Made by a program: the position numbers and the translations under genes | Notes under the pieces: model-generated | The model's input: the letters and a program-made list of their open reading frames with translations, nothing else | What the model was told of the DNA's origin: nothing | The model's database searches: none | Origin: an uncultured Bacteroidales bacterium | Lineage (GTDB): Bacteria > Bacteroidota > Bacteroidia > Bacteroidales > CAIWKO01 | Assembly: GCA_903913285.1 (NCBI GenBank) | Contig: CAIWKO010000060.1 | Location: forward strand, 62,001 to 126,000 | Reading direction: 5' to 3' | Length of the DNA: 64,000 nucleotides | In this document: positions 1 to 64,000 of the stretch, in pieces | Layout of the letters: the number at the start of each line of letters is the position of its first letter | Numbering within the stretch: the stretch's first letter is position 1

Positions 1-769
1 TTTCCTGCAAGGCACGCAGCACTTTAGCCTGCGCGGAAAGGCTCATGTCGCCAATTTCGTCGAGAAAGATGGTTCCGCCGTCGGCTTGTTCGAAATCGCC
101 TTTGCGCTGTTTGATGGCAGAGGTGAATGAGCCTTTTTCGTGACCGAAAAGCTGGCTTTCGATGAGCTCGGAAGGGATGGCAGCGCAGTTGACCTCGATG
201 AAGGGATAGGAAGAGCGTTTGCTTTTTTCGTGGAGCCAATGCGCCACGAGTTCTTTGCCGGTTCCGTTGGCGCCCGTGATGAGAACACGAGCATCGGTTG
301 GAGCCACGCGTTCGATCATGTCTTTGATGCGTTTGATAGCCATTGATTCGCCAATCATTTCCCAGTTTTTGCTGACTTTCTTTTTGAGAGCCTTGGTTTC
401 GGTGATGAGTGTTGATTTGTCGAGGGCGTTTCGCAAGGTGATGAGCAAACGGTTGAGATCTAAAGGTTTCGCGATGAAATCGTAAGCGCCGAGTTTGATG
501 GATTCGACTGCGGTGTCGATATTGCCGTGACCCGAGATCATGATGACCGGGGTGTCTGTTTTTAGCATTATGGCTTTCAACACCTCGATGCCGTCCATTT
601 TCGGCATTTTGATGTCGCAAAGTATGACGTCGTATTTTTCTTTTTCGACGAACTGCAACCCTTCACTTCCGTCGCAGGCATCATCTACCTGGTATTTTTC
701 GTATTCGAGAATTTCGCGTAGGGTGTTGCGGATGCTTTTTTCGTCGTCGATTACTAAGATCTTTGCCAT
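1..769 (-). CDS. Sigma-54-dependent response regulator (NtrC/AtoC family), C-terminus cut by window edge
   Basis: Minus-strand translation from 769: [21 protein letters not shown]...[17 protein letters not shown]...(receiver) then [33 protein letters not shown]...[29 protein letters not shown] (AAA+ sigma-54 activator with Walker A and GAFTGA-like motif). Not in the ORF track because it is partial. Confidence 0.92.
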
Positions 770-886
770 TGTTTAGGGGTTTAGCGGTTTAGCAGTTTAG
801 CAGTTTAGACTATTAGATTTTAGGTTTAAGATTGAGAGTTTAAACTGTCGATTTTTTTCTTCTGAATTCTTACTTCTGAATTCTTA

Positions 887-2563
887 TTATCCTTTTAGTT
901 TGCGGTATTTGATTCTGCCCGGCCCCACATCGCCCAAGCGTTTCTTTTTGTTTTCTTCGTATTCGGAATAGGAGCCTTCGAAAAAGTATACCTGAGAGTC
1001 GCCCTCGAAAGCGAGAATATGGGTTGCGATGCGGTCGAGAAACCAACGGTCGTGGGAAATTACGACGGCACAACCGGCGAAATTTTCGAGACCTTCTTCC
1101 AAAGCGCGAAGGGTGTTTACATCGATATCGTTGGTAGGTTCATCGAGCAGGAGGACGTTGGCTTCCTGTTTGAGCGTGAGCGCCAGATGCAAGCGGTTGC
1201 GCTCGCCACCCGACAACACACCGGCTTTTTTGCCCTGGTCGGTGCCGCTGAAGTTGAAACGCGACACATAGGCCCTTGAGTTCATGGTGCGGTTGCCAAG
1301 TATGATGTTATCGAGGCCATCGGAAATTATTTCCCAAACGTTTTTTTCGGGATCGATCTCAACATGGGCCTGGTCGACATAGGCTATTTTAACGGTTTCG
1401 CCAATTTTAAAGGTTCCGGAATCGGGCTTTTCCAAGCCCATCATCATGCGGAAGAGCGTGGTTTTGCCGGCGCCGTTCGGACCTATAACACCGACGATAC
1501 CTCCCGGAGGAAGCATGAAGGATAGGTTTTCGTACAAGAGTTTATCGCCATAAGCCTTGGAAACTTTTTGAGCATCGATGACCACATCGCCCAAACGAGG
1601 GCCGTTGGGGATAAATATCTCGAGTTTTTCTTCTTTTTGTTTTACATCTTCGTTCAACATGCTTTCGTAGGAATTCAAACGTGCCTTGCCTTTGGCATGA
1701 CGTGCTTTGGGCGCCATGCGAACCCATTCGAGTTCGCGGGCGAGGGTTTTGGCACGTTTGCTTTCGGTTTTTTCTTCCTGCTGCAGGCGTTTGGTTTTTT
1801 GTTCGAGCCACGAAGTATAGTTTCCTTTCCAGGGAATACCTTCGCCGCGGTCGAGTTCGAGAATCCAACCGGCAACATTATCGAGAAAATAGCGGTCGTG
1901 GGTAACAGCAATCACGGTTCCTTTATACTGCTGCAAATGATGTTCGAGCCATTCGACCGATTCGGCATCCAAATGGTTGGTTGGCTCATCGAGCAGCAAA
2001 ATGTCGGGCTCGGAAAGCAGGAGGCGGCACAAAGCCACCCGGCGACGCTCGCCACCGGAAAGATTTGCAATATTTACATCGCTTTCGGGACAGCGCAAGG
2101 CATCGAGGGCACGTTCGAGTTTGGTATCGAGTTCCCAGGCTTCGTGCTGGTCGAGCAATTCGGTGAGTTGCCCCTGACGGTCGATAAGCTTGCTCATTTC
2201 ATCGTCGGTCATGGGTTCGGCAAACTTGTTATTCACTTCTTCGTATTCTTTCAGCATGTCGACAATGGGCTGAACGCCTTCCTGAACGATCTCTTTAACG
2301 GTTTTTGAATTATCGAGTTTGGGTTCCTGTTCGAGATAACCAACGGAATAGCCGGGCGAAAAAACCACTTCGCCGTTGAAAGAGGTTTCGATGCCTGCAA
2401 TGATCTTAAGCAGGGTTGATTTACCGGAACCGTTGAGACCGATGACCCCAATTTTGGCACCATAATAAAATGAGAGATAAATATCTTTGAGAACCTGTTT
2501 GTTTGGCGGATACGTCTTGCTGACGTTCACCATCGAGAAAATTATTTTTTTATCGTCGGCCAT
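887..2563 (-). CDS. ettA: ABC-F protein, energy-dependent translational throttle EttA
   Basis: Two ABC domains (GLNGSGKSTLLKIIAG, LSGGERRRVALCRLLL; GPNGAGKTTLFRMM, LSGGERNRLHLALTL), ABC-F linker, EttA-like N-terminus. Confidence 0.93.
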   Translation of the reverse strand: MADDKKIIFSMVNVSKTYPPNKQVLKDIYLSFYYGAKIGVIGLNGSGKSTLLKIIAGIETSFNGEVVFSPGYSVGYLEQEPKLDNSKTVKEIVQEGVQPIVDMLKEYEEVNNKFAEPMTDDEMSKLIDRQGQLTELLDQHEAWELDTKLERALDALRCPESDVNIANLSGGERRRVALCRLLLSEPDILLLDEPTNHLDAESVEWLEHHLQQYKGTVIAVTHDRYFLDNVAGWILELDRGEGIPWKGNYTSWLEQKTKRLQQEEKTESKRAKTLARELEWVRMAPKARHAKGKARLNSYESMLNEDVKQKEEKLEIFIPNGPRLGDVVIDAQKVSKAYGDKLLYENLSFMLPPGGIVGVIGPNGAGKTTLFRMMMGLEKPDSGTFKIGETVKIAYVDQAHVEIDPEKNVWEIISDGLDNIILGNRTMNSRAYVSRFNFSGTDQGKKAGVLSGGERNRLHLALTLKQEANVLLLDEPTNDIDVNTLRALEEGLENFAGCAVVISHDRWFLDRIATHILAFEGDSQVYFFEGSYSEYEENKKKRLGDVGPGRIKYRKLKG

Positions 2564-2746
2564 TATTTGAGAATATGATTAGCGCCCTTCGACTACGCTC
2601 AGGGTAAAATTAGTAATTTGTGATTTGTGATTTTACAAAATTAAACAATTTTGGCGGGATTATCCTATTCGGTATTTTTATAAAGAGTAAACAGATGAAA
2701 GAATTCTTTCAGCATAAAACACGCAAAATTAAAGCACTCCGGGCAT

Positions 2747-3625
2747 CTATTTGGCCATGTTTTTGAAATCATCACTCAGAAAAGCATCGGGGTTGGAAGA
2801 GCTGATCTTGTGATTATCGAAATACAAAGGTTTCCCTTCTTTGGCTGTGACGATAAATTTCCAGCACGACGAACCGTCGCCGGCAGTTCCTTCAGGACCC
2901 ACTTTGTGGAGGAATGCAACTTTAGGATCGTTTTCGCTGATAGCTTTGGTAATTTCTTCTTCGGTAACAATCTTGACCGGATAGGGATAAAAGTTTTTGA
3001 TCTTGGCAAGAGTCTTCACATCAGGAGCCAAATCCGATTCCAAGAACCAGAGTTCATAGTTCTTTAAATCCGAAGAATTTTCTTTCACCACTTGCTGTAT
3101 GTCTTTTCCCGGATTTTTTTGCGAATAATCGATATAATACTGGATGAATTTTATTAGGACCGGGAGTTTGTATTCATATGTATCTTCATCTACTTCAGCG
3201 TAAGCAACCGGCACGATACACAAATCGGGCAATTTGTTCAGGTTTTTTGAAGCATCGCCCATCACCAAATTGAGAATCGTATAATCGAATGCATCATCAC
3301 CCTGCGAACCTTCCGACTTGAATAATGATGTTTTTGTTTTTCCGAACCGTGCCTGCGACATAAACATGAAGGAATTTTTCGGGTCGCCCATGTTTTTTTC
3401 AAATTCATCGTTGCTGATAATTTCAAAAGGAGTCACCTTCCAGATATTTTTTAACTGAGCCGAAACAAATCCGTTGAAAACCGAAAAGGGATCATCCTCA
3501 AGCACAACATAAGTTTTGGAATGCAAAAATTTTTCAACTTCTTCCTTACTGATAGCCTTCACTTGAGCTTGTAGTATTTGAAAGGAAAAGAGCATTAAAA
3601 CAGAAATTATTATGATTTTTTTCAT
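2747..3625 (-). CDS. Hypothetical secreted protein
   Basis: ORF with signal peptide from the internal start MKKIIIISVLMLFSFQILQAQ (the ORF-track start at 3673 is probably too long). Confidence 0.75.
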   Translation of the reverse strand: MKKIIIISVLMLFSFQILQAQVKAISKEEVEKFLHSKTYVVLEDDPFSVFNGFVSAQLKNIWKVTPFEIISNDEFEKNMGDPKNSFMFMSQARFGKTKTSLFKSEGSQGDDAFDYTILNLVMGDASKNLNKLPDLCIVPVAYAEVDEDTYEYKLPVLIKFIQYYIDYSQKNPGKDIQQVVKENSSDLKNYELWFLESDLAPDVKTLAKIKNFYPYPVKIVTEEEITKAISENDPKVAFLHKVGPEGTAGDGSSCWKFIVTAKEGKPLYFDNHKISSSNPDAFLSDDFKNMAK

Positions 3626-3776
3626 GATACCATTTTTAAAGAAACGACATTTTGCGGGCAAATTGTATTCCAAAAGAATAAATTTTCCTATTCTGGAATG
3701 TTATTAGACCTCAAAAATACTTTTTTTCAATTTCGATTCCGTAAAAAATCTTAATTTTGAACAAAGCAAAACCTTC

Positions 3777-4085
3777 ATGCTTATCAATATCATAAACTGG
3801 CTTGAAAATCATCAATTGCCTTGTCTTTACGAAAAGTTATTTGGCATTGAATGTCCGGGATGCGGAACACAAAGAGCCATTATTGAGCTTTTACGAGGTA
3901 ATTTTCAGGAAAGTTTTCATGCCTGGCCACCCCTCTTACCCGTGATGTTTATGATGGTCTATTTACTGCTATTTTTGAAATTCAGATTTAAAAACGGGAT
4001 AACAGTTTTGAAAATAACATTTATAATTAATGCTTCGCTGATAACAATTAACTACATTTATAGATTAATTTTGCACTTAACTTAA
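3777..4085 (+). CDS. DUF2752 family membrane protein
   Basis: CPGCGTQRAIIELLRGNFQESFHAWPP motif typical of DUF2752, plus TM segments. Confidence 0.85.
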   Translation: MLINIINWLENHQLPCLYEKLFGIECPGCGTQRAIIELLRGNFQESFHAWPPLLPVMFMMVYLLLFLKFRFKNGITVLKITFIINASLITINYIYRLILHLT

Positions 4086-4110
4086 GACTTTAATATTAAA
4101 CAAATATACT

Positions 4111-4455
4111 ATGGAAGAAATACAAGATCAACAGTTTCACAGAACAGTACTGCGTCAGAAAATGGTTCCTCATGCCATAACGGCAATGGTGTTTGGTATC
4201 GTATCAATTGCTGTAATGTGCTATTTTGGATGGGTTGCTGCCATCGTTGCCCTTGTTTTGAGGAATAAGGCCATGAAAATATATAACGAGAATCCCCCTG
4301 ATTATAAAGATGCATCATTAAAAATGCTCAACGCGGCTAAAATCTGCGGTATAATCGGTTTGATTGTTTCAATTGTTACTACAGTATTTTACATCCTGTA
4401 TATCGTTTTTATCGTAGCAATGACGACCCATACTTCCCATCCTTATTATTACTAA
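4111..4455 (+). CDS. Small membrane protein, CCC-motif/DUF4190-like
   Basis: Two TM segments, LRNKAMKIYNENPPDYKDASLKMLNAAKICGIIGLIVS pattern. Confidence 0.75.
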   Translation: MEEIQDQQFHRTVLRQKMVPHAITAMVFGIVSIAVMCYFGWVAAIVALVLRNKAMKIYNENPPDYKDASLKMLNAAKICGIIGLIVSIVTTVFYILYIVFIVAMTTHTSHPYYY

Positions 4456-4465
4456 CCGATAGATA

Positions 4466-5977
4466 ATGAAAATTCTTGCTGTCAGCCAAATAAAAGAAGC
4501 CGATGCATTTACGATCGCAAATGAGCCCATTGCCTCAATCGATTTGATGGAACGTGCGGCAAATAATTGCTTTTCATGGATCCAAAGAAATATCGGCAGA
4601 AATAAGTCCTACAAAATATTTTGCGGCACCGGAAATAATGGCGGAGACGGATTAGCGATAGCCCGTATGATGGCAGGCAAAAATATTAGTGTCGAGACAT
4701 TTGTTGTGCGGTTCAGCGAAAAAAGTTCCGACGATTTTGCCACTAATTACAAAGAATTAATAAAACTTAAAAAAATTAAGGTCACGGATATTAATACGGC
4801 ATCCGACCTTCCCGAAATCAAGGAGTCCGATATTATTATCGATGCTGTTTTTGGCTCGGGATTATCGAAACCTGTGAGTCAAGGTATAGCCGCTGAAGTC
4901 ATCAAGCATATCAATAAAAGCAAAGCCACGGTTGTTGCTATCGACATACCGTCAGGACTTTTCGGGGAAGATAATTCGGAAAATAGTGGTGAAATAATTC
5001 AGGCTAATCACACGCTGACATTCCAATTTCCAAAACTTGCTTTTTTGTTTGCAGGAAATGAAAAATTTGTCGGGTCGTGGCAAATATTGCCAATAGGTTT
5101 ACATCCGAAATTCATTCAGGATGTTATTACAAAGAATTATTTTGTTGAAGCAGAAGATTGCAAAAATATTCTGAAGCCGCGAAACAGGTTTTCTCATAAA
5201 GGAACCTACGGACATGCATTGTTGGTTTGTGGTTCGTACGGTAAAATGGGAGCAGCTGTATTGGCAGCAAAAGCATGCATTAAATCAGGAGCAGGATTGG
5301 TTAGCGCGCACATTCCTGAATGCGGATACATGGTGATGCAGACTGCAGCACCTGAAATTATGTGTCAGGTAGATAGTGATAAAAATATTTTTTCTGATAA
5401 TCTGGATATCTCTGTTTATAATTCTGTTGGTGTTGGTTCGGGAATAGGAACAGATGAAAAAACTCAGAAAGCATTGAAATTGCTGATACAGAATTCGGGG
5501 AATCCGATGGTTTTCGATGCCGATGCCATCAATATACTTGCCGAAAACAAAACATGGATATCATTTGTTCCGAAAAACTCAATCTTTACGCCTCATCCAA
5601 AAGAATTCGAACGATTGGTGGGTAAAAGCACAAACGAATTTGAACGACAAAATCTACAAATTGAGTTTTCTAAGAAATATGGTGTTTACATCGTATTAAA
5701 AGGAGCTTTCACCTGCGTCAGCACTCCTGCAGGAGATTGTTATTTCAATTCATCAGGTAATCCGGGAATGGCAACTGCCGGAAGCGGCGATTTACTGACA
5801 GGCATCCTCACAGGATTATTGGCGCAAGGCTACACTGCTTTCGAAACTTGTATTCTGGGTGTATTTGTACACGGACTTGCCGGAGATTGCTCGGCTAAAA
5901 TGCAGGGCTATGAAGCCACAACAGCCATTGAGATCATCAATATGCTGGGGAAAGCTTTTAAAAAACTGTATTCTTAA
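4466..5977 (+). CDS. nnr: Bifunctional NAD(P)H-hydrate repair enzyme (epimerase + ADP-dependent dehydratase)
   Basis: N-terminal YjeF-N motif GTGNNGGDGLAIAR; C-terminal carbohydrate kinase-like NPGMATAGSGDLLTGILTGLLAQG. Confidence 0.93.
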   Translation: MKILAVSQIKEADAFTIANEPIASIDLMERAANNCFSWIQRNIGRNKSYKIFCGTGNNGGDGLAIARMMAGKNISVETFVVRFSEKSSDDFATNYKELIKLKKIKVTDINTASDLPEIKESDIIIDAVFGSGLSKPVSQGIAAEVIKHINKSKATVVAIDIPSGLFGEDNSENSGEIIQANHTLTFQFPKLAFLFAGNEKFVGSWQILPIGLHPKFIQDVITKNYFVEAEDCKNILKPRNRFSHKGTYGHALLVCGSYGKMGAAVLAAKACIKSGAGLVSAHIPECGYMVMQTAAPEIMCQVDSDKNIFSDNLDISVYNSVGVGSGIGTDEKTQKALKLLIQNSGNPMVFDADAINILAENKTWISFVPKNSIFTPHPKEFERLVGKSTNEFERQNLQIEFSKKYGVYIVLKGAFTCVSTPAGDCYFNSSGNPGMATAGSGDLLTGILTGLLAQGYTAFETCILGVFVHGLAGDCSAKMQGYEATTAIEIINMLGKAFKKLYS

Positions 5978-6528
5978 CCAAGCAACAATTCACTGATCTT
6001 TTTCCGCGTTCGCGGTCTTGCAGCTCTTATTTGAAGATTTTCAGGCAGGCTCGCCGTTTCACCGGGAAATCCTATTGCTGCAATAGAGATAATAGTATAA
6101 TCATCCGAAACCTCAAAATTTCTGCGTGCCAATTCATGATCAAAACCAGCCATCTGATGCACGTATACGCCCGACTCCAAGGCGGAAATAATGAAATTCT
6201 CCATAGCCATTCCAGTATCAAATTGATGATAGGGGTTTGGATTAGCATTATGCGTAAAGGTTTTTTTTGCCATTACAAGCATCAGCACTGCAGCTTTCTG
6301 TGCCCATTCGTTGTTTCCTTCGACCATAGTGGTTCGGATTTTCTCGAAACGTTCTGTATCTATTTTATGAGCATAAATAAATCGCCAGGGTTGCTCATTA
6401 AAAGCTGATGGAGCCCATCGGGCCGCTTCAAAAAATTTTATTATTTTTTCTTCTTCAACATTTTTGTTAGAAAAAGCTAACGGGCTAAACCGTTTATTAA
6501 TTAAATCAGTTGCATTTAAATCATTCAT
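5974..6528 (-). CDS. Nitroreductase family protein
   Basis: RFSPLAF...AARWAPSAFNEQPWRFIYA; GMAMENFIISALESGVYVHQMAGFD. Confidence 0.9.
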   Translation of the reverse strand: MNDLNATDLINKRFSPLAFSNKNVEEEKIIKFFEAARWAPSAFNEQPWRFIYAHKIDTERFEKIRTTMVEGNNEWAQKAAVLMLVMAKKTFTHNANPNPYHQFDTGMAMENFIISALESGVYVHQMAGFDHELARRNFEVSDDYTIISIAAIGFPGETASLPENLQIRAARPRTRKKISELLLG

Positions 6529-6538
6529 TTTTTATAGT

Positions 6539-6937
6539 CTATCGATTTTCAAAGATACTTCCTTTTTCCTGCATCCATTCCATTATTTTCTTTCGTAATT
6601 TCCAGCATGTCATCTGCCGGATACATTCATCCTTGGAAATCTTATACGCCGAAATCTGCGGATTACAGCAAATAGAGAACAATATTCTGAATGCATCGGT
6701 TATTGGTAGTTTGCAATTATGAAATAAGGTATGTGCTGTAACCGATTCTTCGTGTTTGCATCTTGTGCAACGTCGTGAAAACGGTTTTTTGCCGCTGCAA
6801 TAATTCGTGTTGCCACACTTGTTACAAACAAATCCCTTGCTCCATTTTCCTTCTTCCAGAAAACGATAACAACTATCAGCATCCCCATATTTTGAAAAGA
6901 ATTCTTCAGGTTTTATTCCTTCAAAAACTTTGTTCAT
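6539..6937 (-). CDS. Stand-alone IS1595-type transposase zinc-ribbon domain protein (no DDE catalytic domain)
   Basis: CNKCGNTNYCSGKKPFSRRCTRCKHEESVTAHTLFHNCKLP = transposase zinc-ribbon; ORF stops after ~130 aa and the next gene follows immediately. Confidence 0.8.
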   Translation of the reverse strand: MNKVFEGIKPEEFFSKYGDADSCYRFLEEGKWSKGFVCNKCGNTNYCSGKKPFSRRCTRCKHEESVTAHTLFHNCKLPITDAFRILFSICCNPQISAYKISKDECIRQMTCWKLRKKIMEWMQEKGSIFENR

Positions 6938-7002
6938 GATATTTTTTTATGCAAATTTATAAAAAATAAGTGATACTAATGCGATATTAAAATAAAATGT
7001 TG

Positions 7003-7010
7003 TATCTTTG
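7003..7010 (+). promoter_or_regulatory. Bacteroidetes-type -7 box (TATCTTTG)
   Basis: TATCTTTG followed ~13 nt later by ATGATGAAG; matches the TAnnTTTG consensus. Confidence 0.6.
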
Positions 7011-7022
7011 CAAAAAAATCAG

Positions 7023-7508
7023 ATGATGAAGAAACTCTTTTTACTGTTACTAATATCTATAGTGTTTGTTTCTTGCAATAATTCAGGCAATACAAATAAG
7101 GATGCTGCTGCCAATACGAATCAATCCGGAGCTGTTGTGGTTAAACCAGAACATTTGAACGAAGATGCTTTTCGAAAAAAAGTTTTTGATTATACCTCGG
7201 GTAAAGAATGGAAATATATTGGTGACAAGCCTTGCATTATTGATTTTTATGCCGATTGGTGCTCACCTTGTCGCCGTCTTGGACCTGTTTTAGAAGAGCT
7301 GGCTCAGGAATACAAAGACCAGATCTATGTTTATAAAGTGAACACCGACCAGAATCCTAATGTTTCGGCATATTTTTCAATTCAAAGTATACCGGCTGTA
7401 TTTTTCTGTCCAATGAACGATAAACCACAAGTGATGGTGGGACTCTATCAAAAAGAAGATTATGTAAAAATAATAAATGATCTGCTATTGAAACCTACTG
7501 GCAAATAA
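7023..7508 (+). CDS. Thioredoxin-fold lipoprotein
   Basis: Lipobox LLISIVFVSCNNSG and CSPCRR thioredoxin motif (FYADWCSPCRRLGPVLEEL). Start moved to 7023 because the promoter box overlaps the ORF-track start. Confidence 0.85.
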   Translation: MMKKLFLLLLISIVFVSCNNSGNTNKDAAANTNQSGAVVVKPEHLNEDAFRKKVFDYTSGKEWKYIGDKPCIIDFYADWCSPCRRLGPVLEELAQEYKDQIYVYKVNTDQNPNVSAYFSIQSIPAVFFCPMNDKPQVMVGLYQKEDYVKIINDLLLKPTGK

Positions 7509-7558
7509 GTGTCTGGCGGTTTAGTAAAAGTAATTCTAAAAATCTAAAATCAAATAAT

Positions 7559-7909
7559 ATGGAACACTTAACTAAGGAAACCTTTAAAGAGAAAGTTTTC
7601 GATTTTGAAACTGAAAAAGAATGGAAATTCAAAGGAGAATTACCGTGTGTGATCGATTTTTATGCCGATTGGTGCGGTCCCTGCAAAATGGTAGCTCCCA
7701 TCATGGAAGAGTTATCGAAAGATTTTGCCGGCAAGGTCAATATCTATAAAGTTGATACCGAAGCAGAGCAAGAGCTTGCTGCTATTTTTGGCATCAGAAG
7801 CATTCCCAGCATTTTATTCTGTCCGCTTGGAGCTGAACCACAAATGTCGGCAGGTGCTATGCCAAAGCCTCAGTTTGCGCAAGCAATCAACGATATCTTA
7901 TTGAAGTAA
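7559..7909 (+). CDS. trxA: Thioredoxin
   Basis: FYADWCGPCKMVAPIMEELSKDF, cis-Pro IRSIPSILFC. Confidence 0.92.
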   Translation: MEHLTKETFKEKVFDFETEKEWKFKGELPCVIDFYADWCGPCKMVAPIMEELSKDFAGKVNIYKVDTEAEQELAAIFGIRSIPSILFCPLGAEPQMSAGAMPKPQFAQAINDILLK

Positions 7910-7928
7910 TATTCTTGATTTATTGAAG

Positions 7929-7957
7929 CGGCTGCACAGAAATGTGCGGCCGTTTTT
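7929..7957 (+). terminator. Rho-independent terminator
   Basis: CGGCTGCACA-GAAA-TGTGCGGCCG followed by TTTTTATT. Confidence 0.8.
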
Positions 7958-7958
7958 A

Positions 7959-8615
7959 TTACACTATCTGACCGTCTTTCATCACCAGTTTGCGGTCCGA
8001 CATGGCAGCAAATTCTTCATTATGTGTAACTATTACAAATGTCTGGTTGAATTTTTCGCGCAGATCAAAAAAGAGTTTATGCAATTCATGTGCATTAGCC
8101 GAATCCAGATTGCCTGAAGGTTCGTCAGCTAAGATCACATCAGGGTTATTGATCAGTGCACGTGCCACTGCCACCCGTTGCTGTTCCCCGCCTGATAGTT
8201 GCGATGGTTTGTGAGTCAGCCGGTCGTGCAAACCCAAAAAATTGAGTATCTCTCCTGCACTATGCTCAGCTTCTTTTTTCGAAACTTTTGCTATAAATGC
8301 AGGAATGCAGACATTTTCTAAAGCCGTAAACTCAGGAAGCAGATGATGGAACTGAAACACGAAACCGATATGTTTGTTACGAAACGCAGCCAGTTTTTTT
8401 TCGTTCATCTTCTGTATCTGCGTATTGTTTATTTCTATCGTGCCAGCATCAGGCCTGTCAAGTGTACCAATGATATGCAGCAAGGTAGTCTTTCCTGCTC
8501 CCGAAGCACCCACTATAGAAACAATTTCACCACGCCCGATCTCTAAATTGATGCCTTTAAGCACCTGAAGCGTATTATACGATTTTTGTATGTTCTTAAC
8601 TTTTATCATACTCAT
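7959..8615 (-). CDS. lolD: ABC transporter ATP-binding protein, LolD-like
   Basis: [65 protein letters not shown]. Confidence 0.85.
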
Positions 8616-8618
8616 TTC

Positions 8619-11069
8619 TTACTTTTTCTTTTTTGCAGCCCATCGTCTGATGTTCTGGTAATCCAGATAATAAATAACTTTTACAGAAAGCGAATTGAGT
8701 TGCTTCTCCGCAAAAATTTTCCCAAAGTTATCAAAATATGAAGGGTTCACGATATTTTTTTCATCCGAAATATAATTTTTATACGCAACATTCAGGCTGC
8801 TGCCGGGTGCAAACTCCCAATAGAACAACAGATCAATATTGAAAACGTTGTAATTGAAATTGTAGGGAGTGAAATCCGTTACCGATGTATTTCCTACCAA
8901 TTCTCCGTCATTATTCAGGTAAAATAATTGGTCATAAACCCCATCCGACCAATAGTGACGTACTGCAATACTTAGCGACAAATTGTTCCTGAAAATATAA
9001 CGCGCCGTGAGTTGGTTTTCCACCACATTCACATCTCTTTGCCCAAAAAGTATGTTATTCAAGTCATCAATATCTGCAAAGCCGATAGCGTTGATGTCTC
9101 TCGAATATTTCGAAGAAATGTTGAACATAAAATGATTGCTGCACCTCACAATAGGCGATAGCACTGCCGAAAAATACGTCGCATTCTTAAACATTTTCCT
9201 GTAAAACTCACCCTGAAAATCCAGCGAGACCCTTCTCCTGTAATCCGAAGAAAATCCTCCTGTAAAATAATAAAATTCATCATTCACATAAAACCTGCCC
9301 GGCATTCTGGGTTCATAAAAATCGTTGTTTTTCAAGGGCTGCACTGTAATGCCCTCCCAAATCGTAAGATATTTTTTTGTAGTAAAATTATTCGAAAGTC
9401 CCACCGTAAAATTCTCCACATATTTCGTCAAAAAGTTTTCCATATAATCCACCTGAAACGAGGTCGACATATTTTTAATATTCCCAAAAGGTTTATAAAT
9501 ATTATAATACACAACCACTCCGTTGTCGGTTTGGTTGTTTGTTAGTGTAAGACCCAGATCGTTGGCATCCCACTTTTGGTTCATTTCAGTTCGGTAAATC
9601 GTGAACTGAAATTTTCCGCTGATCTTGTTGAACGAAACAGAATACTTATAGCCCATCGTATCCGAATAATTTGTGCTTGTCGAATCAAAGCGATGAAACT
9701 TCTGGCTTAAAGCAGCGGTGCCGCTAAACTGAAACCTGTTTTTTTTGTCATCTAATTTCAGACCCAACAGCGAAACATTGCTATCATCAAAACCTTTGGT
9801 GCGTATAGTATTGGAGTTCACAAAATAGATCTTCGAATTGTTTTTCAGTATCTGGTCGAACACAAAAATATTATAATTCGTTAGCGGTTCTGTTAGTATA
9901 CGTCTCCGATGCCCCGCTGAATCACTTATCGTAGCATACATATCGTTCGTGATTGCATTAAAAATGCCTATCGCCGTTCCGTTTTTGTTCCGTCCTGAAA
10001 ACTTTATGGCATTGATCAGTTTGGCTTGTTCCGGATTTTTCTCCACAAATTCGTTCGCTCCTACCGAGTCATACACGTTGTTGTAGTCCATGGGCTGCCG
10101 GCCAATCCTGCGCGTATAAAACAAGTTGCCTTCCTTAAACAGATCGATTGCTTCATTAAAAAACGGACGGTAATCCGTATAAACCGTTTCAAAGGCCGAA
10201 AGATTCTTCACCTGATAGTCTGAATGAACCTGACTGAAATCGGGCAAAAGAGTCACATCTAACGTAAAACTCTCGTTGATGCCGTATTTCAGATCCATAC
10301 CTCCGCTGATCGATCCCGACAAATTCTTCTCTCCTTTCGTATTATACGGATAATGGTCTCCCGAGAGCGAAATAAATGGAGTGAGCGAAAGACGAAGCGG
10401 CGATTGAATATTGCTGATACCTTCCAGTTTACCCCAATCGGCCAGAATATTTCCCGAACCCTTAGCTTCAGTTGCCCACAAATCTCTTTCGCGATTGCGC
10501 CTTATATGTCTTGCCAACTGCAAACCCCAAACCTGATCTTTCACTTTTGCAAATCGGATGGCCGAATAATTAATTTTCATCTCGCACGTCCAGCCATTTT
10601 TTAGTCGTTTCACTGCGCTCTGCCAAACCCCGTTATAGCTTGCATCGTTCGTCCTATAATCCATTTGAACTCCCGAAGCAAACACCAAAAATGCGTATGC
10701 ATCCGATTGCAGGTTGTATGTGTCGAACTCCACCCCAAACATATCCGCATTCGGCTCATCATCGCGGTTGCCCAACTCGGTCATGATACTGTCAGGGGCT
10801 GTATCAAACATCATTGCACCTATATAAATTGCATCATCGTCAAAGCAAATTCTGACCTCGGTTTTCTGAGTTGTAGCAGCTTTATAATGCGGGTCGTCCT
10901 GAATAAAATCAGTTATGGGTACACACTTCTTCCAGCATGAATCGTTCAACATGCCATCGATCTTAGGAGGAATGCTTAAGCGGACCGCCATAGCTTTTTT
11001 GGTTTGAGCCATAGTGAATGAGGCTCCGCAGAACAACAACAAAAAAAATATAGCGATGTTTTTAAACAT
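8619..11069 (-). CDS. DUF5916/CBM9-like outer-membrane protein
   Basis: Signal peptide; N-terminal PPKIDGMLNDSCWKKCVPITDFIQDDPH... (CBM9-like), DYRPFFNEAIDLFKEGNLFYTRRIGRQP typical of DUF5916, beta-barrel-like C-terminus. Confidence 0.85.
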   Translation of the reverse strand: MFKNIAIFFLLLFCGASFTMAQTKKAMAVRLSIPPKIDGMLNDSCWKKCVPITDFIQDDPHYKAATTQKTEVRICFDDDAIYIGAMMFDTAPDSIMTELGNRDDEPNADMFGVEFDTYNLQSDAYAFLVFASGVQMDYRTNDASYNGVWQSAVKRLKNGWTCEMKINYSAIRFAKVKDQVWGLQLARHIRRNRERDLWATEAKGSGNILADWGKLEGISNIQSPLRLSLTPFISLSGDHYPYNTKGEKNLSGSISGGMDLKYGINESFTLDVTLLPDFSQVHSDYQVKNLSAFETVYTDYRPFFNEAIDLFKEGNLFYTRRIGRQPMDYNNVYDSVGANEFVEKNPEQAKLINAIKFSGRNKNGTAIGIFNAITNDMYATISDSAGHRRRILTEPLTNYNIFVFDQILKNNSKIYFVNSNTIRTKGFDDSNVSLLGLKLDDKKNRFQFSGTAALSQKFHRFDSTSTNYSDTMGYKYSVSFNKISGKFQFTIYRTEMNQKWDANDLGLTLTNNQTDNGVVVYYNIYKPFGNIKNMSTSFQVDYMENFLTKYVENFTVGLSNNFTTKKYLTIWEGITVQPLKNNDFYEPRMPGRFYVNDEFYYFTGGFSSDYRRRVSLDFQGEFYRKMFKNATYFSAVLSPIVRCSNHFMFNISSKYSRDINAIGFADIDDLNNILFGQRDVNVVENQLTARYIFRNNLSLSIAVRHYWSDGVYDQLFYLNNDGELVGNTSVTDFTPYNFNYNVFNIDLLFYWEFAPGSSLNVAYKNYISDEKNIVNPSYFDNFGKIFAEKQLNSLSVKVIYYLDYQNIRRWAAKKKK

Positions 11070-11311
11070 AAATTAAGTTGTGCGAAATTAACACTTTTTG
11101 ATGCTTGGATATATGACGAGTGAATTTCTTTTTTGTTGCATTATTTATGAATTAATAAACTCCCAACCATAAACTTTTAAATAATAGCTTAAGGTACATG
11201 TAACTATACCATTTGTCAATTTAACATAGAAAAACACCCCTATTTAAAATTTCTTTGCCCTATATTTTATTTTTTATCTAAATTTGAAACCTCACAGAAA
11301 AAAGAAACAAA

Positions 11312-12505
11312 ATGAATTTGCACGAATTTCAGGCCAAAGAGATCCTCAAGCATTTCAATGTAAATGTACCTCAGGGTATTATTGCCGTCACTCCCGACGA
11401 AGCCAAAGATGCAGCTTATATTATCAATGCCGGTTCAGGCTCCGAAAAGTTTGCTGTAAAAGCCCAGATACATGCAGGTGGACGCGGCAAAGGAGGCGGA
11501 GTAAAAATTGCAAAATCCTATCAGGAGGTTTACGACTATGCAAAGCAAATTCTCGGCATGATGCTCATCACTCCGCAAACCAAAGCCGAAGGTAAAAAAG
11601 TACATAAGGTACTCGTTGAACAAAATATTTATTACGAAGGACCATCACCTATAAAGGAATTTTATATCAGTATATTGCTGAACCGCCCCACAGGAAGGAA
11701 TATTATCATGTATTCTCCGCGTGGAGGTATGGACATTGAAAAGGTTGCCGAAGAAACCCCTGAGCAGATTTTTAAAGAAGAGATACATCCTGCCTTGGGC
11801 ATACAAACTTTTCAGTGCCGCCGCATTGCCTTCAATCTGGGATTGGAAGGCGAAGCATATAAAAATATGCTGCCCTTTATCGAAAACCTTTATAACGCTT
11901 ATATCGGTTCCGATGCATCCCTGCTCGAGATCAACCCTGTAATAAAAGCCGCCGACAACAAAATATTTGCAGCCGATGCCAAAGTGGTTGTCGATAATAA
12001 TGCACTGTTCCGCCACCCCAACATAGCTAACATGCGGGATATCTATGAAGAAGACCCTACTGAAGTGGAAGCCGGAAAGTTTGGTTTGAATTTCGTAAAA
12101 CTCGATGGCAATGTAGGCTGCATGGTGAACGGAGCCGGATTAGCCATGGCAACCATGGATATCATTAAACTTTCAGGGGGTGCACCTGCTAATTTTCTGG
12201 ATGTGGGAGGTACAGCCAATGCCAAACGAGTGGAAGAAGCTTTCCGGATCATTTTGACCGATACAAACGTGAAAGCCATACTGGTCAATATATTTGGAGG
12301 TATTGTTCGCTGCGACAGAGTGGCGCAGGGTATCGTAGATGCCTATCACGAGATAGGTGAAATACCCGTTCCGATCATTGTTCGTTTGCAAGGCACCAAT
12401 GCCATCGAAGCAAAAAATATTATCGACCAATCGGGTTTGAAAGTTTATTCGGCCATCGACCTGAAGGATGCTGCTGATCTGGTGACAGATCTTTTAAAGA
12501 ATTAG
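11312..12505 (+). CDS. sucC: Succinyl-CoA ligase (ADP-forming) beta subunit
   Basis: MNLHEFQAKEILKHFNVNVPQG...IHAGGRGKGGGVKIAKS...FLDVGGTANAKRVEEAF...NIFGGIVRCDRVAQGI. Confidence 0.95.
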   Translation: MNLHEFQAKEILKHFNVNVPQGIIAVTPDEAKDAAYIINAGSGSEKFAVKAQIHAGGRGKGGGVKIAKSYQEVYDYAKQILGMMLITPQTKAEGKKVHKVLVEQNIYYEGPSPIKEFYISILLNRPTGRNIIMYSPRGGMDIEKVAEETPEQIFKEEIHPALGIQTFQCRRIAFNLGLEGEAYKNMLPFIENLYNAYIGSDASLLEINPVIKAADNKIFAADAKVVVDNNALFRHPNIANMRDIYEEDPTEVEAGKFGLNFVKLDGNVGCMVNGAGLAMATMDIIKLSGGAPANFLDVGGTANAKRVEEAFRIILTDTNVKAILVNIFGGIVRCDRVAQGIVDAYHEIGEIPVPIIVRLQGTNAIEAKNIIDQSGLKVYSAIDLKDAADLVTDLLKN

Positions 12506-12577
12506 TATTAATATCTGTGATTTACGAATTGTGATTGGCGATTGGTGCTTCTCAATCAAGTTCCGCTATAATTTGAA

Positions 12578-14446
12578 TTATTTATCCAGTTGTGAATATA
12601 CCGAATTCTGACTCTTGAATTCAGGTACTATCTCTTTCATCTTTTTAACCAGAAGCATGTTATCGTGCAAACTGAGCAACGATATTAATTCATCTACCAA
12701 AGCAGCCACCTGCTGAAAATCCGGTGTATCTACTTTAGCGATCATGATTTGAGGGTTATGCGTAGGCAGGGTATTTTCTGTATCGTTCAATAATTCTTCA
12801 TAGAGTTTCTCGCCGGGACGCAGCCCGGTGTAGGCTATCTGAATGTCTTTGCCCAAAGTAAGGCGTGATAGTTTTATCATCTTCTTTGCCAGATCCAATA
12901 TCTTAACCGATTTGCCCATATCAAAGATCATGATCTCACCTCCGTTGCCAAAAGCCCCTGCTTCGAGCACCAGTTGGCTGGCTTCGGGTATGGTCATAAA
13001 ATAGCGGGTAACTTCTGCATCGGTAATAGTTACAGGTCCGCCTTTTTCGATCTGTTCGCGAAACAAGGGTATCACCGATCCGTTCGATCCCAACACATTG
13101 CCAAACCTCGTGGTGATAAAGCGTGTTTTGTTCTTTTGGTTCAGCGATTGGGTGTACATTTCTGCTATGCGTTTGCTGGCGCCCATCACATTGGTAGGAT
13201 TCACTGCTTTGTCGGTCGACACCATCACAAACTTATCCACACCATATTCTACAGCCAGATCAGCAATGGTTTTGGTACCTTCTATATTGGTATGAATTGC
13301 TTCCACAGGATTATTCTCCATCATCGGCACATGCTTATAAGCTGCAGCATGATAAATGATCTGCGGACTAAAGAATTCGATGATCTTCCGCATCCTTACC
13401 TTGTTGGTTACATCGCATACAATAACCTCGAAATCCACTTTTTTGAACGACTCTTTCAGTTCAAGTTCCAGATGATATAAAGGCGATTCGGCCTGATCGA
13501 TCAAAATGATCCTGGCGGGCGAAAAACTTGCGATCTGTCTCACCAACTCACTGCCAATGGAACCCGCTGCTCCGGTAACCATCACACATTTGCCTAATAT
13601 ATCATGACTGATGCGTTTCTCATCCAGCTTAATTTCTTCACGTTCCAGCAGGTCTTCGATATTAATCTTTTTGATCTGCTTAAAGCTCAGTTCTCCGTTT
13701 ATCCATTTCCGCACGGGTGGCACGTTCAGCACTTTGGTGTTGTATGTCAGGCATTGTTCAATGATCTCTTGTTTTTTGGCCGGCTTGATATTTTGAATCG
13801 AAATAATAAGATGCTCTATCGTGTTGGTTTGCAATAATTTTTCAAGTTTGTCGGCACTGTATATCGTAACGTCTTCTATTTTCATACCGGTCTTTTTAGG
13901 ATCGTCGTCAATAAAAGCCAATACTTTATATTTGGTTCCCGCATCGCGGTCAAGCGAACGCTTGGCAATAACACCGCTTTCGCCTGCTCCGTATATCAAT
14001 ACATTCGTTTTATTCTTCGAAGGGTTGTTCATCTCCATATAGGTGATCTTGACCAAAATACGAAATGCAACCAAAACAAATGTTGTTGTTATAAAATCGA
14101 TAATGATGATAGAAATGGGAATAAAATTCCCGATTTGGAGTACGTAATCTGTAAGCACATCAGTTAAAACAAAAAACACCGTTCCCGCTATAGACACAAT
14201 AACGATGCGAATTGCATCGCCTGTGCTGGTATATTGTATAATTCCTTTATAAGTTTTTGCAATTATAAATGTAAGACCCCGAAAGCAAACCACAAACGCC
14301 AGTACTTTTGGCAAGGCGGCAAGGTCTTTGGCAGGCAGATCGAAATTAAAGCGCAGGCAATATGCTAGCACTATCGAACAGGCACATATCAACAGGTCAA
14401 TAAAATAAATTAACCAACGCGGAAGATTTAATTTTGTTGACGGCAT
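12578..14446 (-). CDS. Membrane nucleoside-diphosphate-sugar epimerase/dehydratase (CapD/PglF/WbpM family)
   Basis: Four N-terminal TMs; VMVTGAAGSIGSELVRQIASFSPARIILIDQAESPLYHLELEL; FGNVLGSNGSVIPLFREQIEKGGPVTIT. Confidence 0.92.
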   Translation of the reverse strand: MPSTKLNLPRWLIYFIDLLICACSIVLAYCLRFNFDLPAKDLAALPKVLAFVVCFRGLTFIIAKTYKGIIQYTSTGDAIRIVIVSIAGTVFFVLTDVLTDYVLQIGNFIPISIIIIDFITTTFVLVAFRILVKITYMEMNNPSKNKTNVLIYGAGESGVIAKRSLDRDAGTKYKVLAFIDDDPKKTGMKIEDVTIYSADKLEKLLQTNTIEHLIISIQNIKPAKKQEIIEQCLTYNTKVLNVPPVRKWINGELSFKQIKKINIEDLLEREEIKLDEKRISHDILGKCVMVTGAAGSIGSELVRQIASFSPARIILIDQAESPLYHLELELKESFKKVDFEVIVCDVTNKVRMRKIIEFFSPQIIYHAAAYKHVPMMENNPVEAIHTNIEGTKTIADLAVEYGVDKFVMVSTDKAVNPTNVMGASKRIAEMYTQSLNQKNKTRFITTRFGNVLGSNGSVIPLFREQIEKGGPVTITDAEVTRYFMTIPEASQLVLEAGAFGNGGEIMIFDMGKSVKILDLAKKMIKLSRLTLGKDIQIAYTGLRPGEKLYEELLNDTENTLPTHNPQIMIAKVDTPDFQQVAALVDELISLLSLHDNMLLVKKMKEIVPEFKSQNSVYSQLDK

Positions 14447-14748
14447 AATGTTCTTTTAAAAAAGAGTTCAAAGATAAAACTAAATTTTTTGTTACAACTC
14501 AATTTCTTTAAGTCTGTTTCAAGCACAGATTATTATTTGATTATAATGGTTCATGCAACGAATGCAGAACATCGCAAATTGAAATAATCCCAATGATATC
14601 CGGAGTTTTAACACTTATCAATAATTTTTTCTGTCATTATCCCGAACCATACCTTATTAATTTATATTTTTGTCAAGTTTGCCGGCCGGTTTTTTGTGCC
14701 GCAACGTAATTTATCCATTTATTATAACATCTTTAAAAACATAAGAGA

Positions 14749-15837
14749 ATGAAAAGTACAGCATTTCGTAGTATTCACGAGGCAAACGGCGCCAAAATGG
14801 TTGAGTTTGCCGGTTTTTATATGCCCATTCAATACGAAGGATTGATCATTGAGCACGAAACGGTTCGCAAAGCATTAGGAGTTTTCGATGTTTCGCACAT
14901 GGGCGAATTCTGGGTTGAAGGACCCAAAGCGCTCGACTTTGTGCAATATGTTACCTCCAACGACGCCTCCAAACTCTGGGACGGTAAAGTTCAGTATTCA
15001 TGCTACCCCAACGGCAAAGGCGGCATTGTCGACGACCTGCTGGTATATCGTTTCGGACCCGAAAAGTTCTTACTGGTTGTTAATGCAGCCAACATCGACA
15101 AGGACTGGGCCTGGGTGAACCAGAACAACAAATTTGGTGTAAAACTTACCAATGCATCCGACGAAACTTCACAACTGGCCATTCAGGGTCCGCTGGCATT
15201 GAAAGCCATGCAGAAACTAACCGACACCACCGTGACGGATATGGAATATTATACCTTTAAAGTGTTGAAATTTGCAGGTGTGGATGATGTTTTGTTTTCT
15301 ACCACAGGTTACACCGGTTCGGGCGGATGCGAGATCTATTTCCCTAACAAATATGCCGACCTGATGTGGAAAGCAGTGATGGATGCCGGTAAAGAATACG
15401 GAATAAAACCTATCGGTTTGGCAGCACGCGACACCCTGCGCCTCGAAATGGGATTCTGTTTGTACGGAAACGATATCAACGACACCACCTCTCCTATCGA
15501 AGCCGGTTTGGGATGGATCACCAAATTCACCGACGAAAAGAATTTTATTGATAAAGAACTCAACCTGAAACATAAGAACGAAGGTGTAAGTCGCAAACTG
15601 GTAGGTTTCGAAATGATCGACCGCGGCATACCACGTCATTATTACGAAATTTGCGATGCCGATGGCAACAAGATAGGCGAAGTAACCTCAGGAACCATGG
15701 CTCCTTCACTTCAAATAAACATCGGTATGGGTTATGTAAAAACAGCTTATTCGAAAGTTGATACCGAAATCTATATCAAGATACGCGATAAACTTATCAA
15801 AGCTAAAGTGGTGAAATTCCCGTTCTATAAAGGATAA
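14749..15837 (+). CDS. gcvT: Glycine cleavage system aminomethyltransferase T
   Basis: [52 protein letters not shown]. Confidence 0.95.
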
Positions 15838-15855
15838 ACTATAATCCATTTTTCT

Positions 15856-15888
15856 AAAAAAAGCCGTCCGCAAGGATGGCTTTTTTTA
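15856..15888 (+). terminator. Rho-independent terminator downstream of gcvT
   Basis: AAAAAAGCCGTCC-GCAA-GGATGGCTTTTTTT. Confidence 0.8.
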
Positions 15889-16008
15889 TTTCAGCCAGAA
15901 TATGCATTCAATACAAAATTTTATTTGACTTCTATATTGTTTTTATCTTAACTTTGTTATCATAATTTTCGTTTAACGGTTCATATTGTATAACTAAAGT
16001 GTAATAAA

Positions 16009-16749
16009 ATGAAAACAAAAACCATTATCCTTTTCTTCACAATGTTATTTATAGCTTGTGGTGCTTTTGCTCAAAACGATCTGCAGGATGTAGTTTACCT
16101 GAAGAACGGCGGCATCACCCGCGGAACCCTCATCGAACTGGTACCCGACCAGCACATAAAAATTCAAACGGTAGATGGCAATGTGTTCGTGTATCAGATG
16201 AGCGAAATTGAAAAATATGTGAAAGAACCTGCCTACAGACCACAGCCTCAATCAATGCATTACGTTGCAAAAGACACCACCGGAATGAAACGTGGATATT
16301 ACGGGGTAATAGAGTCGGGATTGGGAGTGAGTTTTGGATATAATACCAGCATACTGTGTACAAAGCTAAACATCATAAGCGGATACAGAGTGAATCCGTG
16401 GTTTGCTGTTGGCGGTGGTTGGGGAATACGGATCAACCCGGGCAACGAAATGTATATGCCTGTATTTATTGATGTGCGAACCAATTTTTTCAACAAACGT
16501 TCATCACCTTATATTTCACTCGATGCCGGCTATGGATTATGCCCATCGAATCATAGAATAAGCGGTTTTATGCTGTCGCCCACTTTTGGTGTGAGCGTTA
16601 AACTCAAACCAAATTTTGCTATCAATTTGGGATTAAATTATGAAATGCAGCACTTTGACCATCCTTATTCCAGTTATTGGGAGTCATACTTAACAAACGA
16701 AACCCGCTATCAACACACCATAAGTTTTTTGTTTGGGGTTTGTTTTTAG
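16009..16749 (+). CDS. Hypothetical secreted outer-membrane beta-barrel-like protein
   Basis: Signal peptide MKTKTIILFFTMLFIACGAFAQ; DVVYLKNGGITRGTLIEL motif then alternating beta-like sequence. Confidence 0.75.
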   Translation: MKTKTIILFFTMLFIACGAFAQNDLQDVVYLKNGGITRGTLIELVPDQHIKIQTVDGNVFVYQMSEIEKYVKEPAYRPQPQSMHYVAKDTTGMKRGYYGVIESGLGVSFGYNTSILCTKLNIISGYRVNPWFAVGGGWGIRINPGNEMYMPVFIDVRTNFFNKRSSPYISLDAGYGLCPSNHRISGFMLSPTFGVSVKLKPNFAINLGLNYEMQHFDHPYSSYWESYLTNETRYQHTISFLFGVCF

Positions 16750-16755
16750 CCCATT

Positions 16756-18702
16756 TCATTTTGGCAAATTCTTAGTTATACCTTTCATCTTTTCCGTTAA
16801 TTCCAAGCGATTATTTTTTTCGGCGAAATCTGAGATATATTGAAGCACTTTTATGGCTTCATCCAGATCATCTTTCACAGTTTGCCGGCTCTTATTATCA
16901 AGCGAATTATAGTATTTCATTTTCTCTTCATAGATATCTGCAATACGTTCCAAAATAATGTCGCCTTTTTTTAGTTCCCCGCTGTTAATATAAAGTGTAC
17001 CATAATTCAGGATGTACTTATCAAACGCTATCAAAGAATCCGGCACTATTTCCAGTCCTTTATTCAAAAATGCAATGGCCCTGTTTGTATCTCCATCTGT
17101 CAATAAGGCCACAGCCAACTTGGCATAAAGAATACGATACCAAACAAACATATCACGGGTAAAATTATCGCTTCCGGTATGTTTGTCAATTTGAGTACCG
17201 TATTTAAATACGTTCATTAACAGATCATACGATCGTTCTTTCAGCACATCTCCCCCTGGCAAACTATCCCGTTTGACCGGCATAAAACGGTAAACTATCC
17301 CTTCCAGATAACAGTATTTTTCAACATCAAGAAAATCCATCAGGCTAGATGGACTTGCAAAACAGATAGGGCGCTCCCAGTGGTTGGAAGCAATAATATC
17401 GAGCAACAGCAGGTCATTTTTGTATAGATTCTCTTCATTCACTTTCCAAAAAACGGTGTCACACAAACGGCTTCTCATCGATGCAGGAATCATGTTCTTT
17501 TTTATCAAAGCTTCTTTATCAGCAGTCAAAAAGAAATTCTTGCTTGGGTAATAACTTATATATTTCCCGTTTGCCATCATCAATTTACTTGCTATATCAT
17601 CGCTGTTAACCGAATCAATAAATGTTTTTACATTTAAACTTTTCACCGATGGGTTTTGTGAATATTCAACCCACTCGTTGCTCCCGGTTTTATATTTATT
17701 AAAAGGTATGGTCGTTAATACTGGTTCCGAGAGATTGTGTTTAAGGTATAATTGCGCGATATACCACTCGGAGAATGCCAGAGTGAAATTTAAAACCCTC
17801 ACGTCTGTTCTGTATCCTTCAGCTTCCTGCACATACAAGACGGGGTAGGTATCGTTATCACCGTTCGTTATCAGAATAGCATTGGGCGGACAAGAGTTCA
17901 GATAATTTTTTGCAATGTTAATTGCTGCATCGTTATAAAGGCCGGGAATCATAAACTCTTTGGCCAGCTTATCTTCTTTAATACTTACAAGATTCATCCA
18001 TGCATCAACATAATCGTTCGATAATTTCTCAGGAGCATAACCCACGATGGTTTGAAAATACGGATTGCGCTCGGCTAACTCTTTAATTGTTGCAATACAT
18101 TTTTTTTCAAAGAACACATAATTATCAACTTGTTCCTTGCTTGCTTTTTCATATCCGAGAATTTTCTTTTTTTGTGTATGATACATGTACTGACCGCGCA
18201 AAAATGCTTCGGCATAATTAGTATACGCCCTTCCCAGCCCGTAAAGTACCGAATCCGGCAAATTCCTGTTCTTCCCAAAAGCACTTATCACATCCCGATC
18301 CCAGCCATTATAACCATAATAGGGATTAAATCTCCAGTCGTCAGAATTACAACTTGCCAGATAGGCTCTTATATAACTGCTATCGGTTTTGCCTTTTGTA
18401 TAGTGGGTAAGAGGAATAAACTTAGCGGTTTCAAGATCCCAGAACTTTTCAACATCACGACCAACAAACTCATCCGTCTCATATACTGATTTCGAAGCAT
18501 ACCAGCCATCAGGTTTTCGGCATAATTCTATATTATCATCAACTTTATTATAATGGTTAAAAAAGTAATTGGCAGCATCATATAATGAAGGATACTTTTT
18601 TAATATCGCAGGATCGGTCTTTAAATATGTAATATCACTATCCTGCGCACGACACCATAGTGCGCAAAAACAAATTAAAATAACGATTCCGGCTCTTTTC
18701 AT
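16756..18702 (-). CDS. Secreted protein resembling the C-terminal region of DUF2723 family proteins
   Basis: NAILITNGDNDTYPVLYVQEAEGYRTDVRVLNFTLAFSEWYIAQL; signal peptide. Confidence 0.6.
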   Translation of the reverse strand: MKRAGIVILICFCALWCRAQDSDITYLKTDPAILKKYPSLYDAANYFFNHYNKVDDNIELCRKPDGWYASKSVYETDEFVGRDVEKFWDLETAKFIPLTHYTKGKTDSSYIRAYLASCNSDDWRFNPYYGYNGWDRDVISAFGKNRNLPDSVLYGLGRAYTNYAEAFLRGQYMYHTQKKKILGYEKASKEQVDNYVFFEKKCIATIKELAERNPYFQTIVGYAPEKLSNDYVDAWMNLVSIKEDKLAKEFMIPGLYNDAAINIAKNYLNSCPPNAILITNGDNDTYPVLYVQEAEGYRTDVRVLNFTLAFSEWYIAQLYLKHNLSEPVLTTIPFNKYKTGSNEWVEYSQNPSVKSLNVKTFIDSVNSDDIASKLMMANGKYISYYPSKNFFLTADKEALIKKNMIPASMRSRLCDTVFWKVNEENLYKNDLLLLDIIASNHWERPICFASPSSLMDFLDVEKYCYLEGIVYRFMPVKRDSLPGGDVLKERSYDLLMNVFKYGTQIDKHTGSDNFTRDMFVWYRILYAKLAVALLTDGDTNRAIAFLNKGLEIVPDSLIAFDKYILNYGTLYINSGELKKGDIILERIADIYEEKMKYYNSLDNKSRQTVKDDLDEAIKVLQYISDFAEKNNRLELTEKMKGITKNLPK

Positions 18703-18726
18703 GTAATGGTTTTTTTTATTTTTCCA

Positions 18727-18759
18727 AGTCGTAGTACGACTTGAAGTCGTGCTACGACT
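18727..18759. repeat. REP-like hairpin
   Basis: AGTCGTAGTACGACT-TGA-AGTCGTGCTACGACT: 15-nt arms pairing with a single T:G wobble. Confidence 0.75.
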
Positions 18760-18787
18760 ACTATTTAAAATCCTTTCAACGAAACTT
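18759..18787 (+). repeat. Direct repeat copy 1 flanking the PD-(D/E)XK gene
   Basis: TACTATTTAAAATCCTTTCAACGAAACTT; 26/29 identical to 19942-19970. Confidence 0.85.
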
Positions 18788-18899
18788 CAATAAAAGGCTA
18801 TTCTATTGCTTCGAATTTTTTATTGATCAATGATAGTAATACTGAGGCAGAGACTGCTGATGAAAGTGAGCTGCTGGCTTATTTTATCTATGATCTGTC

Positions 18900-19907
18900 C
18901 TATTGAAAAATTCTCTTTTCTATCTTTTTCAGTACAACAAGGTCATCAATTGTCTTTTTTAAATAGCTTACCATTTCTGGAATTTGTTCTTCATTTTCAA
19001 TTATAAACTTAGCTAATTTTTCATAACGACCAATTGTCAAAACACCATCCGAGTCAACGGTCTCCCAATTTTTTAAATTTTTCTTTAATACATTAAACAA
19101 GTTATCTGTTTCTTTATACTTATCTGAAATTGTCAATTCAATTTCTGTTCCAATGTAAACTTCTTCATTAGACCACCAAAAGAATCCTATATTTACAAAT
19201 GACTTAAATTTGCTTTTAACATCTACATAATGATAGGTAGCATAAGAAAATTCTCTTTCAATTTTAGTACTTCTTGATGATTGCTTAGCCAATCCGCAAA
19301 TTTTATTTTCATAATATTCAGTGATCCCATCAATAACTTCATTCATTTTGCTTATTGTATCAGTTATTTTGGTTAATACGTTTAGGTCGGAATAATTAAA
19401 ATTTTTTGAGTCTGCCATGTTTTCTTCTTTTAAAAATGATTTGAATTCGTTCGTTAATTGGGTGTTTTTTTTATCTATTATTTGAAAAATATCAGCCCAC
19501 TTCATCAAGTGGAAAAGAACTGATTTGTCATATATTTCTTTTAAGTTGTAATATTTTGTTAGGTATACAAGATGTCTCTTTGTGATAGATTTACTTAGTA
19601 AAATCTTTTTATAGTCGTCCAGTTGGTTTGGTCTCTCAAAGTGTTCTATTTTACATTCAATTAAAATACAAGTTTTTTTTGTCGGAATATTTATTTCAAT
19701 ATCAGGTCTGCCAAACTCATAGCTTTTTTGTGTTTTGATAGTCGTTTCGCTGTCAGCCTGCAAGTCAAGTTTTTCAAGAAAGTTGTCACGAAATAATTTG
19801 TCTGCCTGTAAACAATTTGCGAAAATTTCTATTAAGAAATTTTCTTTGGAATTGGTGTTTTCTCTTTCCCTGTATGAATATATTTTACTAAAAACTGATT
19901 CTGTCAT
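18900..19907 (-). CDS. PD-(D/E)XK nuclease superfamily-like protein
   Basis: YEFGRPDIEINIPTKKTCILIECKIEHFERPNQLDDYKK: PD...(E)xK signature (GRPDIEI / IECKIE). Confidence 0.75.
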   Translation of the reverse strand: MTESVFSKIYSYRERENTNSKENFLIEIFANCLQADKLFRDNFLEKLDLQADSETTIKTQKSYEFGRPDIEINIPTKKTCILIECKIEHFERPNQLDDYKKILLSKSITKRHLVYLTKYYNLKEIYDKSVLFHLMKWADIFQIIDKKNTQLTNEFKSFLKEENMADSKNFNYSDLNVLTKITDTISKMNEVIDGITEYYENKICGLAKQSSRSTKIEREFSYATYHYVDVKSKFKSFVNIGFFWWSNEEVYIGTEIELTISDKYKETDNLFNVLKKNLKNWETVDSDGVLTIGRYEKLAKFIIENEEQIPEMVSYLKKTIDDLVVLKKIEKRIFQ

Positions 19908-19941
19908 TTTTTTATAATTGATGTCGTTTCAAAAAGCAGCG

Positions 19942-19970
19942 TACTATTTAAAATCCTTTTTACAAAACTT
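19942..19970 (+). repeat. Direct repeat copy 2 flanking the PD-(D/E)XK gene
   Basis: TACTATTTAAAATCCTTTTTACAAAACTT; 26/29 identical to 18759-18787. Confidence 0.85.
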
Positions 19971-20054
19971 GGTCAATTGGTGTAGTTACAAACTACAATT
20001 ACAAAATGCGAAGCTTGAAACTTTGCATAACTTAAAATATTACCTGTTAACTTA

Positions 20055-21278
20055 TTAATAAAGTTGAACAGTTTTCTGCCCATATTTGATATCAGTATAG
20101 TTGTCAGATATTTTTTTAATTACCAAATATTCAAATACTTCTAAAGACTTCCTGATTAGGGGAATAATAGTTTGAAAGTCGTTTGTATTCGATAATGAAA
20201 TATGATATTCACTTTCTTTATTATGAACAATACAGCATCTTAATCCATAAATAAACTCTGCTACTTTGCGTATTGAACTTGGACTGAAACCATCAACAAT
20301 TTTTTTGTCTCTTAAAAAAGTTATTTCATTCGCATTAGCCACTGGTGTCAATGCAGGCTTTATTATTGATACAAGGTCAGGTGTGAATATTTTCGAAAAA
20401 TTTCTGATAAAAGATTCTTTTTCTCCCTTTTTCATACTTTCTGCTGAATTAATAAATTCTCTCACAAAAATTCTACTTGACCCAACGCGATTTACTAAAT
20501 CAACTAAATAAACCCGATAGACTAAATATTCAAAAGTGTGATAAAGTCTTAAAAAACGATTCAAGATGTCTGGAGATTGATTTAGTTCGTTTATTACATC
20601 ATAAATATCAAAATACTGTTCATAATCTTTAGTTGAATCAAAAGATAAACCTGGATAAATTAATGTTTTTGAATACTTTAGATCACTTTGAAGAAGTATC
20701 GACTTGGCATCATTTAAAAAAGACAAATAAATAAATGGGTAGTGTTTGTCTTCATCAAAAGGAATAGCTGACTTGTTAATTACTAGTCCTTTATTTAAAT
20801 CTAGGTTTGAAATAATGTCGAAGAATTCATTTATAAAAACATTATTTACAATTGAGTAGCATCTTTCTAAATACTCTTCAATTTGCTTCCAAATTATTTC
20901 GAAATTTGGCTTTGATAAATCAATTATGTCGCCACTATCAAAAAGCGTTGATGACGATACAAATCCATAGTCAGTGTTTGAATATGCGAACCTTCTGTTT
21001 CTATTTTGAAATTTAGGTTGGGAAAAATCAATCTTTGTTGGATTTCCGATTATTGTGTAAGGTAAACTTAAAAATCCACCTTTATTATCTTTCCTTATTT
21101 GTTCAAGTGATTTTATGAATTTCTGAAAAATAGGAGGTGGGTTCAATAGTAATAACCATTGTAGCCCTTCTTCAAGATTATCATCAATATCAATAATATC
21201 AATTAGGTCTTGATCATTAAATCCCAAGTAAGTATTTAAAGATAGGATGACCTTTGATAAAAGTTCGTTACCTGTCAT
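20055..21278 (-). CDS. HEPN-like domain protein (C-terminal R-x4-H motif)
   Basis: C-terminal helical region LYHTFEYLVYRVYLVDL...IYGLRCCIVHNKESEYHISLS; RCCIVH fits the HEPN RNase R-x4-6-H motif. Starts 6 bp after the upstream gene's stop. Confidence 0.55.
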   Translation of the reverse strand: MTGNELLSKVILSLNTYLGFNDQDLIDIIDIDDNLEEGLQWLLLLNPPPIFQKFIKSLEQIRKDNKGGFLSLPYTIIGNPTKIDFSQPKFQNRNRRFAYSNTDYGFVSSSTLFDSGDIIDLSKPNFEIIWKQIEEYLERCYSIVNNVFINEFFDIISNLDLNKGLVINKSAIPFDEDKHYPFIYLSFLNDAKSILLQSDLKYSKTLIYPGLSFDSTKDYEQYFDIYDVINELNQSPDILNRFLRLYHTFEYLVYRVYLVDLVNRVGSSRIFVREFINSAESMKKGEKESFIRNFSKIFTPDLVSIIKPALTPVANANEITFLRDKKIVDGFSPSSIRKVAEFIYGLRCCIVHNKESEYHISLSNTNDFQTIIPLIRKSLEVFEYLVIKKISDNYTDIKYGQKTVQLY

Positions 21279-21284
21279 AGCTAT

Positions 21285-22517
21285 CTATTTTTCTCTTATT
21301 TGATTAAATATTTCACTCCAAGTCAATTGCTTTTCTTCGAGCAATGATTGAGTATATTCCATTACAACTTTTCTAATGAAAGAACCAATATTTACCGACC
21401 TACTGGAAAGCACATTATATTCGTTCGTGAACTGAGTTAAGTTAAGTCCATTTTTTGTAATAGAATTATTCAACTTTTCGAAAACATCATTAGTTTGACT
21501 GAAAACATTTTCTGGGTCTTGGAGGTTAATTTTCCTACCAATTGCTGCGAATATACCGCTAAGAGAAGTATCCTTAGAAAACCATTCTTTCCCTTTCGCG
21601 TCATTTATAGAAATCAATTTATCCAGCTCAAATAACTTATTTAAAAACAAGTCTAGGTATTCTTTACTAAAAACTATATCATATACTTTCTCTGGTGTTT
21701 CTTCACTATCAATAAATTCGTTTTCAATTAATTTGTCAGTTGATACTCTTAGTGGTTTGCCTTCCACTAGCGATTGTAGAGCTACTATAACGGAAGAAAA
21801 CATAAACTGACCTAATTCTCTGATTCCCCTTTTTATATCGTTAGCATTTATATTTTTTTCTCTAAAAAGTTGTATTGGGGTATCAGAATTATTTATTGTT
21901 TCAAAATAATGAAGAAATAACAGCTCAAATTGGTGGGTCTTTGATACAGATTTTTGTCCTGCATTTAAGAGTAGCATTTTTTGAATTACTTCTTTCTCAT
22001 TTAACCCAGTCCAAATGGTAAAATAAACATCATAATTGCTAAATCTTGATGGTATTTTCTCTATTTCATTTGTTTCAATTAATGATTTTATTAAACGAGT
22101 TGACATGACTCCTGAATCAAAAAATAATGGATTTATTTCCTTCAACTCTTTTGCAAAAGTTCTATAATCAGATTTTGTCTTAGAATATTGCTTTGATGTG
22201 GCGAGATGAGCCCATAAGCGGAAAGACCGTTGAAGTCCATCTAAAATTTCAGTTTCAGACAAATCAAAAGAGACTTGATTATAATCTATTTCATTAAGTT
22301 TTGATTTTTTATATGTAAGTGTAATAGTAGGGATAGGGTCGCCTATCTGTATTGTTGAGTAGAGTTTGTCTAAATATTGATTTTTGACAATCCTTCTCTG
22401 AATTGCATACTCGTAGAAATCTATTTTCAAACCTTCTAAGTAATCTATTAATTTCCCTTTACATAGATACCAAGTCCTATGTTGGATTTCCTTTTTGTCT
22501 AGAATTTCTATTTCCAT
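21285..22517 (-). CDS. DUF262/DGQHR-like (ParB-fold-like) protein
   Basis: ETEILDGLQRSFRLWAHLATSKQ (DGQ(Q/H)R-type motif) and LLLNAGQKSVSKTHQFELLFLHYF, typical of the DUF262/DndB-like group. Confidence 0.6.
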   Translation of the reverse strand: MEIEILDKKEIQHRTWYLCKGKLIDYLEGLKIDFYEYAIQRRIVKNQYLDKLYSTIQIGDPIPTITLTYKKSKLNEIDYNQVSFDLSETEILDGLQRSFRLWAHLATSKQYSKTKSDYRTFAKELKEINPLFFDSGVMSTRLIKSLIETNEIEKIPSRFSNYDVYFTIWTGLNEKEVIQKMLLLNAGQKSVSKTHQFELLFLHYFETINNSDTPIQLFREKNINANDIKRGIRELGQFMFSSVIVALQSLVEGKPLRVSTDKLIENEFIDSEETPEKVYDIVFSKEYLDLFLNKLFELDKLISINDAKGKEWFSKDTSLSGIFAAIGRKINLQDPENVFSQTNDVFEKLNNSITKNGLNLTQFTNEYNVLSSRSVNIGSFIRKVVMEYTQSLLEEKQLTWSEIFNQIREK

Positions 22518-22792
22518 TTCGAATAGTTATTGATTTTTAGCTTGTAGGCAAAATTTGTATGAAACATTGATATAATTTTTATTCTACCTATTCAGTAGGT
22601 GCAATCCATGTATCCATTGGCCAAGTTTCCAAACTTCCCACAAAAATATTCTTTAGTTTCCAATCACATACAAATTTCACCTCAAATATATAAATTTATT
22701 CGATTGAAAATTATTTTTTCAAAAAAAATCATATTATTTTCTCAAAAAAAAACAACGATTAAAGCTTTAAAAAACATAAAAGTCAAATTGAA

Positions 22793-23044
22793 AACAACGA
22801 TTATCAAAATCTGAACAATGGATTACAAAATCTGAACAACGACAATCAAAATTATGACTATGGATGACAAAAATATGACAATGGATGACAAAATCTGAAC
22901 AACGACAATCAAAATTATGACAATGGATGACAAAATTATGACAATGGATGACAAAATGGAGTCAACGACGATCAAATTCTGAACAACGACAATCAAAATT
23001 ACGACAATGGATGACAAAATGGAGTCAACGACAATCAAAATGTA
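22793..23044. repeat. 21-nt tandem repeat sub-array A1 (12 units)
   Basis: Hand-parsed into 12 consecutive 21-nt units without indels, e.g. AACAACGACAATCAAAATTAT / GACAATGGATGACAAAATTAT. Confidence 0.9.
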
Positions 23045-23180
23045 AAAAATCAAAACAAAAAAACAAATCAAGTTGTTAATTATCAATATAATAATAAATA
23101 AGTCAACCAATTTACTTCTTAACAAATTAACCAACGAACTCAAAAATCACACCCCTAAAACAAAAATAACAACACACTAC

Positions 23181-23453
23181 CTCGTCCGAACGACACTTCA
23201 CCTCGTCGGAACGACTACGTTTCTCGTCCGAACGACACTATTCCTTCTCCGGACGACTCTGTTCCTCTTCCGAACCGCACTATTCCTTCTCCGGACAACA
23301 CTATCCCTTCTCCGGACGACACTATCCCTTCTCCGGACGACACTATCCCTCTTCCGGACGACACTATCCCTTCTCCGAACGACTCTGTCACTCGTCCGAA
23401 CGACTCTGCACCTTTTTCAGACTACATCAAACCTTTTTCAAACAACATCAAAC
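23181..23453. repeat. 21-nt tandem repeat sub-array A2 (13 units)
   Basis: Units such as CTTCTCCGGACGACACTATCC, CTCGTCCGAACGACACTATTC, no indels; a degenerate 14th unit follows. Confidence 0.9.
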
Positions 23454-23773
23454 ATCTTCCGGGTCATCCTTTATATCACCTCGCTCATAGCTTTTTATCC
23501 CGTAACCACCGGAATACATCTCTAAACTCTTATCATTTTCTGTAGCCCTTCGCCGAATATTCTGCCCGATTATCTTATTCCTTATCATCTTGCCGTTTCT
23601 TAACACACTATAGGATTGTTTTTATAAAAAAACATCCCTGGCTATCATCTTTTAAAAATAATTAAAAAACTTTTCACCGCTTAAATCGTTGTTTTTATGA
23701 TTATTCACTACTGTGCGAAACAGATTAATGAAATTATTTTAGTACTTTGTATTGCATAGTACTAAAAATGTAT

Positions 23774-23781
23774 TATCTTTG
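23774..23781 (+). promoter_or_regulatory. Bacteroidetes-type -7 box (TATCTTTG) upstream of padR-pspC
   Basis: TATCTTTG, with TTTG at about the expected upstream spacing. Confidence 0.5.
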
Positions 23782-24018
23782 TCCCCGAAATGATAAAACG
23801 ATCTTCAGATCAAAATTTTAAAATGGCTCTAAGTTTAATTTTTAATAGTGTTGGTAATAAAGTGAAACGTGTTGAGAATCATCTGCGCCTTATCTCAGAG
23901 GATAGGATGATTTTCAGCGGCTTCACCCTTTAGGGAAGGGGAAAAAAGACGTTGAAAATCAATTAAAAGTCATTTGGAAAGAACAACAAACAACAAACGA
24001 CAAACAAACAACAACAAA

Positions 24019-24354
24019 ATGGATATCGAAAACTCAAAGGCCCAGATGCGAAAAGGTGTGTTGGAGTATTGCATACTCTCCATCATATCCGAAAAGGATG
24101 CCTACGCATCCGACATCATGGAAAAACTGAAAGAAGCCAAACTCATCGTGGTGGAAGGCACGCTCTATCCCTTGATGACACGCCTGAAGAACGACGGCTT
24201 GCTCAACTATCGCTGGGAAGAATCAAAAAGTGGCCCCCCGCGCAAATATTATCAACTCACCGACGACGGACGCAAATGCCTCTCCGATCTCGACGAAAGC
24301 TGGAACGAGTTGGTTGATTCGGTTAAACATATCACTCAAAAAAATAATTCATAA
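24019..24354 (+). CDS. PadR family transcriptional regulator
   Basis: MRKGVLEYCILSIISEKDAYASDIMEKL...VVEGTLYPLMTRLKNDGLLNYRWEESKSGPPRKYYQLTDDGRK; start at internal Met 24019. Confidence 0.93.
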   Translation: MDIENSKAQMRKGVLEYCILSIISEKDAYASDIMEKLKEAKLIVVEGTLYPLMTRLKNDGLLNYRWEESKSGPPRKYYQLTDDGRKCLSDLDESWNELVDSVKHITQKNNS

Positions 24355-24366
24355 AACATCATAGCC

Positions 24367-26154
24367 ATGAACAAAACAATATCAATTAACATAGGCGGTT
24401 TATTTTTTCAGATCGATGAACAAGCATACATCATCCTGGAAAACTATCTTGACTCCCTAAAAAAACATTTCGCAGGCACCGAAGGCAGCGAAGAGATCAT
24501 TCAGGACATCGAATCTCGTATAGCCGAAATATTTCAAACCCGCATCGAAGCCGGAAACGTTATGATTACCCTCGAACACGTGGAAGAAACCATAAAGATA
24601 CTGGGCAACCCGGGCGATATCGACAACAACAGCCCCGAAAAAGAAACCAAAAAAGAACACAAACGCTTTTCACAGAAACGTTTGTTCCGCGACGAGGACA
24701 ACCGGGTGCTGGGCGGTGTATGTTCCGGATTGGGACATTATCTTGATGTCGACCCCGTTTGGTTTCGTCTGGGGTTTGTTATAGCCCTCTTGTTTTTCGG
24801 CTCGAGTATATTAATATACCTGGTGTTGTGGATCATCATCCCCAAAGCCGACAGCACCGAAGATAAAATGCACATGAAGGGCGCACCGATGACCATCAAG
24901 GAAATAGAAAACAATATCAAAGAGGAGTTCGAAGATCTGAAAACCCGTTTCCACGACATGCGCGGCCACACCCGAAGACGCACACGCAGAGAAATGCACG
25001 AACTAAAACGCAAGATACATCAGGCAAAACACGAAGCCAAGTATTCATATCGTCAGTGCTATGTAGCTTCAGCAGTGGCAGCAGGCAAAAAACCCGAACA
25101 CATGCATCATCATGGCTTTGGAAGCGTGTTTGGCGAAATATTTTACTATCTGCTTCGCGCCCTGCTGATATTTGCTGGCATTGTTCTGCTCATCGTTGCT
25201 ATTATTTTAACGGGTTCGCTTGTGCTTTCGCTCACGGCATCCGATAGTTTCGTGCTGTTCACCAAATGGGGCATATCGTCGGTTTCTGTTCCTGCTCTTT
25301 CTAACCTGTTTTTCGAAAACCAATGGCAGCAGCAACTTACTGTTATCACCCTTCTGCTGCTGATAGGCGTTCCTTTGCTGATGCTCATCTTCAACAGCAT
25401 CCGTATGATAATCGGATTCAAGACCAAGCATCGTATCATCTCCATAACCGCCTCGCTTATGTGGCTCACGGGTTTGATCATAGCCATTTTTCTCACCATT
25501 AACATCGTCGGCAATTTCAACGAAAAGACTTTTGTAAAGACAGAGGTCGTTTTGCCACAGCCCCGGAAAACCCTCACCATCGATATAACCGATAATTTGC
25601 CGGGCATACGCACAACAACTGTGAACGACGAAGAAAACGATGAAAGCAATGTGCAGAACCATCAGCATTTTATCTTCAACAACTGCTTCTTTTCTGAACA
25701 CAATGACAAACTCATCGCTTACGGTTTCCCAAAACTTAAGATCGTTGCTGCTTCCGGCGGAGAATATAAACTTACGGTGATAAAATTCGCACGGGGCACC
25801 AGCCTGTTGAGCGCACGCCATAGAGCCGAAGCAATAAAAGCAGATGTTGCCACACCCGATTCAACTTTGTTCATCAACAATTATTTTGTGCTCCCGTTCA
25901 ACGAAAAATGGCGCAACCAATCGGTGAAACTCCTGCTCGAAGTGCCCGAAGGGAAGAGTATTTTCCTGACCGGCAACGTAGAAAATCTGGTTTACGACAG
26001 CAATTACCTCGACGGAAGCTGGAACACGGATATGATTGGCAAAAAGATGACGATGCACAACGGCATTTTGGTTGAAGACAGACAATTGCCAGTTAAAACA
26101 GACAGCGTACCTGCAAAAAAACCGGTGCAAAAAAGACTTCTGCCTAAAAAATAA
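24367..26154 (+). CDS. PspC domain-containing membrane protein
   Basis: RLFRDEDNRVLGGVCSGLGHYLDVDPVWFRLGFVIALLFFGSSILIYLVLWIIIPKA; adjacent to padR. Confidence 0.93.
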   Translation: MNKTISINIGGLFFQIDEQAYIILENYLDSLKKHFAGTEGSEEIIQDIESRIAEIFQTRIEAGNVMITLEHVEETIKILGNPGDIDNNSPEKETKKEHKRFSQKRLFRDEDNRVLGGVCSGLGHYLDVDPVWFRLGFVIALLFFGSSILIYLVLWIIIPKADSTEDKMHMKGAPMTIKEIENNIKEEFEDLKTRFHDMRGHTRRRTRREMHELKRKIHQAKHEAKYSYRQCYVASAVAAGKKPEHMHHHGFGSVFGEIFYYLLRALLIFAGIVLLIVAIILTGSLVLSLTASDSFVLFTKWGISSVSVPALSNLFFENQWQQQLTVITLLLLIGVPLLMLIFNSIRMIIGFKTKHRIISITASLMWLTGLIIAIFLTINIVGNFNEKTFVKTEVVLPQPRKTLTIDITDNLPGIRTTTVNDEENDESNVQNHQHFIFNNCFFSEHNDKLIAYGFPKLKIVAASGGEYKLTVIKFARGTSLLSARHRAEAIKADVATPDSTLFINNYFVLPFNEKWRNQSVKLLLEVPEGKSIFLTGNVENLVYDSNYLDGSWNTDMIGKKMTMHNGILVEDRQLPVKTDSVPAKKPVQKRLLPKK

Positions 26155-26179
26155 ATGATCTTGCTTTTTTCATTGTTCG

Positions 26180-26213
26180 AACAGCCATACAGTAATGTGT
26201 GGCTGTTTTTTTT
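26180..26213 (+). terminator. Rho-independent terminator
   Basis: AACAGCCATAC-AGTAAT-GTGTGGCTGTTTTTTTT. Confidence 0.75.
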
Positions 26214-26226
26214 GGAACTGTTGCTC

Positions 26227-26865
26227 CTACTCCCTGCTCAAAAACGGCCTGAACTCTTTCGACTCCTTGACACGTCGGGCAATTTCAATAAAATCGCCTA
26301 TCCGATACATCTCAAGGTTCTCCTTAAGTTCAAGCTTTATCAGTATCACATTGCCAAACAACATCGACAGGTCATCATCCAGGTTGAGATCAACAATAAT
26401 TTTTGAAATTTGTTCTATCGACGTAAACCGAACGTTCAGTTTGGGATCGGAATAATCTCTCGGAAGGTTTTTCGATTCGCGGGCCACAAGTTTCTCGACC
26501 GACATCTCTCCCAACCCTATCAAATGTTTCTCACCGTCGGGCGAACGCATAAACACAGAGTCGTTTCCATAATTATGATACCTGACGACCTCGCTGTTCA
26601 TGTATTGTTTATACACTTTCAGGCTATCGATAAGTTGTGCAAAAGTCCAGTCTTCAATTTTTACATTATCTTGCATCTTGCCCACGATATATTCACCCAT
26701 AAGCTGAGAATCATATTTCGACATCAGTTTTTTTTCCAACAGTTTATGAATGATATCAGGGCTGTTCTCCGAAACTTTTGTTCGCAACAGTTCTTCTGCA
26801 GTTTGAGCAAAAAGCCCAACGGAGATAAACAGAAAGAAAAATGTAAGACTGAAATATTTTATCAT
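26227..26865 (-). CDS. Hypothetical secreted protein
   Basis: Signal peptide MIKYFSLTFFFLFISVGLFAQ; intact 212-aa ORF. Confidence 0.7.
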   Translation of the reverse strand: MIKYFSLTFFFLFISVGLFAQTAEELLRTKVSENSPDIIHKLLEKKLMSKYDSQLMGEYIVGKMQDNVKIEDWTFAQLIDSLKVYKQYMNSEVVRYHNYGNDSVFMRSPDGEKHLIGLGEMSVEKLVARESKNLPRDYSDPKLNVRFTSIEQISKIIVDLNLDDDLSMLFGNVILIKLELKENLEMYRIGDFIEIARRVKESKEFRPFLSRE

Positions 26866-26901
26866 AGTTTTAGTTTTAATGCAGATTAGGAGTCTGAGAA
26901 A

Positions 26902-28959
26902 CTATTTCTCGATCCGTATACGTGCATCAACAGCCACCACTTTATCGGCATTACCCAGCAAAGGATTCAGATCAAGTTCCCTTATTTCAGGAGCAACCTG
27001 CAACAAAGCAGATAAACGCATGATAATATCGGCAAGTATATTTTGGTCGATGCCTTTTTGTCCGCGAACGCCTTCAATAATTTTATAGCTTTTCAGGCTT
27101 TTGATCATCGTCATGGCTTCGGCTTTCCCAATTGGCGACAAACCTGCCGAAACATCTTTCAACACTTCGATAAAAATACCTCCCAAACCAAACAATATCA
27201 TGTGCCCGAATTTAGCTTCGAAGTTGGCTCCCACAAAAAGTTCCGTTCCGCTCAGCATAGGCTGTATCAATATGGCAGTAGTTTCTTTTATCTGTATCAT
27301 GCGTTCGAATTCGCGTTCCACTGTTTCAATGTTTTTCACATTCAGCACCACTCCACCCACATCCGATTTATGAACCGGACCAACCACTTTCATCACCACC
27401 GGGAATCCCAAACGTTGCGCTTCTGCTTTTGCCGTTTCTTTATCGGTTACCACAGCTTCGCCTGTACGGGGAATGCCCGCAGCATCCAACAATGACTGGA
27501 TCTCTGCCGGAGAAATATATCCTTCGGCAGTTCCATCGATAATCGAACGGATCTTCACAGTATCAACCTGAGGTAATGTAGGAACTTCTTCGAAAGGTTT
27601 GGCTGTATAAAACACCTTCACCAAAGCCTTAGCCAACACCACTTCATCGGGGAAGTTGATGCGGTCTTTGGATAGAAAATCGTTCACCTCTTCACCGGCA
27701 GTTAAAGTAGATGGCAATACAGGGAATATAGGTTTTAAGGCCGTTTTCATTTTTGCATCCAGCACAGTATAAACATCAAAAAGTTTGAACAAGCCGGGTG
27801 TTCCGAAAATGACGATCATGGCATCTATATCATCAAATCTTTGGTCAACATAATCGATTATGGTTCCCAGTTGTTCTGCAGTTCCTGTTGCCAGAAAATC
27901 GATAGGATTTGCTACCGATGAACCCGGAAACAACTTGGTGAGCAGTTCTTTGCTTGCAGGAGAATCAATATGGGGAACGTCTAATCCTCCATTCGATAGG
28001 GCATCGGTACACATCACAGCGGGTCCGCCGGCATGGGTAATAATAGCAAGACGTTTGCCCTTCAGTTCGGGATGCATGAACACCGAAGCAACACTGATAA
28101 GATCTTCGCGCCCGATGCAACGAACTATACCTGCCTTGCGGAACAATGCATCTACTGCCACATCAGAACTTGCCAAAGCACCAGTATGTGAAGAAGCCGC
28201 CCGCGAACCTGCATCAGACGAACCGGCTTTTATGGCCGCTATCCTGCATCCTTTCCGGATCAGCGACGAAGCATGTTTCAATAGCTTCTGAGGTTTTGAA
28301 ATGTTCTCGATATACAGCAGTTTCACCCGTGAACTTGTTGCAGGGTCGAATGAATTGTCGAGATATTCGAGCAATTCTTCCACGCCAAGCTGAGCACTGT
28401 TCCCAACAGAAAACACATTTGCAAACGTAAGCCCGTTGGGGATACCCGCTTCCATAATAAAACAAGCCGTAGCGCCCGAACCTGAAATAAAATCACATCC
28501 CTGGGGTTCGAGTTTGGGAATAGGATACGTAAAGATGCTGTGATGCGAGGGTGTGAGGATTCCAGTGCAATTGGGTCCTATCAGGCATCCACCGGTACTG
28601 TTTATGGTGTCTACAATTTGTTTTTCGAGTTCCGCACCTTCTTTGCTTTCTTCACTGAAACCTGCTGAAAGTATGATAAATGCTTTTGTTTCTTTTTTTC
28701 GGGCAAGAATCTCGACCGTCTCGGGTATTAATTTCGCAGCAATGGCAATAATTGCCAGATCAACCTGAGGCATTTCGTTGATATCCTGAAAACTTTTTAT
28801 TCCCTGAACTTCGGGTTCTTTCAGATTTGTAACATACAAATGACCGGCAAAATGTCCGTCTATCAAATTCTTTAATACTTTTCCGCCCGGTTTGGTTATT
28901 TCGTTCGAGCCACCCACAACCACAATGCTACGGGGATTTATCAGAAAATTGTTCACCAT
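26902..28959 (-). CDS. Acetate/acyl-CoA synthetase (ADP-forming), fused alpha-beta
   Basis: CoA-binding domain (NPRSIVVVGGSNEITKPGGKVLKNL), CLIGPNCTGILTP, GALASSDVAVDALFRKAGIVR and C-terminal ATP-grasp (GFPVVMKVVGPVHKSDVGGVVLNV). Confidence 0.93.
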   Translation of the reverse strand: MVNNFLINPRSIVVVGGSNEITKPGGKVLKNLIDGHFAGHLYVTNLKEPEVQGIKSFQDINEMPQVDLAIIAIAAKLIPETVEILARKKETKAFIILSAGFSEESKEGAELEKQIVDTINSTGGCLIGPNCTGILTPSHHSIFTYPIPKLEPQGCDFISGSGATACFIMEAGIPNGLTFANVFSVGNSAQLGVEELLEYLDNSFDPATSSRVKLLYIENISKPQKLLKHASSLIRKGCRIAAIKAGSSDAGSRAASSHTGALASSDVAVDALFRKAGIVRCIGREDLISVASVFMHPELKGKRLAIITHAGGPAVMCTDALSNGGLDVPHIDSPASKELLTKLFPGSSVANPIDFLATGTAEQLGTIIDYVDQRFDDIDAMIVIFGTPGLFKLFDVYTVLDAKMKTALKPIFPVLPSTLTAGEEVNDFLSKDRINFPDEVVLAKALVKVFYTAKPFEEVPTLPQVDTVKIRSIIDGTAEGYISPAEIQSLLDAAGIPRTGEAVVTDKETAKAEAQRLGFPVVMKVVGPVHKSDVGGVVLNVKNIETVEREFERMIQIKETTAILIQPMLSGTELFVGANFEAKFGHMILFGLGGIFIEVLKDVSAGLSPIGKAEAMTMIKSLKSYKIIEGVRGQKGIDQNILADIIMRLSALLQVAPEIRELDLNPLLGNADKVVAVDARIRIEK

Positions 28960-29100
28960 TCTTCTTAAATTTTAGTGCGCTAAGGTAAAAAAATACTTTT
29001 TAACAAGATACTATGTTGAAAACAAAAATAGCCGGGCTTTTTTTGAAAACAGCAAATTACTACTTTTACACCCTGAAACTTAGATTTTAAAATTTCTGAC

Positions 29101-29385
29101 ATGCCAAACAACAAAAAGAAGAAAAAAATAAAATACAAAAAGTTTGAGTTTAAACTTTCAGTAAAACAAAAAAATCTCATCGATAAGTTCTGCAGGGCAA
29201 AAAAAGTTAGCCCGAATAAGATGATAAAGTCCGCTATCAAAGATTATATCCGTAAATTTGCCGATTCGTTACCTGAAGAAGACTATATCAGCGAAAATCA
29301 GTTATGCCTGTTTGATGTTGAAGAAGATATTGAGAATTATGAAATGGCTGAAAAACAGGAAGAGTTTAAAACCACATTATTCTGA
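29101..29385 (+). CDS. Small basic protein, possible ribbon-helix-helix
   Basis: FEFKLSVKQKNLIDKFCRAKKVSPNKMIKSAIKDYIRKF resembles an RHH beta-alpha-alpha pattern. Confidence 0.55.
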   Translation: MPNNKKKKKIKYKKFEFKLSVKQKNLIDKFCRAKKVSPNKMIKSAIKDYIRKFADSLPEEDYISENQLCLFDVEEDIENYEMAEKQEEFKTTLF

Positions 29386-29438
29386 CAAAATGTCGCATAA
29401 GTAATACTGGCAAAAAATTTGATTACCCCAAATTCAAT

Positions 29439-30017
29439 TTGATTATGAAAACAAAGAAAACTATGTCGAAGGAACACGAAGAAAAGAAACATGCAGAAAG
29501 CAAAGCCGAAGGAAAAGAAGAAGTGACTTCAACAGATGATTTCCCATGCGACGGCACTGAAAAAGACGAATTGATCCTGATACAAAAAGCCAAGATCGAC
29601 GAACTCAATGACAAATATTTACGCTTATATGCCGAGTTCGACAACTATCGCAAACGAACGATAAAAGAGCGTTTAGAAATGAGCAAAACTGCCGCAGCCG
29701 ATGTTATTTCATCCATGCTTCCGGTTTTGGATGATTTGGAACGCGCCATTAATGCCATGCCCGATGAGGAAGCTAACAAAGCTCTGAAAGAAGGCATTGT
29801 ACTGATCTACAACAAATACAAATCCATTTTAACAAAAAACGGACTGGAAGAGATTAAGTCAATTGGCGAAGTGTTCAATACAGATATCCATGAGGCTATT
29901 GCAAATGTACCTGCAGAAAATGAAAAGATGAAAGGCAGAATCATTGATCAGGTTGAAAAAGGATATTACCTGAACGGAACTATGCTCCGTTTTGCTAAAG
30001 TGGTTGTAGCTAATTAA
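29439..30017 (+). CDS. grpE: Nucleotide exchange factor GrpE
   Basis: LRLYAEFDNYRKRTIKERLEM; C-terminal HEAIANVPAENEKMKGRIIDQVEKGYYLNGTMLRFAKVVVAN. Confidence 0.95.
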   Translation: MIMKTKKTMSKEHEEKKHAESKAEGKEEVTSTDDFPCDGTEKDELILIQKAKIDELNDKYLRLYAEFDNYRKRTIKERLEMSKTAAADVISSMLPVLDDLERAINAMPDEEANKALKEGIVLIYNKYKSILTKNGLEEIKSIGEVFNTDIHEAIANVPAENEKMKGRIIDQVEKGYYLNGTMLRFAKVVVAN

Positions 30018-30106
30018 AGTCCAAATTTGGTAGACTCCAAATACTTGTTGATCAAAAATACCCGATAAGAAATATAATTAAATTGTAATACCAGATACCA
30101 AAATAG

Positions 30107-31252
30107 ATGACCAAACGTGACTACTACGAAATACTTGGAGTTTCGAAAAATGCAGAAGATTCTGAGATCAAAAAAGCCTATCGGCAGTTAGCCTTAAAAT
30201 ACCATCCCGATAAAAACCCGGACGATAGTGCAGCTGAAGAAAAATTTAAAGAAGCTGCCGAAGCTTATGATGTATTGAGTAACCCTGAAAAAAAGAGTCG
30301 TTATGACCGTTACGGTCATCAGGGACTTGGAAATTCTTCAGGATTTGGCGGAGGCGGTATGAGCATGGATGATATTTTCAGCCATTTTGGCGATATCTTC
30401 GGAGGGGCATTCGGAAATTTTGGCGGATTCGGCGGAGGACAATCGCAACGCAGGAAAGTAAATTACGGTAGCAACTTACGTGTTAAAATAAAAATGACAC
30501 TGGAAGAGATTTCTGCAGGAGTAGAAAAAAAGATCAATGTCAATAAAAATGTTAGCTGTAAAGAATGCAGCGGAACAGGTGCAAAGAACGGAAGCTCGTT
30601 CAAAACATGTTCAACCTGCGGAGGACGCGGACAGGTGAGCCGTGTTACCAATACATTCCTCGGCCAGATGCAGACAACCTCTGCTTGCCCTACATGCGGC
30701 GGCGAAGGTCAATCCATCACTGAAAAATGCACTTCGTGTTTCGGCAACGGCATTGTAAAAGGCGATGAAGTGATCAGTATAAAAATTCCCGCAGGAGTTG
30801 CTGATGGCATGCAGCTTTCGCTTAGCGGAAAAGGAAATGCAGCAGCACGCGGCGGGCAACCCGGCGATCTGATCGTACTGATTGAAGAAATGGAACACGC
30901 CGAGCTGATTCGCGATGGAAATAATTTATTGTATACCCAATATATCAGCTTCCCCGATGCAGTAATGGGAACTTCGGTTGAAATACCCACCCTGGAAGGA
31001 AAAGCACGAGTAAAGATTGAAGCAGGTACACAATCGGGCAAAATTCTTAAACTAAAAAACAAAGGATTACCTTCACTGAATTCATACGGGCGCGGCGATC
31101 TGTTGATAGGTATCAACGTCTGGACACCACAAACCCTCACGAAAGAAGAAAAGCACATCATCACAAACCTGATGACTTCTGAAAACATTAAACCTCATCC
31201 GGGAGCCAAAGACAAGAACTTCTTTGAAAAAATGAGAGAATTTTTCCAATAA
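30107..31252 (+). CDS. dnaJ: Molecular chaperone DnaJ
   Basis: J domain with HPD, G/F region, four CxxCxGxG zinc-finger repeats. Confidence 0.97.
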
Positions 31253-31263
31253 TCAACACAAAA

Positions 31264-32220
31264 ATGAATCTATTAGAAACCAGGAACATCACCAAACGAT
31301 ACGCGAATCATCTTGCCTTAAACAACGTTTCCATCAGTGTTCCTCCCCAAAGTATTTATGGTTTGCTGGGCCCGAATGGTGCTGGAAAGACCACCCTCAT
31401 CCGCATCATCAATATGATAACCTCCCACGACGAAGGCGAGATATTTTTGAACGGAGAAAAACTTCTTCAGAATCATATCGAACAGATCGGATATCTGCCC
31501 GAAGAAAGAGGCTTGTACAAAAAGATGAAAGTTGGCGAACAGGCTTTGTATTTTGCACAATTGAAAGGCTTATCGAGAACAGATGCCCTTAAAAAACTTA
31601 AATTCTGGTTCGAAAAGTTTGAGATCGCAGCATGGTGGAACCGCAAGGTTGAAGAACTTTCGAAAGGCATGCAGCAAAAAGTTCAGTTTATTGTTACTGT
31701 GCTGCACGAACCCAAATTGTTGATTTTCGACGAACCGTTCAGCGGATTCGACCCCATTAACGCCAACATTATAAAAGACGAAATATTCCGCCTCAGAGAG
31801 AACGGAGCTACCATTATCTTTTCCACCCACAATATGTCGTCGGTTGAAGAACTTTGCGATAATATTGCACTGATAAACAAAGCAAATAAAATCCTGGAAG
31901 GCAAAGTAAAAGAGATCAAGAACACGTATAAGAACAATGTGTATCACGTTGAACTCGCAGGATACAACCAGATACTGAAAGAACATCTTAACCACGATTA
32001 TCTGATTGAAGAAGAAATTCATGATGATGAACTGCTGAAAGCAAAGATCAGAATATTGAATAGCAGTTCAACCAACGATATGATTCAAACTCTTATGAAA
32101 TTTGGGAATATTCATGCCATTCAGGAAATCATCCCTACCATGAATGACATTTTTATCGCGAAGGTTAACAATGATTCCATTCATCTCAACACCTCTTCAA
32201 ATTCAAATTTAACAGAATAA
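31264..32220 (+). CDS. ABC transporter ATP-binding protein (NatA-like)
   Basis: GPNGAGKTTLIRIINM; LSKGMQQKVQFIVTVLHEPKLLIFDEPFSGFDP. Confidence 0.92.
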   Translation: MNLLETRNITKRYANHLALNNVSISVPPQSIYGLLGPNGAGKTTLIRIINMITSHDEGEIFLNGEKLLQNHIEQIGYLPEERGLYKKMKVGEQALYFAQLKGLSRTDALKKLKFWFEKFEIAAWWNRKVEELSKGMQQKVQFIVTVLHEPKLLIFDEPFSGFDPINANIIKDEIFRLRENGATIIFSTHNMSSVEELCDNIALINKANKILEGKVKEIKNTYKNNVYHVELAGYNQILKEHLNHDYLIEEEIHDDELLKAKIRILNSSSTNDMIQTLMKFGNIHAIQEIIPTMNDIFIAKVNNDSIHLNTSSNSNLTE

Positions 32221-32226
32221 GCCGTT

Positions 32227-33567
32227 ATGAAAAAGACGCTCATCATAATCAAACGCGAATATTTATCCAGAGTTAAAAAAAGATCGTTCATCATCATGAC
32301 CATTTTGGGGCCAATACTCATGGCCTCTTTGATGATCGTTCCGTTCTTTATTTCCAAGTGGGGTGAAGAAGTTAAAAAGGTGGATGTAGTGGACGAAACA
32401 GGCATCTATTACGGACATCTTGCCAGCAACAAATCCGTTCAGTTCAACTATGTGATGTCGGATATTAATACCGCCAAAGCCGACCTGTTAAAATCAGACA
32501 GCTACTGCCTGTTATATATTCCAAAGCCATCGCTTACCAAACCGAACTATGCTTTGCTTTTCTATTCGAGCAAACAACCGGGCATAAGCGTTACAAGCTA
32601 CATTGAAGAGAAAATGGAATACGTGCTCGAGAACAAAACCCTTCACGATCAGTTCGGTTTGGATAAAAAAGACCTCGACGCAGCTAAAACCAATATCAAC
32701 CTGCAAATGGAGAACGTTCAAACCGGCGAAAATTCTTCACCCGAGCTCACCACTTTCATTGGTTTGTTTGCAGGTATACTGATCTATTTCTCTATTTTCA
32801 TGTTTGGCTCGCAGGTAATGCGCGGCGTTATTGAAGAAAAAACCAGCCGCATCATAGAAGTGATCGTTTCATCCGTAAAACCTTTTCAGTTGCTGATGGG
32901 AAAGATAATCGGAATAGCATTGGTAGGACTAACGCAATTTCTGTTATGGATAGTTCTCACACTCGGCATTGTAACAGTTTTTCAGGCTTCGGTGGCAACA
33001 TCCGTTTCCAATCCCAAACACGATAAAACCGTTCAACAGGATTTTCCGGTTCAGAAAAACACTTTGTTTCCCGAAAACGCACAACCACAAACGCATAAAA
33101 GCGATGACAGCGATATGATGAATTCTGTCATGAGTTCTGTTTCTCATTACGACTTTGTTGCCATCATATTGATGTTCCTCTTTTTCTTCATCTTCGGTTA
33201 TTTATTATACGGAGCCTTGTTTGCAGCCATCGGTTCGGCTGTCGACAACGAAGCTGATACTCAGCAGTTCATGTTGCCGATCACGATTCCACTGATTCTT
33301 GCTTTTGTTATGTCACAATCCATCATCAATAACCCACAGGGTCCGCTGGCATTTTGGTTCTCTATCATACCGCTTACCTCTCCTATTGTGATGATGATAC
33401 GACTTCCATTCGGTGTTCCTGTTTTTGACATGGTGCTTTCGATGGGATTACTGGTACTGGGATTCTTGGGAGCTACCTGGCTGGCAGCAAAGATCTATCG
33501 TACCGGAATATTGATGTACGGCAAAAAGATCAGCTACAAAGAGATCTGGAAATGGCTCAAATACTAG
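32227..33567 (+). CDS. ABC transporter permease (NatB/ABC-2 type)
   Basis: MRGVIEEKTSRIIEVIVSSVKPFQLLMGKIIGIALVGLTQFLLW; multiple TMs. Confidence 0.92.
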   Translation: MKKTLIIIKREYLSRVKKRSFIIMTILGPILMASLMIVPFFISKWGEEVKKVDVVDETGIYYGHLASNKSVQFNYVMSDINTAKADLLKSDSYCLLYIPKPSLTKPNYALLFYSSKQPGISVTSYIEEKMEYVLENKTLHDQFGLDKKDLDAAKTNINLQMENVQTGENSSPELTTFIGLFAGILIYFSIFMFGSQVMRGVIEEKTSRIIEVIVSSVKPFQLLMGKIIGIALVGLTQFLLWIVLTLGIVTVFQASVATSVSNPKHDKTVQQDFPVQKNTLFPENAQPQTHKSDDSDMMNSVMSSVSHYDFVAIILMFLFFFIFGYLLYGALFAAIGSAVDNEADTQQFMLPITIPLILAFVMSQSIINNPQGPLAFWFSIIPLTSPIVMMIRLPFGVPVFDMVLSMGLLVLGFLGATWLAAKIYRTGILMYGKKISYKEIWKWLKY

Positions 33568-33644
33568 GATTTTGGAGTGAGCTTGAGTGAGCCAGAACGC
33601 CTTGAGTGACCTTGAGTTGAAACCCTACTTATTGATAAGAAAAA

Positions 33645-34172
33645 CTACTTTTTAGGTATCCATTCTATTTTGACGTACTTTTTTAGGTCCAATCGTTTAA
33701 CGGGTATCCATATTTCTTCTTCCGAATCGGGACTGTCGTTCTTGTATTTTTTGCCCATCACCTGAAAAAATGGTCGGCTTACTATTTCGTACAACGCATA
33801 TTCATACCACGGTTCGAATATAGCGTCATACTGCTCGCGAAAAGCACTTGCAGGGCCTTTATGTGTGTATACGGCATACCAGTCGCATTCGATGGTCATG
33901 GTTTCCATGCCTTCGGGTATATTATCGAAGCTGCTCACTTCCACTGCTGCCCATTTCTCAAAGGGCATCTCGAACGAGAAAATTTCTTCATCATCCTGAT
34001 AATCGTATATCTGAACACAATAAAGGTCTTCGCCTTTGATGTTACTGATCTTTTTCCGTTCGGGCATAAAGCTTTTCCATAACTCGACGGTTTTGTCGTT
34101 GGCAAAATTCATTTTAAGACGTTTGCCAACCAGCCTGATCTTTCTTGAGAGTCTGACGCGCGGTTCTTCCAT
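33645..34172 (-). CDS. GyrI-like/AraC effector-binding domain protein
   Basis: ECDWYAVYTHKGPASAFREQYDAIFEPWYEYALYEIVSRPFFQVMG...EEEIWIPVK. Confidence 0.75.
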   Translation of the reverse strand: MEEPRVRLSRKIRLVGKRLKMNFANDKTVELWKSFMPERKKISNIKGEDLYCVQIYDYQDDEEIFSFEMPFEKWAAVEVSSFDNIPEGMETMTIECDWYAVYTHKGPASAFREQYDAIFEPWYEYALYEIVSRPFFQVMGKKYKNDSPDSEEEIWIPVKRLDLKKYVKIEWIPKK

Positions 34173-34319
34173 GGATTAGGGTTTATTAGTTATAAAATAA
34201 TTTTCGAACTTTACATCACCAAAGTTATGATTTTTTTATTTTACTTTTTTAAAACTTGATTTATTTCATAAATGAATTAAATTTTTGTTGAATAATTAGT
34301 AATCTGCTTTTTTTTAATT

Positions 34320-34327
34320 TATCTTTG
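34320..34327 (+). promoter_or_regulatory. -7 box TATCTTTG upstream of first collagen-like gene
   Basis: TATCTTTGTTCAAACAT; the same TATCTTTGTTCAAACAT context recurs at 35002. Confidence 0.55.
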
Positions 34328-34361
34328 TTCAAACATATTATTAATTAAAAAACCAAAATCA

Positions 34362-34886
34362 ATGAAAACATTAAAACTTTTAGCAATGATTATGATTACC
34401 GGTATTGTTGCTGTTTCGTGCAAAAAAGAAGGCCCCGCCGGACCACAAGGAGCGGCCGGTACAAATGGGACTAATGGTACTAATGGTAATGCTAATGTAA
34501 CCGTATATGGCTATGGCACCGATACGCTTAAAGCTAGTAATAACTATGCTGCAAATTACTATCCTGCCGGATTAACCAGTGGTTTGGTCGATTCAAGCAT
34601 AATAGTAACATATTATAGCGCTTATCCAGGAGAATGGAATATGGCAAACGGCTATGGCCCAAGTGGACAATATGCCACCATTCAATATACATATGGAGGC
34701 TCTACACCTGCTTTAGTTTCTGTTTATCTTAGAAATGTCGACGGCACAGGTTATACAGGAGTTGATGTTATCTGGGATTCTGTCAGGATATTTGTAGTTC
34801 CGGCAAACATCTATAAAATTGCCAAACACGATAAGCTCAATTATAATAATTATAAAGCCGTGAATGATTATTTTAAAGCCAAATAA
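34362..34886 (+). CDS. Collagen-like lipoprotein 1
   Basis: Lipobox TGIVAVSCKK followed by EGPAGPQGAAGTNGTNGTNGNANVTVYG (Gly-X-Y repeats). Confidence 0.85.
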   Translation: MKTLKLLAMIMITGIVAVSCKKEGPAGPQGAAGTNGTNGTNGNANVTVYGYGTDTLKASNNYAANYYPAGLTSGLVDSSIIVTYYSAYPGEWNMANGYGPSGQYATIQYTYGGSTPALVSVYLRNVDGTGYTGVDVIWDSVRIFVVPANIYKIAKHDKLNYNNYKAVNDYFKAK

Positions 34887-34916
34887 ATTATAATTAAATT
34901 AGCATTTAAAGAAGCA

Positions 34917-34954
34917 TTTTGAAAGTGATTGTTAAATAACAATCACTTTCAAAA
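34917..34954 (+). terminator. Rho-independent terminator
   Basis: TTTTGAAAGTGATTGTTA-AA-TAACAATCACTTTCAAAA followed by TCTTTTTATT. Confidence 0.8.
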
Positions 34955-35001
34955 TCTTTTTATTTCCCGAATGCAAATCATAATTTTTTGTTTATTAATT
35001 T

Positions 35002-35009
35002 TATCTTTG
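35002..35009 (+). promoter_or_regulatory. -7 box TATCTTTG upstream of second collagen-like gene
   Basis: TATCTTTGTTCAAACATTTATTAATTAAAACC, near copy of the 34320 context. Confidence 0.55.
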
Positions 35010-35041
35010 TTCAAACATTTATTAATTAAAACCCAAAATTT

Positions 35042-35566
35042 ATGAAAACATTAAAACTTCTGGCAATGATACTGATTATCGGAATTGTTGCTGTTTCGTG
35101 TAAAAAAGAAACCGGCCCCACAGGACCACAAGGACCTTCCGGAACTAATGGTACTAATGGCACCAATGGAAATGCTAATGTCACCGTTTACGGCTTTAGT
35201 TCAATAACACTTAATTCCGGTAATGGCTATTACGGATATTTTTACCCGGCCGGATTAACCAGTGGGATGATCGACTCCAGCACCGTAGTTTCCTACTACC
35301 AGGTTGGGGCAAATGAATGGAACATGGCAAACGGTCTCGGACCGGCAGCCAATTACGCTACAATTCAGTACACCTATGGCGGTGGGACTCCTTTTGTCAG
35401 TATTTATCTCAGAAATGCAGACGGAACGGCCTATACAGGAAGCGATGTCACCTGGGATTCTATTAGGATATTCGTTGTTCCTGCAAACATTTATAAAATT
35501 GCAAATCGCAATAATCTCGATTATAAAAATTATAAAGCCGTGAACAATTATTTTAAAACCAAATAA
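35042..35566 (+). CDS. Collagen-like lipoprotein 2 (paralogue of 34362-34886)
   Basis: CKKETGPTGPQGPSGTNGTNGTNGNANVTVYGF; closely similar throughout to the previous gene. Confidence 0.85.
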   Translation: MKTLKLLAMILIIGIVAVSCKKETGPTGPQGPSGTNGTNGTNGNANVTVYGFSSITLNSGNGYYGYFYPAGLTSGMIDSSTVVSYYQVGANEWNMANGLGPAANYATIQYTYGGGTPFVSIYLRNADGTAYTGSDVTWDSIRIFVVPANIYKIANRNNLDYKNYKAVNNYFKTK

Positions 35567-35621
35567 ATTATTATTATATCATCATTAAAAGAGTCTTTTT
35601 ATCAATTAAAAACCAAAATTT

Positions 35622-36185
35622 ATGAGAACATTTAAATTATTAGCGATGATTCTTTTAATAGGAATCATAGCTGTTTCGTGTAAAAAAGAAACCGGTCCTG
35701 CAGGTGCAACGGGAGCAACGGGAGCAACAGGCACAGCCAATGTCATCTATTCACCCTGGACAGGTTTTGATGCAGCATTATGGAAACCTACTATTAATGA
35801 ATATGGACGAACTATCAGATTTTATCCAGCCGTTGCTAATGACCTAACCCAAAATATTATTGATCAAGGTACGGTAATGGTTTATGCTAAATTTGTAGGA
35901 ATTCCGACCCCAATGGCCTTACCAATAACAGTATATGACGTGGGAAATAAATACATAGGATTCCGATTAGAACCAGATACAATTAACATAGCCTACTACG
36001 ATCTGGATGACACCAATGATCCCGGAACTTTTTCAGGAACAGCCTCAGAAAATGCATATAGATATATAATAATACCCGGTGGAACTCCTTCAAAAAGTCC
36101 GGCTAAAAATTCAGAAATATCTTCGGAACAATTAAAAGCGATGTCATACAAACAAGTATGCAGTCATTTTAATATTCCTGAATAA
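35622..36185 (+). CDS. Collagen-like lipoprotein 3 (divergent C-terminal domain)
   Basis: Same signal peptide, CKKETGPAGATGATGATGTANVIY, then unrelated C-terminus. Confidence 0.8.
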   Translation: MRTFKLLAMILLIGIIAVSCKKETGPAGATGATGATGTANVIYSPWTGFDAALWKPTINEYGRTIRFYPAVANDLTQNIIDQGTVMVYAKFVGIPTPMALPITVYDVGNKYIGFRLEPDTINIAYYDLDDTNDPGTFSGTASENAYRYIIIPGGTPSKSPAKNSEISSEQLKAMSYKQVCSHFNIPE

Positions 36186-36204
36186 ATAGCTCCTTTACAA
36201 CATT

Positions 36205-36237
36205 AAAAGCCTGTTGATGATCTCAACAGGCTTTTTT
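36205..36237 (+). terminator. Rho-independent terminator
   Basis: AAAAGCCTGTTGA-TGATC-TCAACAGGCTTTTTT. Confidence 0.85.
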
Positions 36238-36251
36238 AGTATTATACTTTA

Positions 36252-36671
36252 TCAATCACCTTTCTCCAACTCCCTTATCTTAGCTTTTACACTCTCAGGC
36301 AATATCAGTTTGGTGTTTTTATCAAAATCATACAAAACCAAGACATCCTGTGCTTCGGCTATGGTTTCGTTCTTATGGTTGACGATCAAATGCTGCATCA
36401 CAAAACTAGTGCTTTTGATGTCAGCTACTTTGCTATAGATCGTAAGCTGTCCGGGATAGAACAATGGTTTGCGAAACTGACATGCCGAAGAGGCCAAAAT
36501 AGGTCCTGTTCTGATTTCGGCAGGTATAGGCATCAGGCCTATCAATTCCAGATAATTTACACGTGCGGCCTGCACATATTTCATAATCGAGATATTGTTC
36601 ACATGCCCGAACAGATCCATTTCGCTCCAGTCGATCCGGAGTTCGAGTTTTACTTTTGATTGTAGTTGCAT
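36252..36671 (-). CDS. Acyl-CoA thioesterase, 4HBT hotdog fold
   Basis: LRIDWSEMDLFGHVNNISIMKYVQAARVNYLELIG. Confidence 0.85.
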   Translation of the reverse strand: MQLQSKVKLELRIDWSEMDLFGHVNNISIMKYVQAARVNYLELIGLMPIPAEIRTGPILASSACQFRKPLFYPGQLTIYSKVADIKSTSFVMQHLIVNHKNETIAEAQDVLVLYDFDKNTKLILPESVKAKIRELEKGD

Positions 36672-36704
36672 CCTTCCAGCCTTATGTTATTGGTATATAT
36701 TAGT

Positions 36705-37253
36705 TTATTTCTCTATAATCCCTTCCAATAAATTCTCAATAACAAGCTTGTCACCTTTATTACTTTTACCGAAAACCAAAAACAAATCATATTTCTGCCT
36801 TGGTTCGAATACAAAATAGTGATCCTCCGTAATAAAGTCGTAATAGTCATAAATGGGTTCGTCAGAATTCATGAACCTTTGTTTTCGCAAGAATGCTATG
36901 GGGTGAATTGTATCCTTATCCACACTATTAATAAGACTTATATTCTTAAAATTACCTTTCAGGTGCAATTCTGTTGACTTATTGCTTTGAAATGTCACCC
37001 ACACTCCGGTAATATTTTTACTCGTATCTATTTGACGACATGATATCGGGCGCATCGACACCGATGCAAAATAGATCACATCAGGTAATTTAATAGAGTC
37101 GGGTAATTGGCAAAAACTAAAAGGGTTCCATAGCCGACATTTTATCGTCGGATCTGTTTGTGCAAAAACCGATATCGTAATATTGAACACTACGAAGAAA
37201 TAAAAGATCTTTTTCATAAAATCCTTTTCTGTTTGGATTCTTCTATATAGCAT
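36705..37253 (-). CDS. Hypothetical secreted protein
   Basis: Signal peptide MKKIFYFFVVFNITISVFAQ (start probably internal, near 37217). Confidence 0.65.
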   Translation of the reverse strand: MLYRRIQTEKDFMKKIFYFFVVFNITISVFAQTDPTIKCRLWNPFSFCQLPDSIKLPDVIYFASVSMRPISCRQIDTSKNITGVWVTFQSNKSTELHLKGNFKNISLINSVDKDTIHPIAFLRKQRFMNSDEPIYDYYDFITEDHYFVFEPRQKYDLFLVFGKSNKGDKLVIENLLEGIIEK

Positions 37254-37334
37254 GCAGTCTTGCTGCCTGCTCTCAAAGTTAATACTTTTTATAGGTCTAT
37301 ATAAGAACTAATTGCTTGCTATGGGTTTCCCATT

Positions 37335-38372
37335 TTAATAGTCAATATTATAATAATCTTTCAGGTATTTTTTCGAAGTTGCATCGCCCAAATCGGCTGC
37401 TTTTTTCCAATCAGCTATACATAAATCCTTTTTTTTCTGTATCCAATATACGCTTCCCCGGTTGTTGTATGCAATTGCATATTTTGGATCGATGCTTATT
37501 GCTTTCGTAAAATCAGCAATTGCCAGATCATATTTCTCAAGCTTGCGATAACAGAGCCCAATAGAAACATATACGTCTGCTTGCTGCGATTTTATTTTCA
37601 ACGAAGCATTATAATCGTTCATGGCAAGGTCGTAATTTTGCTGGTGATAATAAACAAGTCCTCGGTTATAATAAGCATCTGAATTATCAGGGTTTATTTT
37701 TAACGATGCGGTATAATCTTCAATGGCATGATTATTATCATTTAGCTTATAATAAGCCAGACCTCTGTTGTAAAATGCATCTGTATAATTCGGGTCGAGC
37801 TTTATGGCAAGAGTATAATCGGCTATGGCAGTTTGATATTCACCTTTGTAATAATTTGCTAAACCCCTGCTGTAATAGGCATCTGTGTATTGAGGATTTA
37901 TTCTTATGGCCTTATTATAATCGGCTATTGCAGTTTCGTAATCACCTTTTTTACGGTAGCAAAGCCCGCAGTTATAAATTGCTTGAGCATCTCCGGGATT
38001 TAAAATCAGAGCCGTATTAAAATCAGCTATTGCAGTAGAATAGCTTTCCTGATAATAATATGCCAGCCCTCGATTAAAATAAGCATCCTCATATTTAGGG
38101 TTTATCTTTATAGCATCGGTATAATCTTTTATAGCCGATTCATAATTAGCAAGCTTGAAATAGGCCAGACCTCTATTGTATAAAGTATTTTCATCCTTCG
38201 GATCACTCAAAAGCACCTTATTATATTGTTCAATAGCCGATTTATAATTACCATCTTTATAATAGGCAAGCCCTTGTTTGAACGCTGTGCTTATATCCTG
38301 CGAATAACCGTTTTGCACAAAAGCACTTAGAATAAAAATGCTGAAGCTTAAAAGACATAATTTTCTTTTCAT
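37335..38372 (-). CDS. Secreted tetratricopeptide repeat protein
   Basis: Signal peptide then ~9 TPR units of type (D/N)A(Y/F)YNRGLAYYKLxxYxxAIxDYxxAIKINP. Confidence 0.92.
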   Translation of the reverse strand: MKRKLCLLSFSIFILSAFVQNGYSQDISTAFKQGLAYYKDGNYKSAIEQYNKVLLSDPKDENTLYNRGLAYFKLANYESAIKDYTDAIKINPKYEDAYFNRGLAYYYQESYSTAIADFNTALILNPGDAQAIYNCGLCYRKKGDYETAIADYNKAIRINPQYTDAYYSRGLANYYKGEYQTAIADYTLAIKLDPNYTDAFYNRGLAYYKLNDNNHAIEDYTASLKINPDNSDAYYNRGLVYYHQQNYDLAMNDYNASLKIKSQQADVYVSIGLCYRKLEKYDLAIADFTKAISIDPKYAIAYNNRGSVYWIQKKKDLCIADWKKAADLGDATSKKYLKDYYNIDY

Positions 38373-38507
38373 TGTTTTTTTAATTTAATAGTGAAGTAAT
38401 TAATACGAATGGATACTACCATTCTACCTCTTTGTAGCGAGTTTTCAAAGATACTACTTTTATTTTAGGTGGTTTTTACTCGAAGCAAGGTGATGCTATG
38501 CATAATA

Positions 38508-39077
38508 TTACTTCTCAATATATTCTACAATAAAATTTTTATCCGGCATAAAGTTCTTTTTGCTCCAGTAAAAAACCCTCATGGTATTTAGTTGCTTTAT
38601 ACTGTCGGGAGTATACGAAATTGAAATGATATTCAGGTTTTTGGGAGTTATTAACTTATAACAGGAATTTTCGAACGGAATTCCCCATTTCTGCGTGGTG
38701 AGCAATATATATTCTGCCTTATTTTTTAATAGTTTTTGCCTGTACGATATTTTGTATTTCCCAACTCCATATGCATCGATATCAACTTTAAAATAGAAAC
38801 CTTTCTCCGTTTTACTTATAATAATGTCTTTCGATTTTACATTACAATCGGTAGCACAAATTGAATCAACGTCACCATAAAGACTATCCAGAGGAAAAGG
38901 ATAAAACAATAGTTGCTGTATTTCTTTATTACCGTTATTGCAAAAGTTATAGATACCATCTACACGAAAATAACCGTTCTTTATTTCAAAGGTCAGGTCC
39001 TCGCGATAAAATTGTAGATTTTGAGGAAAAAGGTTTGGAGTCAAAAAGAGAGAGCAAAATACTATGAATGCCTTCAT
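38508..39077 (-). CDS. Hypothetical secreted protein
   Basis: Intact ORF with N-terminal signal MKAFIVFCSLFLTPNLFPQ. Confidence 0.65.
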   Translation of the reverse strand: MKAFIVFCSLFLTPNLFPQNLQFYREDLTFEIKNGYFRVDGIYNFCNNGNKEIQQLLFYPFPLDSLYGDVDSICATDCNVKSKDIIISKTEKGFYFKVDIDAYGVGKYKISYRQKLLKNKAEYILLTTQKWGIPFENSCYKLITPKNLNIISISYTPDSIKQLNTMRVFYWSKKNFMPDKNFIVEYIEK

Positions 39078-39082
39078 AATTA

Positions 39083-40192
39083 TTACTTTGCAATTATGAT
39101 TTTTTGGGTGGCCGCTTCTTTTCCGTCTAATTCCAGTTTACAATAATACATGCCTGAAGCCGCAGCATTATAATAGCATATTCCATCCCATTTCACAGTA
39201 TATGTATCTTGTTTATCACTAATATTAACAGGCAACATGCGTACTATTTCTCCATTCGGATCATATATTTTTATGAGCGCTTTCGAATAATGTTTATTGG
39301 ATTTCATGGCAAACGTAAAATACGTTTCGCCTGTTGAAGGATTGGGGTAGCATGATAAACTGACCGCCCCTTGAAACGAATTAGATTCAATGCCTGTTAG
39401 AAGTGTGTCAATTGTAAATTCATAATAGTTTATTGAATCGGGCTCTATAGTGATCAATGTATCTAAAAGATCAGTTGAAAACGAAGCGAAAACATCAACT
39501 GTACGTTGCGAACTGAATTCCTCGGATGAAAAACTCCCGGTCGAATCGGTTATAAAATATTTATAGAAATTCTCACAAACTGATGGCCCCGGACCTGTTA
39601 TATAGTATATGTTGCCCACCTTGATCCCTGGAACAGGGTTATGCGCCAGATCAAAAACTTTTCCTGTAAAAATACCTTTGGCCGAAGATACCTGAAAAGG
39701 ATCATATCCAATTGTGGGATTATTATCTTTCACCAGATAATAATCTGTTTCAAATCCATAACTCACACTATAGCACGAATAAGCCATCCGCACCAGCGAC
39801 TGCCCGATTAAAGGAGCAGCGATCATAGAATTGGAAATATTGCCAAAATAAATCTCCTCTATCAAGTAATCAGATTCGTTTTTAATTGCAATATAATCGC
39901 CACTCCGGTTAAAATGCAACAAACTTTGCAAACTATCCTGTGTAATAATGATGATGCTGTCTGCAGTAATTGTAATACCATTTTTAAACAAACAACTCCC
40001 ACCCGATGATTCAAGTCTGAACCCATCGAAATTTGATCCAAAATATGGACTTTGAGGAAAAACCAATTCAAGATACCATGTAGAATCGTTCACCATATAA
40101 AACTCGCTTATTACTGGAGGAACAGGAATCGGGTTTGCTTTGGTAGTTCCGATCGATTGCATTAACAACAATAGCACAAGTAACTTCTTCAT
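39083..40192 (-). CDS. T9SS type A sorting domain-containing protein
   Basis: Signal peptide; C-terminus VSLSCYPNPSTGETYFTF...YNAAASGMYYCKLELDGKEAATQKIIIAK. Confidence 0.9.
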   Translation of the reverse strand: MKKLLVLLLLMQSIGTTKANPIPVPPVISEFYMVNDSTWYLELVFPQSPYFGSNFDGFRLESSGGSCLFKNGITITADSIIIITQDSLQSLLHFNRSGDYIAIKNESDYLIEEIYFGNISNSMIAAPLIGQSLVRMAYSCYSVSYGFETDYYLVKDNNPTIGYDPFQVSSAKGIFTGKVFDLAHNPVPGIKVGNIYYITGPGPSVCENFYKYFITDSTGSFSSEEFSSQRTVDVFASFSTDLLDTLITIEPDSINYYEFTIDTLLTGIESNSFQGAVSLSCYPNPSTGETYFTFAMKSNKHYSKALIKIYDPNGEIVRMLPVNISDKQDTYTVKWDGICYYNAAASGMYYCKLELDGKEAATQKIIIAK

Positions 40193-40472
40193 GATTTGCT
40201 TATAAATTACTTAACAACCAAAAATTATCAATTAGAACTTGGTTATAACAAAGATATAATTTTTTCAAAAACAAATCCTTAATAATTTATTATTTGGGTT
40301 GAGGTAACATGATTTTAATTAATTGCACGCAACGGGATACGCAAGCGAGCAGTGTGAAGTATGTTTTAATGTCAACGACAATAGCTTTCAGAAAAACATA
40401 AATCATTTTACAATAACAATTTTGAATCAAAAGCAACCATAAAAACTAAAAAAACGCTAAAGTCAAATTTAG

Positions 40473-40556
40473 AACAACGAAGTACAAAATCTGAACAACC
40501 AAGTACAAAATATCGACAATGAAGTACAAAATGAAGTCAACGACAATTAAAATAAA
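40473..40556. repeat. 21-nt tandem sub-array B1 (4 units), related to A1
   Basis: AACAACGAAGTACAAAATCTG / AACAACCAAGTACAAAATATC / GACAATGAAGTACAAAATGAA / GTCAACGACAATTAAAATAAA. Confidence 0.85.
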
Positions 40557-40759
40557 AAAAATCAAAACAAAAAAAATCAATTAAATCACTAATTATCTAC
40601 TTAATAACACCATTCAACAAATTAACCTACAATTCACAAGTCATGGCACGATTCTCTGTCGTATTACTATTTTTACAACACGAATATCGTGATTATCCTA
40701 TCGTACATCATCCAAATTACTATTTACATCCAAACTCTAAAGCCTTTTGTCAATATTTA

Positions 40760-41200
40760 TTCATCGTGAACGAGAAATATGACATCGTGAATAAGAATTA
40801 CGACATCGTGAATAAGAAATATAACATCGTGAATAAGAAATATGACATCGTGAATAAGAAATATGACATCGTGAATAAGAATTACGACATCGTGAATAAG
40901 AAATATAACATCGTGAATAAGAATTATAACATCGTGAATAAGAATTATGACATCGTGAATAAGAAATACGACTGTGTGAATAAGAAATACGACTTCGTGA
41001 ATAAGAATTATGACATCGTGAATAAAAATTACGACATCGTGAATAAGAAATATGACATCGTGAATAAGAAATATGACATCGTGAATAAGAAATATAACAT
41101 CGTGAATAAGAATTATAACATCGTGAATAAGAATTATAACATCGTGAATAAGAATTATGACATCGTGAATAAGAAATACGACTGTGTGAATAAGAAATAC
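40760..41200. repeat. 21-nt tandem sub-array B2 (21 units)
   Basis: Consensus RACATCGTGAATAAGAAWTAY, 21 units with no indels. Confidence 0.95.
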
Positions 41201-41392
41201 GACTTCGACGATTTTAGTTACTATTACAACCCCATTCGGCAGCAAGCTCCGCCTCCTTTGGCTTATTTATGCCATCCGTGGCTTGTGGCTACAAATAAAC
41301 AAACCCGGCATCAAATTCCTTACTTTCAGGAAAATAATATTCAATTTTGTGCGTTTTCTAAAAGAATAAACGCCATAACTTTTATTAAATAA

Positions 41393-42058
41393 TTGCCAAA
41401 TCAAAACTATACTCCGTTGAAAACGTTTTGCCTGTTGTTTCTGTTATTCTTTTTGGCGACACCTCCCGTCAAATCGCAGAACAAAGCATTTATTGCCGGT
41501 GCATTTATTGGGTTTTACGGAATTGAGATCAAGGGCCAGATAAAAGATATGTATTCTCCCGGAAAAATTTCAGGGAAAGGCGGATTTTCTTTTGGGTTTA
41601 ATGTAAAACGCGACTTTTCTAAAAAGTTTTACGGTGCTCTTGAAATGCGCTATATCCAGAAAGGAAGCATCAATACTATCATAACCTACGCAGGAAGCCA
41701 ATCGTGGGAAGCCATTCATCTCGGCTATATTGAAGTCCCTTTATCTGTCGGACTTAAGATCAAATTAAAAAAGAAACAACTTTATTTCGAATCAGGGCTT
41801 GCTTATGCCCGAATGATCATTTCAAAAATGATGTTGAGTCCTTCAAATTATTGGGACTGTTCGGCAAAGATCAATAATTTCAAACGCAACGACATTTCGT
41901 GGGTGGCCGCTCTCAAATATCCTATTCTAAAAAATGAGAAGTTAGTGCTTGGGCTTCGGTATTCATATTCACTGTTTACAATTCATTCGTTATACAAATT
42001 ATATAATATGGACTACGGTATTGAACTGTATTATTTGTTTAACCGGAATGTAAAATAG
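41393..42058 (+). CDS. Outer-membrane beta-barrel protein (porin-like)
   Basis: Signal peptide TFCLLFLLFFLATPPVKSQ, FGFNVKRDFSKKFYGALEMRYIQKGS..., apparent TTG start. Confidence 0.7.
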   Translation: MPNQNYTPLKTFCLLFLLFFLATPPVKSQNKAFIAGAFIGFYGIEIKGQIKDMYSPGKISGKGGFSFGFNVKRDFSKKFYGALEMRYIQKGSINTIITYAGSQSWEAIHLGYIEVPLSVGLKIKLKKKQLYFESGLAYARMIISKMMLSPSNYWDCSAKINNFKRNDISWVAALKYPILKNEKLVLGLRYSYSLFTIHSLYKLYNMDYGIELYYLFNRNVK

Positions 42059-42208
42059 ATTCTTAAGAAAATCTAAAAAAGTGGAATACAAAAGAATAAT
42101 AAACATAATTGGCAGTTTGGTCACGTAGCGAAATTTTCAAAAATAATCAATATGTATGCTGCAACCAAAATTTTATTTAAATTTGACATTCGTAAAAAGA
42201 ACAAAACC

Positions 42209-42994
42209 ATGAAAACAAAACTATTGTTCGCATCAGCTATCGTTGCTGTTATGTTTATTGCCAATGCATTCACCACTAATGGGCAGGACTTTTATCTAAA
42301 AACCCCGAAAGGCTATACCTTCATTCCAAGCGGTTCGCGCATGGAAAACGGCAAAGCTATTGCTGTTCAGGCATTTTTTATCGCAAGCACCGAGATCACC
42401 AACGGACAATACAACGCTTATCTGGCCGACCTGAAAAAACAAAACAACACTGCCGATTATGCCATTGCAAATTGCAGGAACGAGAACTGGAAATCGTATC
42501 AACTACCAATAGCCATTAACTATCAATTGCTGAAAGACTATCCCGTGGTGAACATCAGTAAAGAAGCAGCCCTTTTATATTGCAAATGGCTGACAGCAAA
42601 ACTTGAGAATGAGAACAAAGATCTTATTTTCGAAGTGCGTTTGCCCACCAAAGCCGAATGGGAATGGGCAGCCCTTGGCGGAATTGGAAGCAGCGATTAT
42701 CCGTGGGAAAGTTCAAAGTATACCGATGTAAGCAGATTTCCGGCACAATATAACAACACACTAAAACAACCGACCGGCCCCTGCAATGTGATGCAATATA
42801 ACGAAAACGGTTATAAACTCTACGGCATGGCAGGTAATGTGGCCGAAATAATCGGCGATGCAGACATGGTGAAAGGCGGAAGCTGGAACAGCGGAGCCAA
42901 CGAACTTAAGATCTATTCCGAAGAATTGTATCAGGTATCGCCCACGGTAGGTTTCAGGCCTATCATCACATTTATAGCGAAGAACAAACAATAG
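42209..42994 (+). CDS. SUMF1/formylglycine-generating-enzyme-like domain protein (GldK/GldJ-like fold)
   Basis: FFIASTEITNGQYNAYLADL; VRLPTKAEWEWAALGG; YGMAGNVAEIIGDADMVKGGSWNSGANEL. Confidence 0.85.
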   Translation: MKTKLLFASAIVAVMFIANAFTTNGQDFYLKTPKGYTFIPSGSRMENGKAIAVQAFFIASTEITNGQYNAYLADLKKQNNTADYAIANCRNENWKSYQLPIAINYQLLKDYPVVNISKEAALLYCKWLTAKLENENKDLIFEVRLPTKAEWEWAALGGIGSSDYPWESSKYTDVSRFPAQYNNTLKQPTGPCNVMQYNENGYKLYGMAGNVAEIIGDADMVKGGSWNSGANELKIYSEELYQVSPTVGFRPIITFIAKNKQ

Positions 42995-43040
42995 CAGATT
43001 CACTTTCTTTGTCCTCAACGCGACTTTTACACCTTTACGA

Positions 43041-43391
43041 ATGAAAACAACAGCTCTGATTATTTTCTTTTGTATCCTCAGCTATGTTTCGTTTGGGCAA
43101 AACACGGGCGATTCAACACAAACTATACCCAAAAGAACCTCTATTAAAGGAATCGTCGTCAAGTTCTGCAACGGGCTGAGCCTCGATTATGGCGAACATC
43201 AGGGATTGATCGTCATTAAAGAAGACCGGACAGGAAAAACATACAATGTGTTATTGAATCCATACATTCATTACGAGTATAAAGAGAACGACCACGTTAA
43301 AATAAAAGTCGAACCTCTTTCAACCGTAAAAAAGCCAACGGAATTGATGTGCGGTAGCATAGGGAATGTTTTTGTGGGGAAAAAAGAATAA
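43041..43391 (+). CDS. Hypothetical secreted protein
   Basis: Signal peptide MKTTALIIFFCILSYVSFGQ. Confidence 0.65.
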   Translation: MKTTALIIFFCILSYVSFGQNTGDSTQTIPKRTSIKGIVVKFCNGLSLDYGEHQGLIVIKEDRTGKTYNVLLNPYIHYEYKENDHVKIKVEPLSTVKKPTELMCGSIGNVFVGKKE

Positions 43392-43516
43392 TAATCTATT
43401 CCAGTCCCTTGAAGTTTTTCCGCCCATAATGCGGTGAATGTATTAATTTTGTCACGCAAACCACATCCTAAACTATTACTACGTTCTATAATCAGATCTA
43501 AAAGAAATTTATAAAG

Positions 43517-44362
43517 ATGATCATATTTTCAAAATACAAAGAGCTCACCGAAGCCGCATGGCGTAAAAGAGTTGAATCTGTTGCAGGAAAAACTCACGAT
43601 GCAAAATCGTTACAACATATCTACCGCGAAATTCTTTCATTTGTCGATCTGACAACCCTTGAAGGAAGCGACACCACCGAACGGGTTTCGAAACTTTGCA
43701 ACAAAGCATATACCCTCGCGAACAAAACCAAAAAGATACCGCAGGTTGCAGCAGTTTGTGTATATCCGCCTTTCGTAAAACAATGCAAAGCCGCACTAAA
43801 TGGAAAAAACATTAACGTAGCCTCCGTGGCTGGTGCTTTTCCTTCGGGACAATCGCCTCTGCCTGTGAAGCTCAAAGAAATAGAATTTGCTGTTGAAGAA
43901 GGCGCCGACGAGATCGATATGGTGATATCCCGCGGCAAATTTCTGGAAGGCGATCATCAAACTGTATTCAACGAAATAGCTGCCATCAGAGCCGTTTGTA
44001 AAAACGTGCATTTAAAAGTAATACTCGAAACAGGCGAATTGCAAACGCCCGGGAATATCCGCAAAGCCAGCGAAATTGCCATTAATGCAGGAGCAGATTT
44101 CATCAAAACCTCGACGGGAAAAATGCAACCCGCAGCCACCGAACTTGCAGCCGTGGTGATGTGCGATACCATTCTGGAATATTATAATGTAACCGGCATC
44201 CGTATCGGGTTCAAACCGGCGGGTGGCATATCCGAACCCGAAATAGCCCTGCGTTACTATAACATCGTAAATGAAATTCTGGGAACAGAATGGCTTACTA
44301 AGGAACTTTTCCGTATCGGGGCAAGCCGTTTGGTTGATAATTTGCTGAAAGTTATTGTATAA
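43517..44362 (+). CDS. deoC: Deoxyribose-phosphate aldolase
   Basis: VAAVCVYPPFVKQCKAAL; VASVAGAFPSGQ; EEGADEIDMVISRGKFLEGD; KVILETGEL; ADFIKTSTGK; GFKPAGGI. Confidence 0.95.
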   Translation: MIIFSKYKELTEAAWRKRVESVAGKTHDAKSLQHIYREILSFVDLTTLEGSDTTERVSKLCNKAYTLANKTKKIPQVAAVCVYPPFVKQCKAALNGKNINVASVAGAFPSGQSPLPVKLKEIEFAVEEGADEIDMVISRGKFLEGDHQTVFNEIAAIRAVCKNVHLKVILETGELQTPGNIRKASEIAINAGADFIKTSTGKMQPAATELAAVVMCDTILEYYNVTGIRIGFKPAGGISEPEIALRYYNIVNEILGTEWLTKELFRIGASRLVDNLLKVIV

Positions 44363-44377
44363 TCTAATATCATTTTT

Positions 44378-44698
44378 ATGGCATGGATCTATTTACTGTG
44401 TGCGGCTGTCTTCGAGATCGGCTGGCCGCTGGGATTTAAATTATCGCAAACCTATACCCAACAAAAAATACTCTGGATCGTTGTTGCTGGAGTTTCGATG
44501 GCGCTCAGCGGCTTATTCTTGTGGATAGCACAAAAAGAGATCCCCATCGGAACGGCTTATTCCGTTTGGACCGGCATAGGCGCTGCAGGCACCTTTATCA
44601 TCGGGGTTATTTATTTCAAAGACACGGCATCGCTCATACGCATTGCTTCCGTAACGCTGATAATTATGGGGGTGTTGGGTTTAAGACTGGCTCATTAA
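44378..44698 (+). CDS. sugE: SMR family (SugE/Gdx-like) transporter
   Basis: MAWIYLLCAAVFEIGWPLGFKLS; PIGTAYSVWTGIGAAGTFIIGVIYFKD. Confidence 0.88.
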   Translation: MAWIYLLCAAVFEIGWPLGFKLSQTYTQQKILWIVVAGVSMALSGLFLWIAQKEIPIGTAYSVWTGIGAAGTFIIGVIYFKDTASLIRIASVTLIIMGVLGLRLAH

Positions 44699-44716
44699 TT
44701 CATGGTTTAACATAAA

Positions 44717-45388
44717 TTGATTGCATTGAAAAAAATAATAATTCAGACGCTGCTCGATATCCTGAATTTATTTCTGACATCTACAGGACTGTCGTTCACT
44801 TCGCGGCAATGCCGAAAACTCCTGCATTCGGCTTCAGCCATGTCTTTTGATATCATAATCGTTCCGGGCATACCTTTCAAGAACAACAAATGGGATATGG
44901 TGATGAAAGGAAGGATATACTGGGCAAAATATTTATTCGACGAAGGCATCGCCAAAAACATCATGTTTTCGGGTGCAGCGGTTCATTCACCCTGGGTTGA
45001 AAGCAAAATAATGGCTCTATATGCCGAAGCCATCGGGATTCCTGCAAGCAAAATATTTATTGAAGATAAAGCCGAACACAGCACCGAGAATGTTTTTTTC
45101 TCGTATACCAAAGCGCTCGAAATGGGGTTCCGTAAAATAGCAGTTGCCTCCGACCCTTTTCAAACAAAGCTTCTGCGAAAATTCATTCATACAAAAGTGA
45201 GCAAAGAAATTTATTTGCTGCCCATCGTTTATGGTATATTGAGACAAAACGAAAAAAACTATATTGACCCGAACATTGACGCTCAACAGGCATTTATTCC
45301 CGAATTCAAAGCTCTTCGTCATCGGGAAAACTTCAGAGAACGGATGCAGGGAACACGGGGCAACAATATTGAAGAACTTAGCAAATAA
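44717..45388 (+). CDS. YdcF-like (DUF218) family protein
   Basis: DIIIVPGIPF...RIYWAKYLFDEGIAKNIMFSGAAVHSPWVESKIMALYAEAIGIPASKIFIEDKAEHSTENVFFS; TTG start. Confidence 0.82.
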   Translation: MIALKKIIIQTLLDILNLFLTSTGLSFTSRQCRKLLHSASAMSFDIIIVPGIPFKNNKWDMVMKGRIYWAKYLFDEGIAKNIMFSGAAVHSPWVESKIMALYAEAIGIPASKIFIEDKAEHSTENVFFSYTKALEMGFRKIAVASDPFQTKLLRKFIHTKVSKEIYLLPIVYGILRQNEKNYIDPNIDAQQAFIPEFKALRHRENFRERMQGTRGNNIEELSK

Positions 45389-45484
45389 AGCTGGATTAAA
45401 TTTTTATGTTTTGCCAACATTAAATCTTTATGATTATTTTTGCGTACTATTTAGAAAACTTATTAAACTTTAATTTAATATTTT

Positions 45485-46810
45485 ATGAAAATTGTTGTTG
45501 TTGGAACGGGTTATGTCGGTTTGGTTACCGGTACTTGTTTCGCTGAAGTGGGTATCGAAACCGTTTGTGTTGACATTGATATTAACAAGATCGAAAACCT
45601 TAAAAAAGGAATTTTACCCATCTACGAACCGGGGTTGGATACTATGATCCACCGGAATGTTGAGAAAAACCGTCTGCATTTTTCTACCGATCTGAAATCG
45701 GTTCTGCCCGATGCAGAAGTTGTTTTTATTGCTGTTGGAACACCTCCCGATGAAGACGGAAGTGCCGACCTCAAGCATGTGATCGCTGTGGCTAAAGAAG
45801 TGGGTAAATATATTGAAGATTACACCCTGGTTGTAACCAAAAGCACTGTGCCGGTCGGAACAGCTGTAAAAGTTAAAAAAGCCATCACCGACGAACTGAA
45901 TGCCCGCGGAGCTAATATTCCTTTTGATGTGGCATCCAATCCCGAATTTTTAAAAGAAGGTGCTGCTCTGGATGATTTTATGAAACCCGACCGCATTGTA
46001 GTAGGCTTGGAATCGGATCGTGCCGAAACTTTGATGAAACAACTTTACAAACCTTTCACATTGAACGGGCATCCTATCATTTTTATGGATATTCCCAGTG
46101 CCGAAATGACCAAATATGCAGCCAATTCTATGCTGGCAACCAAGATCAGTTTCATGAACGACATTGCAAATCTTTGTGAGATCATGGGAGCAAATGTCAA
46201 TCAGGTTCGCAGAGGTATTGGCAGCGATACGCGCATCGGGAACAAATTTATATACCCGGGTATTGGTTACGGGGGCTCATGTTTCCCGAAAGATGTAAAA
46301 GCATTGATAAAAACTGCCAACGAAAACGGCTACAATATGCGTGTGCTGAAATCGGTTGAAGACGTGAACGACGATCAAAAAAGTGTTCTGTTCAATAAAG
46401 TTGTCCAGTATTTCAACGGTCAGCTAAAAGATAAAACCATCGGTATGTGGGGACTTTCGTTTAAACCCGAAACTGACGATATGCGCGAAGCTCCTGCTTT
46501 GGTGCTCATCGAAAAGTTTCTGGCTGCAGGTGCAAAAGTTAAAGCATACGACCCTGCCGCTATGGAAGAAGCCGAACGCAGACTGGGAAACAAGATTACG
46601 TTTGTTAAAGACCAGTACGAGGCTCTGATCGATGCGGATTGTTTGCTTATTGTTACCGAATGGACCGAATTCAGAGCTCCAAACTTCCCGGTGATCAAGA
46701 AACTTTTAAAGAAACATGTGATATTCGACGGTCGCAACATTTACGATATGGCAAGTATGAAAGAAGAAGGCTTCGATTATTTTTGCATTGGAATTGACAC
46801 TTCAAAATAA
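45485..46810 (+). CDS. ugd: UDP-glucose 6-dehydrogenase
   Basis: MKIVVVGTGYVGLVTGTCFAEVG; NPEFLKEGAALDDFMKPDRIVVG; GYGGSCFPKDVKAL. Confidence 0.96.
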   Translation: MKIVVVGTGYVGLVTGTCFAEVGIETVCVDIDINKIENLKKGILPIYEPGLDTMIHRNVEKNRLHFSTDLKSVLPDAEVVFIAVGTPPDEDGSADLKHVIAVAKEVGKYIEDYTLVVTKSTVPVGTAVKVKKAITDELNARGANIPFDVASNPEFLKEGAALDDFMKPDRIVVGLESDRAETLMKQLYKPFTLNGHPIIFMDIPSAEMTKYAANSMLATKISFMNDIANLCEIMGANVNQVRRGIGSDTRIGNKFIYPGIGYGGSCFPKDVKALIKTANENGYNMRVLKSVEDVNDDQKSVLFNKVVQYFNGQLKDKTIGMWGLSFKPETDDMREAPALVLIEKFLAAGAKVKAYDPAAMEEAERRLGNKITFVKDQYEALIDADCLLIVTEWTEFRAPNFPVIKKLLKKHVIFDGRNIYDMASMKEEGFDYFCIGIDTSK

Positions 46811-46813
46811 TTT

Positions 46814-47746
46814 ATGAAGAAAAAAATATTGGTAACCGGTGGTGCCGGGTTTTTAGGTTCGCATTTGTGCGAACGGCTTCTGAACGAAGGCAACGAAGTC
46901 ATTTGTCTGGATAATTATTTTACCGGACAAAAACAAAACATAGTACATCTGCTCGACAACCCTTTCTTTGAGTTGATACGGCACGATGTAACCATGCCTT
47001 TTTTTATAGAAGTTGACGAGATCTATAACCTCGCCTGCCCTGCTTCACCTATCCATTATCAATATAACCCTATCAAAACCATCAAAACATCGGTGATGGG
47101 TGCCATCAATATGCTGGGTTTGGCAAAACGCATACGTGCAAAGATACTGCAGGCATCAACCAGCGAAGTTTACGGCGACCCGAAAGAACATCCGCAAACA
47201 GAAAGCTATTGGGGAAACGTGAACCCGATAGGTTACCGTGCCTGCTACGACGAAGGTAAACGTTGCGCCGAATCATTGTTCATCAATTATTACCGTCAGA
47301 ACAATGTGAATATAAAGATCATCAGAATTTTTAATACTTACGGTCCGCGTATGCACCCCAACGACGGTCGTGTGGTGTCGAATTTTATTATGCAGGCATT
47401 GAATAACGAAGATATTACGGTTTATGGCGACGGTTCGCAAACGCGGAGTTTCTGTTATGTTGATGACCTTGTTGACGGAATGATACGCATGATGAACACA
47501 GCAGATGATTTTATCGGTCCGGTAAATGTTGGAAACCCCGTTGAATTCACCATACTGGAACTGGCGCAACAGGTGATAAATTTGACCGGTTCGAAATCGA
47601 AAATAATATACGAACCCTTGCCTTCCGACGACCCCTTGCAGCGTAAACCCGATATCACTTTAGCAAAGAACAAACTGAACTGGGAACCGAAAGTGCAATT
47701 GAGAGAAGGCTTAATGAAAACGATACAATATTTTAATAGCAAGTAA
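46814..47746 (+). CDS. uxs: UDP-glucuronate decarboxylase-like SDR
   Basis: [74 protein letters not shown]. Confidence 0.92.
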
Positions 47747-47797
47747 TCATGGCTATTGGCTAGTGGCTTTTGGCTAAATCAAATCACATAAAAAACA

Positions 47798-48664
47798 ATG
47801 AACATACTGGTAACTGGAAGCAAAGGACAACTTGGGAATGAGATCCGGGTGATTTCTGAACAATTTCCACAACACAAGTATTTTTTTACCGATGTGGAAG
47901 AATTGGATATCTGCGACAAAAATGCTGTCGAGGCATTCATCTGCGGGAATCAGATCAAATGCATCATCAATTGTGCGGCTTATACCGGCGTGGATAAAGC
48001 TGAACAGGAACCCGAACTGGCATTTAAGATCAATGCCGAAGCCGTCGAAAACCTTTGCAATGCTGCTCTTAAACAAAAAGTTTTTTTGGTTCACATCTCG
48101 ACGGATTATGTGTTCGACGGAAAAAAAGATAACCCCTATCTTGAATACTTTCCGACGAACCCGATATCTGTTTACGGCAAAAGCAAACTGAAAGGCGAAG
48201 AGATCATCCTCAAATCAAAACTTCCGGCTTTGATCATCCGCACATCGTGGTTATATTCTGCATTTGGAAGCAATTTTGTGAAAACCATTTTGCGTTTGTC
48301 GAAAGAAAACAACCGACTGAACATCATCTCCGACCAGATCGGAACCCCAACTTATGCTGCCGACCTTGCCAAAGTGATACTCGATATTATCACCCATCAT
48401 AAACTGCCTTCAAAACCCGAGATCTATCATTTTTCGGATGAAGGCATAACCACCTGGTATGAGTTTGCATTGGAGATCATGGAACTGACAAACCGCAATA
48501 TCGTTGTGCACCCTATCACCACCAAAGAATATCCAACCGCTGCCACACGCCCGCAATTCAGTTTGCTGAGCAAAGAAAAGATAAAACACGATTTCAAGAT
48601 CGAAATCCCTTTATGGCAGGACAGCCTGAAAGAATGCCTGAAGCTGATCGTTGCGGAACAATAG
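47798..48664 (+). CDS. rfbD: dTDP-4-dehydrorhamnose reductase
   Basis: MNILVTGSKGQLGNEIR; HISTDYVFDGKKDNPYLEYFPTNPISVYGKSKLKGE; IIRTSWLYSAFGSNFVKTILRL. Confidence 0.93.
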   Translation: MNILVTGSKGQLGNEIRVISEQFPQHKYFFTDVEELDICDKNAVEAFICGNQIKCIINCAAYTGVDKAEQEPELAFKINAEAVENLCNAALKQKVFLVHISTDYVFDGKKDNPYLEYFPTNPISVYGKSKLKGEEIILKSKLPALIIRTSWLYSAFGSNFVKTILRLSKENNRLNIISDQIGTPTYAADLAKVILDIITHHKLPSKPEIYHFSDEGITTWYEFALEIMELTNRNIVVHPITTKEYPTAATRPQFSLLSKEKIKHDFKIEIPLWQDSLKECLKLIVAEQ

Positions 48665-48740
48665 ATCTTTTGGCCGAAGATCTGCAATTATTCGCAGCAG
48701 GGAAGCGTTATTTTGTTTAATTTTATTCAACAATTTTTTT

Positions 48741-49367
48741 ATGATGCAAAAAACAAAATGCCTGCTGCTTGCCATACTGGTATCCTTATCGCTCACATAC
48801 GCCCGTGCCCAGAAATTAACTCAACCCGAACAACAGTTGTTCTGCTTCGGCAGGTTGGTTAGCATCAGCGTTGATAAACAATTGTATGTTTCCGACACCT
48901 CCGATTATTTCTATATTCACGTAAGTGTAAAAAACATTTCGAAAAAAGATATCGGTATCGACCTGAGCAATTCGTGGTATGTATTGTATCCCAACCAATG
49001 GCAGTTTTCGGATACCACCATGCGGCAGGTTATCGACGAAAGGCAGATCGTACCTGCAGAAATGAATGCAAAAAAAACAGCCGAGATCGATAAAAAGTTT
49101 GCTGATAACGCGCTGAAGAAACTCGCACCCGGGCAATCGTTCGACTATTACACCGAGTTTAACAGCACCAAACCCAACCAAGCCGACATGGGCAAAAGCA
49201 AATACCTGATAGTGGCCATCGACGGGCAAATGTTCTTTACCGACGGGCGAAACTGCGAACAAATAAAATGCAACGGAGATATGAACGTGGATAGGGAACT
49301 GGTGATTAAATGCCAGCCAACTTGGCCTAAAATAACCGAAAAACAAAAGATATTCCACCGCAAATAA
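48741..49367 (+). CDS. Hypothetical secreted protein
   Basis: Signal peptide MMQKTKCLLLAILVSLSLTYARAQ, internal start relative to the ORF track. Confidence 0.65.
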   Translation: MMQKTKCLLLAILVSLSLTYARAQKLTQPEQQLFCFGRLVSISVDKQLYVSDTSDYFYIHVSVKNISKKDIGIDLSNSWYVLYPNQWQFSDTTMRQVIDERQIVPAEMNAKKTAEIDKKFADNALKKLAPGQSFDYYTEFNSTKPNQADMGKSKYLIVAIDGQMFFTDGRNCEQIKCNGDMNVDRELVIKCQPTWPKITEKQKIFHRK

Positions 49368-49370
49368 CCC

Positions 49371-49967
49371 ATGAAAACCAGCACACGCATATTATGTATT
49401 GTTTCAATAATCACGTTGTTGCTCATTATTGTTGCCAATTTGTTTTTGCCCTATTCGTTTTCGTTCAGCCCTTCGGCCGACGTGTGGAACATCAACCCCG
49501 CCTCCGACCCTTTGTATGCCTATCGGGTGGCCATTATCTTTTCGGGTTTGGCTCTTGCCGCTATAGCTTTGGTGGTGACCTGCATCAGTTTCTTTTTGCG
49601 CCATCACGCAATTGATGCCAAACTAGCCAACCTGAGTATTTTTATTCTGGTGTTTTACGTTGATTGGATGAGCGTCCCGTATTGGACCAACGGTTTGCTT
49701 CATGTTTTCGGCAAGGGCGCTTCAACCACCTTCGACCCGAAAGCCCTGCTGCCCATGACCATCTTAGGCGAAGCATGGCGACTGCCCATACTTGTTATGC
49801 ATCCTTTGGTTTTGGTTTATCTGGTGTTCAGCCTTGTCAGGTTCATCGTGGTGATAGTGCGCCGAAACAAACCCGGCCTGAACAATATCCTGATTTTGAT
49901 ATACACTTTGCTGAACATAGCCCTGCTGTTCTTTATACCGCAATATTTTAACTGGCTGCTTGATTAG
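49371..49967 (+). CDS. Hypothetical membrane protein
   Basis: Four or more predicted TM segments; tightly follows the previous gene. Confidence 0.7.
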   Translation: MKTSTRILCIVSIITLLLIIVANLFLPYSFSFSPSADVWNINPASDPLYAYRVAIIFSGLALAAIALVVTCISFFLRHHAIDAKLANLSIFILVFYVDWMSVPYWTNGLLHVFGKGASTTFDPKALLPMTILGEAWRLPILVMHPLVLVYLVFSLVRFIVVIVRRNKPGLNNILILIYTLLNIALLFFIPQYFNWLLD

Positions 49968-50070
49968 CCTTTTAGTCTTTTAGGTGTGTAGACTTTTAGG
50001 TAATAGGTAACAAGTAATAGTTATAGTCTTCGGTCTTCCAACTTCTAACTCCTAACTTTTAACTTTAGGC

Positions 50071-50180
50071 ACTTTAGGCACCTGCCCGACTGAAGCCGTT
50101 CAGGCGGGCTTTAAGTACTTTAGTTCACTTTAGGCACCTGCCCGACTGAAGCCGTTCAGGCGGGCTTTAAGTACTTTAGT
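50071..50180. repeat. Tandem duplicated 54-nt hairpin element (2 copies, period 56)
   Basis: ACTTTAGGCACCTGCCCGACTGAAGCCGTTCAGGCGGGCTTTAAGTACTTTAGT occurs identically at 50071-50124 and 50127-50180; core CCCGACTGAA-GCCG-TTCAGGCGGG hairpin. Confidence 0.9.
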
Positions 50181-50189
50181 CACTTTAGT

Positions 50190-51224
50190 TCACTTCTTCA
50201 ACTCTTCCAATTCTTTCTCCAGCGATAAAATGCGGTCGGCGAGGTTTGGGAGTTTGCGGAACAGCACATACGAGCGTAAAAAATCTTTAATATCGAAAGC
50301 TATATAGCCCTGCAACAGCGCTCCTTCTTCGGTCACGGTTTTGGCAACTCCCGAGCGTGCCTGAACTTTCACATTATCGGCTATCGAAATATGCCCCACT
50401 ATGCCAACCTGCCCGCCTATCATGCAGTTTTTGCCGATCTTCACCGAGCCTGCCACACCCACCTGAGCCACGATGATGGAATTTTCGCCCACTTCAACAT
50501 TATGAGCTATCTGTATCAGGTTATCGAGTTTGCAGCCTTTGTGTATGATGGTCGAGCCCAGGGTGGCACGGTCGATGCAGGTGTTGGCGCCAATTTCAAC
50601 ATCATCTTCAATAATAACGTTGCCTATTTGGGCCACTTTTTTATGAGTCAGGTCGGCTTGCTGGGTAAAACCGAAGCCGTCGGCGCCTATCACCACCCCC
50701 GAATGCAAAATGCAGTTGCGCCCCACCACGCTGTCCGAATAAACGCTCACCTGTGCATACAGCGTGGTGTTGTCGCCTATGCTAACGTTGTCGCCCACGT
50801 AGCTCAGCGGGTAGAGTTTGGCGTTGTTGCCTATAACGGCATTTTCGCCCACGAAAGCCTGTGCACCTATATACACGTTGCTGCCTATTTTGGCCGAAGG
50901 CGAAATGTAAGCCTTGTCCGAAATGCCCGTTTTGTTGAGTTTCATCTGATTGTATAGCTCCAGCAAGGTGGCGAAAGCAGCATACGCGTTGTCAACGCGC
51001 ACCAGGGTAGCCTCAACGGGGTGTTCGGGCACAAAATCGCGGTTCACTATAACAATGGCGGCCCGGGTGGTGTATATAAAATGCGTGTAGGCAGGGTTGG
51101 CCAAAAATGTGAGCGAATCCTCATCGCCTTCTTCTATTTTGGCCAGTTTCGAAACGGCTGTTTCGGGCTTGCCTTCTACGGTGCCGTTCAATACTTCGGC
51201 CAGTTGTTGCGCGGTAAATTTCAT
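50190..51224 (-). CDS. lpxD: UDP-3-O-(3-hydroxymyristoyl)glucosamine N-acyltransferase
   Basis: [18 protein letters not shown]; hexapeptide repeats; [43 protein letters not shown]. Confidence 0.95.
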
Positions 51225-51570
51225 TTCAGCTATATTTTTTTCAGAAAACAAAGTTATAAAAACAACGACAAGTGGGAGGATTTATTTTTGATGGAGAAAT
51301 TTTTAGAGAATTCAGAATTCAGAAGTAAGAATTCAGAAGGATTGAATTAGCTAAAAGCCATTACTTCCTACTTTTTTAACCACGGAAATACGGAGAACAC
51401 GGAGATACACAGAGAATTTATTTTGCATTCAAAAAAATTATTTTATTTTTTTAACAAAAAACTTGCATCACTTAAAATAATTTACGTTCTTTGTGTATCA
51501 TAAATTAAACCATATAAACCCGATGATCTATCGTTCTGATATATCATGTTCCGAAAGGCCTATTTCCGTA

Positions 51571-51580
51571 GGGGGGGGGG
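51571..51580 (+). repeat. Poly-G homopolymer tract (G10)
   Basis: CCGTAGGGGGGGGGGTATTTTATGG. Confidence 0.9.
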
Positions 51581-51687
51581 TATTTTATGGTTTTAGATTC
51601 CAAATCTTTTTGTTTTAGTTCGTTTTTATTTCAAGAAATTTCTTTAAAATTTATTTATAGTCCATTTTCGACTGGAAGTGAAAACTA

Positions 51688-52055
51688 TTCGCACGAGTTG
51701 GGAAAGGGTTCGCACGGCCAAGGAAAGGGTTCGCACGGCCGGGGAAAGGGTTCGCACGGCCAGAGAAATGGTTCGCACGGCCGGGGAAATGGTTCGCTCA
51801 CGGGACGATATGGTTCGCTCGTAGAACGATACCGTTCGCACGACCGGGGAAAGGGTTCGCACGACTCAGGAAAGGGTTCGCACGACTTGGGAGACCTCCG
51901 CACGACCAAGGAAAGAGTTCGCACGACTGAGGAAAGGGTTCGCACGGCCAAGGAAAGGGTTCGCACGAGTTGGGATGCCTCCGCACGACCGGGGAAAGGG
52001 TTCGCACGGCTGAGGAAAGGGTTCGCACGAGCCGGGAAAGGGTTCGCAGGGTTGG
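51688..52055. repeat. 21-nt tandem repeat array C (~18 units, two of them 20 nt)
   Basis: Consensus TTCGCACGRCYNRGGAAAGGG; two units (ending GGGAGACC and GGGATGCC) are 20 nt. Confidence 0.92.
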
Positions 52056-52150
52056 ATATATACTTTGATTGGATGGAGGGATGTAGTTCTTGTTTATTGA
52101 ATGCTAATTATTTATAAACAATATTATTCACTTTAAAAAAAAATAAAGTT

Positions 52151-53119
52151 ATGGAAGATCAAAACATTTATTGGAGCGAAATGGAAAAAAGAATTGTTGG
52201 GTTGAAAAGTAACCCATTGTATTCGGCAGAAATAACCGGAACGGTTGCAACATTGGATTTTTTTACACGAGCTGAAGGCTATTTTAACGATAAGGTGAGC
52301 TGGCAACAGAAATTGGAAAAATCGTCGAAAGCGTATACGAAAGCAGGCGAGGCAAAGAAAGAGGAAGCCGCCCAGACTTTTAGTATTACGGCATCGGTAA
52401 TGAAATCGTATGGCGAAAAAATTGGTGATGCCGATTTGATAGGCCTGAAATTGCTGACATTTTCGAAATTGCATAAGGAAAGTGTTACTGCACAAATTGC
52501 TGATAATAATTATATTTTGGGTTTGATAGATGCTAATAAAGTTGCACTGGCAGATTATAAGATAGATGCAGCTTTTACGGCCAAGCTTGTTACGCTGAAC
52601 AAGGATCTTGACCTGCAGACAAAATTGCCGCTGGACGTGGTGAAGCAACATGCCAATGATAAGGTTCAGTATGAGGATATGGAGAATACTTCGAAGAAAT
52701 TTTATGATAAGGAGATGGACCCTTATATGAAAATTTATAAAATTACAGATATGGGTTTGTTTTTGGCTTATCTGGCGGCGCGGAAGGTGCGGCATCATCA
52801 TTTGAAACGAAAAGCGGTTGTGCCAGACCCGGAAACTATTACGGGAATACTGGAGTTGATGCTGCTGTTCAAAGCATCGATGGACCCGGCAGCAGGAGCC
52901 AGTTATGTGGTTACGGCACTGGGTATTTCGGATACGACGGATGAAGACGGGGAAGGCTATAATGACGAGTTGAAGCCCGGAACGTATCATGGAAAGATTT
53001 CGATGGACGGCTATAAGGATATTGAGTTTGATTTTACGATAGAAGCAGGAAAAACTACAGCGTTGCAGTTTTTGCTGGAAGTGGCTAATGTGGCTCCGAG
53101 CGGAACGCCGGGGAGTTGA
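52151..53119 (+). CDS. Hypothetical protein
   Basis: Intact 322-aa ORF MEDQNIYWSEMEKRIVGLKSNPLYSAEITGTVATLDFFTRAEGYFNDK; C-terminal PGTYHGKISMDGYKDIEFDFTIEAGKTTALQFLL beta-sandwich-like tail. Confidence 0.75.
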   Translation: MEDQNIYWSEMEKRIVGLKSNPLYSAEITGTVATLDFFTRAEGYFNDKVSWQQKLEKSSKAYTKAGEAKKEEAAQTFSITASVMKSYGEKIGDADLIGLKLLTFSKLHKESVTAQIADNNYILGLIDANKVALADYKIDAAFTAKLVTLNKDLDLQTKLPLDVVKQHANDKVQYEDMENTSKKFYDKEMDPYMKIYKITDMGLFLAYLAARKVRHHHLKRKAVVPDPETITGILELMLLFKASMDPAAGASYVVTALGISDTTDEDGEGYNDELKPGTYHGKISMDGYKDIEFDFTIEAGKTTALQFLLEVANVAPSGTPGS

Positions 53120-53164
53120 TAGGCTTTTAGGCTATAGGCTGTAGACTTTTAGAAAAAAACGATA

Positions 53165-53306
53165 GTGATAGTTTCACTTTGAGTGAAGCTATCACTTTAT
53201 AAAAATAAAAGTGGAGACCAGAAACCACTCGGATGAACAGAGTGATAGTTTCACTTTGAGTGAAGCTATCACTTTATAAAAGTAAATGTGGAAACCAGAT
53301 ACCACT
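53165..53306. repeat. Two tandem copies (period 77) of a two-hairpin element
   Basis: GTGATAGTTTCACT-TTG-AGTGAAGCTATCAC plus GTGG..ACCAGA.ACCAC at 53165-53229 and 53242-53306. Confidence 0.85.
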
Positions 53307-53340
53307 TTAAAAAACGAAAAAAATTTAAAACTAAAAAGCC

Positions 53341-54246
53341 ATGAAAAAAATCTACTTTTTGTTTTTGTTATTTTTTCTAACAGGCATTATCAGCCTCAAA
53401 GCACAAACCCAGTTGCCCAATCCGGATTTTGAAAATTGGGTATCAAGTATTTCTGCTTATAGGCCGCTTAACTATTTTACTGTCGACACCCTGGGCTTAC
53501 ATAGCTGTTTTAAGTCTACCGACATGCATGGAGGCACTTTTGCTGCAAAGCTTAGATCGCTTGACACGACTATCCTTATTACTCTGCATATAAAGCTTCC
53601 TGGAATAGCAACTCTTGGTAGGCCAAGGTTGAGCGGAAGCAATTTATCCCAATTGTCCATTGATGAAGGAATTCCATTCACCGACAAGCCCGATGATTTC
53701 ATAGGATATTATAAATATAGGCCCATAAACACCGATACAATGAGTGTATTTATTTATTTCTGGCGTTATAATGCAGTGCTTCAAAGAAAAGATACCATGG
53801 GCAAAGCAACTTTTAGCAATTCTGCCACCATCAATACATATACCATGTTTGATATGCCTATACAATGGAATACCTCTTATAGCGGGTCGCCCGATTCGAT
53901 GAATCTAATTTTACTGGCTTCGCATACCGTGCAAAACCACACCTATGCCTATTTCGATGATTTTAGTTTCTATTATGATCCCTTTGCTGCCATTGCCACC
54001 AACTCAGGCAATCTTATTGCCAGAGTTTATCCCAATCCGGTAAAAGATATTTTTACAGTTGAATTGCCTGAATTAAGAAGTGAATCCAACGTATGTTTAT
54101 TTAACCTGCAAGGGCAGCTTCTTATTATGCAAACAATATATCAGCAAAAAACAGAAATAGACATAAACAGCCTGGCAAAAGGTGTTTATATAATAAAGGT
54201 CTTCAATGGAGAGGGTGTTGAGGTTATAAAGTTTGTGAAAGATTAA
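53341..54246 (+). CDS. T9SS type A sorting domain-containing protein
   Basis: Signal peptide; C-terminus ARVYPNPVKDIFTVELPELRSESNVCLFNLQGQLL...DINSLAKGVYIIKVFNGEGVEVIKFVKD. Confidence 0.9.
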   Translation: MKKIYFLFLLFFLTGIISLKAQTQLPNPDFENWVSSISAYRPLNYFTVDTLGLHSCFKSTDMHGGTFAAKLRSLDTTILITLHIKLPGIATLGRPRLSGSNLSQLSIDEGIPFTDKPDDFIGYYKYRPINTDTMSVFIYFWRYNAVLQRKDTMGKATFSNSATINTYTMFDMPIQWNTSYSGSPDSMNLILLASHTVQNHTYAYFDDFSFYYDPFAAIATNSGNLIARVYPNPVKDIFTVELPELRSESNVCLFNLQGQLLIMQTIYQQKTEIDINSLAKGVYIIKVFNGEGVEVIKFVKD

Positions 54247-54279
54247 TTATCCTGATTGATATTATTGAAATAAAATAAT

Positions 54280-54300
54280 GTGGAGACCAGAAACCACTTA
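54280..54300. repeat. Third, partial copy of the 53165-53306 element (GTGGAGACCAGAAACCACTTA)
   Basis: GTGGAGACCAGAAACCACTTAAAAAAACGAAAAAAA, as found upstream of 53341. Confidence 0.8.
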
Positions 54301-54362
54301 AAAAAACGAAAAAAAAAACTTAAAAGTGCAGTGTCAGCACGATAATCATTGACAATAAAAAT

Positions 54363-54842
54363 ATGAAAAAAATTACAATTATGTCGCTATTTTTAGCATT
54401 TAGTGTTTTAATGATTCAGTCGTGCAAGAAAAAAGAAGCAGCTTGCTCAAATATCGGAACCGCTGTTAATATCGGAAGTACAGTAGGTGGAGCTTTTAAT
54501 GTAGGTGTTAGTCCCTTCTTAAAATGTACTTTTGATGATCAAACGTATCAGCAATATTATGATAATTTAAATTTTGATAATACAACTCTTAATTTTTCTT
54601 GTAGTAGCCCCTATACTCATGAGGCATCATCTTGGGGTTATTCTACTGTAATAGGTGCTATTATGGATGTAGGTGAACAAAGTTGTCCTTCTTTAATTTC
54701 CGGAACACCATCATCTGCCACATACGTTGCGTATGTGGAGGGACATGGATATATTTGCAATTATGTAGATGGGCATTCTGTGAAGTTTACTGCAGGAAAA
54801 TATAGCGGAGGGAGTGTTACAGTAAATTATATTTGGCAATAA
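54363..54842 (+). CDS. Hypothetical lipoprotein
   Basis: Lipobox LMIQSCKKKEAA; intact ORF. Confidence 0.7.
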   Translation: MKKITIMSLFLAFSVLMIQSCKKKEAACSNIGTAVNIGSTVGGAFNVGVSPFLKCTFDDQTYQQYYDNLNFDNTTLNFSCSSPYTHEASSWGYSTVIGAIMDVGEQSCPSLISGTPSSATYVAYVEGHGYICNYVDGHSVKFTAGKYSGGSVTVNYIWQ

Positions 54843-54946
54843 AAGTAAAAAAGTCCGTATGAATATCTTTTAATACTGCTAAAACCGAAAAGGTTTCGTG
54901 CAGTTCGTTCTTTTTAACATTAGTTATTAATTAAAACACAAACCCT

Positions 54947-55552
54947 ATGAAAAAAATATTTTTAGTTCTGGTCGGATTTTTAATTCTGAATACACTCCAT
55001 GCGCAGGATGTGATTTTTAAAAAGAACGGGGATGAGATCAGTGCAAAGATTCAGGAAGTGGGAGTCACCGAAATTAAATACAAAAAGGCCGATAATCCCG
55101 ACGGGCCTCTTTTTTCGATAATGAAAACAGATGTGTTCATGATCAAATTCGAAAACGGCACAAAAGAAGTTATCAATTCACAGGTAACCACAAATACACC
55201 AACAAGCACTATTGTTACCCCGGCTCAACCGACAACTCCGCAAAAAGTAACTGTTATTATTTATCGCAAAAATACGCGCGTGGGAGTGTTCGTAACCTAC
55301 GATGTATTTGCCAACGAAAAGTATCTGACCGATGTGTCGAATAACACTTACTTTTCAACTCAGTTAGATGAAGGCGTTGTAACATTTACGGCCCAAACCG
55401 ACCAAAAAATCACCCAAACCATAAATCTGGTTGCGGGCAACACCTATTATCTGCGATGCGGAGTTAATACCGGAATGTGGGTTGGAATACCTTCACTGGA
55501 GTTTGTTCCCGAAAATACGGGAATACAGGAAACATCACGGATTCGCCATTAA
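54947..55552 (+). CDS. Hypothetical secreted protein
   Basis: Signal peptide; DVIFKKNGDEISAKIQEVGVTEIKYKKADNPDGPLFSIMKTDVFMIKFENGTKE repeat-like motif common in Bacteroidetes, plus a DUF2846-like C-terminal part. Confidence 0.75.
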   Translation: MKKIFLVLVGFLILNTLHAQDVIFKKNGDEISAKIQEVGVTEIKYKKADNPDGPLFSIMKTDVFMIKFENGTKEVINSQVTTNTPTSTIVTPAQPTTPQKVTVIIYRKNTRVGVFVTYDVFANEKYLTDVSNNTYFSTQLDEGVVTFTAQTDQKITQTINLVAGNTYYLRCGVNTGMWVGIPSLEFVPENTGIQETSRIRH

Positions 55553-55730
55553 ATTTTATTAATAAAAATAATGGCTGAAGCCAGAGTTGGTTTCTATTCG
55601 AAAGGTTAATCTTTATTATCAATCATGAATAATGTATTTAAAAATGAAAAATCATAACATCCACAGATGGTTCGGGTCGCAATCCTCGAAAATATAAATT
55701 ATTAATTAATTTACACTAACAAAAAATATT

Positions 55731-56348
55731 ATGAACTATCAATCACCTTCGTCAAAAAACAAAGCAATAATAATTTTAAATCAATTTGATCATTTAATCT
55801 CGGTTTCATTCATTTTTGTTGGTGTATTTTTTTTCTGTTCTTTTTTTACTCTTAAATGCTCAAGGCAAGATATTGTAACAATAAAGGGATATGAATTTAT
55901 TACAGGGGTAAACATGAAAGAAAAAGTTGATAAAGGAATTTATCCTGATTTATTTAAACAAGATGAAAATAAAAGTACTACTGAAAGCAAATTGCAAACT
56001 GACAATGAGGAAGTAAAACCTAATTATTGGGCTATTATTGCTGCTGGTGCTGCTATATTAGGCATAATTTTATCGATAGCTATGGGTAGTAAAAAGAAAT
56101 ACTATGGAGTATTAATATTTCTTGGCATAATTGGCATTATAGGTTTGTTTTTATTACATTATTTTCTAGGTGATGGTTTAAAACAAAAGCAAGGAGAATT
56201 ATTTAATGTCTTTGAGATAGAGATCAATTATGGTTACTGGGGTGCTATAGGCGGCTTTTGTTTGGCAACAATTGTTAGTTTTATTTGTAATATAATTTAT
56301 AAAGCCAATTTGCATAAAGAAATAGTTATCGAAGAGAATTCAGAATAA
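55731..56348 (+). CDS. Hypothetical membrane protein
   Basis: Four hydrophobic segments, intact ORF. Confidence 0.65.
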   Translation: MNYQSPSSKNKAIIILNQFDHLISVSFIFVGVFFFCSFFTLKCSRQDIVTIKGYEFITGVNMKEKVDKGIYPDLFKQDENKSTTESKLQTDNEEVKPNYWAIIAAGAAILGIILSIAMGSKKKYYGVLIFLGIIGIIGLFLLHYFLGDGLKQKQGELFNVFEIEINYGYWGAIGGFCLATIVSFICNIIYKANLHKEIVIEENSE

Positions 56349-56359
56349 AATAATTAACC

Positions 56360-56392
56360 AAAAAGTCTGTCCAATCCGGCAGGCTTTTTTTT
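56360..56392 (+). terminator. Rho-independent terminator
   Basis: AAAAAGTCTGTCCAATCCGGCAGGCTTTTTTTT. Confidence 0.7.
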
Positions 56393-56416
56393 CCCTTACC
56401 TCTTACCTATTACCTT

Positions 56417-57658
56417 TCACCACTTTCCCGCCACCTCTTTCGGGTAGCACAAAAAATACTTCCTGATGATTCTCGAAAGCAGTTCCGTGTTGATCTGATC
56501 CGAGCTTTGGGTGATATCTTCCGTTCGGCCGTCGCGGTGCAGCATCGAAATTTTGTCGAATGCGGGGTTGTAGGCATTGTTGGCCACCTCGTCCGAAAAC
56601 ACGAAACTTTCGGCTTCGTCCGTGGTGAGGTCATAAAACTTCATGGTTTTCGATTTTAGGTCGCCGATATAGCCCGCATCGAAGGGCATACTCTGAATTT
56701 CTATTTTCATCAGGTTGCGGTTCACCAGCTTTTGGCTGAGCAGCCTCAGCACCTTGTCTGTGGAGCGCATCCACATCTTGACGGCAAAAAACACGTCGTA
56801 GTCGTCCAGTTGGGCAAACACACCGAGCAAATCGGGCCTTTCGATGAAATCGTGTTCCACGAAACGGTTTTTCAAAAAGGTTTCGAGGGCGGGGCTGGCA
56901 AAAACGTTTTCGCCGCGTTCGGCCAGAAGTTTGGCGCGATTGAGGATGCGGATGAGCAGATGTTCGGCCGAGAGCACGGTTTTGTGGAGATAGACCTGCC
57001 AATACATGAGCCTGCGCGCCACGATAAATTTTTCGATGGAATAGATGCCTTTGATGTCGACCACCACCTCGTCGCGGTGCACGTTGAGCATTTTGATGAT
57101 GCGGTCGGTTGAAATTACGCCTTCGGAAACGCCCGTGAAAAAGCTGTCGCGCATCAGGTAGTCGAGCCTGTCGACATCGAGTTGCGAAGCCACCAACTGA
57201 TGGAGAAACTTTTTGGGATGGCGGTTGTCGAAAATATCGGCGGCCATCAGCAGGCGGTCGCCATAGATGGCGTTGAGGCGCTCGATGAAAAACAGGGAAA
57301 GGCGCTCGTGGGAAATGGCCGAAACCAGGGTATGCTCCAAAGCGTGAGAAAAAGGCCCGTGACCGATATCGTGCAACAAAATGGCGAGCAGGAGGCTCTG
57401 CTGTTCGTCGTCGCTGATGGCGATTTCTTTCAGCTTAAGCATTTCAACCGCCTGGCTCATCAGATGCATGGCTCCCAAAGCATGCTGAAAGCGCGAATGG
57501 CTTGCACCGGGATAAACCATATAGGTAAGGCCAAGTTGTTTTATATAGCGCAGGCGTTGAAAATAGGGATGTTCGATGATATCGAAAATGAAATCGTTGG
57601 GGATGGTAATAAAACCATGCACGGGGTCGTTAATGATTTTTCTTTTATTATGAACCAC
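56417..57658 (-). CDS. HD domain phosphohydrolase (dNTPase-like)
   Basis: INDPVHGFITIP...YFQRLRYIKQLGLTYMVYPGASHSRFQHALGAMHL...LLHDIGHGPFSHALEHT. Confidence 0.92.
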   Translation of the reverse strand: MVHNKRKIINDPVHGFITIPNDFIFDIIEHPYFQRLRYIKQLGLTYMVYPGASHSRFQHALGAMHLMSQAVEMLKLKEIAISDDEQQSLLLAILLHDIGHGPFSHALEHTLVSAISHERLSLFFIERLNAIYGDRLLMAADIFDNRHPKKFLHQLVASQLDVDRLDYLMRDSFFTGVSEGVISTDRIIKMLNVHRDEVVVDIKGIYSIEKFIVARRLMYWQVYLHKTVLSAEHLLIRILNRAKLLAERGENVFASPALETFLKNRFVEHDFIERPDLLGVFAQLDDYDVFFAVKMWMRSTDKVLRLLSQKLVNRNLMKIEIQSMPFDAGYIGDLKSKTMKFYDLTTDEAESFVFSDEVANNAYNPAFDKISMLHRDGRTEDITQSSDQINTELLSRIIRKYFLCYPKEVAGKW

Positions 57659-57677
57659 AAAAAGGCTGTATTATGTG

Positions 57678-57685
57678 TATCTTTG
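57678..57685 (+). promoter_or_regulatory. -7 box TATCTTTG upstream of porX
   Basis: GTGTATCTTTGTATTAAAT in the divergent gap. Confidence 0.5.
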
Positions 57686-57750
57686 TATTAAATTATGAGT
57701 TCAATATTACGCATTTTTTGCGCAATAAACTTTAAAAAAATAAGGCGATT

Positions 57751-59304
57751 ATGAGTAAAGTTCGAATTTTGTGGGTGGACGATGAAATTGATCTGTTGAA
57801 ACCACATATTTTATTTCTGCAGGAAAAAGGTTACGAAGTTGTTACTTCAAACAATGGCGACGAGGGCCTCGACCTGATAAACGAAAGCAATTTTGATATT
57901 ATATTTCTCGACGAGAACATGCCCGGCATTTCGGGTCTGGAAACCCTCACACAGATACGCAACAACTTCCCGAATTTGCCCGTGGTGATGATCACCAAAA
58001 ACGACCAGGAACATACCATGGAAGATGCCATCGGGTCGAGCATTTCGGACTACCTGATAAAACCCGTTAACCCCAACCAGATATTGTTGTGCCTGAAAAA
58101 GAACCTGGAGAACAAACGTCTGGTGAGCGAAAAAACAACTCAGGCTTATCAGCAGGAATTCCGCAGTATCGGCATGGAACTGTCGAACCGCTTATCGCAC
58201 ACTGAATGGAAAGATATCTATAAAAAACTCACGCGTTGGGAACTCGAACTCGAAAAATCGGACGACCAGTCGATGAATGATGTGTTGCTGATTCAAAAAT
58301 CGGAAGCCAACAGCATGTTCGCGAAATTTTACGAAAACAACTACATCAACTGGATAAACGGCAAAAACACCGATGCCCCTGTGCTTTCGCATACCTTGTT
58401 TAAAGAAAAGATATTTCCGAATATGGATAATGAAACCCCATTATTCGTAATACTTATCGATAACCTGCGCTACGACCAGTGGAAGATGATACAACCCGTG
58501 ATAGAAGAATATTACAGGGTTCAGGACGACGATTTATTTTACAGCATTTTGCCTTCGGCCACGCAATATTCGCGCAATGGAATATTTGGGGGATTACTGC
58601 CATCTGAAATTGCACGAAAATATCCGAAACTTTGGGTAGACGAAGACGACGAAGGCACCAAAAACCAATTCGAAGGCGAACTGTTGACCGAACTTTTGAA
58701 ACGTTATGGCAAAGACATAAAATTTAACTACACGAAAATATTAAACATCGCTGCCGGGAAGAAATACGTGGAGAATTTGCCGAATATAGCTTCGAATAAA
58801 TTGAATGTGCTGGTGTATAATTTCGTGGATATGTTATCGCACGCCCGAACCGAAATGGAAGTGATACGCGAGCTGGCCGACGACGAATCGGCTTATCGTT
58901 CCATTACCTTATCGTGGATCAAACATTCGCCTTTGCTCGAAGTTATCAAATACATTTCAGAGTTGAAAGCCAATCTCATTATCACCACCGACCACGGAAG
59001 TGTGAAAGTGACCAATCCCGTTAAGATCGTTGGAGACAAAAACACGAACACCAATCTTAGATATAAATTCGGGCGGGCATTAAGCTATAGCAAAAAAGAT
59101 GTTTTTGAAGCCCGCAATCCCGAAGAAATTTTTCTGCCGAGATTTAATGTAAGCACTTCGTATGTTTTCTGCCGTTCGAACGATTTTTTCGCGTATCCTA
59201 ACAACTTCCACTATTATGTGAATTATTATAAAAACACGTTTCAGCATGGCGGTATTTCGATGGAAGAAATATTGATTCCCATAATTTTCTTAAACCCGAA
59301 ATAA
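57751..59304 (+). CDS. porX: PorX-type response regulator with PglZ domain
   Basis: Receiver VRILWVDDEIDLLKPHILFLQEKGYEV...IIFLDENMPGISGLETL followed by alkaline-phosphatase-like PglZ domain (FVILIDNLRYDQWKMIQPVI...LIITTDHGSVKV). Confidence 0.95.
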   Translation: MSKVRILWVDDEIDLLKPHILFLQEKGYEVVTSNNGDEGLDLINESNFDIIFLDENMPGISGLETLTQIRNNFPNLPVVMITKNDQEHTMEDAIGSSISDYLIKPVNPNQILLCLKKNLENKRLVSEKTTQAYQQEFRSIGMELSNRLSHTEWKDIYKKLTRWELELEKSDDQSMNDVLLIQKSEANSMFAKFYENNYINWINGKNTDAPVLSHTLFKEKIFPNMDNETPLFVILIDNLRYDQWKMIQPVIEEYYRVQDDDLFYSILPSATQYSRNGIFGGLLPSEIARKYPKLWVDEDDEGTKNQFEGELLTELLKRYGKDIKFNYTKILNIAAGKKYVENLPNIASNKLNVLVYNFVDMLSHARTEMEVIRELADDESAYRSITLSWIKHSPLLEVIKYISELKANLIITTDHGSVKVTNPVKIVGDKNTNTNLRYKFGRALSYSKKDVFEARNPEEIFLPRFNVSTSYVFCRSNDFFAYPNNFHYYVNYYKNTFQHGGISMEEILIPIIFLNPK

Positions 59305-59733
59305 ATGTCCGGTAAAATGGTCTGTAAAACTGTTAACGAATTACAACAGATTGCCGAAACAATTCTCACCCAATTTCCCGATGAACGTATCTTTATTTTC
59401 AAAGGAGAACTTGGAGCCGGCAAAACAACGCTCATCAAAGCCTTTTGCAGAGATTTGCAGGTAAGCGACCCAACCAACAGCCCCTCGTTTGCCATTGTGA
59501 ACGAATACGACACCAAAGCAGGACTAAAACTTTTCCATTTCGATTTTTACCGGTTGAAAAAACTTGAAGAAGCATATGACATTGGCTATGAAGAGTACTT
59601 TTACAGCGGTGATTATTGTTTTATTGAATGGCCGGAGCTGGTTATGGACATCCTACCCGAATCGTATGTTGAGATCGAAATAGAATGGAACCTGATTGAT
59701 GATACCCGAAACATTTCTTTTGCAAAAAAATGA
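59305..59733 (+). CDS. tsaE: tRNA t6A biosynthesis ATPase TsaE
   Basis: FKGELGAGKTTLIKAFCRDLQVSDPTNSPSFAIVNEYDTKAGLKLFHFDFYRL. Confidence 0.95.
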   Translation: MSGKMVCKTVNELQQIAETILTQFPDERIFIFKGELGAGKTTLIKAFCRDLQVSDPTNSPSFAIVNEYDTKAGLKLFHFDFYRLKKLEEAYDIGYEEYFYSGDYCFIEWPELVMDILPESYVEIEIEWNLIDDTRNISFAKK

Positions 59734-59779
59734 CAGCGGATTAAATTTTTTACTAATTTTATAGTATCAAAATTCTATC

Positions 59780-61000
59780 ATGGATTCAAAAAAGAATTTT
59801 ATAAAATTTTCGTATTCCGAACAGTTCGTCACGCAACCCGAAACGCTTGAAATAAAGAAACAACGAGCACAATTTTCCATTGGAGTTCCGAAAGAGATCT
59901 CATTTCAGGAAACCCGCATCGGTTTGGTTCCCGAAGCTGTTGCAATGCTTGTGAACAATGGTCATAAAATTATTATCGAATCAAATGCCGGCAAAGCTGC
60001 TCATTTTCCCGACAACGAATATATAGATGCAGGAGCTCAGATAGTATATTCATCGGCGGAAGTCTACCAATCGGATATCATCATCAAAGTTGCACCGCCT
60101 ATCCTTTCGGAATTAGAAAAACTCAAAAACAGATCAACACTGTTCTCTGCTTTAAATTTACCGGGTCAGTCGGAGGAGTACTTTAAACGATTAATTCAAA
60201 AAAAAATAACGGCAATTTCGTACGAGCATATTAAAGACAAAACAAATTCATTTCCGGTGATTCGTTCACTGAGCGAAATTGTCGGAAATACTGCCGTTCT
60301 TATTGCTGCTGAATATTTAAGCAGCGTAGAATATGGGAAAGGGAAAAGCCTGGGTGGTTTTTCCGGTATAACACCAGCCGAGGTTGTTATTATTGGAGCC
60401 GGTACTATTGGCGAATTTGCGACCAGAGCAGCTTTAGGTATGGGAGCTTTTGTGAAAGTTTTTGATAATTCTATCTTCAAATTACGCAGCATTCAAAATA
60501 AGTTGAACGAAAGATTATATACTTCAATCATTCAACAAAAAATTCTCGCCAAAGCCTTAAGAACAGCTGATGTTGTTATTTGCGCTATTCATTCGGTCAA
60601 TGATCAGGCACCATGTGTAATATCCGAAGATATGGTAAAAGAAATGCCTTATGGATCAATAATAATTGATGTAAGTATTGTAAATGGCGGCTGTTGCGAA
60701 ACATCGCACGTAACGAATCACACGCATCCTGTTTTTAAGAAACATGGAGTCACACATTATTGCATTCCAAACATTTCCTCAAAAGTTCCGCACACTGCGT
60801 CATATGCCTTAAGCAACTTCTTTGCACCTATTATTCTGCAAATAGCAGATGAAGGAGGAATTAATAATTTCTTAAAAAACAATCAGGGGGTAAGAAGAGG
60901 AACTTATCTTTATAATGGAGTTTTAACTAACAAATATATCAGCGATTTATTCACTATTCCTTTTCAGGATATAGATTTGTTAATGTTCCCGCTTCATTAA
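59780..61000 (+). CDS. ald: Alanine dehydrogenase
   Basis: IGVPKEISFQETRIGLVPEAVAMLVNNGH; VVIIGAGTIGEFATRAALGMGAFVKVFDNSI. Confidence 0.88.
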   Translation: MDSKKNFIKFSYSEQFVTQPETLEIKKQRAQFSIGVPKEISFQETRIGLVPEAVAMLVNNGHKIIIESNAGKAAHFPDNEYIDAGAQIVYSSAEVYQSDIIIKVAPPILSELEKLKNRSTLFSALNLPGQSEEYFKRLIQKKITAISYEHIKDKTNSFPVIRSLSEIVGNTAVLIAAEYLSSVEYGKGKSLGGFSGITPAEVVIIGAGTIGEFATRAALGMGAFVKVFDNSIFKLRSIQNKLNERLYTSIIQQKILAKALRTADVVICAIHSVNDQAPCVISEDMVKEMPYGSIIIDVSIVNGGCCETSHVTNHTHPVFKKHGVTHYCIPNISSKVPHTASYALSNFFAPIILQIADEGGINNFLKNNQGVRRGTYLYNGVLTNKYISDLFTIPFQDIDLLMFPLH

Positions 61001-61114
61001 TTTATCCTGTCGTTAATTCGCATTTTTTAACAATGCTATTTTCTTCGTTTATAACAATATTCAGCTTTAGGCAATAGGCAATACTTATTATTTATAACGT
61101 AAATTTTTTTTTTA

Positions 61115-61145
61115 TTTGTTGAGAATAAAGAAATTATTAACTTTG
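61115..61145 (+). promoter_or_regulatory. Bacteroidetes promoter TTTG-N19-TAACTTTG for lpxC-fabZ
   Basis: TTTG at 61115-61118, 19-nt spacer, TAACTTTG at 61138-61145; start ATG at 61155. Confidence 0.65.
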
Positions 61146-61154
61146 CCGACCGTT

Positions 61155-62558
61155 ATGATTAAACAGCAAACAATTGGCCAACCGGTAAGCATTGCAGGCA
61201 AAGGCTTGCATACCGGCGAAGAAGTAATTCTGACATTTAAACCTGCTCCCGAAGATCATGGTTTTGTATTTAAGAGAATTGATTTAGAAAATCAACCTTT
61301 AGTTCGTGCCTGTCTGGAAAATGTAGTAGATACATCCAGGGGAACTACCATTGAAGAAAACGGTGTTCGGGTGTGTACAATTGAACATACTTTAGCTGCT
61401 TTTGCAGGTCTTGAACTTGACAATATTCTTATAGAATTGAACAGTTCTGAAACTCCTATTCTCGACGGAAGTTCGATACGTTTTGTTGAAGCCCTCCTTT
61501 CAGCAGGAATTGTAGAACAGGATGCTCCAAAAAAATTCATTGAATTAAAATCAAATTTCGAATATTTTGATGCAGAACGTAATGTTGAAATTATTGCAAT
61601 TCCTAGCGATAAATTCAGAATTACAACCATGATCGATTATAATACTGATGTGTTGGGAACTCAATTTGCATTGCTCGACGATATCAGTCTTTTCAAAGAT
61701 GAAATCGCAAACTGCAGAACATTTGTTTTTTTACATGAACTGGAATATTTACTTGAAAATAATTTAATTAAAGGCGGTGATCTGGATAATGCTATTGTAT
61801 TTGTAAACCGTATTATCTCTCAAACCGAACTGGATCATTTAGCAGTAGTATTTAACAAACCGAAAGTCACAGTATTGAAAGAAGGAATATTAAACAATTT
61901 AGAATTACACTTCCCAAATGAATCTGCCCGACACAAACTTCTAGATATTATTGGAGATTTAGCATTGCTCGGCGGCACATTGAAAGCGCACATTTTTGCA
62001 AAACGTCCCGGGCATTATTCAAATATCAATTTTGCTAAAAAAATTGCTGATTTTGTTGAAAATAAGAACAAAAACAAAAGAGGACAAATTGAATCTTTTG
62101 ATTTAACAAAACCACCATTATACGACATTATTCAGATTCAGAAAATATTACCACATCGTCCTCCATTCTTATTAATAGATAAGATTTTAGAAATGGATGA
62201 AAAGGGTATTATCGGATTGAAAAATGTTACTATGAATGAGAGTTTTTTTGTTGGACATTTTCCTGATGAACCTTTGATGCCTGGTGTTCTACAAATTGAA
62301 GCTATGGCACAATGTGGAGGTATTTTTGCATTAAAAACAGTTCCTGATCCGGAAAATTATTTAACTCTTTTCCTAAAAATCGAAAGTGCCAGATTTAAGC
62401 ATAAGGTTGTCCCCGGCGATACTCTTATTTTTAAAATCATACTAACTGCTCCTATTCGTAGAGGTATTTGTCAGATGAGTGGCTATGCCTATGTTAATAA
62501 TCAAATTGTGATGGAAGCTGATTTATTAGCTCAACTTGTTAAAAAAGACAAAAAATGA
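61155..62558 (+). CDS. lpxC-fabZ: Bifunctional UDP-3-O-acyl-GlcNAc deacetylase / 3-hydroxyacyl-ACP dehydratase
   Basis: MIKQQTIGQPVSIAGKGLHTGEEVILTFKPAP (LpxC) and C-terminal LPHRPPFLLIDKILEMDEKGIIGLKNVTMNESFFVGHFPDEPLMPGVLQIEAMAQCGG (FabZ). Confidence 0.96.
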   Translation: MIKQQTIGQPVSIAGKGLHTGEEVILTFKPAPEDHGFVFKRIDLENQPLVRACLENVVDTSRGTTIEENGVRVCTIEHTLAAFAGLELDNILIELNSSETPILDGSSIRFVEALLSAGIVEQDAPKKFIELKSNFEYFDAERNVEIIAIPSDKFRITTMIDYNTDVLGTQFALLDDISLFKDEIANCRTFVFLHELEYLLENNLIKGGDLDNAIVFVNRIISQTELDHLAVVFNKPKVTVLKEGILNNLELHFPNESARHKLLDIIGDLALLGGTLKAHIFAKRPGHYSNINFAKKIADFVENKNKNKRGQIESFDLTKPPLYDIIQIQKILPHRPPFLLIDKILEMDEKGIIGLKNVTMNESFFVGHFPDEPLMPGVLQIEAMAQCGGIFALKTVPDPENYLTLFLKIESARFKHKVVPGDTLIFKIILTAPIRRGICQMSGYAYVNNQIVMEADLLAQLVKKDKK

Positions 62559-63367
62559 ATCAACCCTTAGCTTACGTCCATCCTCAGGCTAAAATTGCCG
62601 GCAATGTTGTAATTGAACCTTTTGTCAGTATTGATAAGAACGTTGAAATCGGAGAAGGAACATGGATTGGCCCAAATGTCACAATACTTGAAGGAGCACG
62701 TATTGGGAAAAACTGTAAAATATTTCCCGGAGCAGTTATCTCAGCAGTACCACAGGATTTAAAGTATGCTGGTGAAGATACTATTGTAAAAATTGGGGAT
62801 AATGTTATTATAAGAGAATTTGCTACAATAAATCGGGGTACAAAAGCAAATTTTGAAACAATAATTGGGAATAATTGCCTTCTAATGGCTTATGTCCATA
62901 TAGCTCATGACTGTATAATAGGAAATAATGTTATTTTGGCAAATTCAGCAGCTCTTGCAGGACATATTAAAATCGACGATTGGGCTATCATTGGCGGAAT
63001 GGTTGCCGTCCATCAGTTTGTAAATATTGGAGCACATTCAATGGTTTCGGGAGGATGTTTGGTTCGTAAAGATGTTCCTCCTTTTTGTAAAGCAGCAAGG
63101 GAACCTCTTTCATATTCTGGTATTAACTCAATTGGATTGCGCCGCAGAGGTTTTTCGTCAGAAAAAATAAAGGAAATCCAAGATATTTATCGGATTATTT
63201 TCATTAATGGGTTAAATGTATCACAAGCTATTAGTTACATTGAAGCTGAATTACCTGCAACTCCCGAACGCGATGATATTATTTCATTTATTATGACTTC
63301 AAAGCGCGGAATCATGAGAGGTTACACCCGTAACAGCAATGGGAAAGAGAAAAAGGACATTCTCTAA
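62555..63367 (+). CDS. lpxA: Acyl-ACP--UDP-N-acetylglucosamine O-acyltransferase
   Basis: Hexapeptide repeats, VVIEPFVSIDKNVEIGEGTWIGPNVTI; ISAVPQDLKYAGE; ATG overlaps the lpxC-fabZ stop (ATGA). Confidence 0.95.
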   Translation: MNQPLAYVHPQAKIAGNVVIEPFVSIDKNVEIGEGTWIGPNVTILEGARIGKNCKIFPGAVISAVPQDLKYAGEDTIVKIGDNVIIREFATINRGTKANFETIIGNNCLLMAYVHIAHDCIIGNNVILANSAALAGHIKIDDWAIIGGMVAVHQFVNIGAHSMVSGGCLVRKDVPPFCKAAREPLSYSGINSIGLRRRGFSSEKIKEIQDIYRIIFINGLNVSQAISYIEAELPATPERDDIISFIMTSKRGIMRGYTRNSNGKEKKDIL

Positions 63368-63396
63368 TTCTGATTCCTTTATATTAATAACCTAGT

Positions 63397-64000
63397 ATGA
63401 AGATCATTCTTCAAAACGTTTCCAAACAATATTCACATCACGAGATTTTCAATAATTTCAGTTTCAATTTTGAATCTGGAATTACATACGCAATAACAGG
63501 CTCCAACGGTTCCGGAAAAACAACTTTGCTTAAAATTATTGCCGGCATGGTCACTCCGTCATTAGGGAAAATTTCTTATCAAAAATCAGGAAGGGAAATC
63601 CCTGTTGAAAGAATATTCAGGGATATTGCTATTGCCGCGCCCTATATGGAATTGATTGAAGAATTTACTTTATTGGAAAGCTTGAATTTTCATGTTAAAT
63701 TAAAACCTTTTATTAAAGATATTAGCATTGAGAATGCGGTTCAAATGATGTCGATGGAAGAATTTTCCAATCAAACCTTGCGTAGCTACTCCTCCGGTAT
63801 GAAACAAAAAGTTAAACTTGCTTTAGCATTATATAGTAATACACCTATACTTCTGCTTGATGAGCCTTTAAGCAATCTTGATGACACCAATGCAGAATGG
63901 TATCGTTCCTCGTTAAAACAATTTTCAAAACAGAAAATTACGATAATTTGTTCGAATTTAAAGAAAGAAGAGTATCCTGATTGTGAAAATATTATTGATA
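63397..64000 (+). CDS. ABC transporter ATP-binding protein, C-terminus cut by window edge
   Basis: MKIILQNVSKQYSHHEIFNNFSF...GSNGSGKTTLLKIIAGMVTPSLGKI...LRSYSSGMKQKVKLALALYSNTPILLLDEPLSNLD. Confidence 0.88.
   Translation, partial: MKIILQNVSKQYSHHEIFNNFSFNFESGITYAITGSNGSGKTTLLKIIAGMVTPSLGKISYQKSGREIPVERIFRDIAIAAPYMELIEEFTLLESLNFHVKLKPFIKDISIENAVQMMSMEEFSNQTLRSYSSGMKQKVKLALALYSNTPILLLDEPLSNLDDTNAEWYRSSLKQFSKQKITIICSNLKKEEYPDCENIID

Follow-up and report, generated by a model that had tools for sequence, protein, structure and literature searches.

The locus consists of three consecutive genes on the minus strand of the window, by which we mean the whole 64,000-nucleotide stretch of DNA analysed. 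Gene 1 (dzbA; 21285-22517) encodes a 410 aa DGQHR/DUF262-like protein with a putative ParB/Srx fold, gene 2 (dzbB; 20055-21278) a 407 aa protein with a C-terminal HEPN-like ribonuclease signature, and gene 3 (18900-19907) a 335 aa PD-(D/E)XK nuclease-like protein related to PDC-S26 and PDDEXK_4. Gaps of 6 bp between dzbA and dzbB and of 147 bp between dzbB and gene 3 were measured as described in the original prediction, and every motif quoted there (EILDGLQRSFRLW, LLLNAGQKSVSKTHQFEL, IYGLRCCIVHNKESEYH, GRPDIEI and ILIECKIE) was found in the three-gene stretch. Promoter- and terminator-like sites near this cassette were no more numerous than expected from shuffled sequence. Two tandem-repeat arrays with a 21-bp period occupy intergenic positions 22783-23047 and 23180-23453 upstream of dzbA, and the frames open within them are repetitive and probably spurious. 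The cassette is also adjoined by a gene at 16756-18702 for a 648-aa protein with several paralogues in its own genome and in genus relatives.

Comparison with PADLOC models identified gene 1 as Dazbog protein A (DzbA; PDLC03835, E = 5.6e-36, 122.7 bits) and gene 2 as Dazbog protein B (DzbB; PDLC03836, E = 4.2e-8, 31 bits, residues 147-392). Profile searches of Pfam and NCBIfam returned nothing usable for these two genes, and sequence searches of the PDB gave no significant match for any of the three. Judged from sequence, genes 1 and 2 are a diverged Bacteroidota member of Dazbog, a two-gene anti-phage system described by Millman et al. 2022 (cited in PMC10952713) whose mechanism is given as unknown in reviews, and the proposal that a defence module lies here is supported. 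As in Dazbog, dzbA is followed immediately by dzbB on the same strand, with DGLQR in the first protein and a C-terminal R-x4-H in its partner, but the pair differs in its diverged branch and in being flanked by a PD-(D/E)XK gene that has no homologues at the other DzbAB loci examined.

The G+C content of the three genes is 28-30% (28.2% for gene 3) in comparison to 39% for the window and mostly 41-45% for flanking housekeeping genes. Two relatives of the same genus (G396 and G398) have the PadR-PspC side in common with the window and are missing the cassette; the G398 contig ends after this side, and the different content beyond it is visible in G396 only. Low G+C content together with absence from genus relatives suggests horizontal acquisition, and the three genes therefore look like one foreign A+T-rich cassette.

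When the collection was scanned from an alignment of DzbA, with DGLQR as the scan pattern, 74 loci from many phyla were obtained. The PADLOC DzbA model was matched by all 65 gene 1 homologues scanned, and a co-directional partner gene was located no more than 60 bp downstream of dzbA for 76 of 80 distinct DzbA, which together indicate that DzbAB forms a conserved unit. The closest relatives of the window DzbA were found at loci L011 (64%) and L003 (60%), and a wider class search for DzbA of the window clade matched the window alone.

Alignment of the 65 DzbA homologues showed conservation of Q40-R41, D93-G-L-Q-R97 (22227-22241, minus strand), N185-x-G187 and Q196. The invariance of DGLQR in these 65 rows is partly by construction, as this motif was the collection-scan pattern, and the case for DzbA is therefore built on the remaining conserved positions and on the adjoining partner. 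Profile-profile comparison (hhalign) aligned DzbA to DUF262 with P = 6e-6, pairing its QR and DGLQR with QR and DGQQR, and to DGQHR with P = 3e-5 across 165 columns that run through QR, DG[LQ][QH]R and a second Asn/Gln motif, in comparison to P values of 0.07-0.56 for unrelated control profiles. DGLQR is thereby placed on the DUF262 pocket motif DGQQR, with a different third residue. The DGQQR/DGQHR motif of related proteins forms a nucleotide pocket, and DUF262 has been reported in Dazbog as required for defence (PMC10952713). Structure modelling, which had been put forward as a check, gave an AlphaFold2 model of DzbA from 65 sequences with a pLDDT of 91.8, and its best Foldseek matches in the PDB were SspE (E = 0.031), BrxU (0.036) and ParB-N (0.14), all above the usual cut. 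In Pfam searches gene 1 itself did not match PF03235, for which two DzbA homologues were below the cut-off (G021, 3.1e-6; G029, 5.6e-5), and in the NCBIfam search it did not match TIGR03187. The profiles, which are the stronger evidence, and the suggestive Foldseek results both point to DzbA as a remote DGQHR/DUF262 (ParB/sulfiredoxin-like) protein, in agreement with the assignment first made for gene 1.

This assignment places DzbA near two groups of known proteins. GmrSD, BrxU and SspE (DUF262-DUF1524) resemble it in the QR and DGxQR motifs and in the predicted ParB/Srx-like fold, but DzbA is without DUF1524/HNH and its effector is apparently a separate HEPN-like protein. The DndB/DGQHR family (TIGR03187) resembles DzbA over the profile alignment, but gene 1 falls outside the TIGR03187 model and no phosphorothioation genes were seen in the immediate surroundings.

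The gene 2 product carries the R-x4-H motif R347-C-C-I-V-H352 (20223-20240, minus strand) and, upstream of it, the acidic residue E250 (20529-20531, minus strand) within RFLRLYHTFE. Across 54 diverse DzbB with approximately 13-62% identity to the window protein, E250, R347 and H352 were the only invariant columns. A further 13 partners lay beyond the reach of the DzbB profile, and among these only E, R and H plus Met1 were invariant, with unchanged R-H spacing. The 54-row set was gathered with a profile containing R-x4-H, and cleaner evidence comes from a profile-free count, where R[NSCDHE]x3H occurred within the last 110 aa of 71 of the 76 DzbA partners, compared with 7 of 184 unrelated-by-position proteins in the 300-480 aa size range. 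The motifs originally noted in genes 2 and 3 are thus retained beyond chance, D69 and E84-x-K86 likewise being kept among gene 3 homologues. The active site of HEPN ribonucleases comprises an R-x4-6-H motif ending helix 3 and an upstream acidic residue, with N, D or H typical after the Arg (PMC3710099). The corresponding DzbB position is Cys in the window and in 33 of the 54 sequences, N in 12 and S in 9, and it is N in 11 of the 13 distant partners.

The five-sequence structure prediction for DzbB is weak (pLDDT 45.7); in it the C-terminus is all-helical and R347 closes a helix that H352 directly follows, which is the location of R-x4-6-H in HEPN proteins. Its search against the PDB gave nothing significant, the first-ranked HEPN toxin being given almost no weight, and this model did not confirm the HEPN fold for DzbB. 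Among HEPN Pfam families the best match to the 54 DzbB was HEPN_Apea (E = 0.034, one member only), and hhalign comparison to HEPN profiles gave P = 0.0055 for RiboL-PSP and 0.37 for Apea. As no HEPN profile was matched significantly, we call DzbB HEPN-like and do not file it as a member of any HEPN family. On the strength of its active-site signature we nevertheless consider a HEPN identity likely, and the HEPN-like label of the original prediction stands in this respect. Pfam matches of DzbB to Pox_int_trans (0.0012) and MauJ (16 of 54, best 1e-4) were weak and were set aside. The accessible literature, which covers neither the paper of Millman et al. nor that of Stokar-Avihail et al., contained no HEPN assignment of DzbB.

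The explanation we favour, and hold to be probable with some reserve, is that the locus contains an acquired Dazbog pair in which DzbA would be the sensor and switch, DzbB a HEPN RNase effector, and gene 3 separate from both. DzbA would most likely combine sensing with a nucleotide-dependent (NTP) switch, and DzbB would most likely act as a metal-independent HEPN endoribonuclease with R347 and H352 as catalytic residues assisted by E250. As long as no phage is present, the two co-translated proteins would stay inactive. An infection signal, probably phage DNA modification or a methylase, would be sensed by DzbA; modified DNA is the most plausible signal, as phage methylases can activate Dazbog (PMC12409349). 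DzbA would then license DzbB to cut RNA, which would stop phage production and halt growth, a presumably abortive outcome. The three invariant DzbB residues offer a direct and cheap handle on effector activity. A HEPN protein is likewise coupled to a DUF262/ParB-like one in PD-T4-2 and RiboL-PSP-HEPN/ParB pairs, but these use another HEPN family; PF18735 gave no match to DzbB, and similarity at the profile level is weak. PF03235 (DUF262) and PF18735 (HEPN) genes also lie side by side, in PD-T4-2-like fashion, in three genomes of our collection (G039, G072 and G025).

Alternatively, DzbA itself may be the effector on DNA or nucleotides in the manner of SspE and BrxU, with DzbB as a non-catalytic HEPN-like partner or regulator. 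DUF262 proteins, SspE and BrxU among them, do target DNA and have NTPase activity (PMC10952713), and the HEPN fold of DzbB is no more than putative given its poor model, but Pfam searches found no DUF1524/HNH nuclease domain in DzbA, and the sole residues kept in DzbB are the catalytic HEPN triad, which implies catalysis. We consider this division of labour unlikely.

Gene 3 raises a different question, as the three genes had been proposed to constitute one system without a name. Its assignment as a PD-(D/E)XK-like protein holds: the nuclease core, with D69 (in GRPD) and E84-C-K86 at 19650-19703 on the minus strand, matched PADLOC PDC-S26 (1.7e-9), and the D...E-x-K residues D69, E84 and K86 are kept in homologues L087, L088, L105 and L106. 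It differs from typical PDC-S26/PDDEXK_4 proteins in that its C-terminal part lies outside the PDC-S26 match and in that gene 3 itself is missed by PF14281 (PDDEXK_4), a model that some of its homologues do match (for example L087 at 1.2e-8). Homologues of gene 3 occur on plasmids and chromosomes, and searches of phage records and viral contigs found none.

If all three genes formed one true system, gene 3 would be its effector DNase and DzbAB would do the sensing or regulating; this would fit the common strand, the 147 bp gap and the shared 28-30% G+C content. A further point in its favour is a Pedobacter locus of the window clade (L015), where a PDDEXK_4/PDC-S26 gene follows DzbB after 95 bp; the PDC-S26 match at this locus was assigned to its sole identified PDDEXK_4 protein, assumed to be the same gene. 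PF14281 is rare in the phylum (14 of 99 genomes), and two such neighbours of DzbAB are therefore not trivial. Against this, no gene 3 homologue was found at any other DzbAB locus examined, including the 60-64% identical L003/L107 and L011, the last of which is cut shortly after dzbB. Conversely, DzbAB was not found near the gene 3 homologues on plasmids L087 and L088, nor beside those of L105 and L106, whose neighbouring genes were judged by size and family. Moreover, BLAST showed no similarity between the L015 nuclease and gene 3, and PADLOC treats PDC-S26 as a separate candidate outside Dazbog. The three genes as a conserved unit were rejected on the absence of gene 3 homologues near the other DzbAB loci examined, and we regard a functional three-gene system as quite improbable. 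The co-occurrence survey that had been proposed accordingly upheld the dzbA-partner pair (76 of 80), with defence genes near some of the loci, and did not extend to gene 3. The data instead hint at a loose, repeated association of PDDEXK_4/PDC-S26 genes with DzbAB rather than a fixed component, and gene 3 is most likely a co-acquired passenger or add-on, a separate candidate defence gene acting alone.

DzbAB was found on viral contigs too, and in some relatives it has defence genes as neighbours, among them McrBC, AIPR and restriction systems of types I, II and III. The small plasmid p.1 of Pseudomonas sp. DY-1, which also has an integrase and genes of filamentous-phage type, encodes a DzbA-like protein and a partner directly after it (L185, 4659-7033). 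That the pair serves primarily in stress toxin-antitoxin or regulatory functions and not in phage defence is very improbable: HEPN proteins are indeed common toxins of toxin-antitoxin systems (PMC3710099), but Dazbog is named for phage defence and its relatives have the defence-gene, viral and plasmid contexts just described.

Returning to the favoured reading of a DzbA sensor and DzbB effector, a further context for DzbAB was observed at ten loci (L044, L048, L049, L050, L054, L059, L068, L070, L086 and L005) where a C5 methylase gene directly precedes dzbA (-4 to +14 bp). An MvaI/BcnI endonuclease lies after dzbB or close by in four of these ten (identified with Pfam in L044, L059 and L049 and from the record annotation in L086), and genes of the same length occupy this position in L048, L050, L054, L068 and L070. 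The methylase-DzbAB arrangement arose about twice on the tree, in a branch distant from the window. Operons combining HEPN, ParB and methylase genes, but from a different family, have been on record since 2013 (PMC3710099), and the operon logic of methylase-DzbA-DzbB-MvaI/BcnI resembles that of the MAE_28990 HEPN, ParB nuclease and DNA methylase genes; the difference is that DzbB members have no Pfam match to MAE_28990 and that the window cassette has no adjoining methylase.

The context of this restriction-operon branch is consistent with the reported activation of Dazbog by phage methylases. A more far-reaching reading, tentative and held at somewhat less than even confidence, is that Dazbog is a methylation-responsive RNA-degrading system in which a DGQHR/DUF262-type DzbA sensor gates DzbB, a so far unrecognised HEPN RNase family, and that one branch has been built into MvaI/BcnI restriction operons as a back-up against phages that escape restriction. 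Two minor observations concern the methylases: that of L059 has at its N-terminus Arm-DNA-bind_5, a domain typical of integrases, and the Pedobacter locus (L015, 12399-14697) has two consecutive C5 methylases shortly after its DzbAB-PDDEXK_4 arrangement.
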